DNA of 64,000 nt from Circinella umbellata. Taxonomy: Eukaryota; Mucoromycota; Mucoromycetes; Mucorales; Lichtheimiaceae. This document shows, piece by piece, positions 1-64,000 of this stretch. Every line of letters starts with the position of its first letter. The stretch's first letter is position 1. The translations under genes were made by a program, and so were the position numbers. Location of the stretch: positions 228,863-292,862 of the forward strand of contig JAIWNF010000055.1 of assembly GCA_025093555.1 (NCBI GenBank), written 5' to 3'. A model generated the notes under the pieces. It had not been told where the DNA came from. It made no database searches and worked only from the letters and a program-made list of their open reading frames with translations.

Positions 1-2
1 CT

Positions 3-410
3 CCAGCAGATGAAGATGCTGACACTTCATCTGGTGCTAAACCACGACCTGTGGGCAGCAAGAAAGCAAAAGAGCAGGAGGCTTACAAGTGCAAGCTTGA
101 TCAAGCTCTTGAACACAAGCGGGAGTTTCTGGAAGAATCAAAGAAGAGGACGAAGTATTTGGAACAGCTTGTAATGGAGCGGAAAAAAGAAACCAAAGAG
201 AAGAAGAATGAGGCGAAAGAGGATCAACGGAGAAATGATTACAACATCATGTCAATGGATCTTTCGAAGTTGGATCCTCTTCGTCGTCAATATTTCGAGC
301 ATGAGATGAAAAAAATCCTTGCAAGATCTTTAAAAGAACAAGTAGAAGAAGACGACGACGAAGAAGTTAATGATGATGAAGACGAAGACGAAGAACAAGA
401 ACAAGTATAA
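3..410 (+). CDS. Harbinger accessory (NAM-associated type) protein, C-terminal part
   Basis: The frame is open from the window edge, so the true start lies outside; the first visible codons are at 3-5. The peptide contains a basic RPVGSKKAKE motif followed by a long charged helical stretch (many E, K and R residues, probably coiled coil) and an acidic tail of D/E repeats. This layout is that of the C-terminal region of Myb/SANT-like or NAM-associated proteins encoded next to PIF/Harbinger transposases, which in that family help the transposase reach the nucleus and bind the element ends. It is convergent with the transposase gene, with stop codons about 50 bp apart. The family call rests on the motif and the neighbour; the DNA-binding domain itself is not in view. 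Confidence 0.7.
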   Translation, partial: PADEDADTSSGAKPRPVGSKKAKEQEAYKCKLDQALEHKREFLEESKKRTKYLEQLVMERKKETKEKKNEAKEDQRRNDYNIMSMDLSKLDPLRRQYFEHEMKKILARSLKEQVEEDDDEEVNDDEDEDEEQEQV

Positions 411-462
411 CAATTAGTCCAATTGGACTAATATAAGCAAATCATTTTTTTATTTTTATATA

Positions 463-1816
463 TTAAGCCTTTCCATGCAATTCCCACAAATGTTCAATAA
501 GGTCATTTCTCAATTGATAGTGTGTTTGAGTATCGCGTATTTGTTCATAGCGTTGCATGTAATTCTCAAAAGTAGTATCATCGTTTAGTGTTGGATCATC
601 AGCTGTTGGTGTATGTACACTATGAGCATCATTTGATCCATTAGTGTCAGGTCTAACTCGTTTTCTACTGATATTACGACGCTCTTTTTCTTTACGTGTT
701 GCTGCATCATCATATATATAATTGAGTGCTTGCCCCCGCTCGTCTTCAACAGTCATATTATGAAGGATTATACATGCCTTCATTATATGCGCAAGGGTAG
801 CTGTTGTCCAGTGTCTTGCAGGTTGCTCAATAATGGCATATCGAGACTTGAGAACCCCAAATGCACGCTCGATATCTTTACGAACTGCTTCTTGCATTGT
901 GTTAAAGTGCTACAAACATAAGAAAACAATGTTTTAATTAGCGTTACTTTATAAATAAAAATCCACATACCTTTTCTTTTCTTTCATCCGCCCTTGGGAT
1001 TGATTGAACTAATGTTGCCCATTTGGGGTATATCCCATCAGCAAGATAATACCCCATAATGTACTCATGTCCATTGATGTTATATGATACTGATGGTGTA
1101 CGCCCAGCAGCAAGATTCGCAAAAAGATCAGAGCGATCCAACACATTGATATCATTTAGGCTGCCTGGAAGTCCAAAATGGGCATGCCATATCCATAAAT
1201 CAAAATCAGCAACAGCTTCCAAGATGACTGTTGCCGATCCTTCTTTGCCTCTATACATGCCATGCCATGCTTTTGGACAGTTTTTCCATACCCAATGAGT
1301 GCAGTCTACTGACCCCAACATGCCTGGAAAACCACGTGCTTCGCCTTGTGCAAGGAGTCTTGCCACATCTTCTTGGTTTGGTATACGAAGATACGTCTCA
1401 CCAAACACATCGACAACAGCTTGACAGAATCTTTTGAGACATTGCCGGGCAGTCTCAGTACCCGTGCGTAGATAATCATCTATGGCATCAGGAGGAACAC
1501 TATAGGCAAGTTGCCTCATAGCTGCTGTCGCCTTCACGATTGGTGACAATCCAGGTTTTCCAGCTGCATCATTTTTTTGAGTGAAAAAATCATCACTGTT
1601 TCCAATCGCCTCAACAATTCGCAAAAATAATGGCCGAAACATTCTGAAACGACGACGAAATACTTCTGGTCCATGAAGAGATTCATCGTTGAAATAATTA
1701 CGGCGAAGCATTGTCTCTCCCAAAGCGCGACTTCTTTCCTTATATTTCCGTCCAAAGACAGAACCTCCTCTCTTCATTTCCTCCTCTTCATTTCCGTTTC
1801 TCAAATTTTCGATCAC
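463..1816 (-). CDS. PIF/Harbinger DDE transposase (two exons)
   Basis: Exon 1 is 1816-971 and exon 2 is 909-463. The 61-bp intron (970-910) has GTATGT at the donor and TTTGTAG at the acceptor, and splicing keeps the frame, giving about 430 residues, the usual length for the family. DDE_Tnp_4-type catalytic motifs are visible: first D in GSVDCTHW, second D in YLADGIYP, and the E in DIERAFGVLKSRY in exon 2. The N-terminal half is helical with a basic patch. The gene has no internal stop, so it may be functional. It would cut and rejoin the element ends at TTA/TAA targets. The acidic and basic tail after the catalytic core is low complexity. Confidence 0.93.
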
Positions 1817-2082
1817 TCGTCAATGCAATTGAATCCAATGCAGTTCATCAGCATCAGCATCAGCAAAAAGTTGTTCAAGTTCGCGAGTTGTAGACATTTA
1901 TTAAGATAGTAAAATAAAATAAGGTATGAGAAGAAACTTTTTTTTTTCACTGGTTGAATTTTAAAATAAAAAATCTAAATTTGGGGAGTCCGTTGGGTGA
2001 TTTGCACAATTGCCAAATTTCGGCACTGATTCTGGGTTTATATCTAGCAAAAAATTTGGGGAGTCCGTTGGGCATGCTCTAA

Positions 2083-2550
2083 GTTTACCTTTTCTGTTTA
2101 CAACCATATTAAAAGTTCATAATTCTCTTTATCATTACTAGATTAATAAAAATAGTAATTGAGTTCATTAATCTCTCTTTTTAATCTTCAATTTTTGTTT
2201 CTTTCTTTTCAGATTTTTTTTTCTATATTAAAGCCATTACTACTTTTCTTTTCAACTGCTCTATTCAAGTATATAATAATATACAAAAACTTACTCTCTT
2301 CTTTATTTGAATATATATATATATATATATACCTTACCACAGCATTGTTAAAACTTTGATCCATTACTCTATAATTATAATGATGGATCAGAAAAATCCG
2401 ACGGATCCATAGATCTCAATCCGTTTACAATCCGGATTGTAGAATTACGATCCGAATCCGATCCGAATCTGTTGAGACACAATCCAAATCCGATCCAATC
2501 CATATGAAAAACGGATCGGTTTATAAATCTGGATTGTACTAAGATCCCTA
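2083..2550 (+). mobile_element. hAT-like non-autonomous repeat, copy 1 (right part)
   Basis: The stretch contains the polypyrimidine and AT-rich body followed by many diverged GGATC/ATCCG words, and ends in TACTAAGATCCCTA. It is near-identical to 51149-51670 and 60925-61389, and to 59506-59930 in reverse. Its terminus abuts the Helitron 1 helicase at 2551, and its left part is split off by the Harbinger insertion at TAA (2080-2082). The ends TAGGG(A/T)TCTTAGTA and the 8-bp duplications seen for other copies point to hAT. No coding capacity is seen. Confidence 0.8.
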
Positions 2551-3745
2551 ATTGTTTGCTTGCTGGACATGCATATTAGTTTGAAGACGAAATATTTGTG
2601 TATGACGCCATACTTGATCTTTTCAAACTTTAAGCCACAATTTGTGCGCGTGATGCATTGGGAATAACAGGTAAAACCTAAGAGCAATATTGAAAATAAA
2701 ATTAGGTATAACAATATAATAAATATTTTCAACCAAATATAGATGCTAATTATCTTGTTATACCTGACGAAAGTCACTACCGAAAACAATTAGTTTTCCA
2801 CCAAAAGGTACGTGTTCTAAGGCAGGGTCTACAGATTTCATCAAATCCTGCATACTGCGATTAACACATCAATAAGATCCTTACTGATCATTGAAGCTTC
2901 GTCCCATATGATTAAAGTCATTAATTTTAAAAGCTGTGCTGTAGCAGATCGCGGAGTAAATGAACAAAATGATGTGTGATCAAGGTCAAGAGGAATTTTA
3001 AACAAAGAGTGAGCAGTTCTACCACCTTCCATTAAAAGTGTAGCAGTACCACTGGTTGCGACAGCAAGAGCAATGTCACCTTGACGTCTGACACGATCAA
3101 GAAGAGCATTAAATATATAAGTTTTTCCTGTGCCACCAGGACCATCAACAAAGTAAACTTTAGGCTCAGTATTCGGACGTTCTAAAGCGTTGCATATATT
3201 GTCGAATACATTTTGTTGATCATTGTTGAAATTAAGCACTGGTGCAGGATGACGATTCGATCTTTTGGCAATGTCGCATTATTGACGAATAAGAAGCGGT
3301 TCAGCTGGTTGTTGGTTGTTATCATTTTGTTGAGATCTGTCAGGCAGAATGAAACCATCGAATTCAGTAAGTGATCGGGATGTATTTGCCATAATAGATT
3401 CCATTGCAAGTAGTGCTTGTCCGTATATATCATCAGATTCTGGTAAAGATAGGTCATTTGCTTCATTTCATGCAGTATGTAGAAAGTCTTCGGAAAGATT
3501 TGATCGATAAGCCATCTATAAAGCATGTGGATTTTCTGGGCTGCAATAAGTTAAGATCATGGAAAAAAGCTGTCTTAAAGCAGCAGGGAGCTGATATGAT
3601 GCTGCTTGTTCTAGGCAATCTTCCCATTCTTGCTGTCCAGTAAGTAGTCCGCGCCTTCTTGCAGCAGCTTGAAATGATGGCATAAGCTCATTTTCAATAG
3701 TTTTAAGCTCATTGAAAGAAGTTGCTCTAGGAACATGATATAATA
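2551..3745 (-). pseudogene. Helitron 1 PIF1-like helicase, N-terminal half
   Basis: The Walker A motif GPGGTGKT is at about 3149-3126, preceded by FNNDQQNVFDNI, and the Walker B-like IIWDEASM follows at about 2905. Upstream (3230-3745) are the degenerate linker segments typical of Helitron helicases, such as GLLTGQQEWEDCLEQAA. A one-base frameshift near 2865 separates LIDV from NRSMQDLM. Further on, FGSDFRQ is followed by a probable intron (about 2770-2680) and then VLPVIPNASRAQIVA with a TAA in frame. The helicase would unwind DNA during rolling-circle transposition, but this copy is clearly broken and ends at the hAT-like insertion at 2550. Confidence 0.85.
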
Positions 3746-6700
3746 CGGTGCATTCTGTCTTAAACCGTCAAAATAATTTGAATCCCGACATAAAAACTTG
3801 ATCACTATGAAATATTTTTGACATTGCGTAATCAATATTCTGGCACATGGAACGTGTTTATTTTTGTATTCTAAATCTATCCCTAGTTTTCTTTTTTTTA
3901 GAAACTTATTTTTCATCGAGTTCATAGCCTTCAAAGTTTTGGCGGAATGTGAAAATTTACTAAGTGAAGCTAAGATTTTGACATAGGGATTATAAGGGAG
4001 ATCAGAGAGGAAAAGCAGTGTGTAACAGTACATAGCTGGTGGGTAATACATTACCCGCCAGTGACTATTTGTCAGCAAATAAATATATAATCCATCCACT
4101 TAAAATTAATCAGTAAAACATTACTTCTGTGAAGGATAAATAAAAAACCAATCAAATACAACTATATATTATTACTAATTATCCGTACAAAAAAGAAAGT
4201 TATCGAAAAATGGAGATTACATAGTAATAACTATTATAAATAGTTTCAGAGAATGATCTAGAAAGAATGATGTAATAATCAAATATAATAGGTCATCTTA
4301 TTCTATATTTATGAAAATAGTTTAGCCATAATGAGATCAAATAAAATAAGCAAAGATATAAAAGAGTGATGATTTTATTTCAAAAATAAAGATTCTCAAC
4401 TACTTTATTTATAACAGTTTTACATTCTTATTTTACTTTATTATTATTTATTATTACTATGGGTCCTTTGACTAAACAACAAAAACGTGTTCGAGAACAA
4501 TTGAAGAATTCAACAAATGGGCGTTTTACAAAACTTGCCTGTACAGAGGAAGATAATGTAACCAATGTCACCAATAATTCAGAAATTTCAGTAGAGGACG
4601 ATTTTGAAATTCTTGCAGGATTAGAAGTAGAGGAAGCACCCGAAGTAGAAGAAGTACTAGAGGAAGATTCAAAACCTTCCTTCCCTATTAAATGGAAAGA
4701 GAGTGAAGCCACATCTTCTCGTGGAAAATATTGGGGTACTAGTAGAACTCTCAAATATTACTATGATAAACAGGCATTAAAGAAAAAGAAGGGTAGTCAC
4801 GAAATTACCGATTTCTTCAAAAAAGCAGTTGATACTACAGATGGTGATGATGATAATGATGATAATCATGAAATGGTTGAAAGCTGTCCTTCCTTAATGT
4901 CTATTCAAGAGGCTTATGATCAACTAAAACCTATTGTTGCACCATCTATGAACATCAAAAAAGACAATAAAAGAGGAATGATTGATTATGAACTTCGAAA
5001 ATATATTGGTGTCTATATTTATTTTGGTGAGCTGATTAAAAAAACTCCAATAATGACAGCTTCACAAATAGCAGCAAAAACAGCTTGGATTGTTCCATCA
5101 AACCACTATCGTGCTCGAGCCATTAGATCGTATGCTCAGGAATATTTACGTTATGGCAAAATATCTGTTCATCAGCAAGGAAAACATGTTAAACGAGCCT
5201 CTCTTTTAAGTAATGAAGATGTAAAAGAAGCAGCGCAAAAATGGATTATTAGTACAAAACTGGAAAAAAGAGGCATTCCAGAATTGCTAAAATATCTAAA
5301 TCACACTATTATTCCAAATATGTTTAGTCTTCCTGGCAATATTTCAGCTTCAGTACTTTGGAATTATATGGTTGAATGGGGATACAGCTACCGTGCCAAT
5401 AAGAAAGCTGTGTATTATGATGGACATGAACGTGCTGATGTGGTTCAGTATAGAAAAGAGTGGGCTTCCAAGATGGTCGAATATAATCATTTTATGGAAA
5501 AATATAATGAAGATGATGTTACTAAGGTGACTCTACCAGACTTACCAGAAGGTCAAAAACAAATCATTATGGTTACCCAGGATGAGAGCACCTTTTACAG
5601 TAATGAATCACCAACTAATTTGTGGCTTCTTAAAAATGAAAATCCAATTCGTAACAAGTCTCCTGGTGGTTCAATTATGGTCAGTGAGTTCCAGTGTCCT
5701 TGCCATGGTACTATGCGCATCAAGAACTGGAAATCACGAAAGTTCTTTTTTGCAGGCACCAATCGTGATGGGTACTGGACATGGAAAGATATGCATCAAC
5801 AAATAAAGGATGATGTTATACCATTATTTGAAAAACTTCATCCAGGATGCCAAGCTCTATTTATTCTTGATCAGTCATCCAACCATAACGCATATGCACC
5901 TAGTGCCAAACGTGCCACTTGTTTTAATTTGAAAGATACACAGTTAAGCTCTATCAATCAACGTGTAATCTTACCTGGATACTATATTGGTCCAGATGGT
6001 AAAAAGAAAATCTAAAATTTTTATAATTTGGAAATCAAGAATGAGGGCAAGAAGAATGAACAGCGTACTTGGTTTCGAAAAGGACTTGAAACAATATTGA
6101 CGGAGCGTGGTCTTGGTAAATGGGACGAGTATAAAGCAGAAGGGAAATACTGGAAAGCAATATGTGGTAATAAGGAGGCTAATTTGGATCATACTTGCTG
6201 CCCATTTCATATGCTTGAAAATCAACCCGATTTTCTTGCACAAAAAACAGCATTAGAGGAACTTGTTGTGAAATCAGGTCACCTGTACACTCTTTATCCC
6301 AAGTATCACTGTGAAACTAATTGGATAGAGAGGTATTGGAGTGCTGCAAAAAGAATTGCAAGACGAGAATGTGATTATTCATTTAAGTCATTGCAAGAAA
6401 ACCTTGATGGTTTTCTTGATCAAGTATCTCCTCCAGATGCTACACCTATTGAAATTCGAAGATACTACAATCGTTGTTGGCGTTATATCTATGCATATAA
6501 TGATATGAAGGATGGAAATGAAGCATTTAAAGTGGTCGAAAAGTTCACATCAAAAAGGTTCCTCTCTCACCGTAAACCAGGTGTTCACAACTAACATGCT
6601 TTTTTTTTTCATTTTTTCCCTTTTTTTTATATGTATCTTCTTATTATCCTCTGATATTTTTTTTCTCTAAATCTTTTTTTTTTCCTTTTTTTTTCTTTAT

Positions 6701-6902
6701 ACATTATATATATATATATATATATTCTTTTCCATTTCCTTGAAATTTTTCAATAAAACAATAAAACTAGGTCATACTTTTTGACCATTATTATATGTTA
6801 CATATAGGACTTGATACCCTTAACCATGGATGTAATATTAACCGACGGGACTTAAAATATTTTTAATTTTTGACAAATGACGGTTTAAGTCAGAATGCAC
6901 CG
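3746..6902 (+). mobile_element. IS630/Tc1-like transposon 1 with TA duplication
   Basis: The left end reads CGGTGCATTCTGTCTTAAAC and the right end, inverted, CGGTGCATTCTGACTTAAAC, giving imperfect inverted repeats of about 25 bp. Both are flanked by TA (3744-3745 and 6903-6904). When the element is removed the Helitron 1 frame rejoins as YHLRLL/LYHVPRATSF, proving the borders. It carries one transposase gene on the plus strand. Between the gene and the right end lie long pyrimidine runs and a (TA)n stretch at 6703-6725. The 5' non-coding region (about 4110-4450) recurs as a detached fragment at 31180-31520. Confidence 0.92.
4459..6594 (+). pseudogene. IS630/Tc1-like DDE transposase with one nonsense codon
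   Basis: The ATG at 4459 opens a frame of 712 codons broken only by TAA at 6013-6015, where the related copy and the following sequence suggest a glutamine codon. The N-terminal 170 residues are acidic, then come helix-turn-helix-like segments (QQGKHVKRASLLSNEDV). Catalytic motifs are MVTQDEST (first D), FILDQSSNHNAY (second D) and NWIERYWS (E), matching the large fungal IS630-related DDE family. MVSEFQCPCHGTMRI is a conserved block between them. It would cut the TIRs and insert at TA. With a single stop it is either recently dead or depends on read-through. Confidence 0.9.
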
Positions 6903-7236
6903 TAGTAATCTGAGATGGTATTTTTCTACTTGACTCGGAGAAACAGCATACATACATCCAATAGTAGCACCATGTCCTCATTCATGAATTTTCCAACGAC
7001 GATCAGATTTTACAAAAACATAGTTCTCAGGGAAGTCAGGATACAATACCTGGCGGCCATCCTCATTTTTAATATTGTAATTGAACCAAGCTGTTAAACT
7101 CGTCTCATGTGCACGATCAGCAATAGTCGTCGGGTCATCATCTTCATTGAAATACACCAGTTGTTCATCTTCAAGGTGTATAGCCAAGTGCTGTTGGTTT
7201 GGAAATTCCTTATGTAAAGAGAATGAGAAGAGACGC
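6903..7236 (-). pseudogene. Helitron 1 linker between Rep and helicase domains
   Basis: The minus strand encodes RLFSFSLHKEFPNQQHLAIHL, DEQLVYFNEDDDP and GATIGCMYAVSPSQVEKYHL, all characteristic of the conserved Helitron region between the HUH domain and the helicase. On one side (7237) the CACTA element interrupts the tryptophan-arginine of GCWRLF, and on the other (6902) the IS630-like element interrupts YHLRLL. A TAG breaks the frame just after WKIHE. This short piece fixes the order and borders of the insertions around it. Confidence 0.85.
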
Positions 7237-7460
7237 CACCATGGGAAATTTTCGCGAGATTCGCGAGGTTCGCGAGGTTCGCGGTATAGGATTATAACTC
7301 AGTGCAGGCAGGTTCTTAATTTAGATATTTGTACTCTCGAATGTAACCATATGAAGTTTTAGTCTATTTATATCTCAGTCACTCCTTTAACCAATAATAC
7401 AGTCCAAATCAATATAAAGAATAATAGTATATTTTTCAAAAAAAAAAGGTTTCATTTCAT

Positions 7461-8929
7461 TTACCGATGATTTGTTGGAACAACGGCATTTGTTTTACTT
7501 CTCTGCCATTTTGAAGAAGGTATGGAGGAGGACGGAAAAGAGGAAAGACCAAAGTTGCCTTGTGGTCGCTTAGGATACTGGTTATCCTGCATAAGAGTAA
7601 CCGGATCTGACGCGGAAGAAGTAGAAGAGGAGGAAGGAACGGAGAACGAAGGGAGGTGGTGGTTTTGGATGGTGGTGGTTGTTGTTGTTGTTGAAGAAGT
7701 TGCAGCAGCAGACAAACTATATTTATATGAAGATTATGATCAGAATTTATGATCAGAATTCATAGAATAAAATGAGTACTTTAAATTGTTATTTTGCTTA
7801 CCTGGCGTTTGCTGCTATGCTATTGTCATCTTCGTCTTCAAATAACGTCCTAATATTAAATATAAAAGAAAATATTATTATTAATACAGTTTATTTATTG
7901 ACCATGTACATAACTTACGAAGATATAACGGCGGACAATCCACCCTCGCTTGCCGTATCCATGTAACTTCTATAATATTAAGAAAGAAAAACGTGTGAGA
8001 ACACACATATATATACATTATTTGATGTATTGCCCATTAGTTAATGAAACATACCCCGAATACATGGATGCCGTGCGAACAAGAGCTTGTTTTTTATCTC
8101 TATAATAAATGTAAATCGTCAATACTTTTTTAATCTATATTTATATTTATATATATGTAAATCCCAATACATACCTTTGAGAAGTACTAATGTGCTTCTC
8201 AAAAAGATAATACACCAAGTAGAGAGACACCCAATTTTTCTCACACAAATCAATTGGGATGTCATCTAAGTGGTGCTTCAAATAGATCGAGACATCTATG
8301 GCCAACTTGTCTCTAGCCATTTCGGTGAGCCCACGGAAAGTTTTGATTGTTTTATTGGGACGGGCATCCCAAACGGCTACAAGTCGTTTATGGAATTTAT
8401 CCACAATCTTGACTATGGTGTCCATCATTGCAACTTCATTGGGGCCAGTAAGCTGCAAGACCTCACCGATGAAGTGTTTTCTAACGAGGCCCTGCGTGAT
8501 CTTACTAGCATCCAGCTTGCGAATCACGTCCCCCGCAGGAATACGGTATTCCGCCATTCGTTTGTACGGCTGGATGTCCCGAGAAACATCCAACAAGGGA
8601 TCATCGTCCACGAGATGGTGTTGCTGTTGCTGCTGCTGCTGTTGTCCATGGGCTGGGTTTTGCACGGACAGTGCTTCTTTAATCAGAGCGACGGATGACT
8701 CAAGGTTAGTCACCTTCTCGTCAACCTTGGCTATCCAGCTGCGCACGTCTTGCATAAGGACATACCAATCGGGTGGAGGAGGAGGATGGGCGTATTGTAG
8801 ATACACCGATTGGTAATATGCTTGGTGTTGCTGGAGAGGTTGTTGTTGTTGTGTGTTCATTTCGAAATGCGAAGTAATTGAAACAGATGAAACAAAAGAA
8901 TTTTTTTTTAATTCAGGTCGCTTCGTCAT
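7461..8929 (-). CDS. CACTA accessory protein, five exons, polyglutamine
   Basis: Exons are 8929-8175, 8099-8055, 7969-7919, 7849-7802 and 7716-7461. All four introns have GTATGT or GTAAG donors and TAG acceptors, and the phases agree throughout with no stop, giving 384 residues. The protein has Q-rich runs (residues about 25-40 and 100-110), a proline stretch, a short helical segment, a central region without recognised motifs (about 120-250), and a C-terminal tail rich in S and T. I recognise no catalytic domain. By position it may play the role of the DNA-binding TnpA-type partner of CACTA elements, but that is inference from context only. It is intact although the neighbouring transposase is not. 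Confidence 0.75.
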
Positions 8930-10219
8930 GTATTCAAAAATGTTGCGCAGAATGTAGTCACGTAATCAACAATCAGATAATATAAAGTAGTACAAAAAAA
9001 TGTTTGGTAAGTATTACTTCTTGAAATAGCTGGATAAATCTTTTACTTAACCTTAGTGATTATTTATCCTGATTAACGAATCGGAAGACTGTAACTGTTT
9101 CATACACGCATATTTATATACCCGGTCATTGATGAGGATCTAATATAAATAGAGAGATTATTTCATTTGTCTTTTTATTTTATTAATTCTGATATATATA
9201 CCATCTACCTTACCCATTACTACTAAATCATGCCCAGAACTATCCTTAGTCGTTGCGATAAATGCAAATTATATTGGAAAAAAACAGTGTTCCAGCAACA
9301 TTATAGTACTTGTGGTAATATATTATTCATACATATGAAAACTCCAAAGTCAATCAGTACTGAAAAAATTCTAAACATTGTCATACCTTTAATTAATATC
9401 AGATCCTGATGCTTTCCGAGCTCTATCAAGAAATAACGTCATTGATCCCGAAATTTTGCCGGAAGCTCCTGCCACCACCACAGCCATTCCATTCATTGTA
9501 TCTGGGTCTGCTGATTTTTCAATGGATCGCGATACTGAACAAGATCATGAATCAATGGGTTCATTCGGAGGCGACTTTGACGATTTCGACTTTGGTGTTG
9601 ATGATAATAGTGGTCAAGAGTATGAACAAAGAACAGACCCTGATGAAGATGATGATAATGTAACTGATGACAATTACATGGATGATGATAATGATGATGA
9701 TGAACCGGGACCATCCGATCTTCAAGAAGTAAGTGAGAGTATCGAAGATGAGGAGTCGATAGACGAATATGTTGACCCTTGGGATAATGAACCTTCATTG
9801 CCTACAAATGTCCCCATTGTCGAAACCGTGTATCATTTTACCGAACTTCCAAAGCACGCGCAAAAGAGTTACGAGCTGTATGCATGGATCCAACAGTTTA
9901 ACATCAGCCGTGACGCCTATGGTACTTTACTTAAAATGTTGAACAAGTGGATTATGAAAGAAGGTTTTGGTAAGTACAAATTACATTAAATATATCTATA
10001 TAAATATGATCTACTGTATTTTATTAACGGAAATTTCAGAAAATATACCTTTATATTTACCAGCCAAGAGCGAGGCGCGCCTAGAGCGAATATTCGATGT
10101 CAAGGAGACCAAGTATCGCATATGCCCCAAGCATTGTAGACTTTTCCCCCTCAATTCAGTTGATCCTTGCAAGTGCAATGCTTTGCAATTTAAACAGAAT
10201 GGAAATCCTATGGTGCATA

Positions 10220-12752
10220 CATTTTATAACCTAAATTTTTTTTGCCTAACTTTGAAGGGTTACGTATAAATAAGCATACACACCACTAAAACAAAAAATA
10301 AACCATAGAAATGAAAGATACAACGATTAAAAATAAAACTGATGGATTAGTTTTTGTAAACTTGACTGAAATTTTTTTTTATATGATTTCAAAGTTAGGG
10401 TATAGCTGAGAATTTTGGCTGGAGAGGTACTATGATCGAGTCCAAATTGAAACAATAAGAATAGACAACATATTTCGGTATTACATTTAGCCGAAAACAT
10501 ATATATAGATAATCATAGAGATGTGCTACAGCTAGTGATTCCTGTAATACGCATCTTTTTCACTATGGTAGCAATAAACAACAGAAAACGTTCAAGTAGA
10601 AATAGAAAAAAAATGCTCAAGGAAGATTCATTAGCAAGCAAACAAATACTCAAGAATCTGATAAAGAAAAAAATAAAGAAGATTGGGAATTGATTGGTCT
10701 TACAAGTGATGATATCAAAAATGTATGTCAAAAGCTGAATTTGTCATGGAAAAAAGGTGCAGATAGTGGACTTCGAGGTGTTTATCGAAAGGATTCAAGG
10801 ACAACAAAATGGCGTCAAGGTAAAAGTGGCAAATCTAATTCGGTTTCCAATGTAACTTCACATTCTATTTTAAGCTTCCCTCGATTTGAAGTTCTAAAGA
10901 AATCAACAACAAACTGTGAAGAACGTATAAAGAAAGAACAGCAAAAAACAGCCATGCACTTAAAAATGCAGCAATTACTAAACACAATTTCTCTGCAAAT
11001 CTTGCCAAAAATAAGCAGCCAGTCTATCTTCAACACTCAATCATCCTACAACATATGTCGATTACAATGTGTGCACCGTCTCTTAACATATAGTTTACAA
11101 GGCATGAACAAAACTCAAGCAAGCGCTAAAGCAGCAAACGAGTTATGGAGTAATCCATCATCTTACCGACCATATATAATACAAGCTTGGGCAAAAGAAT
11201 ATATTAACTTCGGTTTTATTTCTCCACATCGTCAGGGGAAACATGCAAAAAGAAGTTCCTTGCTTAATGATGAAGATGTTGCACGAAAGGTGCGCAACTG
11301 GTTACAACAACAACGTCCACAACAGCGTAATCTAATTGACCTGAAAAAGTATATTGATGAGGAACTAATTCCAAAGCAGTTGGGAATTACGGGTACTTTT
11401 AGCTTAATGACACTCCGGAACTATCTGCATGAATGGGGTTACAAGTACCGAGCAAATAAAAAAGATGTATATTTTGATGGGCATGAGTGGACTGATATTG
11501 TGGAATATCGAAACGAGTGGTCAAAACGTATGATGGAATATAAGAAGCTTATGAAAGACTTTACTGAGGGATCCATCATTGAACCAAACTTAGAATCAAA
11601 TCAGCAAGAGCATGTATTGGTTACTCAAGATGAATGCACATTTTATTCAAATGATTCAAAACGGGATATGTGGCTCATGGAAGGAGAAAATCTATTACTA
11701 AAGAAAAATCCTGGGATGTCAATTATGGTGAGCGAGTTCCAATGCCCATGCCATGGCACCATGCGTATTAAGGGATGGACATCAAGAAAATTATTTTGTG
11801 CTGGTCAAAATAGAGATGGATATTGGGATCATCAAGATTTATTAAAGCAGCTTCAAGAAGATGTTATTCCTTTGTTTGAATATTTACACCCAAACGCTAA
11901 AGGAATATTTATTTTTGATCAAAGTTCAAACCATAGAGCTTATGCTAATAATGCCTTAGTTGCAAGTAGGATGCCACTGGGTCCAAACCTGCTGATGAAA
12001 TGGAACCGTTCAAATTTAAGAATACTACATATATTCGAGATGAAGAATTGCATGTTCAAGCTATGTATATCAAGAAGGATATAATTCAAGAAAGAAAAAA
12101 TGGAAAAAGCAAACTCAAAAAAATTATTTATTTTAAAGGCATACAAAAAATACTTGAAGAGCGAGGTCTGTGGATGGAACAAGATCCATATAGACAAGGG
12201 AAAAAATGGCGTTTGTCATGCAATGATGATGAAAAGCCTGATCATAAATGCTGTGCCCGTCATCTTTTAGCGAATCAGCCTGACTTTAAAAAACAAAAAT
12301 CAGCTCTTCAAGAGACAGTCGAGCAAAATCACGTCTTTGAAATGTACCCAAAGTTTCATTGTGAGACTAACTGGATTGAAAGATACTGGAGTTATGCAAA
12401 AAAATAAGCCCGTACAAACTGTGATTATTCTTTCAAGTCATTACAAAAAAACGTTGATAAATTCTTAGATTCTGCTGGAGACATAAAAAGAATACAAAAT
12501 TATTATAATAGATGCTAGAGATATATCGAGGCATATTCTCTTGGAATGGATGCTATACAAGCGATGGATGAAGTAAAACGATTTTCAAGAAGAGTAAAAG
12601 CCCATTGAAAAATTCCTGAACACATGTAGTCAAAAAAAAAAAGACCACCCCCTTATTCGAACCATTCCACCAATAAATATAGAGCATAATAGCGGAATTT
12701 AAAATAAAAATGAAATTGAAACATTTACTAAGAAAATTTAGGTTATAAAATG
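10220..12752 (+). mobile_element. IS630/Tc1-like transposon 2 with TA duplication
   Basis: The ends are perfect 20-bp inverted repeats, CATTTTATAACCTAAATTTT at 10220-10239 and its complement at 12733-12752, each flanked by TA (10218-10219 and 12753-12754). Without the element the CACTA transposase reads through in frame (NPMVH then MHHIETMSYFPL). The target was the 16-bp palindrome TGGTGCATATGCACCA with insertion at its central TA. The ends differ from those of the IS630-like element at 3746-6902, so it is a separate family member. Confidence 0.95.
10565..12607 (+). pseudogene. IS630/Tc1-like transposase 2, frameshifted
   Basis: This is a relative of the transposase at 4459-6594, with the same blocks: HRQGKHAKRSSLLNDEDV, VTQDECTFYSN (first D), MVSEFQCPCHGTMRIKGW, FIFDQSSNHRAYA (second D) and NWIERYWSYAKK (E). 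It is broken in at least four places: a frame change between the ATG at 10565 and the main frame from about 10640, loss of one base near 11985 so that the C-terminal part continues in another frame, TAA at 12405-12407, and TAG in NRC*RYIEAY near 12519. The damage exceeds that of the first copy, so this family stopped moving earlier or was hit harder. Confidence 0.88.
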
Positions 12753-14270
12753 TATGCACCATATCGAAACAATGTCATACTTCCCATTGTCAAGACAACT
12801 GGCAATGTTCATCACAGATCCTTACATTCGTGAATCTATACACGAAAAAGTAAGCCATGAAGCTGACCCTGGTATATTAACTGATATATTTGATGGATCC
12901 ATATATCAGTCATTCAAACCAATCATCTACCAATCTTGACCTCACTGTATCCTTATTTGTGGATGGGTTCACTCCATTCAAAGGGGGAAATTCCAGGTTG
13001 ACAATTGTTCACTTGGTTTTGCTGTCGCTTCCTCCACTTGAAAGGCAAGTATCTACTATTATTTTTTATTATTCAACTATATACTATTATTTTTTATACT
13101 CCTTCACAATTACTTACACAATATTGTATTGGCATCAAATAGATACAAGGCACAAAACATGATGCAAGTCGCTATAATACCTGCCGATCATACTGGGAAC
13201 ATTTACAGTTTTCTTCGCCCGTTGATGAATGAGTTGCGTGTTCTTGAGGATGCTGGGATGATAGTTGATTGTGCAGACAGGCCAATCAATGTCAAAGTAC
13301 ATTGCTTACTTGCGCCAGGCGATATCATCGGCGTTCAAGAGTTGATCCATCACTCAGGTTGTATGTCGTTGTATGGTTGCCATCAATGCTGAATAACTAC
13401 AGTCCGAGAATTTAGTCCAGCAGGTCGAGGATATGGCAGATACTATACTGGAACAATCAAAATGTCTACTCCAAGAATGGATGATGAATTTAAAGGAGAT
13501 AACAATGTAAGTTTAGCACAATACAAACGCATGATGATAAATAATATGCAGGATTGTCTATTTATTTTTCGATAACTTACTTTATTAATCCGGTTACGGA
13601 TAATTATAATTGGTCATGTTTTTGAACAAAAAATAGGAATATGGTATTAGCAAGGCCACAGATTTTGCCCAACTGAAATCGTTCCATGGTTATTCCTTCT
13701 TCGGATTGGACGAACTACATCTCATAGGCGCGAATGTTATGAAGAGAATATGGCAAATGGTATCCGGTGACTTTGCTACTGATGTGAACACGACTATAAT
13801 ACTACCGAAGCAAGCATGTTCAGCTATCGGGAGTGCTATAACTGCATCAGCTGCAACGGTACCATCTGCTCTATTTGAAGGAAGTTTCAGAGGTAATTAA
13901 TGAACATAGTTTATGAGAAAAACTTATTTATCTATATAAATATTAACTTACCTTTCATATATTTAGATGTGTGCAAGAAAGCTGGTCTAATGCGATCTGT
14001 TGATTGGATCGTTTTCTTGCAAGCAGTGGTCCCCACGTTGGTCTTCGAACATCTTGTAGAAGAATACACGTCTTCGGCGGACCAAGTGAACGCGGTCATG
14101 TCTCTGGTAATTAGGTGTACTCTGGCTCTTCAGTGGAATATGGACTAGGAAGATCTTGCCAATCTCAACATGTAAGTTTATAATAATCAAATTATTCAAG
14201 CCTAACTATAACTAACAATGAACCATATCTATAGAAATCTTAACACTTGGCATATCCATTGAAGCGTTAC

Positions 14271-14926
14271 TTGTCGTAATAAAGAGCTTCGTTATATGTA
14301 ATTGATATGATTTATGTTGAGAAAATAAAGTAATGGTTATAATTAACTTAATAATTATAGATAAATGATATGTGGGAGTTCTAATATTCAGGAATGTTAC
14401 GTCTGAAACCACAAAAAGAGAAGTCTTAATAAAATTACTAAATGAAAATCAAACGAAAGGATTTATTTATAAAAGATAATTTATTTAAAAGACAAGACAA
14501 AGTTAAAGATAAATCTTAAGGAAAAATAGAACTTAAGGTGAAAGAGAACTGAAGAAAAGAAATTTTAGAGTGAAAAAGGTCGAGTATTTATACTATTTGC
14601 TTTTGTAAAAATAGTCAATAGCTTTCGTGAAAATAGTCATTAGCTATTGTGAGAATGATCACTAGCTTTAGTAAAAGATTGCAATTGCTCTTGTAAGAAG
14701 CAGCAATTGCGAAAAGAATCAAAAGTGGGATCCAATAAAATGGCGCAATGGGTTTTTTATACTGTAATAAGAATATTTGATGATAACATGTGACTATAAT
14801 CAATAATACTAATGATAAGGAAAGAGACAAAAAATAATAATAATGCTATTTATAATGGGGATTATACTAATATTGGAGATAATATATATGAGGAAAGAGA
14901 AAAAAAGGTTGGGTAACGGTATTGCA
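14271..14926. mobile_element. 656-bp insertion of unknown class in the CACTA transposase
   Basis: CGTTAC occurs on both sides (14265-14270 and 14927-14932). Removing the stretch lets the transposase frame run ...SIEA then LHHMKNRVSTN without a stop. The insertion is AT-rich, non-coding, and contains four diverged repeats built on AATAGTCA(A/T)TAGCT near 14610-14670. Ends TTG...GCA could be those of a solo LTR, but one extra T makes this uncertain. Confidence 0.55.
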
Positions 14927-16264
14927 CGTTACACCATATGAAGAACAGAGTCAGCACCAACATGTACAATGTCAACTTCCATTATCTTCGCCACATCCAC
15001 GAAACGTGCTTGAAACTAGGCCCATTGCAAAGCTATAGCACACGTTCTGTCGAACGTGCGATTGGTACGTTAACACATCATTAACAAACATATATTTTAT
15101 TTTAACATATAAACATATACTTACCAATGCTCCAATGTTTGTATAGGGTTCTTTAAAAGACATATCAAGCAACGTGTTTCCCCTGGCTCCAATGCTGCCA
15201 ACATCATAAAGCGTCACATAATCACACGTGCCTATCGCCGCATGTACGTCGAAGAAGATATAGTAGAGGAAGTAGAGGAAGCAGAAGAAGACGAAGACAT
15301 AACTGACGGTAACCAATATACCATTCCGAATGGTAAGCAAGAAATTGAACTGTGGGATTGGCACCATACCATGCTGGAAATGTATTCCAGTAAGTACAGC
15401 CTGTTCCGCTATCTTCAAAAGTATTGGCACAACCAATTTCGCGATAGTCGAGTGCTCACTAGTACATTGGATACCCGGATCCGAGTTGGAAAACGTCTCT
15501 TCAAAACAGACACTATCTTTAGGTGTGAAGAATATCCTGGAACGGCGCACAAGTTAGATACCCTGGTAAAGCTAAGGCTTCCAATTAGAGGACATAGTGG
15601 CAGTACGGCCTTCTATTTTGGTGAGTTAATGCTATTCTTCACTCATCAATACCAAGGTACATTTTCATCTGCAATATAAAAACTATACAATCTATTATAA
15701 TAGCAATATACTTACTTTTTAATTTTTTTTCATAGGCGATGAACGGCAGCTATGCTTAGTAAAGCTGAATGGTAATCTCAAAATGACAGAGTACGGGTTG
15801 GGTGCGCGCCCAAGATATGGAACACCTTATGGTTATAGAACAGGTGCAAACACCAGTGAAAGTGACAAGTACATTGTGACTGGTTGTGAAAATATTTTGG
15901 GATATGCGGGTCTGTTACAATCTTCACTTCACCCCAGTCGCTACTATGTTGTCTATCCTGACATGATACCTGGCGACATAACTCTTGGAAACATTCGTGA
16001 CATTTAACTTTGAAATTTTTTATCTTTTATTTTTTTACCATATTCATTCTTTTCAAAAGCTGCTCTTTTTTTCTTTAATATTTTCTTTCTCTCCTTTTAT
16101 TTTGTTTTTCAACTTTTTTTCAACTTCAACTTCCATTTTTATCGTTATATATACTCAATAGTTAAATCAACATTACACAGATTTCCAAATAAAGTTTTTT
16201 TTCTTCATAATTGTTACACTAGTCCTCGCGAACCTCGCGAACCTCGCGAAAATTTCCCATGGTG

Positions 16265-19198
16265 CGCCAACAGCCTTCACATGCAGAAACATATCTTGCA
16301 TCAAGATATGTTTTGATTTCGTTCATAGATGGATCGGCTTGCTCGTTTGTTATACTTTGAGCATTTGATTGTCGCTGATTTTGAGATACCACCACTGCTG
16401 TACGATCAGGACCCTTATACACATATTTATAAATATACTTGATAGAAGCAATCGAAGTACATATCTCTACATTGATGGGAGCGTCATATTTGGTACATAA
16501 AAATATATTGTGAGGTACCACCCATCGATTATCCATTCGAACACCATTTTTATAAACATGATAATTGTTGTTTCTGTCGTATGGCACACGTTAATCCTTC
16601 ATCTCAGATAATTAAAATATAAACTATATGTAAAAAACAATAAAATAATCTTACATCGGTTGCTTTCTAAATACACAAATAATAATTCTACACAATAACG
16701 CTTTATATACAATATATAAATATAATAATCAAACACAATTTATTTATTCACAATCACATAATACACAATTTAACATCATATAACATTATCTACAAATACA
16801 GGAAAATACACATCTAAAACATATATATATATAACTTACTTGTAATAGAAATAATTATTAGATATCTTTTTTATCTTAATATTATTTTCATATAATAAAA
16901 GCACCTGAAAGATTCTCACAAGACTTTATCTGTTATCATTTTTTATACTTACCTTATTTTCCTGTTAACTTCATATCCATAAATACCACAATTTCTACAT
17001 CGCCTATAAACAGGATACCCATTTTCGCTCATATTTGTTTCATCTGAAAGCTGGTTTGGAAAACGTTTTGAACATGCACCCCCTTGCATACATGGCGATC
17101 GAGAATTAAGGTCTCCGCAAGGTCCATGCATCATTAACCTTTCTACTGTTGCACGTGCAGCTGGATATTGGTCTGCATTGGGCAGTTCGGCTGATACAAT
17201 GTCATCGACCTCTTTAGGTATTCACGGTTTATCACTTTGTGCCAAAATGAACAAAATATGAGCATATGGAAGACCACGCTTCTGAAATTCTACAGTATGT
17301 ATGTGTCCGACTACTTTACCAAGAACCATATCTTTGTGAGATCATGCATCAATTCTTTCAGTTTTATTTTAAACACACGAACACAAATGTCAGGTCGCTC
17401 TGCCGCCGTCTGTCTTGGGAGAAGGGAGTCTTGGATCTCATGCCATCTGGGATTGGTGGTCATAGTAACAAATATATCTGGTTTTCCAAAGCGTTGTACA
17501 ATACTCATGGCATCCTGATAAAGTTCTTTCATATGACGTGGACCTCTAATGAAAGATGAGGGCAGTATAACTCGCTTACTGACATTCACCATATCATTAT
17601 CACTAAGATCGACAGCATCTGCAACACTTTTATACAAATCTGAACGTAGTTTGTCCTGATTGCTCATGATATAGTTAAGACGCTCAGACTCCACCTTGGC
17701 GTACATGTCCGTAATATACTGTTGAAATAGCTTACCAAAGCGATGCAAATCGTTCTGTCCTTCACTATTATCATTGTTGCTATGAATCATCAATTGATAT
17801 TTATACAAATCCATGCATGTTACATAACTGCCATCAATACATTGTGCTCCAATGTTCCAGCCCTCATCGCCTAAATATTGTATTTGTTAATAATCAGGTA
17901 TTCTAAACTTTATACTAAATATTAAATACGGTAAATAATAATTCAAGCTACCTTGTGGAAACATCAACACATAGTGCATGGCATCATAGAAATGATGGTT
18001 AACTGATATCTGTTGCATTTGATTTGATCGAGTTTGCACTATAATATCACCATCTCTACTCTGACCTTCATGACCACCATCTACAATTAATAGTCCAACC
18101 TCGTCTCCTGTTGGTCTATTGTAGCGTCGTTGATCCAGTGTACCTTCTGCGTGAATTACCAGTGTAACATCACTTACATCTTCATCTCTCAACTGGGTAG
18201 CCATATTATTGAAAGTTTGAGCAAACGGGCATATACGATGCATCAAAGTTTGTAAAGTGTTTAAGACCTCCATGTCTATTGAGGCGTTGGTATAATTGCG
18301 ACGTATTTCTAATTGCCTCTCTATGGATGGTCATGAACATAGATTTGCGCAAAAGATGGCGTATCTTGATCCGTGTTTGGGAGCAAAGAACCAATCAGAT
18401 GATACACCTCACCATGGATACGAAATTATAAGCACCACCACACAAATTTGCAACAGTGTGATCGATACTAGCACCAAGTGATGCAAACTCAATGCATTGT
18501 TACGTATATGCATGAATATTAGAACGGAAATTCTTTGATGCAGTACCATTACCACGTAGTAGCTGAGCTATTTCTGCTGGAGTAGGACTCAATAGTAAAG
18601 ACTGATAGAGCCTTTGTTACAGCATAAGTGAACTCAGGTGTCCTATTAGATGAACTTCCCACACGTTCCAAAATCCACATATGTGCCTGGCAATGGCTGT
18701 GCTGACGATCTATTAATCTAAGTGAATGACGTTCAGGAATATGATTTGAGGAAACACGTTCAAGAACAATACGAGCCTATACAAATAAAGTCTTTTAAGT
18801 AAAAAAAACGAAAACATAATATGTAAAAAGCTTTTTAAAAACAGGTTATTATTATTACTTCCGTGTTTGCAGGGTTAGCTGTACAATGACGCGAAGTTCT
18901 TCGTGAATGGCCGAACTGGCCACAACTTGGACATTGAGGTTCTGACTATTACCATTGTGGATCAAGAATTAATGATTGCATTCTTTCTTTTCTCTCTATC
19001 CCAACTAATACTACTTACGGATTGCTGTTGCAAAGAACCACTGTCATTACTTGAATGGTTTCTTTGTTCCTGATCATTCACAAAAATTGTTTCATTCTAG
19101 TACGTACAATGCTTAATCGAGCTGCATTCATTAAATGATCTCAGTGAGTTCTACGGGAATGCCGGGCTGATGCATGAAGGACAAATTGGAGTGCTCAT
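16265..19198 (-). pseudogene. Helitron 1 N-terminal and HUH replication-initiator region
   Basis: From 19198 the minus strand starts with a short Cys finger (MSTPICPSC). N-terminal Helitron blocks follow at 18273-17887 and the Helitron-like N domain at 17814-17311 (ILPSSFIRGPRHMKELYQDA, RFGKPDIFVTMTTNPRW). The HUH segment at about 17310-17225 reads GLPYAHIL where the family normally has His at the Y position. Then come MMHGPCGDLN, CMQGGACSKRFP (17134-16949) and the Y-motif region VEICTSIASIKYIYKYVYKG (16587 onward), where paired tyrosines and lysine act in strand nicking. Stops and frameshifts separate the blocks, and some gaps may be introns (16590-16940, 18780-18860). The copy is inactive. 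Confidence 0.85.
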
Positions 19199-19383
19199 TT
19201 TATGAATATGCTGTGGTTTTAAAATAAAAATGTAAAAAACGTTAAGCAAAAAAAAAGAACTTTATTATAATATTATTATACAGGTCGGTGTTGTTGAGCT
19301 GACTCTAAGTATTTCCTTTTTTAGGTTTTATAAAATCTAAACTTTTTAGTAGTATAGACTAGCGTTTGCCTGCCCTCGCTTCC

Positions 19384-19474
19384 GCTTCCCGGGTCATTCA
19401 ACGGAAAACACGTCACAAGGGGGGTAAACCCCCCTTGACCCCCCAAAAAGGCGCTTCGCGCCTAGTAGCGACGA
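19384..19474 (-). repeat. GC-rich palindromic block, probable Helitron 1 5' terminus
   Basis: In a region of about 30% GC this block contains GGCGCGAAGCGCC (hairpin), and GGGGGGTCAAGGGGGG followed by TTTACCCCCCTT (second hairpin). It lies upstream of the Helitron 1 start codon on the minus strand. About 70 bp of it is similar to 58366-58440, which precedes a gag-like gene, so the block is shared between two different kinds of element. Confidence 0.6.
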
Positions 19475-19699
19475 TGCCCAAGGCTGTATAATTGTTTTGT
19501 GGATCCAGTCAAATAAAAAATAAACTGCATTAGTATAGTAATAAGTTGTCTTTAAGATGGGATAGAATTTTATTGATAAAAAAGAAAAAAATATATAAAA
19601 GTTATTAAAAGTAAGGTGATTTTACTGAAGTTTTGTGGAAGTAAGGCTATTAAAAGGATGCTGGTTGTTTAAGATAAATTGATCATATATGTAAAGAAG
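19475..19699. other. Spacer between Helitron 2 stop and Helitron 1 terminus
   Basis: This is AT-rich sequence without an open frame of interest. It should hold the 3' end of Helitron 2, which reads leftwards from its stop at 19702-19700, but I could not identify a convincing hairpin plus CTRR end other than the CTAG within the GC-rich block at 19462-19465. Confidence 0.4.
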
Positions 19700-22600
19700 T
19701 TATGAAATTGAAGAAGGAGGCGGAAGAGGTGATGGAGAGAATATTTCAGGATATACGACATTCTTTGTAATAGGGCGATCAGCTTGTCTATCCCATTCAG
19801 CCATTATATGCAAGTTTCTGTAATCGGTAACGCGTGAAAATGCGACATATAACTACCATGCGAAAATACTGGATCAGGAAGATAAACACCAAGTGTGTTA
19901 ATGTTTGACCCTGCGACTTGTTTATACTAAGACAGAAAGCAGGTTTAGTGGAAATTTTTCCAGATATTTCGCATGGTAATCCAGAAGATTGTGAAGAGCT
20001 GATAAGCTTAACACGTGGTATATGGACGCGATTGCCAGCATGGCTGCCAGTTATAATTTCGGCTTCTATGAGATGTGTATGTAGGTTTCTGCAAATTAGT
20101 TTTGTTCCATTACACAGACCCTCTGCTGGATTCAAGTTACAGAGAAGGATGACAGGTTGGTTGATTTTTAGACAAGTCGATGAGGTGGGAATCCTATCAA
20201 GTTTAAACGAAAAAATAATATAATGATAAGATATCCGAATAAATAATGAGTAATATATAATATAAATAGAACGCAGTAAATGAACATGTTAGTGTTGGCA
20301 TGAATTCATAGGGAAGCTCAACAGAAATACTTGTTACCTGAAATAGACAATGTGTTTAAAAATTCAGTAGGGATTTGGTTGGCATATTCTTCGCCAGGGA
20401 CGGTGTCTGCACTCAAATATTCACGGCATTCGCCTGGAAAACGATCAGTAGCGACATCATTAATGATATCTACTACAGCGTTTTTTGGTGATAATATTGC
20501 CCTTTGTGCAAAATATTGTGGGTCGGGTGTTGTATGGCTGTCTAAATTTGGGTAGATTACATCCAAAAGATTATTTATATTTGAACCTCTTATGCACCGT
20601 TCGCGATCAAGAAAAATATAATCTGAGTTTGGACGAACTATAAAATGAAAATTAGTATTAAAAGCCATCCTCTTGGGTTTTATTTATATGTATTTTTTTG
20701 TTCAAAAGATAAAGTACCTGAAGCCATTTGACCATTGCGATTTGAAGTAAATCTCGCGCAAATTGTCATGACGTTCGGAATGTTCATTGTTATCGTCAAG
20801 GTTTTGTAATCGCATATTGATTGTTAAACGAAAAGTACGAATTGAATTCCATAAAGGCGAACGAACAAAACTTGCATTGACACAGTCACTTCTACTTCCT
20901 CTTTTGACAACAGGAAGGGTTTGTCGAAAGTCACCACCAAAAACTATCACTTTGTTACCGAAAAGGGCGTTTTGTAGTGAAGGATCGGTAGCACCCATGA
21001 TATCCTGAAGTGTACGATTTACAGCCTCAACAGCATGACGATGAATCATTGGCACTTCATCCCAAACAATTAAAGAAGCATCGCGAATGGCTTGCGCCCT
21101 TTCACTTTGCAAACTAATTGAACATGTAGATGAATCGTCTAAATTTTCAACAGGAATTTTAAATATTGAGTGTGCTGTTGCACCTCGTCGAAGTAACAAA
21201 GCAGCAACACCAGTAGAAGCAACAGCAATTGCAGACTTGTTTTGAGAATGAACGTGGGCAAGGAGAGTATTATAAAGGAAGTTTTACCACTCCCACCTTG
21301 ACCATCCAAAAAGAAGGCCGTTGCTCGATAGTAGGATCATTGACAGCAGCTGTTACTGCATCGAATACAGCACGTTGATCAGCATTAAGGCTTCTAATAG
21401 AATCTTCTGCTACTTGGCGAGATCTTCAGTGTTTTCAGCTTCTACCTGCTGTGGATGTTCAGGTATTTCATTTTCAAAAGAAGAAAGATCAGGTAGAGGA
21501 GGGAGTGTTGGGAATTGTGAAAGAGAGCTATTTTGATCGAGAAGAAGATTATTAATATCAGTAATTGCCTGAGCATTACAGCGCGCAACATCAGGTTCCA
21601 AATCATTCACACGATATCGATGCTGATAGTCTTCCGAAAGATGGTCGCCATATTTTTGCCACAAAGCACCAGGTTGGATGGGTTTGCGAATAAAAGTAAA
21701 GTAACAAAAAGACGGCGAAGTTGAGGGATGGATGTTACAACCGATATTGCTTCTGCAAGACAAAGATCATATTCTTCATCACTTTCCAACAACAAACGTG
21801 CTGCAGCCGCTTCTTGAAATAATTCATATTCACGACCATTGTAACGCAATAAATCATTATAACTTTGTGCGCCAGGAACATTATGTAGCAAAAGGCGTAA
21901 AGAGAATCGTTCCATATCGCCAGGTGACACAAATACTACCCGACCAACAGCAGCTTTGGATCGAGTTCGTGGACTCCAATAATTATGAGTACCACTTGTA
22001 TTCCAAGAATATTGTGATGGTATTTGATGATAGCATAATTCTCATGCAGTGGGATCAGTGCTTAAAAAATAATAAAGGTAATAGAAGGTGGTGGTGATTA
22101 GAAAGAAGTAAGAAAAACGTATATCTTAATAGAACAACAAAGAATTACATACCGATTTAATTCAAAGTATGCATCCAGGGTCGAGAGTTTTGTTCTGCAC
22201 GCTCAATCACTTCTTGTACAGTTTGATTGGGGCGATAGTACACGTTTTTTTTCCAGGTAAATGAATAGATAAAGATTGTACAAAGGGTGCTCTTGAATGC
22301 AATGAAAAACCAAACAAACGCTAAAAAGACTCCGATGCGGATACATACCGAGCGTCTTGATATAAGGTTGTTTCATCAATATCATCTTCATCATCTTCAT
22401 TATCAACAGTAGCAATAGCAGTAGCGGAACTATCATTATTCCGGCGATGATGCATAGACATTAACGCACGATCATGTCCTTTAAATACATACTTATAGAG
22501 ATACTTGACAGCGCGGACATTATTACATATCTCAACATTCATATGAGAATCATACTTTGTTGTCAAATAAAGATTGTGGGGCACCACCCAGGTATTATCG

Positions 22601-23957
22601 AGTGCAACTCTGTTTCTACTTCTTCGTACATCTACTGTTCTGCCATCATTACGTCGTCTATATATTGGATAACCACCTACTTCAGCTTCGGTGGTTTCCT
22701 GGGCAAATGCTTTGGATAATGCTTGGAACAGCGGCCGTTTACCATGCAAGGTGAGTCGGGATACGCCGGACCGCATGGCCCATGCATCATATTTCTAGTA
22801 ACAGTGGGATATGCAGCAGGGTGACGATCAGGATCAGGTATTTCGGCTGAGACGATGTTATCATAATCGCTGGGACCTGAGGGTTTGCAATCAGAGGATA
22901 AAATCAAAAGAGTATGACAATGCGGAAGTCCCCATTTCTGATGCTCTACAACACTGATATGTGTCACACATGTTCCAAGTACATGTTTCTTAGTTAAGTC
23001 ATCCATCAATGAATTAAGCTACATAGAAAACAAAAAGTCAATATCAACGTCATCAAATACTTGTTATATATAATTATAAAGAGCTTGAAAATAATTATAT
23101 CAATGAATGACTCATTCTCAACAAAATAACGAAGAAGTATAGAAAAGGCTCAAAGATATATGTTCAGGAAGCTTTCTAAGAGAAGTAAACTTTTAAATAA
23201 ACGAATAAAAATCATCATACCTTCATATGGAAAACTCTTCCAGTTAAAGTGGGACAATCAACAGCTCTCTGGCCAGGTTTTAATTTGCGGGTAATTTCAA
23301 CCCAGGAGGGGTTGCAGGTAAAGGTGATAAACAGGTCTGGTTTCGAAAAGCATCATACAATTGCCATAGCATCTTAGTATCTGCTATTCATGTCTCTGGG
23401 ACCACCAATAAATGTGGAAGGAAGAAGAACAGACCTTCCAACATTTCGAGCAATTTCACCATCAATAGCTTCAACCAAGCCGTCCAACATTTCAGCACGA
23501 AGTGATGTTTGATTTCTACGGATGTATTCAAGATGATCCTGTTCCACTTTAACCCATATATCAACAACAAATTGGTGAAATAAACGCTGGTAGTATACAA
23601 TATAGTAGTTATCACGATCGTGGAGTAAATATGCATAATAGCGCATATGTGGTGTATAACCATCATCATCATCATCATCATCATCATCATTATTAAAAAC
23701 ATTTGCTAATCATAAAACAAATTGTAAGATATACATTAGCTTTACGTATAGTATATATATATAAATATAAGAATTGGTTCTTACATATATTATTTGGATG
23801 ATTATTGGGCAATGGTGCAACCCACCCTTGTTCGCCACGTGGAAATATAAGCACATAATGAGTAGGATTATATAAAGGATGAAACTCATTGATACGCATT
23901 AATCCACCACCACGACGTGTTATAACTACATCACAATATGCTCCAACAGAACCATGG
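19700..23957 (-). pseudogene. Helitron 2 Rep (HUH) and PIF1-like helicase
   Basis: From right to left: GLMRINEFHPLYNPTHYVLI (23899), VLLPSTFIGGPRDMNSRY (23450-23374), the HUH motif HQKWGLPHCHTLLIL (about 22940-22890), MMHGPCGPAYPDSPC, NVRAVKYLYKYVFKGHDRAL (Y-motif region, about 22530), YNGREYELFQEAAAARLLLE (21850), the helicase segments IVWDEVPMIHRHAVEAVNRT and FGNKVIVFGGDFRQTLPVV (21199-20702), and the C-terminal SINKSQGQTL with the AFSR-type end (about 19860-19790). A probable intron separates 20702 from 20668. Walker A at about 21285 is out of frame with its neighbours. The product would nick, unwind and copy the element. Confidence 0.85.
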
Positions 23958-24145
23958 GAGGCCTGCTATTAGTGGTCTAGCCATTTAGGATCTACTAGCT
24001 ATCATGTGGCCACTAAAATTTTTACATTTAAATTAAAAATAAATAAAAATTGAATTTTTTTATTTATATTGGTAGCCTCCCAAGAGAAAAAAAAGAGCCT
24101 GTATTTAAAATATATAATATTATTAACACAAACAAACAAAACACA

Positions 24146-25624
24146 ATGCAATACACTGAACAACTTGACACTGAAGTTAAAAATTTAGTTGGTACTAAAT
24201 GGGGTTTTCTAGGAAAACCATGGCCTGAAATCCATCATAGATTTAATCATCGAACAGTTATAAAGGATATGAAGGGTAATACAATTGATGAAATTAAGGA
24301 AGTATTACTTAATAGGTTTGGATTTATACCTGTGTTTTATTTCCTTACTGTTTTGTATGGAAATGTTGAATATCCAGGACCATATCGAGAAATAGAAAAG
24401 GGACTTGTATTATTATACCATATAGTATCAGGTGAATCAGGAAAGGATATGCACACAGTGATGCCATATGCAACATTTTATGATTTATACAAGAGGTTTT
24501 GGATTACCAATTATAGTGAGTTGAATAAAAAGGTAAAACAGGACCTAAATGGTATGTTCTCATCACCACGTATACGCATTCTTGCATCATTAATAAATAA
24601 TCCAGATGGTTTAAAAAACGTCACGCTATTTATTGATGGACATGATAGTAAAATAAAGTATTATAAACCAAGTGAACCACATTCACTACTATACTCATAT
24701 AAATTGAAAGGACCAGCAGTTCGTACACAAGTTATACAGGATATGAATGAAATAATTACACATGTTTCTGTATCTGAAAAGTGCGCAATTGGGAATGATG
24801 GTACAATGTTCATACAAATGAAGTTATATAAGAAAATTAGCGAGACAGATTGTTTAGGTATGGATGGTGGTTATAACTTGTTCATACAAAAGTTTAAAGA
24901 TAATGCAACAGATGCTGGTTATGGTTTTTATGACCGAAATTTCTTATATCCTATAAGAAAAGAACCCGGACAAAAATTAACACTAAATGAGACACACTTC
25001 AATAATAAGTTTGGGTCATTCCGTTCATCAATTGAAGCACAATTCTCTATGCTTGGCTCTAAGTTTGAACGATTTAATAACAATCGTGCAGCATTACAAA
25101 TATCTGATATAAAATACTATAATATTCAGTTTCGCGTTGCATGCATTCTTACTAACATCTGGCGATTTGTAGATAAGTATGATATAGAGGTACAGCCACA
25201 CCATAAGTTATGGTATGGAAAAGGTTTCGAATTTCCAAGTAAGAAAAACAAACTCGACTTGGTATTTTCAAATGAGCAAAAGGTAAATACTGAGTATAAC
25301 GAAATGGTTGAAATGCAACAGAAGTTTTTACAGCTTAATATGAATCAGTCGATAGATATGGTTATTGATAGTGAGGAAGATGCTGATGACAATTTATCAA
25401 AACGAAGAAGAAAGGCCACAAGAGGAGGACAAAGAAATAGACAGTATGATAACTCATATGAAATTGAGATAATTGTAGGGCATGTATATACTAACAACAA
25501 ATATATATTTGAGGTTAAGTGGGTTGGATACGATGCAATGGATAATAGCTGGTTAACAATTAATAAGTTTAATGATCGGGAAATGTTACATGAATATATG
25601 GCCACACATGATATTCAGCTCTAA
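24146..25624 (+). CDS. DDE transposase with C-terminal chromodomain
   Basis: The first ATG in the frame is at 24146, 7 bp downstream of an ACAAACAAAC stretch, giving 492 residues; non-ATG extension upstream is possible but unlikely. Acidic catalytic candidates are D in TLFIDGHDSK (about residue 170), D in CLGMDGGYNLF (about 240) and E in RSSIEAQFSMLGSKFERF (about 300), spacing and context like the DDE_Tnp_4/IS5-related group. A basic segment (KRRRKATRGG, about 425) precedes a chromodomain (about 440-490) with IVGHVYTNNKYIFEVKWVGY and a following W. Chromodomains bind methylated histone tails and could steer insertion into heterochromatin. The frame is intact. The next gene is convergent. Confidence 0.85.
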   Translation: MQYTEQLDTEVKNLVGTKWGFLGKPWPEIHHRFNHRTVIKDMKGNTIDEIKEVLLNRFGFIPVFYFLTVLYGNVEYPGPYREIEKGLVLLYHIVSGESGKDMHTVMPYATFYDLYKRFWITNYSELNKKVKQDLNGMFSSPRIRILASLINNPDGLKNVTLFIDGHDSKIKYYKPSEPHSLLYSYKLKGPAVRTQVIQDMNEIITHVSVSEKCAIGNDGTMFIQMKLYKKISETDCLGMDGGYNLFIQKFKDNATDAGYGFYDRNFLYPIRKEPGQKLTLNETHFNNKFGSFRSSIEAQFSMLGSKFERFNNNRAALQISDIKYYNIQFRVACILTNIWRFVDKYDIEVQPHHKLWYGKGFEFPSKKNKLDLVFSNEQKVNTEYNEMVEMQQKFLQLNMNQSIDMVIDSEEDADDNLSKRRRKATRGGQRNRQYDNSYEIEIIVGHVYTNNKYIFEVKWVGYDAMDNSWLTINKFNDREMLHEYMATHDIQL

Positions 25625-25633
25625 ATTATTTTC

Positions 25634-26902
25634 TTACTTATTTTGCTTATTGAAAAACCTCATATTAAAACCAATTGTATCAACCTTTTGTTTATTAGCC
25701 CAACTATATTCATGCTTTACATATTCATTAGTTATACTTATGCTTGGTTTTGTATCCACTATTTCTTTTTTTATCTCAGACTCTTTTGTTACATCTTTAT
25801 CACCTATTATAACCTGTTTGATAGCCTTTTGCCTTTTAAAATAGTCTTTAGGCTGTATTTCTTCTATGATTTGCTTATTCTTTCGTTTATTTTTATTACG
25901 TCTTCTTTTCTTTTTATGCTTTGGTATATTACTTTGTATGCTACAGTCACTGCTTTGTTCTGATTCAGATGTACTGACATCTATATATTTATGTTTCTCT
26001 GTATCCTCTGGTGGATTGTCCCAATTTATGTCTTCAGTTATTAGCTCCTCACACTTTGTTTCATTTAGTACATCTTCCCAGTTTCTACAATCTGTTGGTG
26101 CTGGTGACTTCACAGTTGACCATCCTCTATTAGTTTGCTTCGGCGGGTCATATTGTTTACTGTCCTGTATATTATGATTATTATACTTTTCCTCTTGTTT
26201 TTTCATATATTCTTCTGAATCAGCTAGTTCCTGAAGCTCTTCTGCTATTTTATCCATTGGTGTATATTTTTTCACACCATCTTGACCACTATTCTTAGCA
26301 TATCGTATAAATGTATGCTGATCTTGGTATTCATTTTCATATTCATTTTTAAATAGATCCTCATACATATCCATGTTTTCATAATATATAAATTTCTCTT
26401 CATAATCCTTTACATTCATTGTATATGGATTCCATATAATATGTCCTTTACGATTTTTATCAACATATATTATATATAAACGGTTTAAAGTTGGTTCTAG
26501 TTCATATATTGATTTATTCTTATATAACATATGAGGCATATAATTACTATTCAATATTATTGGCATATTCTTTTTTTTAGTAATTGACTTAGTAAATTTA
26601 CCATTTAGTTTTAATCGTGTTCCTTCTAACATTTGGTTTAGAAATGTTAGTTTGAAATCAGAACCTGTTTCTTCATTATACATGAAGTCATAATCATCAT
26701 CCTTATAATCTGACCAATCATTTTCTTTATTCATCAGATATGCTCGATGACCACCTTGTTCTATCAAATCTATGTTATATGTCTTTCCAACATTAGATGG
26801 ACCTACTATCCAGTATTGTGGTATCTTATTTTTCCCACCAAACATCGTTTCAATACCAAACATGGACCACATATATAATTCATTTCCAGGATTATTTTCC
26901 AT
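25634..26902 (-). CDS. Superfamily 3 helicase half of a CRESS-type Rep
   Basis: The 422-residue frame has Walker A GPSNVGKT near its N-terminus, an acidic Walker B-like YDFMYNEE, and a motif C-like IILNSNYMPH, in the order and spacing of viral superfamily 3 helicases. It continues with a long hydrophilic tail rich in K, E and N that includes KKKRRRNKNKRKNKQ, a probable nuclear localisation signal. It lies in the same frame as the HUH domain upstream and is separated from it by one TAG codon (26956-26954) and 17 codons, so both are most likely halves of one protein. Such helicases assemble as hexamers that unwind DNA during rolling-circle replication. The tail is much longer than in small viral Reps. 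Confidence 0.85.
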   Translation of the reverse strand: MENNPGNELYMWSMFGIETMFGGKNKIPQYWIVGPSNVGKTYNIDLIEQGGHRAYLMNKENDWSDYKDDDYDFMYNEETGSDFKLTFLNQMLEGTRLKLNGKFTKSITKKKNMPIILNSNYMPHMLYKNKSIYELEPTLNRLYIIYVDKNRKGHIIWNPYTMNVKDYEEKFIYYENMDMYEDLFKNEYENEYQDQHTFIRYAKNSGQDGVKKYTPMDKIAEELQELADSEEYMKKQEEKYNNHNIQDSKQYDPPKQTNRGWSTVKSPAPTDCRNWEDVLNETKCEELITEDINWDNPPEDTEKHKYIDVSTSESEQSSDCSIQSNIPKHKKKRRRNKNKRKNKQIIEEIQPKDYFKRQKAIKQVIIGDKDVTKESEIKKEIVDTKPSISITNEYVKHEYSWANKQKVDTIGFNMRFFNKQNK

Positions 26903-26953
26903 TTGGGTATCATGGAAGTAGCTATTTAGATTTGATTTTACTATGTCATATTT

Positions 26954-27733
26954 CTATAATAATTCTGGATACATCTGTGTTGCTTTAGTCATTGTTATTG
27001 TTTTATTTATTAAATTATAACCAAGAAGTTGTTGGTGCATTTTTCTGGTCTTAATTTCATAATTTGGGTCCATGTTATAAGCAATATAATCCTTTCCTTT
27101 CATACAATAACTAATTGACTTTTGTGGGTTACCACCTGGTTTAATGTTTGGAGTAACACCATCGATAGTAAAAAATTTACGCGCTGTTTTAGTATCAAAT
27201 CGTTCATCTAATTGTATCCATATATGCACATGTTTTTCACCAGTTTCTGGTGCAATTTCATCACATGCAATTGCCTTTTCAATTCGGTAACCAATACGTT
27301 CATGCTTTGTAAACCATTCCATTACCTGTTCTTTCGTTAAATGGAAATCCTTACAAATATATGTGAATAGTCCCTTAGTATTTTGAAACCGGAATTCTTT
27401 ATCACCCTGTGAGGTAGCCGCACTGGAAGTGTTACCATCTAACATTGCATCGGAAAAATGAGGATTTGAGGATTTGAGGAATCTCACAAATGATCGAATT
27501 CTTCCAATGATGTTATTGCGTGATGCATCCTTCGTTGTCTTATCTACTTTAGCCTTCTTAAGGTCCTTTTCAAGTTCTGACCTTAATTGTGTAACAAGAA
27601 GATCAGACTCAATATGCTGATGATTATCAGCAAGATGTTTTGCTCTTTCAATCAAGAGCGTCAATGTTATTCCTAAAATAGGAACAAATTCAGCCATAAT
27701 GGTAATAAATGTGAGCAAATTGATTTGGTCCAT
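26954..27733 (-). CDS. HUH endonuclease half of a CRESS-type Rep
   Basis: The ATG at 27733 gives 259 residues. Rolling-circle motif I is probably GLFTYICKDFH, motif II is KHVHIWIQLDE (the two-His metal site) and motif III is SISYCMKGKDY (catalytic Tyr, then Lys). FFTIDGVTPNIKPGGNPQ between II and III resembles the geminivirus-type GRS region. The first 30 residues are hydrophobic (FITIMAEFVPILGITLTLLI), followed by a coiled-coil-like charged segment, neither of which is usual in viral Reps. The enzyme should nick a single-stranded origin and stay linked by tyrosine. A TAG ends it just before the helicase frame, which raises the options of nonsense mutation, read-through or a small intron. Confidence 0.88.
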   Translation of the reverse strand: MDQINLLTFITIMAEFVPILGITLTLLIERAKHLADNHQHIESDLLVTQLRSELEKDLKKAKVDKTTKDASRNNIIGRIRSFVRFLKSSNPHFSDAMLDGNTSSAATSQGDKEFRFQNTKGLFTYICKDFHLTKEQVMEWFTKHERIGYRIEKAIACDEIAPETGEKHVHIWIQLDERFDTKTARKFFTIDGVTPNIKPGGNPQKSISYCMKGKDYIAYNMDPNYEIKTRKMHQQLLGYNLINKTITMTKATQMYPELL

Positions 27734-27990
27734 ATTGTGTTGATAGTGTTGTGTATGTGTAGTATTAAAAAATATAACAAATAAATTTGACTTTATATTT
27801 TGAGAAGTTATTTTATATAATAAAATAAAATTCAATTTTTATTTTCAAAATTTTTAAAAGTATGCATGCCAAGACATTCATACATAAATTAATTTAATAA
27901 AAATTAATTTGGCTATACCGTTTTGCCTTGGCTATCCATCCGACTAGTGCCAATAGATCAGAGCATAATCACTATAACCTCGACTGGTCC

Positions 27991-29188
27991 CCATGGTTTG
28001 GAAGAATCGCAGCAATTTCAGCAGTAGCTGGCGCTAAATATTGCCCATAATTCCCATGTAAAGGTGTCCGATCGGAGTGGATCACAATGGCAAAATTACT
28101 GTCAGGACTTTCTTGGATACGATCAGCTGCCCTTTGATATACTTGGGATAAAGGATTATCATGATGAATCATTGTCTGTAAAGAACGCAAAGTTTGAGGA
28201 TCCAATCTGTCAAAAAGACCATTTCTCAATTGGATCTATGATTCAGTATCATGAATGTAAAACTGCGCAAATCCAGGTGCTACGTTCTCTGCTGGTTGGA
28301 TTGCCCATGCAATAGTATGACTAATTATACCATTCACTCGAAAAGTATATACACCTTCTCTTTTATTTGCCAATTGAGAATCATACTAACACAAAGAACA
28401 ATTAAAATTTACAACAATTATATACTTGTTAAGTCCAATTAATTACAATTGATTATAATATTTTATACGATTATATACCTTGGCTACAATAGAGGAGAAA
28501 GCAAAAGCAGAATTGTAAAGACGTATTTTCTGTCGAAAATTTCTTGCAGTTGCATCTTGATCAATTAAGAGAGAGAAGTTCATTTGGAGGTGGAGGTGGC
28601 AAGTTAAAAGAAACCTTTCCTTTGTTGCAACAAAAAGTAAATTTAGGTTCAGCAATAGTGCCTGCACTTTTTTCTTTGATCCACATCTTTGCATTACACG
28701 ATGGGCAGATAACATTCATTTCTTTAAGATCTTGACGACCGTTGGGTAAAATATTGGATCGACGACTAATGTGAGGAACGTAGTGATCAGGGTGAACTCG
28801 AGCAACAAAAGGGGTATGTACTGTAAAAGTATCTATACGTGGTTGCTGTTGTGCAGCAGCGGGTCTGTATATACAACAATATTCATATTAAAAACCTTAA
28901 TTTAGACAGATATCAGAGAAAAATGTAGGTAACATACTGAGGTTGTAATGCTGTTGCTAATTGTTCGGCTGCTTGTTGAAAAGCTTCATCATGGGTACGT
29001 CAAGTTGGCACAACAGAATTTGGTATAATTGGTTGCTCAGGTACATGATCAACGTTAATGATAGCGCTCACTGCATCATCAAAAATCAGAGGGCCAGGAT
29101 TGGAAGTTCGGAGACTGTTTGGATTGGCTGGACAATCATGATGATTTGTTCTAGAATGAGTTGTGCTTCCACATGCATGACAGGTCAT
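27991..29188 (-). pseudogene. Helitron 2 N-terminal region
   Basis: The minus-strand ATG at 29188 starts a C-x2-C/H-x4-H-type finger (MTCHACGSTTHSRTNHHDC) and the segment THDEAFQQAAEQLATALQPQ follows. Further on are a second Cys pair region (28715-28600), WAIQPAENVAPGFAQFYIHD (about 28310-28250) and the conserved LDPQTLRSLQTMIHHDNPLS...FAIVIHSDRTPLHGNYGQYL block (28200-28060). The last codons before the Rep/DDE insertion are AAILPNHG. Stops occur at several points. Part of this region is probably split by introns, for example around 28380-28480 and 28860-28940. Confidence 0.8.
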
Positions 29189-29251
29189 TTTTTACAATGT
29201 TAAAATCCAGGGGAAAAAAAGAAACAGGACAAATAAAAAATTTTTGTTCAA

Positions 29252-29280
29252 TGACCCGATTTAAAAAGATCATCGGGTCA
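29252..29280. other. Perfect 9-bp hairpin just outside the Helitron 2 start
   Basis: TGACCCGAT and ATCGGGTCA are separated by 11 bases. The palindrome sits about 65 bp upstream of the Helitron 2 start codon, where a 5' terminus or control site would be expected. No function can be assigned from sequence alone. Confidence 0.5.
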
Positions 29281-29523
29281 AACTAAATACAAAAGCCGAT
29301 GTCCAATGATGATATAGAATATGATAGTTGGGGAAAAGACTTTTTACTATAATAAGAAAAACACAAATATAGATGTGGAGAGACACATGTAAAAGATTTT
29401 TGCAAAAAAATAAACATATAACCAAAGACAAACTCTGCCTTTTGATTGATAGTAAAATCATTACAATTTTCATAGTAGCAATAGGTTCAAACAAAAACCC
29501 TTTCCGCAGACAACTTTTTTGTA

Positions 29524-30329
29524 TAGTAAGTATTTGTTAAACCGGTACTCAATATATGTGAGGGTTTGTACCAGTTTAGCGAATTACCGGTTTAACGAAT
29601 CGAAACGCAGCTGGTACCAATATGTAATATACTGAAAAAATAACTAAGCTGTACGGATAAGATAAAAAAAATGATAGCTGATATAATGTATCTATGCTAT
29701 TATGAGCTAATATTTTGGTGATAAAAATGATATTAGTATACAGTATTCATCGAATAGTAACAGTTAACCAGAGACAGGATTAATAATGAATGTACAACAA
29801 AGTGTGTTTGAAATATGGATCATGGTTAGCGGTTGAATAAATGAGTAAAAGTGAATTGAATCAGCAACCTAATTACATACATTACTCAATGTTAATAAAC
29901 AAGTACGTGACAAAGTTGAAAAGAAACACATACATATCCAGATAAGAAAGAAGAAAAAGCATCTGTGTGAAGTTGGTGAAAAAGAGACACTGTTATCAAT
30001 AAGGTGTTGAGAAGGTTTCCTTTGACGGTAAGAATGATTTATGTATTTTCAATTTCTATGGAAACAAAGCAGCCAACTGAAAACAAAGCGAAGAACTGAG
30101 ATGACGTTAAAGGAAGGCCGTGTCAATAATGTTATCAATAAAAACTGATATTATATTATATAAGAAAAAATAATACTATTATAAACCCGGTAAATATTTA
30201 AGAAAGCTCACCAGATACCGGTTTAGCAAATTACCGGTATTTTACTAAGTATATAAAAAATATTTAAGAGATATTACCAGTTTAGCGAAATACTGGTTTA
30301 ACAAGCACCGGTTTAGCGAATACTTACTG
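29524..30329. mobile_element. pogo/Tigger-like MITE, about 806 bp
   Basis: The ends are inverted repeats of the form (C/T)AGTAAGTATT(C/T)G(C/T)TAAACCGGT, each next to TA (29522-29523 and 30330-30331). Several internal copies of the ACCGGTTTAGCGAAT word follow in both subterminal regions. Ends beginning CAGT with ACCGG-type subterminal words and TA duplications fit the pogo/Tigger branch of Tc1/mariner. No coding frame of note is present, so it is a non-autonomous derivative. Confidence 0.75.
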
Positions 30330-30616
30330 TATTAATTTCCAGCAACCAATGTTTTTATATCGGAATAGCTGACAATTATCTTTAAAATACAGTGAGCAAA
30401 TAAAAAGCGAAAAAATAGGAATTCAAAGGCAGAGTATCTTACAAAAAAGGAAATTTTAAGGTTCAACTATATTAGTATGCTAGTTTTTGGATACATGCCA
30501 AGACATCTATACATAAATTAATTTAATAAAAATTAATTTGGCTACCCTATTTTATTACGGCTATCTAACCCACTTGTTCCAACAGGCTATAGTGTAGTTA
30601 CTATAGCCTTGACTGG

Positions 30617-31800
30617 TCTCCATCTATACCTATACAATCTGCTTCACTTATTCTTTTATACAACTTCATTTGTAAGAACATAGTACCATCATTACCAATT
30701 GCATACTTTTCAGATATAGAAACATGTGTAATCATTTCTTTCATATCCTGTATAACCTGTGTACATACAGCTGGTCCTTTCAATTTATATAAATATAACT
30801 GTGAATGTAATTTACTTGGTTTATAATGCTATATTTTACTATCATGTCCATCAATAAATAGTGTAACATTTTTAAAACCATCTGGATTATTTACTATTGC
30901 TGATAGAATATGTATACATCGGAATGAAAACATATTATCTAAGTCATATCTCACTTTTTTATTTAATTTCTTATAATTGGTAATCAAAAACCATTTATAT
31001 AAGTCATAAAATGTCACATATGGCATCACATTATGCATATCTTTTCCTGATACACCTGATACCATATGGTACAGTAAGACAAGCCCCTTTTCTACTTCAC
31101 AATATGGTTATGGATGTGGTGAGCTACCATAATAATATATATATTCCATCCATTCATGAATAATTGGTCAAAGATCATTCTGTCAAGGATAAAAGATATA
31201 ACCAATTATACACTATTATTTACTTTGATTCGCTCTTATTATTAATCTGGATAAAAAAGGAACATCAAAGAAAGAATGAGATTAGCAACAAGTGTCACTA
31301 ACAATTTCAGAGAATGATCTAGAATTAATATTTATAATAGAATAAATATAATAGGTCCTCTCATCCATTCATATAATACATAGTTTAGCCATGATTGGAT
31401 AAAATAAGATAGTTACATAATTTAGAAAAGATATAAAAGAGTAGTTATTTTATTTCAGGAATAAACAGATTCTCAACTATATTTTACTTTAGTCCCATCT
31501 TTCTATTTTTTACTACTCGTATTTATCTCACTGAATATTCAATATTTCCATAGGAAACAGTAAGAAAGTAATATATAGGTATATATCCAAATCTATCAAA
31601 CAATAGTTTTTTCTATATCTGTAATAGTATCCCCTTTTATATCTTTTATAGACATTCTATGGTTGAATCAATGATGAATTTCAGGCCAAGACTTATCTAA
31701 AAATTCCTATTTATTATCAATTAAATTTTTAATTTCAGTATTAAGTTGTTCAGTATGCTGTATAGCTTTTATTTTAAATATTTTGTATATATATGAATCA
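30617..31800 (-). pseudogene. DDE transposase N-terminal half, degenerate
   Basis: The segment 31065-30841 encodes SGKDMHNVMPYVTFYDLYKW and VTLFIDGHDSKI, and 30783-30620 encodes GPAVCTQVIQDMKEMITHVS through CIGIDG, parallel to the intact copy at 24146-25624. It stops at the second catalytic acidic block. Upstream coding remnants (31540-31800) match the leader and first 70 codons with stops. Positions 31180-31520 are foreign, a piece of the IS630-like transposon 1 leader. The gene is non-functional. Confidence 0.8.
31180..31520 (+). repeat. Detached leader fragment of IS630-like transposon 1
   Basis: This stretch aligns by eye to 4110-4450, the non-coding region just upstream of the transposase at 4459. 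Shared words include TTTCAGAGAATGATCTAGAA, AAATATAATAGGTC, ATATAAAAGAGT and GATTCTCAACTA. No transposase codons follow. It may be a MITE derived from that family or a fragment; I did not find clear ends. Confidence 0.65.
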
Positions 31801-32504
31801 AACGCTCTTTTTTTTCTCTTGGGAGGTGTTGTATCCAACACATATTATTCATAAAGATAATTATTTGTCATTCTAATTATTAAAGTATAGCGTATCTTTA
31901 ATTATGCTTTGCTGACATTTCGTGTATTTCCCTATTTGGACCATGATTTATAAGAACACAGAAGTCCGTCTTCTATAATGATATAAGGTTACAGCTGCGT
32001 AGATATATCATATCTTCAACTAGGGTTCTTAGTAGACCGATCCGGATCAGATTGGCACCATTTCGAATCCGATCCGTTTTGAAACGGATCGGATTTTCAG
32101 AAATCCGGATTGTCCACGGATTAGAGAATTGCAATCCGAATCCGTTTCGTAAAAATCCAGATTGAATCCGTAATCCGTAATGCAAAAGAATCAATTAGAT
32201 GAAAATTTAGACTATATAGTAGATGTCGCAGTATTTTTTCATGAGAAAAGGTATTTTACAAGATTGTGTATAGTAGTCGTTTGAGATTGTTTTAAGAAAA
32301 GTAAAACATTGGTAACAGAGGTGCATTGTTTTTAGATGATTTTATTATTTTGGTTTGAAAAACATAATAGGAAATAAATAAGTTATAATAAAAAAAAAAA
32401 TTGTAGTAAAAAAAAAATTGTAGTAATAAAAAGTTATAATATGGGAAAAAAGAAGTTACAATGGAAAAGAAAGTTATAGTTGAAAAAAAATTATAGTGGG
32501 AAAG

Positions 32505-32882
32505 TGTAATAGCGCATGACTGATTATTGTATACTTACAATCGGGTTCTATCAGCCAGTTTATGAGGAAGCGTAATAGTTAAGATATTGGTAGAAAGAAA
32601 AGGGGCTCGAGAATATATATGATAAAAACGAATTACTGTTTCCTGGTTGTCAGGAAACCCTTTATTTATATACGTCGAAATATCAGGGGCTAATTTACAT
32701 CTAACTAATATATATCTAATATCAATGATCAACATTTCTATATAGAATAACTATCCTAATATTTCTATATCCAACCATGTGCTCAACCATGCTATCGTCT
32801 ATCCTTAGTATTCCGCGGATAAGCATGTAGATCAACAACCTTATGGTTGAATATATCGTCGTAATGGTCTTACACCATTACA
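32505..32882 (-). repeat. Gypsy LTR (3' with respect to coding strand)
   Basis: 378 bp, boundaries TG...CA, matching 41074-41451 at every base I compared. It is flanked outside by GAAAG. Confidence 0.95.
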
Positions 32883-32894
32883 TTCTCCCCCATC
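32883..32894 (-). promoter_or_regulatory. Polypurine tract of the Gypsy element
   Basis: On the coding strand GATGGGGGAGAA directly precedes the LTR start TGTAATGG. This is where plus-strand DNA synthesis would be primed. Confidence 0.8.
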
Positions 32895-33419
32895 TATATA
32901 ACGTCCACCCATCAATGTAAGAGTGCTGGGGTATCTCGCCGTCAATCCGTCGACATCGTCCAAGTACTTCTTGATTTGCGTCAGTTTCGTACGTCGTCCT
33001 TGGTTTGCTAGCATGTTGTCAATGCGTCGATTTGCGAGTAGGATATACACCGTCCTTAGTGAATTGTCTAAGTAGTATCGTATGCTGGAACCCTTCACAG
33101 CAGTGACGGAAACGTTTTTCGTCAACCTAATCGTCTGCTTCTATCATCCAATATTATCTAAAATCCAAAACCGTCGAAGCAATAGCAAGCCGGGTTTAGG
33201 CCCTCCCCCCTCAATATACCGTCTTGAGAAAGGAACAGAGAATGAGCAAAAAGCGTCTGCAGCATTACGAGCTAAAAAAAAATTGTAGAAAAAGAATCGT
33301 CTTTTCAAAAGAGAGTGAAGTAAAAAAAAATAAAATAAAATAGTCTCTTTTTTTTTTTTTTGTAACACCAAAACCAAAGAGGAAAAATAACAATAAAAAA
33401 AAATACTTAATAAATATTT

Positions 33420-34767
33420 TTATCGTCTTCGTAATTGTTTTGGTGGTCGTCCCCGTCGTCGCTTAGGTGGAGATACATCATCTCGTACATCCTTAGCAGG
33501 TTGTTGCTTTGAAGTAAGATATTCTTGCAATATTTTTGGAGCATTTTCCAAATGCGTCGCTGGTTCCCAAGTAGCTTCATGTAATGGATAGCCTTTCCAT
33601 TTTACAAGGTACTGTAGCTTGTTTCTTCGTATACGATCGTCAAGAATAACTTCAACTTCAAATTCATCGTCAGAACTATTGGTAATCACAGGAGGAGGTC
33701 GTTCAGGTCGTCGATCCTTATCGTCTGGTTCCAAATATTCCTTGAGAGCACTAACATGAAAAACATTATGTGCTTTAATCGTCGCCGGCAGATCAAGCTT
33801 ATATGCAACTGAGCCAATCCGTTTTAAAATTTTGTAAGGACCAGCCCACCGTAGAAGCAGTTTCTTAGTTGGTGCATTGGAATAAACATCAGGATTAAGA
33901 TGTGCCGTCTTAACTAAAACTTGATTTCCAACTTCAAGCACCAAATCACGTCGTTTCCAGTTAGCATACATAGCTTGTCGTTCCGTTGCTTCTTTAATAG
34001 ATTGAGTAACGTCGGTCCGAATGGCATCCAATCGCTTAGCAAGGGCATCAGCATATGCATTATTTACTGCGTCATCACCTTGTCAGAGTGCTGGTGATAC
34101 ATGTTATCCCAAATCCACATAAAAAGGCGTCAATTTTATTGATGCATGTTTGGTATCATTATATGTATGTTCCAACACAGGAAGCCATTCGTCCCAATCC
34201 TTCTGATTATATGCCACATAACGTCGTAACATGTCTTCAAGACTACGGTTTGTGCGCTCAGTCTGACCGTCTGATTCTGCGTGCATACTGGAAGAAAGTC
34301 GTCTCTGAACTCCTAATAGTTTGGTTAAGGCCGTCCAAAATTTAGAAGTGAAGCGTACGTTTCGATCTGATACAATGTCATTTGGCAATCCATGTTGTCG
34401 ATATATTTCGCGCAAAAATAGGTGAGCAAAATCCTCTGCTGTATCTGTCGTCTTGCAAGGAGCGAAATGAGCACGTTTCGAAAAGCGATCAACAAAAACG
34501 GCAATTGCATCAAAATGGCGAGGCGTCTTGGGCAAATGTACAATAAAATCCACTGAAATAGAAGTCCATCGCCCTTCGGCTATTTGTAGCGGTTGAAGTA
34601 ATCCGGCAGGTTTTTGATTCGTCGACTTAGTCCATTGGCATAGGTCACAAGTAGCAATATAACGTCGAACAGTCTTGTTCATATGTGGCCAAAAGTATGT
34701 CCGGCAAAGTCTTTCCATTGTGGCATCAATACCTCTATGTCCTGCTACTGGTGCATCATGAGCGTCA
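33420..34767 (-). pseudogene. Gypsy integrase and chromodomain
   Basis: After the palindromic insertion, pol resumes with AHDAPVAGHRGIDATMERLC and a CDLCQ zinc-binding half, then the catalytic core: D in SVDFIVHLP, D in NDIVSDRNVRFTSKFW, and the E region SSSMHAESDGQTERTNRSLE. TAA at 34106-34104 and a TGA near 34084 interrupt the frame, which then continues to the stop at 33420. The C-terminal part carries the GPY/F-type segment LRWAGPYKILKRIGSVAYKL and a chromodomain, EVILDDRIRRNKLQYLVKWK then GYPLHEATWEP. Chromodomain integrases direct integration to methylated histones in chromoviruses. Confidence 0.9.
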
Positions 34768-36689
34768 GGGGGTTGAACATTAATTTAATGTTTACAAAAT
34801 ATTTATAGAATTCTTAAATTCTATAATATTTTTATATATAAATAAAATAAATGTACGCCAAGAGATTAAAATCAAAATATAAAATATTTTTGATTTTCTT
34901 GGCATTGAAATAATAAAAATATCAAAATTTATGAAATTTTGGATATTTTGAGATTTATGAAATTTATGGATTTTATAAAAATCATAAATTAATATTATAT
35001 ATATTAAAGAAAAATAAAAATATTTATTTTTCAACAACAACAACAACAACACAATAATTATTTACATAATTCTTGTTTATATATATTAAAAAACAAATAA
35101 AATCAATGATTTTCTTGTTTTTAGAATATTTATTTAAATATTCAGATAGCATAGCTATCAAAAAGAATAAAAATTATCAAATTTATTATATAATAAATTA
35201 ATTTTTATCTTTTATATAGAATTTATTTTTTAAATATATTTTTAAAAATATGATTACGTAATCATATTTGATTTTCATATGAAAATTTAAAAATATAAAA
35301 AATATAATTCTTGAAGTTCTACGAACTTTGGAAATATTAAATATATATAAAATAAATTAGACCTAACGCTAATTTATTTTGTTTGTGTAACAAACTTATA
35401 TATATATTTTATTTCTGAAAAAAACAAGATTTGTGTTACAAATATTTGTTTTTTAATATATATAAACAAGAATTATGTAAATAATTATTGTGTTGTTGTT
35501 GTTGTTGTTGTTGTTGTTGAAAAATAAATATTTTTATTTTTCTTTAATATATATAATATTAATTTATGATTTTTATAAAATCCATAAATTTCATAAATCT
35601 CAAAATATCCAAAATTTCATAAATTTTGATATTTTTATTATTTCAATGCCAAGAAAATCAAAAATATTTTATATTTTGATTTTAATCTCTTGGCATACAT
35701 TTATTTTATTTATATATAAAAATATTATAGAATTTAAGAATTCTATAAATATTTTGTAAACATTAAATTAATGTTCAACCCCCTTATAGAAAAGAAATGT
35801 CTTTTCTATATAAATTAACATAAAATATTGATGAATATCTAGAATATTCATCTAGAGGATTAAATATAAATCTGATGATTACAAAAATTTCTTAATTTTT
35901 TTATCATCTATAATATTTATATAAATTAATAAATAAATTTTATTCTTAAAAAAATATTTTTATTTTTTTCAAATGCCAAGAAAAATAAAAACAAAGTGTT
36001 TTTCTTTTTCACAATACACCACAACACCACAACAACAACAAAGGTAAACCTTTCTTGTTCTTATTTATATATATTAAAAAACAAATAAAATCATTGATTT
36101 TCTTGTTTTTCTGTCAAATATTTGACAAAAGAAATAAAAATATATATATAGGTTTGTTACACAAACAAAATAAATTAGCGTTAGGTCTAATTTATTTTAT
36201 ATATATTTAATATTTCAAAAGTTCATAGAACTTTAAAAATTATATTTTTTATTTATTTTAAGTTTTCATATGATAATTATAATTGATTACGTAATCAATT
36301 AAATCATATGATTAAAATAAGTTCTTAAAATAAATTTTATTTAAAAAGTTAAAAATTAAAATTCTTATATATAATAATTTTTGATAATTTTTATACTTTT
36401 TGATAGCTACGCTATCTGAATCTTACAGATTCTAAAAACAAGATTTGTTATACAAATATTTGTTTTTTAATATATATAAATAAGAACAAGAAAGGTTTAC
36501 CTTTGTTGTTGTTGTGGTGTTGTGGTGTATTGTGAAAAAGAAAAACACTTTGTTTTTATTTTTCTTGGCATTTGAAAAAAATAAAAATATTTTTTTAAGA
36601 ATAAAATTTATTTATTAATTTATATAAATATTATAGATGATAAAAAAATTAAGAAATTTTTGTAATCATCAGATTTATATTTAATCCTC
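34768..36689. repeat. Two nested giant palindromes (foldback elements) in the Gypsy pol
   Basis: The first palindrome spans 34768-35783 with arms of about 320 bp (GGGGGTTGAACATTAATTTA and its complement at the far end). The second spans 35855-36689 with arms of about 240 bp (GAGGATTAAATATAAATCTG). A 71-bp spacer separates them. Their loops share AGACCTAACGCTAATTTATT and GATAGC(A/G)TAGCTATC in opposite orientation, so both belong to one family. The arms contain CAACAACAAC repeats. A TCA duplication (34765-34767 and 36690-36692) and the rejoining of TILHD with AHDAPV mark the insertion site. The mirrored peptides encoded in the arms are artefacts of palindromy. Confidence 0.8.
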
Positions 36690-36808
36690 TCATGCAAAAT
36701 TGTATTGAGTAGCGTTGGCATTCGTGGTACACAAAGAAGTCGTCTTCCATCCATATTACGATAAATAATACCATCGTCTAAAGAATATTCGTCATTATCG
36801 TCATTTGT

Positions 36809-39094
36809 TCATAATTTGGATAAGATGTCAGCCCAAAAAGAATCGTCAGCATAATGCTTTGCACAGTCTTTGCCAAACGTCTCCCCCCTCACTGAAAGAA
36901 CAATAGAATAAAGTTCCATAGAAACGTCTGGATGGGAAGGCTCAGAAGGTGGTCGTTTGGAGAGCGCGTCTGCACCGGTATTTTCTTCTCGGGGAATATG
37001 GTGCACGTCAAATCGATATGACATCAATTTTTCCAACAAGCTAATCTGACGTTTGGATAAATTCTTACTCTTGGAATGCATCGTCGATATCGCTCGATTA
37101 TCAGTATATACAGTGAATTTTTTATCGTCGAGATGATGTCTCCATTGGTCAATACAATAAGAAACGGCCAATAGTTCTTGTTCATGTACTGGGTAATTCA
37201 GCTCTGCACTTTTTAACGTCCTTGAAGCATAGGCAACAGGGTGCAATAAACCGTCGTCCTGAACTTGACTGAGAATACCACCAATTGCAACCGTAGATGC
37301 AGCGTCAGTATGCAAATAAAAATGGCGGTCAGGATCCAGAAGAGCCAAAACTGGTGCTGTGGTTAAACGTCGCTTTAATTCAACAAAAGCTTTTTCACAA
37401 TTATCGTCCCATTCCCAAGGTACATCTTTTCGAAGAAGTCGTGTCAAAGGAGCCGAAACCGTCGCATAACCATGACAATATTGCCTATAAAAATTACACA
37501 ATCCCAAAAATGATTGAACGTCTGCAATATTTTTTAAAGTAGGCCACTTCTTAATAGCGTCAAGTTTATGTGGATCACACTTAACTTTATCACCAGATAC
37601 AATATGACCAAGGAATTCCAATTCCGTTTTTCCAAACTCACACTTAGAACTTTTTGCATAAAGTTTGTGTCGTCGAAGTCGGGTAAGTACGTCGCGAAGA
37701 TGTCGAAGATGGTCGTCTGTTGACTTGCTATAAATAAGAATATCGTCCAAATAAATGATAACACAGACATCCAACAGGTCGCGAAAAATATCTTGCATCA
37801 GTCGCATAAAAGTACCAGGTGCTGACGTCAACCCAAAAGGCAGAACCGTAAATGCATAAGATCCATAGCGCGTCAAGAAACTAGTCTTATCTTGGTCTTC
37901 TTTTCGTAAACGGATTTGATGATATCCACTGCGTAAGTCAAGCTTTGAAAGAATACGAGCACCTCGAAGCTGAGCAATAAGATCGTCTGTTCGAACCAGT
38001 GGATATTTGTCCTTGATCGTCAACATGTTGAGAGCTCGATAGTCAACCACCATGCGTAAAGATCCATCCTTCTTACTTACAAAAAGCACAGGGCTACCGT
38101 AAGGAGCGTTGGAAGGGCGAATCCAACCTTTAGCAAGTAAATCGTCCAACGTCTTTTTTAATTCAGCTAATTCACGAGTTGAAAGTCGGTAAAGACGTTG
38201 GGCTGGTGGTTTCGAGCCAGGTTCTAAAGGATTAGCATGGTCAACATGTCGTTTGGGAGGAAGACCGGGAGGTAAATCGTCTGGAAAGCAGTCGTTATAT
38301 TCGTCCAACAATTGAGTCAAACCAGGTACAGTAGCATTTTCACCGTCGAAAATAATTTTTTCTGAATGCAGTACAACAAAACCGTCGTCATATAAATTAT
38401 TTATAAGTTTGTTGCTAGCACAATGCGAAACATACTGTACTTCCATCGGCGAAGGTATCGAACGTGGTTTTACTGAATTAGTTCGCCAGTTGATATCAGG
38501 GTTTTCGTCATAAAGCCAGCTTTTTCCAAGAATAACGTCATGAGCGTCACTGACAATACCAGAAAAAAGTCGTACAGATGAAGTGAAGTCGTCCATTACT
38601 ACGGTTGCGTCCAAGTAGCATGCTGAATGAGTTTGATAGTCGTCTGCAAGTTTTAAGAAAGAACCAGGTGTTGAAAAAGTATTTTTGACCAGGTTTGTTT
38701 TCTCAAGAAAAGACACCGTCACGAAGTCATGTGTGGCACCACTATCAATCAGAATCCTAGCACTATGCCCATTTATAGTACCATCACGTCGGATTAAAAT
38801 ATGCTTTTCCTGCATATTTTTTAAATTAACACCTCCATCTGAAAAACCACAAAAATAATCTGATTCACATATAAAATTAACGTCTTTATTGTGGTAAATA
38901 TTTGAACTAGATAATGAAACGTCTATACTAGTTTTCCTTGAGTTTTGGTCGGACCTTTGCAGGCCCTCGTCGCACTGAAAATCGTCTGCCGCTTTAACTA
39001 ATAGTTTTTTATTTTTTATTTGCTCTTGGTCAGAAACGTCGCAAAATGAGGCACCAACAGGGATGGGCTTGGCTGCTGGTGAAATTAGTTTTTT
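36809..39094 (-). CDS. Gypsy pol: protease, reverse transcriptase, RNase H
   Basis: The frame is open from the slippery heptamer at 39094 in the -1 phase relative to gag, passes an internal ATG at 38815 and stops at TGA 36811-36809. Domains in order: aspartic protease (ILIDSGATHDFV, about 38760), reverse transcriptase (KLDLRSGYHQIRL, then VIIYLDDILIYS with the catalytic DD) and RNase H (FYLHTDAAS, AVSYCIDQWRHHL, FTVYTDNRAIS). After the TGA the same frame continues 36808-36693 with YSLDDGIIYRNMDGRRLL, so the TGA is a nonsense codon inside pol rather than its natural end. Expression as a gag-pol fusion by frameshifting is likely. Confidence 0.92.
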   Translation of the reverse strand, partial: KKLISPAAKPIPVGASFCDVSDQEQIKNKKLLVKAADDFQCDEGLQRSDQNSRKTSIDVSLSSSNIYHNKDVNFICESDYFCGFSDGGVNLKNMQEKHILIRRDGTINGHSARILIDSGATHDFVTVSFLEKTNLVKNTFSTPGSFLKLADDYQTHSACYLDATVVMDDFTSSVRLFSGIVSDAHDVILGKSWLYDENPDINWRTNSVKPRSIPSPMEVQYVSHCASNKLINNLYDDGFVVLHSEKIIFDGENATVPGLTQLLDEYNDCFPDDLPPGLPPKRHVDHANPLEPGSKPPAQRLYRLSTRELAELKKTLDDLLAKGWIRPSNAPYGSPVLFVSKKDGSLRMVVDYRALNMLTIKDKYPLVRTDDLIAQLRGARILSKLDLRSGYHQIRLRKEDQDKTSFLTRYGSYAFTVLPFGLTSAPGTFMRLMQDIFRDLLDVCVIIYLDDILIYSKSTDDHLRHLRDVLTRLRRHKLYAKSSKCEFGKTELEFLGHIVSGDKVKCDPHKLDAIKKWPTLKNIADVQSFLGLCNFYRQYCHGYATVSAPLTRLLRKDVPWEWDDNCEKAFVELKRRLTTAPVLALLDPDRHFYLHTDAASTVAIGGILSQVQDDGLLHPVAYASRTLKSAELNYPVHEQELLAVSYCIDQWRHHLDDKKFTVYTDNRAISTMHSKSKNLSKRQISLLEKLMSYRFDVHHIPREENTGADALSKRPPSEPSHPDVSMELYSIVLSVRGETFGKDCAKHYADDSFWADILSKL

Positions 39095-40752
39095 CCACGG
39101 CCTTTTCCATGAGGTCGAGAAAAACGCTGACCACCATTATTATTATTATTATAGCGTCCACCATTACTTTTATTTTTAGGTGTATAATCTTTAAATGTCG
39201 GGCAGTCACGTCCAAAATGGCCTTTTTCATAACACCTGAAGCATCGATTTTCTTCCAAAACCTTCTTAGAAGAAAGGCCACTTGCCTGTCCATTCCTTTT
39301 GTGGCGGAAACGCTCGGTGTTATCCACTTCCATAGGACTTGGGCCACCAGAAGCAAGACCATCGGATTGTGGTCTTGAATTAACAATAGGGGACGTCGCA
39401 TTAGTCAGTGAATGTGGACCAGAAATAACGGATGAACCACCACGTCGAGCAACACGGAACGGACTTGCTTCACCGTATGAGCCGTCAAAGTGCTCAGCCA
39501 AATGAATGGCTTCATCAAGAGATTTTGGTTGCTCATGATGCAAATGAGCTGCCACAGGAGGTTTCAAGGCTTCAATATACCGGTTCAACGATTCAGTTTC
39601 GTGGATGAAACCGGCACCATCCATTAGGTTCAAGAAGGCTTGAGTAAATTGCGCTACTGAACCATGTTGGCTGCAATTTGCCCATGCACGTCGTCGCAAC
39701 TGAGTGCTATTTGTCGGCAACCAACGGGCACGGAAGACGTCGCAGAAAGAGCTCCAATCATTTGGCATCCTATTGTTAAGCTTTTCGGTACGAAACCAGA
39801 GAAGGGCGTCATCTTCTAACAATAGGGCTGCGTATGAAACATACACGCTTGGCTTGATCGTCTTGTCCATGGAAAAATAATGGTCAAAGCTAAAGAGCCA
39901 AGCTTCAACATCAACAGGCTTTCCTTTACCAGTGAAACGAGTACTGGGACGAGGCAGTTTCATCACTGGAATAGGCATCTTCTTCTTTTTTTGTCGTCGC
40001 GGATGTTGGTCGCCAAAACTAGAATCGCTGCTGTTGCCACCGCTACTACTACCCCCACTAGAGAATTGGCGTCGTGGTAAAGTAGCATGGATAGAGGCCC
40101 ATGAACCAGTGACGTCGTTCTTTACTTCTGGTTTCGCGCCGGCCTGGGGCACATTATTAGGAGGAGGTGGTGGTGGTGCAGAGGAAGATGATGGTTGTGG
40201 TGGTTGCTGGCTTGGAGCCGAAGTCGTCGCAGTCTGTAGTGGTGGTTGAGGCGTCGCTTGTGAACCAACAAGCTGAGATGATAAACGAGTAAACATCTCA
40301 TGGAGCTGCTGCATTTGCTGTTCATGCGCCTGTGCCTGGCGAGCAGCATCGTCGCGCAACTGTTGAATAGTTGCCGCAAAATTGGAGTCAGCACTACCCA
40401 TGGCATCACCCAAACGTCGCTCCATATTGGCAAAGGTGGTGGTTGACTCTTGTAATTGACTGACCATGCGATCATTGGCTTCGTCTAAGGCAACCAGACG
40501 GGCTGACGTCTCCGAGAGTTCATGGCGAATGCCACGGAAATGACCATCAGTTGTCGTCGCATGGTCTTGCAACCCCTGGATCGTCGCTTGTAAATTAGGA
40601 TCGGCAGCAGGAGGGGGGTTGGTCGTCGCTTCATTCGAAGCAGAGGCAACAGGGGTAGTTGTACCACCTGTTCGTCCAAGGTTGGGAGCCGAAGCTGCAG
40701 AACCAGTCGTCTGATCGAGGCGTCGAAGTAGATGATCTTCTTGTTGTTGCAT
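39085..40752 (-). CDS. Gypsy gag with zinc knuckle
   Basis: The first ATG in the frame is at 40752 (MQQQEDHLLRRLDQ), giving 555 residues. A Q- and P-rich N-terminal half with helical segments precedes the capsid-like core (about residues 280-440: RFTGKGKPVDVEAWLFSFDH, WFRTEKLNN...FRARW, FLNLMDGAGF). A CCHC knuckle, CFRCYEKGHFGRDC, is near residue 520, followed by a basic tail. Gag assembles the particle and binds RNA. Its TAA (39087-39085) lies immediately behind A AAA AAC, which allows pol to be read in the -1 frame. Confidence 0.92.
   Translation of the reverse strand: MQQQEDHLLRRLDQTTGSAASAPNLGRTGGTTTPVASASNEATTNPPPAADPNLQATIQGLQDHATTTDGHFRGIRHELSETSARLVALDEANDRMVSQLQESTTTFANMERRLGDAMGSADSNFAATIQQLRDDAARQAQAHEQQMQQLHEMFTRLSSQLVGSQATPQPPLQTATTSAPSQQPPQPSSSSAPPPPPPNNVPQAGAKPEVKNDVTGSWASIHATLPRRQFSSGGSSSGGNSSDSSFGDQHPRRQKKKKMPIPVMKLPRPSTRFTGKGKPVDVEAWLFSFDHYFSMDKTIKPSVYVSYAALLLEDDALLWFRTEKLNNRMPNDWSSFCDVFRARWLPTNSTQLRRRAWANCSQHGSVAQFTQAFLNLMDGAGFIHETESLNRYIEALKPPVAAHLHHEQPKSLDEAIHLAEHFDGSYGEASPFRVARRGGSSVISGPHSLTNATSPIVNSRPQSDGLASGGPSPMEVDNTERFRHKRNGQASGLSSKKVLEENRCFRCYEKGHFGRDCPTFKDYTPKNKSNGGRYNNNNNGGQRFSRPHGKGRGKN
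39088..39094 (-). promoter_or_regulatory. -1 frameshift heptamer A AAA AAC at the gag-pol junction
   Basis: In the gag frame the codons are GGA AAA AAC TAA. Slippage by one base gives AAA AAA CTA and enters the pol frame, which is open from there to 36809. A AAA AAC is a classical retroviral slippery site. A downstream stem-loop was not examined. Confidence 0.75.
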
Positions 40753-41056
40753 GATGTTATTTATTCCAGGATACGAATGATCGGTATCAGAGGAATCAGG
40801 TTGTAGAGAAGTAGTAAGAGAGGTACAGCGAAACTTGAGTTTTTTTGATAATTTGTTAAAAAGGGTTCTAAAAACGTCCGAGACCAAGAGAAGACTCGTT
40901 AGAAAATATTCTTTTTTATAATCGGTTAAGAGAAACCGTGTGTATATGATGAACGTCTCATATATAAGCCCAGCTCATAAAAAAATAACGTCGAGCAAAA
41001 ATGAATTATTATTTTTTTTTTTTTTTTTTTTTTTTTAATAATAAAAAAAAATAAAA

Positions 41057-41071
41057 CCGCTGTCACTACCA
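41057..41071 (-). promoter_or_regulatory. Primer-binding site candidate of the Gypsy element
   Basis: On the coding strand TGGTAGTGACAGCGG begins 2 bases after the LTR end. TGG would pair with the CCA tail of a tRNA; which tRNA cannot be told here. Confidence 0.6.
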
Positions 41072-41073
41072 AT

Positions 41074-41451
41074 TGTAATAGCGCATGACTGATTATTGTA
41101 TACTTACAATCGGGTTCTATCAGCCAGTTTATGAGGAAGCGTAATAGTTAAGATATTGGTAGAAAGAAAAGGGGCTCGAGAATATATATGATAAAAACGA
41201 ATTACTGTTTCCTGGTTGTCAGGAAACCCTTTATTTATATACGTCGAAATATCAGGGGCTAATTTACATCTAACTAATATATATCTAATATCAATGATCA
41301 ACATTTCTATATAGAATAACTATCCTAATATTTCTATATCCAACCATGTGCTCAACCATGCTATCGTCTATCCTTAGTATTCCGCGGATAAGCATGTAGA
41401 TCAACAACCTTATGGTTGAATATATCGTCGTAATGGTCTTACACCATTACA
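41074..41451 (-). repeat. Gypsy LTR (5' with respect to coding strand)
   Basis: 378 bp, matching 32505-32882 base for base by eye, flanked outside by GAAAG (41452-41456). The LTR would carry the promoter. Confidence 0.95.
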
Positions 41452-41690
41452 GAAAGTTATAGTAGTAAAAAAAAAGTTATAGTAATAAAAAAGTTTATAG
41501 TGAAAAAAAAGTTTATAGTGAAAAAAAAGTTATGGTGGTGGTAGAAATACATAGTTGGAAGTTGAATTTGGCTATGCAAAATAAAAACGAGCGATGGTTT
41601 TGAAAATGAGCCACCTTTCCAAATTGGGCCACTTAACGAAATTGACGCTAAAACCTTGAAATTGAGCCATGCTGACCGAATTTAAGTTAT

Positions 41691-42994
41691 TATGTGTTCA
41701 TCCCTGAAAATAACATGGCTATGATTTGAGTGAAGAAAACTTCAAATACATATAAACATATAAGTAGTGTAAATGAATGTTTAAAAGGGCATTTTTTGTT
41801 TTTATATATTTTTATTTTGTATTTACTTCTACCACCACCAATGAGAGAACTGCACTTTACCAAAGTTTTATATATATACGATGGGAAGATGCACAAAAAT
41901 ATGTTTCTATCAAGAAACGAATATCTTTACTTGGTATCAGCAAGCTGTTGAATACGTTTGCATTGACTGGTTACGACTACTCAATCAAGGATGTTGAACT
42001 GGAGCAATGCTCTGTACATATAGCCTCCTTTTCTGATTTTCGCCTGATAGCTTTTTACGCACATTGACACCCAAGAAGTCTTGCTTACAATGATTAAACG
42101 ACTTCATTACCATACTTGATACGTGCTTCATCTTGGGGTAAACTCGTGTAAATCGAAACTTTGCTGACCATACCATAACAACAATCAAGAGTCGAAAGGA
42201 ATGAAAGGAATAACCAGGAATCACCCGTCGCCGTCTTGGTTTGAAAGGCTGGGCAGATCGATAGGTACTTTGCATAAACTCACGAGGAGTAGAACATTTC
42301 ACTATAAAACATACACAACAGCGATCAAGAATTAGATCGCATGACTCATAAACCAGGTAAAAATAAAAGAAAAAAAGTGAAAATGAATAGAAGAAAGGGG
42401 TACAGTATGTTTTATCTCTTCGACATAAAATAAAATAAAATAAAAGGACACCCCCTCAATTGTGAGATAAGAAACCCATTATATCAAAGCTCTTTATCAC
42501 CCCCACACCTGAAAATAATCATAGTATCCATCCAATGAAAAGAACACCCAATTAATAAACAAAAAAAGAAGACATTAGCCTTTGAAAGAGTTGAACATAC
42601 GTACAAAAAAAAACAGGCTAACAAGCCAGAGTCAATGGTTGCTTCCATCTATTAATTTTCGTGGTTCAGTATTGGATGCGTTGTTTATAGCTTTTCTTTG
42701 GTTTTGAACGCATCTTTTAATACCTGATTTTCTTTTTCATTTTCTGTTTGAATAAAAAAAAAGATGACTGAACTCTTTGAACGATTCCACATAAACGATA
42801 ATTGTCTTGGTGATAAATCAGCCACATTAATTGCAGTGTATAATTGCCCCTTACCACCAGTGGTGGAACTTTATATTATTATTCATTGATCCATGTTGCG
42901 ATCAGAGACTAGTTTTATTCTCAGATACACATTGTAACTGATATAAAAAATCGTATCCAACATCAACTCTATCCGTTCCATAACAACCGTTGCC
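41691..42994. other. Mostly non-coding DNA with a degenerate minus-strand frame
   Basis: The only feature of note is a 105-residue minus-strand frame (42302-41985) containing PFKPRRRRVIPGYSFHSFRL and many basic residues; sequence past its stop continues in another frame with scattered Cys and Ser. It could be the tail of a decayed gene. The rest is AT-rich with short homopolymers, and the last 300 bp should include the promoter of the gene starting at 42995. Confidence 0.4.
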
Positions 42995-45236
42995 ATGGGA
43001 AGTGAATCCTCACAACCTCCAGTCACTCTCAGCACAGAAGTGCGTGAAAATATTGCTTCCAGGTAAACATATTCTATTTCCCCCTAAACAAGGGTTTGAT
43101 TACTTATTTCTTTTCTATTATAGATTTTTTTGAAAGTGAACCACCTTGTGATTGGAACGCCATTAATTATCTCAATAATCTTGTATGAAAGAACCCAACT
43201 ATCAGTGTACGCTCAGGAAATAAAGCTCTTTATGACGATGCTAATCTGATGCTCAAGCACGTTATTCCGGGTACTGTTGCAGAAACTATGCTCAAACAGA
43301 TGAATCGTTCACAGATGGTAAAAAAAACATTATAAAGTGGTACAAATAAACACATTTACAAACTAGTATTACTTTTATAGACAGCAACAAGTAAGCAGAC
43401 AATCAGTAAATTCTGGAAGTCAAAACCTATCATCGCGTCTAGTCTAATTGAATATGATACTCAAAAGGTAAAAAAATAGAAAATAATAAAAAAATAATAA
43501 AAAAATAGTAATAGTAAAAAAATAAAATAAAAAGCTATTCTATTAACTTCGACTATTAACTTCGACTATTTGTTCAGAAACGTATGCAAAGTCAAATGGC
43601 CAAAGAAATAGTAGACGAGATGCAAGATGGACATCGTAAACGAACGCGTGTAAAAGATACCGATGAGGAAGATAATCAAGATAAAAGTAGTGACTTTGAG
43701 GATGGTAGCGAAGAGGAGGAAGATTTTTGGGTCAGCTGGAAGAAGCTCTTGAAAGGTTTACAAGAATGTATCACACTTCCATTCTTGAGGTAGGCTTTTT
43801 TTATTTTTTATTTTTTATTTTATTGTTCAAAAACTGATAAGCTGTCGAATTTTAGTCCTGAAAGACATGATATAATTTGGTGCGGTAAAGAATTGCGACG
43901 TCGCCCCCTTCTTCCAGTTGACATGTATGAACGTCTCAGCAACGAGAAAATTAGTATTGAATTACAAGTTGTAGATTCGTCATTCCAGCCAGTGGTTTCA
44001 CAAGCAACGGATATGGTAAGATATAATAAATTTTGATGTGTTGAGCGATATTAATGCTGCATAATATACATGTAGATCGATCTTAAGGGATTCAAAAATA
44101 GAATTGAGGATTTACGAAATATTATTACTACAACCAATGCTGCTGAGAAATTATTAATAATCCATTCCTTAGAATTGATGTAAGTTTCACCCCTTCAGAA
44201 TTACCTATTCTCAATCAGAAAAAGAAAGAAAAGGACGTGTGTAAACTAACAAAACAGAATAATATAGTCTTGAAGTACTTGAAGGTGCCGGAAAAACATT
44301 GTCGTCATCAGAAGGATGCCTACACTTCTATATTGTCGATCCGGTATTAAGAAACTGCAACAAGTTCCTCCAGCAACATGGTCATAATGTATTATTTTAC
44401 CTAGGCGAAATCGAGTTAAATGCCATGACTATCCAGTTAAGAAGTCAAGGAATCACCGATGGGCGCTTAAAGTACCATGCTGATGGAAAACTACTTGTGG
44501 ATGACATGGGAACGGAAATCTTATTATCCGAAGTTTCTTCATCATTCGATGAAAATTCCAAGGGTAAAACCAGCTTTGATCATCACAAGGAGATGTTTGG
44601 TCTTCTCACCATGGTCAGAACAATTGCTGGTTTATTCAAGTATAGTAGTTTCGAAACGTTCTCAAAACTCAAGTTACATTTCATACACACATATGGTACG
44701 TGAATTCATAAATTGTTTGATATGGTTACCAAACTGTTGCAAATAAGATACTGGTTTTTGACTGTCGCCACCATTTCATAATAGATTGTGCAATCCGTCA
44801 CTGGACAATGTCAACTCCTGCTCCCGGTCTTTATGTCCTGAGTAAAGAACAGAGAGTTGATATTATTGATGAATTCAAAAAGAAGAAAAATAATACGGTA
44901 CCATTTGTAAATTTCAACCTTACGTTGGCTGTATGTATACCTATTCCTGCTTCTTATCTATTTTTTCTTATTATGTATTTTGAGATACAGAATTAACCCA
45001 TTTTTAATATCACATACTATATATAGAGTGCATTAGAAGAAACAATGAATATTTTGGGTAATTTGAAAAACGAACACGACGAAAAATTACAAAGCTTGCG
45101 ATTTGAACCAAATACTACTCATCCTTCATTACTTGATCACGTACGCCCACAAGTTGTTCGGCTTAACGAGAACAAGCACATGGCTCAGGTTGAGGACGAT
45201 GGCCCAAAATCACCAGTATATATTCCCAACACTTAA
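42995..45236 (+). pseudogene. Nine-exon orphan gene, possible restriction-like nuclease core
   Basis: Exons begin at 42995, 43124, 43381, 43579, about 43857, 44077, 44269, 44786 and 45028. From exon 2 to exon 9 all donors, acceptors and phases agree and lead to TAA at 45236, about 430 residues. Exon 4 is acidic with a KRTRVK nuclear-signal-like patch. Exon 7 has FYLGEIELNAMTIQLRSQGI, then KYHADGKLLVDDMGTEILLS and EVSSSF. The D...E-x-x-(S) pattern after conserved helices resembles PD-(D/E)XK folds, with Lys replaced. I associate this family with many paralogues in Mucoromycota, function unknown. One extra T in a run of seven at 43125-43131 and a TGA near 43186 break exon 2. Confidence 0.7.
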
Positions 45237-46744
45237 GTACTTCATCTTACATTACTGTATTAACCTGGTCTCCCTCCCCTCTTTATCATCTTTCACATCA
45301 ACAATTGATCAACCTTCCTTGTCCACCCCCTTAATCATTTCTCATATCGACACTTCGTTAAATCCACTAAATGTATAATATTTGTTTTTTTGAAAATTCA
45401 AAAAAAATTTCAATGTCAACAAATTTAATAAAACGTTTCAAGAATCGAAACTAAACATTATAGGTCCAGAATTTGGATCAATTGAATTTATTTGGTTTTG
45501 CTGTTATGTTTTTTCGCTTTCTTGACAAATAAAATAAACATATACATATATATAAGGTTATAAAAAAGAGTGCTGACCACCATGAGAAAAAACAAAGTGA
45601 AAAAAGGAAGAGCGAGAGAAGAATCGTCATCCCATCGAAAATTGTTAGTATCAAAGGCATCGGCCTTACTGTAGTTGAATTTGGACCTATATAATATTAT
45701 GTATATCATGATAAGTGAGTAAAACCAAAATGTATTATTGGTTTGTAAGAGGAGAGTGACAACTTCCCACTCCCGGCTGGAGACAAACAGTTGTTCGTCA
45801 AGGCAGCCAGCGAATTTCTCCGGCGTAGGGCAGGGTTCATGTGTACAAAGCTTTGTGCTTTTCTTGCAGCATTATTCTTAGCGTGTATATTTATTTTCCA
45901 CTTATCTTTAATAGAGCCTGAAATATCGACCTTGGAAAACTATGGCAGATCTTTAAAAGAAGAAACGTCGATACTGAGAACGTCAAACCACCAATGCCAC
46001 TCTTGTCTGTGGCATTTCTAAGATATATACATTCCAGCTGTTCTGTAAAAAATTGGATAAGATTATACAGATTAGTACAAGTGAAAAAAATAAAAAAAAT
46101 AAAAAAAGATGCACCTTACATAATAGTTGTCAATGGCAACATAGTTGTTAATATCATTGTTTAACAACTATAAGCAGTGACTCATAAGAAAAATTGTTTA
46201 CTTATTAGTGAGATTGGCAGTCACAAAAAAAATTATTTGTGCGATCACGCGCCAGCTAATTTGACCTATCAGGAAGATCCTTTTTTTTTAATATCACAAT
46301 GTCTAGATATCTCAATATTTCAACGTTCAAGTATAAGCATGATATAGCCTTTAGTTTAGTTGTCTTTTTTCTTTGGAATTCGTTCTCACAATTTTTATCA
46401 ATAAAAATTATTGTGCACAAAGCTTTTTTGAATTCATAATATTATTGTATCTTGTTATTTCTTGTTTGAGAAACTTTTCGTTTCACTTGGCTATTATAAG
46501 ATCACTTAAGGTCCTTTTTATTTTTTTCTCTTTGATTTCATATTCTCTTTTTATTTTTTACTTCCTTTAATTTTGCTCTCCCTTCCTTCATGAAAGTAAC
46601 ATAGTTTGCGTCTTACGTTTTGCCGATATACAAAGCAACCCTATTTAGAGAAGGTCATTGAAATTTGGCGATATGGTACAATAGAGAGTAACATCACCAA
46701 GCACAACGACGTGATTGACTGCATTTCAAGCATTTGGTCAGTTT
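45237..46744. other. Non-coding stretch before the right inverted repeat
   Basis: AT-rich DNA with no convincing gene. A 76-residue plus-strand frame (45791-46021) with a hydrophobic middle (LCAFLAALFLACIFIFHLSL) is present, but nothing supports its use. Homopolymer A and T runs are common. Confidence 0.4.
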
Positions 46745-47102
46745 TTAGAGGTAAATAATAACTTAAGTTTAGCTGACATGGCTCAATTTTGTTAAATAGC
46801 CCAATTTGGAAAAGGTGGCCTATTTTCACAATCATCGCTCGTTTTTTATTTTGCACGGCCAAATTCAACTTCCAGCGCTGTATATAGCTACTTCTCTTAG
46901 ATACAAATAATTATAATAAAGGATTATTTATCAAACTCCTAAGCTGGGTGCCAGCCAAGGTTCCCCGCTTTTTGGAACCCAGTCTAAAATAACTCGCATT
47001 AAGGGTCATTAAGATTTTTTTTTTTTGCAAGACATATTTATTATAAAAGTTCTATTCATTGAATGATTTCAACAAAAGAAAAAAAAACTACAACTATTAT
47101 TA

Positions 47103-49962
47103 TCAAGGGAGACCCAGTTTTCTTCTCTTAGTTTCTGGTGAGGGGAAATAGGTGCCTTTTTGCAATTCTGTACCTAAGCGATCCAAAGACCAATGTCGCG
47201 CGTTCATCACACCTTGAAGCACACTTATTGCAGAACTTGAAGAAAGCCCAAGATCTTTCTGAAGATCATTAACGGCATCAATAATCTTTTTTCGAATATT
47301 AAACCATTTGCGGTCATGACTTCTCCATTTAGTCCCCCACTTAGACTCCAACTCTTCAATGGACCAAAAACCATCTCGACCAACCATCCATTCATCCCAA
47401 AGATCAGGTACTGTTGCTACTTGTCGACTCATTTTATAAATGGGAATTCCTTCATTGGTGTAGGGCAAGGAAATGGTAGCGTTTGGTGGAGTATTAGGAG
47501 TGTTGTTAATGATGGGGACTTTGTTGATCAAAGTACTGGTACTTTCTGAGAGTTGTTGTGGAGGAGATGTGATGCTGGTGGTGGTGTTGTTGTCGATATT
47601 GGTGTGAGAAGATGCAACTGTCCCAGTTGTCTCTGTTGCCTGGTTGTCATTATTCAACCTAACAGATAGTTGTAACTGCTGCTTTCCACTAATAACATTG
47701 TTGAAAGCCTGTTGTAACTCTCTCTGTGCTTGGTCAGATTGTCTTTGGCGTTCATTAAACTCTCTCAATATCTGTTTGATACTAGAAAGCTGCAGTTCGA
47801 CTTCTGGCGCGAATCTTGCTAAGATTGATGACTCTAGTTTGGTGTTACTAGTGATATGACTCTTGACTTTGCTATAAACGACGTAGGAAGGTAAAAGTAG
47901 GATGTTTAGATATAAAGAGCCATTAATAAGAAATTTATATACATTGTTTATACCTTTGAAAATCAAGAAAAAGCTGCGTCTTGAAAAGCTCATGTTTCCA
48001 AATAGGGTGTTTAGGAATTACATCCATCATTACTGCCGCATCTTGTAAAAACGTTGTCTTGAAACAATTAATTAGAAGCAAAAAAGAATCAGCAGAACCA
48101 GACGTTTGATTAACCGCATTATTGGCATGGCGATCGCGCCAGTAATCCACCCAAGGAAATACCATTCTTTTTAAATCAGAACATGGTTCCTCTATGCCTC
48201 TTATAAGGTGGTAGCTCGCATCATTCTCGAAACCAGCCATTACTCTCATGAACTGGCGAGGAAGAGAGTCGAGATATGAGTTCGTCATCGTATCAGTGTT
48301 CCACTGTCCCATTCTTCGTATCTGCGATTCAGGTACACTAGCCAAGTCAGCCATTTTTGCAGCAGAAGACCTTGGAACGTGAGTTACTTTTCTTGTTACA
48401 AATATGCCGGCAGAATTCAGAGCAATTTTCATAAACCGGGTGTGGGTTCCTTTCGAAATGGCTGTTTCCAGTGGATTTTGATTTCCGGCTTCATAAATTT
48501 CATCGTCGCTTGATTCCTCACCATCATCATTACCAACAACCACACTGTCAGCTCCTAAGAAAATAAACGGAAACTATACGGTTAGAATCTATTCATCCCA
48601 TCGCTATTAAAGACTTCAAAATTTGAAAAATTACCTGTTCTTTCTGGCCCCTTTCCTTTTCCTTTCTTCTCTGATGATCTCGATTGAGGTCTTGCACCAT
48701 GGAGCACCTTAAGCTGGAACCAATTTCCATTATTTTCCATGTTGGGAAAAGTTTCTTTTTGGCAATGCCATCTCCAAAAGAAATGGAAGCTCAACGCCAT
48801 AAATGGACATATTTCAACCATTTTGTTGCGCATACAAGCGCCTGTCTGGGTCTTATTGAACTTGTTGGTTTTTCCTTGATTAAAAATCATCATCATAATC
48901 GGATAAGTGCCCTCAGCTCCTACTTTTGGTACCTCTTGGAACTGTAAATCGGCAAACTCGATATTTCGCACGGATTCCCCTCGAAGCAATAGATAATGCG
49001 ACATCAAAAAGGCAATTGCATTTCGAAAACTGAACTTATAAAATTGTTCAGGGTTGTTGTAGAGGTGTTTAGTTATAGCTGCTACTTGGAGTTTTGTTGT
49101 ATAGCCATTTGAAATGGAAGTTGTGGCGCGATCAACATTATTCTCCCGATTGTTGTTTGCTTCTCGCATTCGAACTACTTTGAGGAGTTTAGTAATGACC
49201 TTTGTATGTGGAGATTCGGTGCTGTTGAAACACATGAGCCGTTGATAATTCCAAAGGTCGACAATTGCAGATACGTAAACATTACAGGTACTATAGGATA
49301 ATTTTTTTTGAATGGCATTGGTTTTGATGGTTTCTTCATCAAGTCCCTCGTTATTATCGGTGTTTGATTCTTCAATGTGTTTTGTACCAGGTTTACGAAG
49401 CTGATGATTAATCACCTATATATATATATATATTATAAAAATAATAGTTAGTAAAGGTATAGATATACTTCTTTTTCGGACCCCAACAATATATTTTATA
49501 TACTACCTTCTGATAAAGAAATGAAAGAAGTTTGTCACCGGTAGCTTGATGACGCGTTGCAAGAGGACGGTGGGCATAATGCTGATCACAGAAAATAAGG
49601 AATTCGACTTGCTTAGCACAATAAGATGTAGATGTATTATATCCACGAGACTCTTGTATTTCTCGATAGGCCTTTTCCTTGACTAAAGTTTCTTGATTTT
49701 CAAACACTCTTTCTGAAATATGACCATTGTTTCCAACGAATTCCGACGAGGTTTCATCTTCACCTGTAGAGCTGCTTGCTTGTAATTTTCGCTTCTTGAT
49801 GTTACCTTTTTTCTTTTTATATAAGTCTGCAAAATGAGGAATATGATCATTAATCAATTTCTCAACATATCTCTCATGATCTTCTTTTGCTTGACGACGG
49901 GTGGTAGATTGGGCATCAGATCGGGAGTTTGATGGTTGGCTTTGTTGATTGGGGGAAGACAT
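47103..49962 (-). CDS. Crypton tyrosine recombinase with GCR1_C-type domain, four exons
   Basis: Exons are 49962-49507, 49415-48635, 48554-47954 and 47871-47103. Introns have GT/AG borders and phases agree, giving 868 residues without a stop. The N-terminal core-binding part (about 100-300) has CNVYVSAIVDLWNYQRLMCF. The catalytic part shows R in SHYLLLRGESVRNIEF, H-x-x-R in KVTHVPRSSAAK, W in RRMGQWNTD and Y in TNSYLDSLPRQF. The C-terminal domain (WDEWMVGRDGFWSIEELESK, then WRSHDRKWFNIRKKI) matches the GCR1_C-type DNA-binding domain of fungal Cryptons. The enzyme would excise and insert the element by site-specific recombination. It appears intact. Confidence 0.9.
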
Positions 49963-50237
49963 TTTAAGAAAAAAAGGTGTTATTGAGTAGATGGATGTTA
50001 TATTAATAGAAATTAATGAGAAAAGGAGGCAATATTATGTCAACAAGACCCAAAAGAATAAAAGTGAAATGAAGTTTACATATTAAAATAAAATATTCTC
50101 TCTATTTATATTAAATTCGTATCAATGGCCATGTATAGCAATATGCGTGTATGGAATAGAATTAGTTTCGATTTGCTAATGATGATGAATATAACGCAAT
50201 AGTGGAAAGTACCCAATAATAAAAACCATCCATAACG

Positions 50238-50428
50238 TCAAAGCACGCAATAAGATAAATCATGCAAAAAGGGAAAGCACGCAATACTATAAATCGTTTA
50301 AGAAGTTAAAGCACGCAATAAGATAAATCATGCAAGAAGCCAAGCACGCAATAATGTATATCATGCAAGAAGCCAATCAGCGCAGTAACGTGAATCGTCA
50401 AAAGCACAGCACGCAATAATTTAGCGTC
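50238..50428. repeat. Direct repeats upstream of the Crypton gene
   Basis: About six units of roughly 30 bp share AAGCACGCAATA and AAATCATGCAAGAAG, for example near 50240, 50274, 50309, 50343 and 50419. They lie 280-470 bp before the recombinase start codon. They could be binding sites for the recombinase or a minisatellite; nothing in the sequence decides. Confidence 0.7.
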
Positions 50429-50989
50429 GTAACTTGGTGCTATTAATAGAAAATGATATATGCTAAAAAAAAAAGTAACTATACTTTTAGATTTTTTTTT
50501 AAAAACATTGTATCAACACACTCTCAAAAAAATAAATTTATGCATTGATATGAGAATAATAAATGGGTTGAATAAAAGAAAAGAAGTATATCTCTTGTAC
50601 ATAACAAAGAGGATATTTTTTATTAAGATTTATGTAAAAAGATAGATGTAACTGATATCCCACGCTGAAGGAATAAATACACAATCATGTCGAAAAAAAA
50701 AATATCAATTTTTTTATCGCTTTTTTTTTATTAATGCATTTTGGCACAAAACCATATTTAATTATAATAAGAAAAAAATCATAGTAGTAGTAATATGCGA
50801 GGAACGAAAGTGGGAACCCAAAAGTTAATAACAATTGTTATTTGACAAAAATTTGGCCAATAACATCAGTTATTACTCCGACGGGTTCCAATTTGCTGGG
50901 AACCCAATTTTTTTTTTGGAACCTTGGAAAAAAATAATAAACAATACTTATATATTACAATTTATTTTGGATCATATTCATTTTTATTA

Positions 50990-51146
50990 TCTGATGGCCC
51001 ATATTTATTTTCTGTAGCTTAATACAAAAATTTCATGGCTCATTTTCGTCAGCTAATCTAATTTTGGCCCATTTTCAAATCGCGGCCCACTTTCAAAATC
51101 AAGGCTCATTTTCATTTTTGGTGGCCAAATTTAACTTCCAATGCTG
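50990..51146 (-). repeat. Third end of the TIR-bounded family
   Basis: Inverted, it starts CAGCATTGGAAGTTAAATTT and continues with GGCCCA/GGCTCA-type words as at 41550 and 46880. It is followed by TA (51147-51148) and then hAT-like sequence that continues from 41549. Confidence 0.7.
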
Positions 51147-51678
51147 TATAACATGACGTAGATTTTTTTTTTGTGGGGGCGAGTAGTGTGCTGAAAAAAG
51201 AAAGAGGTATAAGTTTACCTTTTCTGTTTACAACCAAATAAAAGTTCATAATTCTCTTTATCATTACTAGATTAATAAAAATAATAATTAAGTTCATTAA
51301 TCTCTCTTTTTAATCTTTAATTTTTGTTTTTTTCTTTTCAAATATTTCTTTTCTATATTAAAGCCATTACTACTTTTCTTTTCAACTGCTCTATTCAAGT
51401 ATATAATAGTATACAAAAACTTACTCTCTTCTTTGAATATATATATATATACCTTACCACAGCATTGTTAAAACTTTGATCCATTACTCTATAATTATAA
51501 TGACGGATCAGAAAAATCCAACGGATCCATAGATCTCAATCCGTTTACAATCCGGATTGTAGAATTACGATCCGAATCCGATCTGAATCGGTTGAGACAC
51601 AATCCGAATCCGATCCAATCCGTATAAAAAACGGATCGGTTTATAAATCCGGATTGTACTAAGATCCCTATCTTCAAC

Positions 51679-51957
51679 CGCTCAAAGTCTAATCTTAATA
51701 TCATTAATTATATATTTATAATTCACACGGCCATGACAAATATAAATCTTACATATACACATATCAATATATCCCACTGATAATAAGATTTATATAAATA
51801 GAGATTATATTTTATTTTAATAAACTTCAGTTCAATTATTGTTCTTTTGGGTCTCGTTGACTTATTTACGTCTCTTTTATTTTATTATATTTGATTGATA
51901 TAACAAAGATTATATATAAAAATAAAAATATTATAAGGGATGATAATTAAATATCAC
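51679..51957. other. Spacer without recognised features
   Basis: AT-rich sequence between the hAT-like target duplication and the minisatellite. It is probably the DNA into which the hAT-like element inserted, continuous with the sequence left of 32013. Confidence 0.4.
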
Positions 51958-52161
51958 ATCAGTGAATATTCAGTAACCAAACATGAAATAAAAAAAGCTT
52001 AGTGCGATTATTCTAGTACCAAGCATGAAATAAAAAACTTTGAGAGCGAATATTCCACTACTATACATGAAATAAAAAAAGTTTAGTGCGAATATTCCAC
52101 TACCAACCATGAAATAAAAAAGGTTTAGTGTGAATATTCCACTACCAACTATGAATATTCC
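51958..52161. repeat. Minisatellite, about 45-bp units, left of LINE
   Basis: About 4.5 units of the type GAATATTCCACTACCAA.CAT then GAAATAAAAAAGTTTAGTGC. It continues at 57637-57735 on the other side of the LINE, showing insertion into the array. Confidence 0.85.
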
Positions 52162-52425
52162 TTTTTTTTTTTTTAAGATTCAAAAGAATTGAATTTATTG
52201 GCGGCCACTGAAATTATGATATAACAATGGGTGAATAGACAGAAACATGGCGAAGCAATACAGACAGGAGGTTATACAGCACAAAGAAAGTAAGGGGGAA
52301 AAGAGGAAAAGAAGGAAATAGAAAAGAGAAAACAGATAGGAAATTGGGGTATAATCTAAAAATGTTCTATACTATAGAAAAGAGTTTTTTTTTTTTTTGA
52401 AAAAATTTTAAAAGAGAAAATGAGG

Positions 52426-55400
52426 TTAAGGAGGTTTATGATGGAAAATGGATTCTTCCTGACGGAAGTTGATTAGAAGTTTGTGTGTAGATTCAATGAT
52501 ATTGCTAGAGAGGAAAGGGACGGAAGAAAACACGTATAGCCAATGAGCTCTCCAAATACTGACCATAATACCTGAGATAAGTTGGAAGGGTGAAAGTGGT
52601 GAGTGAGAGAGTTCCCATGTAGGTATAGTGAGAGAGAAAAGTGCATCAGAAGTAGTATCTTGCGTTACCGGACAAAGTGTACAATCTTGAAGAACTTGTT
52701 GCCACACTATCCATTTGGTTTCACAGGAGAATAGAAAATGGGGTGCAGAGTCGGTTTCAAGATCACCAAGAGGACAGAGCGCATTGTCAAAACTAGCAGG
52801 TAAAATATGATGGAGGGTGGCGCGACAGGAAATTTTGTTATGTATTGCTCTCCACCAGATAGTACGGGCAGAAGGTAATATCCGTGCTTTCCAAAATAAT
52901 CTCCATTTTGCTTTGGTAAGCGAAGGATAAGTTGGATTTTCCACAAGGTTAGTAATAGCAGAGAGTTGACGAGTATGCCTGTAGGAACGGGTAGTACAAA
53001 GATGGAGTGTCTGGTTGTTGATTTTAAAACGATCATAGAAAGGTTGTAAATTAACTTGGCCGATATAAAAGTCAGCAGAACCCAAAATGGGAGCACCAGG
53101 TAACAACATACGGGCAAGAAAAGCTGAAATCAAAACTTCGCCAGAATTCAAAGCTCCAAACAACTGAATGATCGTGTTGCGCCCAACACCAAGTTCTGTG
53201 CGAGTCTGAGGTCGTAGTCGATTGATATTATTGTCAAACAGATAGGCATCAGACACAAGTAAGGTAGACAGAAATTTGGTTGGAACATATGAGGAACCTT
53301 CTTGAACCTGAATAACAAAAGAGAGGGGGAGACAGAGACAGGTTGCCATGGATGGGTCAGCATTCAATGGTCCTGGCTCAAGATCGTCTATTGCTGAAAA
53401 TAAAGATGAAAGTGTGTGCATGGAACGAAGAGTAGAAGAACGTAGAGAGGGAAAGAGTAAAGGTAGAAGGGGATCAACACAATTAGAAGTTGATGTTAAA
53501 AAATAAGATAAAAAACAAGAAAGGAAAGAGGGAGCAGAAGATGAAAGGGGAAATAAAGAAGAAAGCCATCGAATCTGCATTGCTTGCTGTTGTAATCTTG
53601 AATCCAAAATACCTAAACCACCTATAAATTTGGGGAGTGTGAGTATGTCATATTTAACGGGTGGGAACATTTTATATATAAGGAACCTAGTCACCAATCC
53701 GCGTATACGTTAATGAAATTGTTTTGAAACTGGAGTAACTCGAAGTACATGCCAAATTTTTGACATAATAAGAGTGTTGATGACAGTGCTGCGACCTTGA
53801 ACAGATAGTCCACGTTGGAGGTGCATGTCGCTTGCAGTTCGTAATTTGACCAAAAGACCCTCCAAAAAGGCATGCAGTTGAGAATTAGTGGAAGTCAAAG
53901 GATAACCAAGGTACCGAACAGCAGATAATGAGCAATAATCATACTAGGTGTTGATGCCAGCTGATTGTAAAAAGTCTTGCCATGCTGTTTGGCGAGCCCC
54001 AGATAATGAGAGGGCCTCAGTCTTGTGGTAATTAACCTTGGCATTTGAAGCACGGCTGTAAAGAGAAAGAGCGTTTTGAAGTTGATGAAAGTCATTAAAG
54101 TCAGAAAGAAAAAACAGAGCATCATCAGCATATCCCAGAACCTTGATCGGCGCAGGTGGTACTATAGGAATAGAACCAAGATTACGTTGTAAGGAAAAAC
54201 CTTGAAATATTGGATCAGCTAATATAGTTCGTAAAAGTGGATCAAATGCCAGGTTAAAGAGAACTGGAGATATGGGATCGCCTTGTCGTAATCCTCGACC
54301 TTGTTGGACAGGGTCACTAATGAACCCATTAACCATGACAGAAATAGATGTGCTAAAAAATAAGTTGCATAGTGATAGGACCAATGAGGTCGGCAGCCCA
54401 ATGTGGAGAAGAACAAGTCGCAGATAAGTGGGATGAACCGCATCGTACGCCTTATGTTGATCCAAAATTATACCCACGCCTGGAAGACGGTGGTGGCGAG
54501 CATATTCCATGATCAACCTTGCAGTAAGACCATTCTTACCAATAAACTTACCCGGCAAAAAGCCTGTTTGAGCAGATGAAATAATAGGTTGGACGACAGG
54601 CAGTAATCTTGCATTTACCAGATGAGTAAAGACTTTGGCATCAGTATTGATTAATGAAATAGGCTGCCAATTGGATAATAGAGACAAATCTCCTTTTTTT
54701 GGTAAGAGGCATAAACGAGTTTCAGACCAAGAGCCGGGGAAAACACCAGCATGAAGTGCATCATTATACACATCGACGGCAAGAGCTCCAGTCAGAGGAT
54801 GCTCAAAAAGAAGGCGTAAAATGGGATAAGGTAAACCATCACTACCAGGACTACTAGCTCGGGGAGCACGTTTGGCACCAGCAATGAGCTCTTCTAAGGT
54901 AAAAGTGGAGGTTAAACGGGATTGAATATTGGATGAAGAAAGTAAATCACTAGGGACCGATTGGAGTATCGTATCAATGGCATTATGGTCAACTGGTTCT
55001 GGTGAATAAAGATGTTGATAGAACGTTTTTGCAGCTTCGGTCATCGAGTCAGGCGTATTACATAAGGTGCTGGTGGTAGGATGACGAAGATGAGTTATAG
55101 TTCTTTTGAGTTGACGGACTTCAATTGAACGTTTAATGTAGCTCGCCGACCGTTCTCCATGTTCGCGCCAACGTAAACCAGCTCGAAGAGCATCAATATA
55201 TACTAAGTCAGATTGAATGGTTGCAATTTCGGCTTCCAATGAAATCAGATATGTGTCGTGTGGAAGCTCTGTGTTGATGCAAGTTGATAAGTAGTTTCGT
55301 CGTTCCTTTTGCAGTGATTGTAACCGAATTTTATTATGTGTTCCTCGTTTCCTAGAGTACTTACGCGCAAATTTACCAGTGATTAGCTTGATGTGTTCCC

Positions 55401-56241
55401 ATTTATGTTGAGTGGAAAGAGTATTAGGTAATTTTGGATATTCGTCTGTAATTAATTGATTTAAACTGCTGCAGAATTGTTCATCATATGCTAATGTAGG
55501 ATTGCATCGCCAAAGACCAGGTCCAAGAGGAGCTTGACCCAAGCGTAATTCTATAGAAACAAGTTGATGATCAGTCCATAGGGGGTTAATAAAATCAATA
55601 AGTGGAGAAGAAGTGAAAGAGTGCAAATCATTTGAGGTAAAAATATAATTAATACAGGAACGAGAAGAGTTACGAAGAAAAGTGGGGGATGGGCAATCAC
55701 CAGAAGGTGTGATACAATCCACCCAAGAAGTAGAAAGATGGTTTTTCCAGATATCTGGAATACCATGAGAAGAACGGGAAAGAATTTGATAATTAAAATC
55801 TCCCAAAAGAACACTACCTTCAATAGAAGAAGAAGAAAAAAAAGGCAATTGAGATAAAGAAGAATAAAAAGGTGTACGTTGATAAGAACGGGCAGGGGCG
55901 TAAATGACAATAATATTAATAGGGGTAAAAGAAAATGATGAGTGAGAAGCAGTAACATGCAAGACTCGACCATCCAACTCGAAGGAATTTAAAGAAAGTA
56001 TAATAGATGGATTAAGAGAAACGATCCCAACATGTTGGGACCAAAAAGAGGAAGATGCTTGGAATTGTGTATGAAAACGAGATTGAATGGTTTCATCGCC
56101 AGCATGAGATTCTTGTAGAGTTAAAATATCAAGAGATTGTGTTCGAAGAAAGCGAATAAATTGTTTACTGCGTTGGGGATCGTCTGTCTTGGGCAAGCCA
56201 CGACAGTTGAGGGTGCCAATTCTAATGTTGATATTTTTCAT
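52426..56241 (-). pseudogene. LINE ORF2: endonuclease and reverse transcriptase
   Basis: The 1272-codon frame starts at the ATG that overlaps the ORF1 stop (ATGA). The N-terminal apurinic-like endonuclease shows RIGTLNCRGL, TLQESHAGDE and SVLLGDFNYQ. Reverse transcriptase motifs follow: GSDGLPYPIL, DQHKAYDAVHPTYL, GLRQGDPISPVLFNLAFDPL and the catalytic LGYADDALFF. The C-terminal part has KWRLFWKARILPSARTIWWR and a Cys/His finger region (CPLGDLETDSAPHFLFSC) of zf-RVT type. TAG at 53946-53944 and TAA at 53712-53710 interrupt the frame. The protein would nick the target and copy the RNA there. Confidence 0.93.
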
Positions 56242-57620
56242 TGATTATATTTTTTATTTGGTTTGGGTTGGTGAGAACTACGTCGAACACCTGTTTCACT
56301 ATACGTGGATCCAAGTAATCGTGTAGCGACACCATTTACTGTTTGCAAAATAGATGTAGTAGTAGAATTGTAGTGATTCGGTGCTATAAAATTAGGCAGA
56401 ATATTATCATTTGTCTCAGGAGAAGATGTCTCTCTGGAGTTTAAAGTGTTAGAGTCATTTTCAGTTTCAGTTTCTTGACACGTTATATCTGTGATACCAA
56501 AGCTAACTGGATTAGTCAGGAGAGAGATATCGGGTGCCATTCCAGCTGAAGAAGAGTGACCTTGATCCTGTTCTTTTTTATTCAAAGATAGAATGGGTGC
56601 AATGGCATCAATATCCATATCTGGTGACTGATATGGTGATGGAGGAGCAGAAGAAAATTGCACTTCACTTTCAGGTTCCTCCTCAGCTGATGTGCTTAAA
56701 CCATCCAAAGGGCCATCCTTTTTATTTTTAGTTTGTTGAGGTGAAGGCCCAGATGCAGTTGTGTCACCCTCGTGATGCTGAGTTAGTTGAGGTGGAGTTG
56801 ATTTTTGTTGGCAATGTTGCAAGGAGTGACCATAAACACCACAAGATGAACATGCTTGAAGATGTTTTGATTTGACTTTTGGGCAAACATCTTTTTCGTG
56901 AGTATCTTCGCGGCAGATTCGGCAATAAGGGGGTGATCCTTTCCAAAAAGCTCGAATTTCATGATCCATACTGGGAAATTGAAGGGTGTGTGTGGTCAAT
57001 TTTTGATCCGAATTCGTGACATCTAAACATGCACTACCTTGACCCATGAAGAAAGAATGAGGTGACGATAAGTAAAGACTGATATCTAAGAGCCGACCAT
57101 ATGGTTCAAGGACCTGTTGAATAGCTTGGGATAAGTCGAGTTCTGGCAAATGTGGTAAGTCATAAAGATTAATAGTCATAAGACCTGATCCTTTACGCAG
57201 AGCAGGAGTGCCAAGGATTGTTTGTCCTTGAAGAATCAGTCCGGTGGATGATAAAGTATGACATTGTTCGTCGTTACGAGGTGTTATTTCGACAACGACT
57301 CGTTTATCTTTAAATCTGAATTCTACTCCTCGAGGAGAAGATGAAGAAAATTGTTGGGCGATAGCATCACAGATGAGGTGTCGATTGTTAGTGATGGCGG
57401 TGGTTTCAAAAAAGAAACTTGGATTTATAGATGAAAAATATTCAGTAGTGCGAATGTGGTTGCCAGAAGCAATATGATGAGTGCCAGAAGATGAGAAAAT
57501 TGAGCGGCGCACAGTTTTGAGAACTGGTATGGTTGTTTTAGGGCGATTGTCGTTAGTTGACTTGTTCGCATGTAGAGAAGGATTTGTTGTTTTTGTATGA
57601 GGACGTTTTTTTTTACTCAT
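56238..57620 (-). CDS. LINE ORF1, RNA-binding protein with zinc knuckles
   Basis: The ATG at 57620 (MSKKKRPHTK) gives 460 residues; longer readings would start outside the element. Residues about 60-210 look like an RRM-type fold (FRFKDKRVVVEITPRNDEQ, LLDISLYLSSPH). Then come two CCHC-like knuckles, CRICREDTHEKDVC and CSSCGVYGHSLQHC, and a long S/T- and D-rich tail. Such ORF1 proteins bind element RNA and act as chaperones. The TGA overlaps the ORF2 ATG by one base-step (ATGA), pointing to translation of ORF2 by termination and reinitiation. Confidence 0.88.
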   Translation of the reverse strand: MSKKKRPHTKTTNPSLHANKSTNDNRPKTTIPVLKTVRRSIFSSSGTHHIASGNHIRTTEYFSSINPSFFFETTAITNNRHLICDAIAQQFSSSSPRGVEFRFKDKRVVVEITPRNDEQCHTLSSTGLILQGQTILGTPALRKGSGLMTINLYDLPHLPELDLSQAIQQVLEPYGRLLDISLYLSSPHSFFMGQGSACLDVTNSDQKLTTHTLQFPSMDHEIRAFWKGSPPYCRICREDTHEKDVCPKVKSKHLQACSSCGVYGHSLQHCQQKSTPPQLTQHHEGDTTASGPSPQQTKNKKDGPLDGLSTSAEEEPESEVQFSSAPPSPYQSPDMDIDAIAPILSLNKKEQDQGHSSSAGMAPDISLLTNPVSFGITDITCQETETENDSNTLNSRETSSPETNDNILPNFIAPNHYNSTTTSILQTVNGVATRLLGSTYSETGVRRSSHQPKPNKKYNQ

Positions 57621-57636
57621 AGGCGAAAGAGGTGTG

Positions 57637-57735
57637 ACTATGAATATTCCGCTACTAAGCATGAAATAAAAAAGGCTGAGAGCGAATATTCCCATTACCA
57701 AACATGAAATAAAAAAAGTTTAGTGCGGAAATTGA
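57637..57735. repeat. Minisatellite, right of LINE
   Basis: About two units like those at 51958-52161, starting with the LINE target duplication. Confidence 0.8.
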
Positions 57736-57749
57736 TGATGTAGAATGCG

Positions 57750-58135
57750 AATAAAAACATACGATCCGCGAAAATAAAAACGTCGAACTCGAAATATTTA
57801 ACCTTGAACTTGAATATAAAAATATTACCTATGAAAAAAAAAATATTATCCTTGAATATAAAAAACATTTACCTCGAAATAAAAAAACACCATCCATAAA
57901 TTCAAAATTAGCATCCATGATTTAAAAAACTTCATCCTTGAAATCAAAAACACCATCCTTGAATTCAAAAATAGCATCCATGATTTAAAAAACGTCATCC
58001 TTGAAATCAAAAACACTATCCTTGAATTCAAAAATAACATCCGCGAATATAAAAAACACCATCTGCGATTATAAAAAGAACATCCATGGAATCAAAAACG
58101 TCATCCTTGAAATCAAAAACACCATGGTCAACTTC
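57750..58135. repeat. Minisatellite with CATCC(T/A)TGA units
   Basis: Roughly twelve units of 30-33 bp such as CATCCTTGAATTCAAAAATA and CATCCATGATTTAAAAAACG. The units are variable. Frames seen across it are repeat artefacts. Confidence 0.8.
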
Positions 58136-58344
58136 TTCTGAAAAATCCTGTAAGTAGATAAAACAAAAGAAAAGCTTAAACAACATGCGAAGCAGGTTGT
58201 TCTGATTTTTTTTCAGTGATTTGTAATTGATAGAGAAAAAAAAAGGAAGACAACTTGCAAAGCGAGTTGTTTTCATTTTTTAGCAGTTATACAGAAATAT
58301 AAAATAAAAAAAACATGATTCAAATTTATTATCTACAAATTCAT

Positions 58345-59385
58345 ATAAAGCATTGGGCGTAGAGGTCAAGGGGGGAACCCCCCTTTGCGACGCAATCCGT
58401 TAAATAACCCAAAGCGAAGTGAAGGGGCTCATTTATCCGAGCGAAGCGAGGAAGGGTTGCTAGTACTCTCTGAGCCATGCTTTATTTTTCCTTTATATAA
58501 TAGTAATAAGCTTGTTCCCCTTTCTTCCTCATATCTTTCTAAGCCGCGTATCATAGAAAAACTATGACTGATAATCCTACTCAAAATGAGCAGCGAACGT
58601 ATACAGAACAAGAAGTATTTGAATTACTTAGACGGTTTCAAGTTGAAGAACAAACAACCAACCAAAGAGCAAGAGAAGAACGAGACTTACCAATAGAGAT
58701 CACTTCCCACTTGGAAGAAATTACGAGACAGCAACATCAAGACAATTTCAAAAAATACAAAAGAGAACTTACCAAATACCATCACCAAGAATGGACTGTA
58801 GCAGAGGAAGTCAATCGATCGTTCATACCAAAACTTAAACAGTTCACAGTTGATACCACCCAAGTTGTCAACACTTATTACAAAAGAGCGGAATTCAGCA
58901 GAATACATGGACGAGCTGCTACCGAAATTTTTGAACAATTATACACCATTAAGACAAGAACATTATCAACAGAAGAAGCTAACCAAATTTTGGATGAAGC
59001 TTTCAAAAGCGCCAAAAGACTGGCAATTCATGCACGGGTCCAAAGTCAACAATAGGATGAAGATGCAAAAGATTATGCCATCAGAGCACTTAAATTACCA
59101 CAGAATCTTATACTTGGAAATGAAAGACTAAGGATTAAAACGAGAAGCTTTTGACGAAGAGTTCATCAACAGATATAATGAGGCAAATTACTAACAATGG
59201 GTGCTTAGGGCAGCCACTACAAATAACTCTAGTGGGAGCAGTCGAGGAGGATATCGACCAACTTCAAATTGAATAGCAATAGGGGTGGACGTAGTTTCTA
59301 TAGATGAGGTAATCCAAAAAACTATTTTGGAGGAAGGGGGCATAGGACCCTAACCTTCAACAGCAACAGTTACATCAACAACACC
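58345..59385 (+). mobile_element. Retroelement fragment with gag-like gene and GC-rich leader
   Basis: A GC-rich leader (58361-58470) with GGTCAAGGGGGG and ACCCCCCTT, then GCGAAG/GCGAAGCGAGG words, precedes a gag-like frame. The fragment is cut at 59386 by a hAT-like element. I lean to a DIRS-type element because of the gag-like protein, but no reverse transcriptase or recombinase is present to prove it. Confidence 0.5.
58564..59055 (+). pseudogene. Gag-like protein, N-terminal part
   Basis: The ATG at 58564 gives 163 residues (MTDNPTQNEQRTYTEQEVFE) that are highly helical and charged, with IFEQLYTIKTRTLSTEEANQ and SAKRLAIHARVQS towards the end. A TAG at 59053-59055 ends it, but the same frame continues with DEDAKDYAIRALKLPQNLIL. 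That pattern (a helical bundle with A-K-A-I-x-L-P) recalls gag proteins of fungal DIRS-like elements. Downstream a GGSSRGGYRP-like basic Gly/Arg stretch appears near 59225-59260. Function: probably particle formation and RNA binding. The call is tentative. Confidence 0.5.
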
Positions 59386-61389
59386 TAGGGTTCTTAGTAG
59401 ACTGATCCGGATCGGATTGGCACCATTTCGAATCCAATCCGTTTTGAAACGGATTGGATTTTCGGAAATCCAGATTGTCTACGGATTAGAAAATTGCAAT
59501 CCAAATAGGGATCTTACTACAATCCGGATTTATAAACCGATCCGTTTTTCATACGGATTGGATCGGATTCGGATTGTGTCTCAACCGATTCAGATCGGAT
59601 TCGGATCGTAATTCTACAATCCGGATTGTAAACAGATTGAGATTTATGGATCCGTCGGATTTTTCTGATCCGTCATTATAATTATAGAGTAATGGATCAA
59701 AGTTTTAACAATGCTGTGGTAAGGTATATATATATTCAAATAAAGAAGAGATTAATTTTTTGTATACTATTATATACTTGAATAGAGCAGTTGAAAAGAA
59801 AAGTAGTAATGGCTTTAATATAGAAAAGAAATATCTGAAAAGAAAAAAATCAAAAATTGAAGATTAAAAAGAGATGAACTTTTATTTGGTTGTAAACAGA
59901 AAAGGTAAACTTATACCTCTTTTTTTTTTTCAGCACACTACTCGCCTCCACAAAAAAAAATCCACGTCATGTAAACTTTTTTATCACTATAACTTCTTTT
60001 TTTCCTTCTATAACTTTCCCACTATAATTTTTTCTCAACTATAACTTTCTTTTCCCATTGTAACTTCTTTTTTCCCATTATAACTTTTTATTACTACAAT
60101 TCTTTTTTTATTATAACTTATTTATTTCCTATTATGTTTTTCAAACCAAAATAATAAAATCATCTAAAAACAATGCACCTCTGTTACCAATGTTTTACTT
60201 TTCTTAAAACAATCTCAAACGACTACTATACACAATCTTGTAAAATACCTTTTCTCATGAAAAAATACTGTGACATCTACTATATAGTCTAAATTTTCAT
60301 CTAATTGATTCTTTTGCATTACGGATTACGGATTCAATCCGGATTTTTACGAAACGGATTCAGATTGCAATTCTCTAATCCATGGACAATCCGGATTTCT
60401 GAAAATCCGATCCGGATCGGTCTACTAAGAACCCTAAATCCAAATCCGTTTTGTAAAAATCCCAATTGAATCTGTAATCCGTAATGCAAAAGGATCAATT
60501 AGATGAAAATTTAGGCTATATAGTAGATGTCACAGTATTTTTTCATGAGAAAAGGTATTTTACAAGATGGTGTATGGTAGTTGTTTGAGATCGTTTAAGA
60601 ACAGTAAAACATTGGTAACAGAGGTGCATTATTTTTAGATGATTTTATTACTTGGTTCGAAAAACATAATAGGAAATAAATAAGTTATAATAAAGAAAGA
60701 ATTATAGTAATAAAAAGTTATAGTAGGAAAATGAGTTCTAGTAGAAAAAAAGTTATAATGGGAAAAAAGAAGTTACAATGGGAAAAGAAAGTTATAGTTG
60801 AAAAAAAATTATAGTGGGTGCAGTACAAATAAGTTTTTGTGGTAGAAATATAACATGACGTGGACTTTTTTTTTATGGGGGCAAGTAGTAAATTTCCAGT
60901 GTGCTGAAAAAAAAAGAGGTATAAGTTTACCTTTTCTGTTTACAACCAAATAAAAGTACATGATTTTCTTTATCATTACTAGATTAATAAAAATTATAAT
61001 GAAGTTCATTAATCTCTCTTTTTAATCTTTAATTTTTGTTTCTTTCTTTTCAGATATTTTTTTTCTATATTAAAGTCATTACTACTTTTCTTTTCAACTG
61101 CTCTATTCAAGTATATAATAATATACAAAAACTTACTCTCTTCTTTATTTGAATATATACTGTATATATACCTTACCACAGCATTGTTAAAACTTTGATT
61201 CATTACTCTATAATTATAATGATGGATCAGAAAAATCCGACAGATCCATAGATTTCAATCCATTTACAATCCAGATTGTAAAATTATGATCCGAATCAGA
61301 TTCGAATCCGTTGAGACACAATCCAAATCTGATCCAATCCTTATGAAAAACGGAACAGTTTATAAATCCGGATTGTACTAAGATTCCTA
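59386..61389 (+). mobile_element. hAT-like element copy 3, ends in two different flanks
   Basis: It begins TAGGGTTCTTAGTAGACTGA and ends TACTAAGATTCCTA, with copy 4 nested inside. The flanks show no 8-bp duplication (ACAACACC on the left, ATGAGATC on the right) and belong to two different retroelements. Confidence 0.8.
59506..60436 (-). mobile_element. hAT-like element copy 4, nested, 931 bp
   Basis: Complete element in the opposite orientation: starts TAGGGATCTTACTACAATCC and ends CTACTAAGAACCCTA. The duplication AATCCAAA is exact (59498-59505 and 60437-60444). It gives the true length of the family and confirms 8-bp duplications. Confidence 0.93.
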
Positions 61390-62450
61390 ATGAGATCCAT
61401 ACCGATTGTCATAATCGTGTTTTCCGAAAGTGGTAAGGCTTCAAAAGTGTAGGTGACTGTTTTGCCTGCATATTTTAAAGAAATATTTTTTACTTCCCCA
61501 ATTTTTTTTCCTTCTAAACCCTCAATAGAAGTTATAACTGGACCACGATGTGTCAATGGTATAATAGTCAAATTATTTTTATTAATAAAATTTATATTTA
61601 AACTAGATTTATCAGCTCCTGTATCCAAGAAGACGTATATTCTTTTATTTTCCTGTAAAGTTATAGGACCGAAAATAGATGATGGTAAGTTTATGTCTTT
61701 CATCAAAGTTTGAGAAGGGTTGTTATTTTGTATGCTAGTGTGCAACTGAGCAGTAAAATAATTTTGACTAATACCTTCATTATTGTGAGGCGGTGTTTCC
61801 AACAGTTCATCTTCGTCCATTTCTAGCATGTCTTTGACGTGCGAGGAGAGATGAGTCATACAACTGCAGATAGTATTATTATTATTATTGTTGCTATTAT
61901 TATTGTTCTGGCAATAAGAACAGATCATCTCGGGACATTCATGACCATGAGTATAAGGTACACGGCGACAATATCAGCACCAATTTGTACTAAAAGTACC
62001 GGAACCTCCAACACCTCTACTGTTTCCAACAGCAGGACCAAAACGAAAACTGTTTTCCTTAGAAGGACCAGGGCGAGAAAACTTTAGATTACCATTATTA
62101 TTATTATATCATGGACCTCTTGATACGCGCATTACTTCTTTTAATTTTTCACATTCCCAACAAGTATGACTGGCCTTTGGTTGAATAACACAAGTATCTT
62201 TAGTAAGGGCATGACCTTTTCCTTTCTTCGACCTCTTAGTCATTTTGCGGCGTTTGTTAGAACGTTCATTATCCGACTCGGAATCACTACTACTAGTTGT
62301 ACTGGATGATTCATTGTTATCAGATCCTGAATCTGTAGCGGCAAGGAAGAGAACCATTTGGATGACTGGTTCGATTTGATCCAGAATTTTAGCACCATAG
62401 TGATTTGCCACTAACGTCCACGCCTGCTTGCGATATTTGTGATTCAACAA
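61390..62450 (-). pseudogene. Retroelement gag-protease fragment
   Basis: The minus strand from 62450 encodes a gag tail with TSSSDSESDNERSNKRRKMT, a Cys pair (CWECEKLKEV), a shift of frame near 62100, a second Cys/His region (ECPEMICSYCQ), and then an aspartic protease domain: VFLDTGADKSSLNINFI with catalytic D-T-G, the hydrophobic flap region, and FEALPLSENTIMTIGMDLI. The reading is cut at 61389 by hAT-like copy 3 just where IGMDLI should lead into reverse transcriptase. It belongs to an LTR-type retroelement not otherwise seen here. Confidence 0.75.
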
Positions 62451-62482
62451 ACAAAGGTAATTGAATACTAAATCCTGAGGCT

Positions 62483-62524
62483 AATTCTCAATAGTAGCGA
62501 CCTCAGTCGCTACTGTTGAGAATT
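62483..62524. repeat. 19-bp stem hairpin with 4-base loop
   Basis: AATTCTCAATAGTAGCGAC and GTCGCTACTGTTGAGAATT, one mismatch, loop CTCA. It lies outside the retroelement coding region. It may be a pair of fused transposon ends. Confidence 0.7.
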
Positions 62525-63068
62525 GGCCGCAAATAATGCTAATTAGCTGTAATTTAGTTCTTCTATACTTTCGCTTATTCTGATTCGGAATCTGAAATCG
62601 GATCATGAAAATTGTGGCTGAGTAAAAAGTTATGGCGATTTGAATTTTTGGATGTTTTTGCCGTTTAGTTAAATTTAACTAAGTCCCTTAATTTATTAAG
62701 AAAAAATTTCAAACATTTCAGAATTGAGTTATGCTTTATATGTCACATATATAAACATTACGCGCTGATTTCAAATCCGCAATTGGATTTTACCTAGCTG
62801 GCTTAGATCGTGAGATATAGCCCTGAATGCGTTACCGGACATAACATATATTTTTACGTTCCCCGGGTAGGGGGACGTTTGCGGTCCACGCCGACGTTAG
62901 GCGGCGCTCGAATACAGCAGTTAATAGTATATATCGATTTAATATTATAAAATCAAGTAACAATCAAGAATATATATAAGATAAGTAGAAAAAAATTATT
63001 TATTGGAAAAGTTAAGATAGGAAAAAGAAAATGATAATAAAGGAAATCTAAAATTATATAGTTATTTT
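62525..63068. other. Non-coding, with a GC-rich patch at 62857-62932
   Basis: AT-rich sequence interrupted by a patch containing GTTCCCCGGGTAGGGGGACG and GCGGTCCACGCCGACGTTAG. The patch may be the end of the Merlin-like element or another element terminus. No gene seen. Confidence 0.4.
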
Positions 63069-63951
63069 TTAATGGTTTCTTCTTCTCTTTTGTTGTTGAT
63101 GAAATGTAGTATCTTGATAACTATCATCATCACTTTCTGAGGATGATGATGATGAAGAGGAGGATGTTTCCAATTCTATAGTATCTTCTTCTTCAGTAGT
63201 ACTACTATTATCTATATAATTAGGAAATTTTAGTATAAAGTCTTTTCTTTAGAAAGATTATAATTATATATTTACCATCAATTAATACTACTTGGGTAAA
63301 CTGAGGAACTGGTCCATCACTAGTATTACTAGTACTATTTCCATTTTCATTACTATTATCATTATTGGTACTAGAATTATTGGAGCTAGTAATTTCACCA
63401 AAAGAAACTTCTTTCAATGCAGTGATGAATGCTTCCCATAGATTACCACTATGTTTACGGCGCCAAATAAACTCTACTAACTTCCAAGGCATTTGCTTTT
63501 CAGTTCTGTACCTAGCACCTACTCTGATTTTGATTCCATTCCAGGTGCCTAATATTCAAATGATAAGTTAAATTACTGTTTTTATTATTATTATTCTATA
63601 TCTTTAATATTACCTTCAATTGTGTTTGTATGTATACCATCAGATGAAATAAACTCCACAGAATGATTAACAGTTTTATGAGTATAATCTTCATCTTGAT
63701 CCTCCAGCTGATTATATCCCTTCCAACAATTAGTATGAATAATACTACCAGGTACAATATATGCTGTTAGAAGATTAGTCAGTGTTTCTGCACTTCTGTT
63801 AGGTACTGTGGCCAAAAAGCATCTTCTTTCTGGTGTTCTTTCAACACCTCCAACTACCCAAATACCATCTACTTTTTTTCCTATGCCATTTTTAGTCAAT
63901 TTTCGTTTTCCAAATTTTGACTCATCAACTTCAACAATGATTCCTGGCCCA
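63069..63951 (-). pseudogene. Merlin/IS1595-like (ISXO2-like) transposase, partial
   Basis: Exons 63951-63614, 63548-63276 and 63211-63069 have good GT/AG borders and agreeing phases; earlier exons lie beyond the window. VEVDESKFGKRKL holds the first catalytic D, GIWVVGGVERTPERRCFLAT and GSIIHTNCWKGYNQL the second block, and HTNTIEG the third acidic residue. In the second block the usual Asp (S/T-D-x-W) is Asn, which would abolish metal binding unless another residue serves. The C-terminus is Ser/Asp/Glu rich. The family moves by cut and paste with 8-9 bp duplications. Without the N-terminus activity cannot be judged. Confidence 0.8.
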
Positions 63952-64000
63952 CCTAGTAATTAGGTAATATTGAAATTAATTATTAAGTCAATTATTTTAT

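What the first reader, a model, noticed from the sequence alone, without database searches (positions are those of the whole stretch)
23958..27990. A transposon that pairs a DDE transposase with a CRESS-virus-type Rep
Seen: a 4.03-kb unit bounded by CCATGG duplications inside a Helitron gene, containing only two convergent genes with stops 9 bp apart. One is a DDE transposase, the other has HUH motifs (KHVHIWIQL, SYCMKGKDY) followed in the same frame by superfamily 3 helicase motifs (GPSNVGKT, YDFMYNEE, IILNSNYMPH). Known: Rep-like sequences occur in fungal genomes, and CRESS viruses are ambisense with Rep opposite the capsid gene. Inference: here a transposase takes the place of the capsid, suggesting a replicative circular stage combined with cut-and-paste integration.
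Basis: partly seen in the sequence, partly recalled or inferred. Interest (0 to 1): 0.93.

Follow-up and report, generated by a model that had tools for sequence, protein, structure and literature searches.

The report
Jumping gene carrying virus-type replication gene
A small mobile DNA element in this genome carries both an ordinary cut-and-paste transposase and a replication protein of the kind used by small circular DNA viruses, and both genes bear signs of having been kept functional, although a similar pairing was reported in a truffle in 2011.

Summary
The pairing is real. The unit is a 4,036-bp transposon (window 23957-27992); its target duplication is the 3-bp ATG, not CCATGG. Five copies (99.3-100% identical) at five places each have both convergent genes and their own 3-bp duplication (ATG, ATA, AAT, ACA, TAC; 0 of 20 mispaired flanks match). 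The transposase is DDE_Tnp_4 (PIF/Harbinger-like) with a C-terminal chromodomain. The partner has a geminivirus-type HUH domain and superfamily-3 helicase motifs; it is interrupted in the window copy, open in two of five. Against a diverged pair (C68) both genes show purifying selection: dN/dS 0.11 (HUH), 0.07 (helicase), 0.14 (transposase). Rep was found in one branch of a larger DDE family; sister branches carry another small gene in that slot, so Rep probably replaced an accessory gene rather than the transposase replacing a capsid. A replicative circular stage is inferred only: no viral-type origin and no end-to-end junction were found. Liu et al. 2011 reported a Rep-plus-transposase transposon in Tuber with interrupted or truncated genes, so the kind is known. 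New here: exact insertion, open genes, and evidence of selection on both.

The parts
23957..27992 (.). whole transposon, 4,036 bp
   Evidence: ends shared by five copies with different flanks
23954..23956 (.). left copy of the 3-bp target site duplication (ATG)
27993..27995 (.). right copy of the 3-bp target site duplication (ATG)
23957..24140 (+). left end; full length at 8 places in the genome, 15 matching stretches in all
27800..27992 (+). right end; 28 matching stretches in the genome; also ends the 1.0-1.25-kb T elements
24146..25624 (+). DDE transposase, 492 aa, open; triad D164, D240, E297 invariant in the 6 aligned family members
   Evidence: DDE_Tnp_4 E 7.4e-10, 39.1 bits over a cut-off of 24.8; alignment
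25457..25597 (+). C-terminal chromodomain of the transposase
   Evidence: Pfam Chromo in 6 of 6 members at E up to 0.1, 22.3 bits against a cut-off of 25.1 in the window copy; Foldseek best match HP1 chromodomain 1kna, E 2.7e-3, TM 0.86 of the target, no match below 0.001; only this part of the model is confident
26954..27733 (-). Rep, N-terminal piece up to the in-frame stop (26954-26956)
27059..27397 (-). HUH endonuclease domain (residues 113-225): H168, H170, Y209, K212
   Evidence: Gemini_AL1 E 3.8e-4, 20.9 bits, below the cut-off of 24; PDB 9pqf E 1.2e-7; phytoplasma plasmid Reps
25634..26902 (-). Rep, C-terminal piece with superfamily-3 helicase motifs and a long extension
   Evidence: no Pfam match
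26414..26863 (-). helicase-like region (residues 291-440): GPSNVGKT, YDFMYNEE, IILNSN
   Evidence: motifs read from the sequence; dN/dS 0.07 between subfamilies

Best explanation
A two-gene, PHIS-type (PIF/Harbinger-like) cut-and-paste DNA transposon whose accessory-gene slot is filled by a CRESS-type Rep. Shown: both genes have moved together as one unit with exact ends and 3-bp duplications, recently and repeatedly; both diverged to a similar degree and both were under purifying selection. Inferred: the DDE transposase excises and inserts the element, and its chromodomain steers it to heterochromatin. Rep nicks element DNA with its HUH tyrosine and unwinds it with its helicase, copying the excised (possibly circular) or still-integrated element before the transposase inserts a copy. 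That would turn cut-and-paste into net gain of copies.
For: Five of five assessable near-identical DDE copies are followed by Rep; the other two (C130, C15) run off contig ends. Own-flank 3-bp duplications 5 of 5, mispaired flanks 0 of 20. C66 against C68: HUH dS 0.94, dN 0.10, ratio 0.11 (113 codons); helicase dS 0.61, ratio 0.07 (149 codons); whole Rep ratio 0.21 (690 codons). Window DDE against C68: dS 0.78, ratio 0.14 (479 codons). Of the mapped copies that cover them, HxH is kept in 8 of 8, the motif III tyrosine in 8 of 8, the Walker A lysine in 6 of 7 and the last asparagine of motif C in 7 of 7. DDE triad invariant in 6 of 6. All 8 Gemini_AL1-like stretches found in the genome at E up to 1 belong to this family.
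Against: No TANTATTAC-like nonanucleotide and, among perfect stems of 8 or more, no G+C-rich hairpin in the element; no right-end-to-left-end junction (exact ends, 0-20 bases between) in the 50.8-Mb assembly. The helicase call rests on motifs: Pfam gives nothing, the profile comparison aligned only the HUH part, and the AlphaFold model of Rep failed (mean pLDDT 32.5). Motif I (FTY) is altered in 2 of 8 copies, C68 and C167, and C68 has lost the Walker A lysine. Comparisons among the old copies alone give HUH ratios of 0.77-2.51 on small dS, and C66 against C3 gives 2.08 in the helicase on dS 0.012, as for dead copies, so selection is shown only across the two subfamilies. Rep is broken in 3 of the 5 recent copies, so it may act in trans or not be needed every time.
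Confidence: 0.5

Rival explanations
1. Rep is an accessory factor of cut-and-paste transposition and does no replication: it binds the subterminal DNA, nicks or melts the ends, or helps the transposase, as the second ORF may do in other PHIS elements (Myb/SANT, or the YqaJ nuclease of ISL2EU).
For: Sister branches fill the same convergent slot with a small gene (Z) with Cys/His motifs, Z-bearing rows lie on both sides of the midpoint-rooted DDE tree, and most autonomous PHIS elements have DDE plus a second, DNA-binding protein (PMC4482050, passages). TGGCTA occurs only three times in the element, all subterminal (motif picked after looking). No viral-type origin.
Against: HUH histidines, motif III tyrosine and most helicase residues are kept across subfamilies, more than a plain binding role would need.
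Confidence: 0.35
2. Rep is a passenger: a viral gene that landed in a DDE transposon by chance and is carried along.
For: Rep is broken in 3 of 5 recent copies; Rep-like genes are scattered in fungal genomes (Liu 2011, passages).
Against: dN/dS of 0.07-0.11 in the two catalytic regions across dS 0.6-0.9, close to the values of the DDE gene.
Confidence: 0.05
3. An endogenous CRESS-type virus or plasmid that gained a DDE transposase in place of its capsid gene.
For: Ambisense layout; Rep resembles geminivirus and phytoplasma plasmid Reps.
Against: The DDE family is wider than Rep and has other partners; the element's ends are shared with elements lacking Rep.
Confidence: 0.08

Closest known systems
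Geminivirus-like transposon of Tuber melanosporum (Liu et al. 2011, PMC3198968; section 8 read, passages elsewhere)
   Same: gemini-type Rep gene together with transposase ORFs in a repeated, recently amplified element of a fungal genome
   Different: Tuber: interrupted Rep, two transposase ORFs (one interrupted, one truncated), 37-bp TIRs, no obvious TSD, described from a consensus. Here: one DDE gene, open in 4 of 5 copies; Rep open in 2 of 5; weak TIRs; exact 3-bp TSDs; selection on both genes. The Tuber transposase type is not named in what I read and the sequences were not compared.
PHIS superfamily (PIF/Harbinger, Pangu, Nuwa, ISL2EU, Spy; PMC4482050, passages)
   Same: DDE_Tnp_4-type transposase, two ORFs, about 4 kb, 3-bp TSD
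   Different: second ORF is a Rep, not Myb/SANT or YqaJ; C-terminal chromodomain (the word chromodomain does not occur in that paper); TSD sequence not fixed
CRESS-DNA viruses and phytoplasma plasmids with geminivirus-like Rep
   Same: HUH domain followed by superfamily-3 helicase motifs; 11 of 11 plasmid records hit are phytoplasma plasmids
   Different: no capsid gene, no recognisable origin, inserted with DDE-type duplications, 112-aa N-terminal and about 260-aa C-terminal extensions
Helitron (the gene this copy is inserted in)
   Same: HUH endonuclease in a eukaryotic transposon
   Different: Helitrons use one RepHel protein with a Pif1-type helicase and make no TSD (recalled)
Teratorn (piggyBac-herpesvirus fusion, PMC10175614, passages)
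   Same: a cut-and-paste transposon joined to viral replication genes
   Different: 180 kb with herpesvirus genes; here a single Rep gene

Membership tests
PHIS / PIF-Harbinger transposons | DDE_Tnp_4-type transposase with intact triad | tested here: met
PHIS / PIF-Harbinger transposons | second ORF with Myb/SANT (or YqaJ) domain | tested here: not met
   Pfam finds only a sub-threshold Gemini_AL1 match in the open Rep
PHIS / PIF-Harbinger transposons | 3-bp TSD with the TWA motif of PIF/Harbinger | tested here: not met
   3 bp in 5 of 5, but ATG, ATA, AAT, ACA, TAC; the other PHIS 3-bp motifs (ANT, CWG, TNA, TWA recalled) do not fit all five either
PHIS / PIF-Harbinger transposons | terminal inverted repeats | tested here: inconclusive
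   weak similarity of the two ends, 16.6% of 2,000 shuffles score as high; the right end GGGGACCAG resembles the GGGGACAAG end of the Z family by eye
CRESS-type Rep | HUH endonuclease domain with motifs I-III, one tyrosine | tested here: met
   Pfam score below the curated cut-off
CRESS-type Rep | superfamily-3 helicase domain after HUH | tested here: inconclusive
   motifs in order and region constrained, but no profile match and failed model
CRESS-DNA virus | capsid gene | tested here: not met
   the two genes fill the 4,036 bp; other ORFs of 80 aa or more in it lie inside or across them
CRESS-DNA virus | nonanucleotide stem-loop origin | tested here: not met
   none found with the pattern used
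CRESS-DNA virus | circular single-stranded genome | not testable with these tools
   needs reads or DNA; no junction in the assembly
Tuber geminivirus-like transposon | Rep gene plus transposase in one repeated unit | tested here: met
   against
Tuber geminivirus-like transposon | 37-bp TIRs and no TSD | tested here: not met
Tuber geminivirus-like transposon | sequence relationship of Rep and transposase | not tested
Helitron | RepHel with Pif1-type helicase, no TSD | tested here: not met
   superfamily-3 type motifs and 3-bp TSD

The most novel reading that the evidence does not exclude
A working hybrid replicon-transposon: a viral or plasmid rolling-circle replicase has been recruited as the accessory gene of a DDE cut-and-paste transposon, so that excised copies are amplified by nick-and-unwind replication and then inserted by the transposase.
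Probability: 0.4. Interest if true: 0.85.

Novelty: new variant of a known kind. Interest (0 to 1): 0.62.

Why it matters
Cut-and-paste transposons gain copies only indirectly, and the role of the second gene of PHIS elements was called unknown in a 2015 survey (PMC4482050, passage; that experiments have since or elsewhere tied the Myb-like protein to transposition is recalled, not looked up). An element that swapped this gene for a replicase with recognisable chemistry makes a question testable: does the accessory gene copy DNA, or only help the transposase? It also gives a case, with selection on both genes, of a viral-type replication gene becoming a lasting part of a eukaryotic transposon.

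Tried and rejected
CCATGG as a 6-bp target duplication: rejected after comparing five copies. Chance neighbourhood: rejected. Canonical CRESS origin: none found. Tandem or circular junction in the assembly: none. Other Rep families in the genome: Gemini_AL1 (8 stretches) and Viral_Rep (1 stretch) profiles hit only this family. Viral relatives: three scans of viral contigs gave no relative. Genome contigs: two contigs of MAGs labelled Bacilli (isolate Lapin-032, 26% G+C) carry the DDE family, with no significant Rep match in the DNA held; but one ends 32 bases after the transposase frame and the other ends with the gene incomplete, so they say nothing on pairing. AlphaFold: Rep model useless; DDE model usable only in the chromodomain. 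PHROGs and NCBIfam gave nothing useful. One dN/dS figure (C66-C3 linker) looks like misalignment and was not used. In the listings (titles and starts of abstracts) no other paper looked like a report of this element; two searches listed none. I read section 8 and passages of PMC3198968, and passages of PMC4482050, PMC10175614 and PMC6668415 (the last looked up by DOI).
Full report
What is in the window. Two convergent genes lie at 24146-25624 (+) and 25634-27733 (-), 9 bp apart at their stops. The first is a DDE_Tnp_4 transposase (E 7.4e-10, over cut-off) with a C-terminal chromodomain, sub-threshold in the window copy but found in 6 of 6 family members and matched by structure to HP1 (target TM 0.86, E 2.7e-3, no match below 0.001; only this part of the model is confident). 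The second has an HUH domain: PDB Rep chain 9pqf E 1.2e-7, Gemini_AL1 20.9 bits against a cut-off of 24, and phytoplasma plasmid Reps (11 of 11 plasmid records hit; best E 4e-3 in that search, 4e-9 in a single comparison, profile probability 94%). The helicase motifs follow in order, but no profile recognises them. In the window copy an in-frame stop separates the two parts; in copies C66 and C146 the gene is one open frame.

Boundaries and mobility. Joining the window flanks restores one Helitron reading frame. Five copies, at C162 (window), C66, C75, C94 and C146, are 99.3-100% identical to the window element in the aligned parts and have different flanks. The shared ends are G|GAGGCC...GGTCC|CC. 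Each copy is flanked by its own 3-bp duplication: ATG, ATA, AAT, ACA, TAC. Pairing left and right flanks of different copies gives no match of 3 or more in 20 pairings. Of the five copies, the DDE gene is open in 4 (C94 has a stop) and Rep in 2 (window: stop; C75: frame broken; C94: a stop and a 4-kb insertion).

Does the pairing recur? Near-identical DDE copies are at seven places: five are followed by Rep, and two (C130, C15) run off contig ends. Outside the five, C68 is a decayed pair at 83-88% that lacks the left end and has an insertion in Rep; C3 keeps the left end, the DDE start and the helicase half of Rep; C167, near a contig start, keeps part of Rep; C175, C203 and C160 are Rep fragments beside which one search lists no DDE (that call scored 87 of 235 candidates, so its list is a lower bound). 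DDE relics without Rep in the held flanks also exist (C150; window 30620-31826); C192 was not followed up.

Selection. Between C66 and C68, Rep gives dN/dS 0.11 in the HUH region (dS 0.94), 0.07 in the helicase region (dS 0.61), 0.29 in the C-terminal extension and 0.21 overall (690 codons); window against C68, the transposase gives 0.14 (dS 0.78). C66-C167 and C66-C175 agree for HUH (0.13, 0.10); C66-C203 gives 0.25. Among the old copies themselves HUH ratios are 0.77-2.51 with few synonymous changes, and C66-C3 gives 2.08 in the helicase on dS 0.012, as for dead copies. The N-terminal 112 residues differ little between C66 and C68 (dS 0.07, ratio 0.45), so the gene looks like a mosaic shaped by recombination. 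HxH and the motif III tyrosine are present in 8 of 8 mapped copies that cover them (C94 was not mapped); motif I is altered in 2 of 8 (C68, C167) and the Walker A lysine in 1 of 7 (C68).

How it probably works. Insertion by the DDE transposase is strongly implied by exact ends and 3-bp duplications. Rep was under selection as a protein, with its catalytic regions the most constrained, so it serves the element. Whether it copies excised DNA or prepares the ends is open. I favour replication at about 0.5 because the nickase residues, and most of the helicase residues, are kept; the accessory-factor reading stands at 0.35. The absence of a viral origin motif and of an end-to-end junction in the assembly weigh against a plain viral-style rolling circle, though an assembly is a poor place to see circles.

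Prior knowledge. Liu et al. [quoted passage not shown] So the kind was in print. PHIS elements normally pair a DDE gene with a Myb/SANT or YqaJ gene, whose role that survey called unknown (PMC4482050, passages). I saw no report of this element or of Rep as a PHIS partner in the listings named under Tried and rejected; subscription papers and Repbase were not searchable.

Verdict. Observation confirmed with corrected boundaries; interpretation partly supported; a new variant of a known kind, with better evidence of function than the earlier case as far as I read it.

Noticed in passing
L035, L036, L037, L039 (C4, C166, C161, C46): 1.0-1.25-kb elements with similar ends and 3-bp TSDs but no transposase match, carrying a gene T (about 300 aa, open in C4) that shares a peptide with the N-terminal part of Rep; they look like non-autonomous partners that still encode a protein.
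   Followed up: partly
L012 3067-3579, L007 and others: Small convergent gene Z with Cys/His motifs as a frequent partner of this DDE family; no Pfam family.
   Followed up: partly
C94 about 4900-8924 (L045, L046): A roughly 4-kb insertion inside the C94 Rep gene with 30 bp or more of perfect inverted ends and a 9-bp duplication (AGAAGAATA); Mutator-like by these features (recalled).
   Followed up: no
window 30491-31826: Relic of a related DDE copy in inverted orientation, abutted by a right end of another element: probably a nested insertion.
   Followed up: partly
L081, L082: Contigs of MAGs labelled Bacilli that carry this DDE family (26% G+C; the complete one has the chromodomain region): probably misbinned eukaryotic DNA.
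   Followed up: partly
window 24041-24061 and 27824-27844: A 21-nt inverted repeat (95%) near both ends, upstream of both genes; possible shared promoter.
   Followed up: no
window 23978-23983, 27910-27915, 27929-27934: TGGCTA (either strand) occurs only at these three subterminal places in the element; candidate binding site.
   Followed up: partly
Rep residues 1-112, C66 against C68: Synonymous divergence 0.07 here against 0.94 in the adjoining HUH region: probably recombination between subfamilies.
   Followed up: partly
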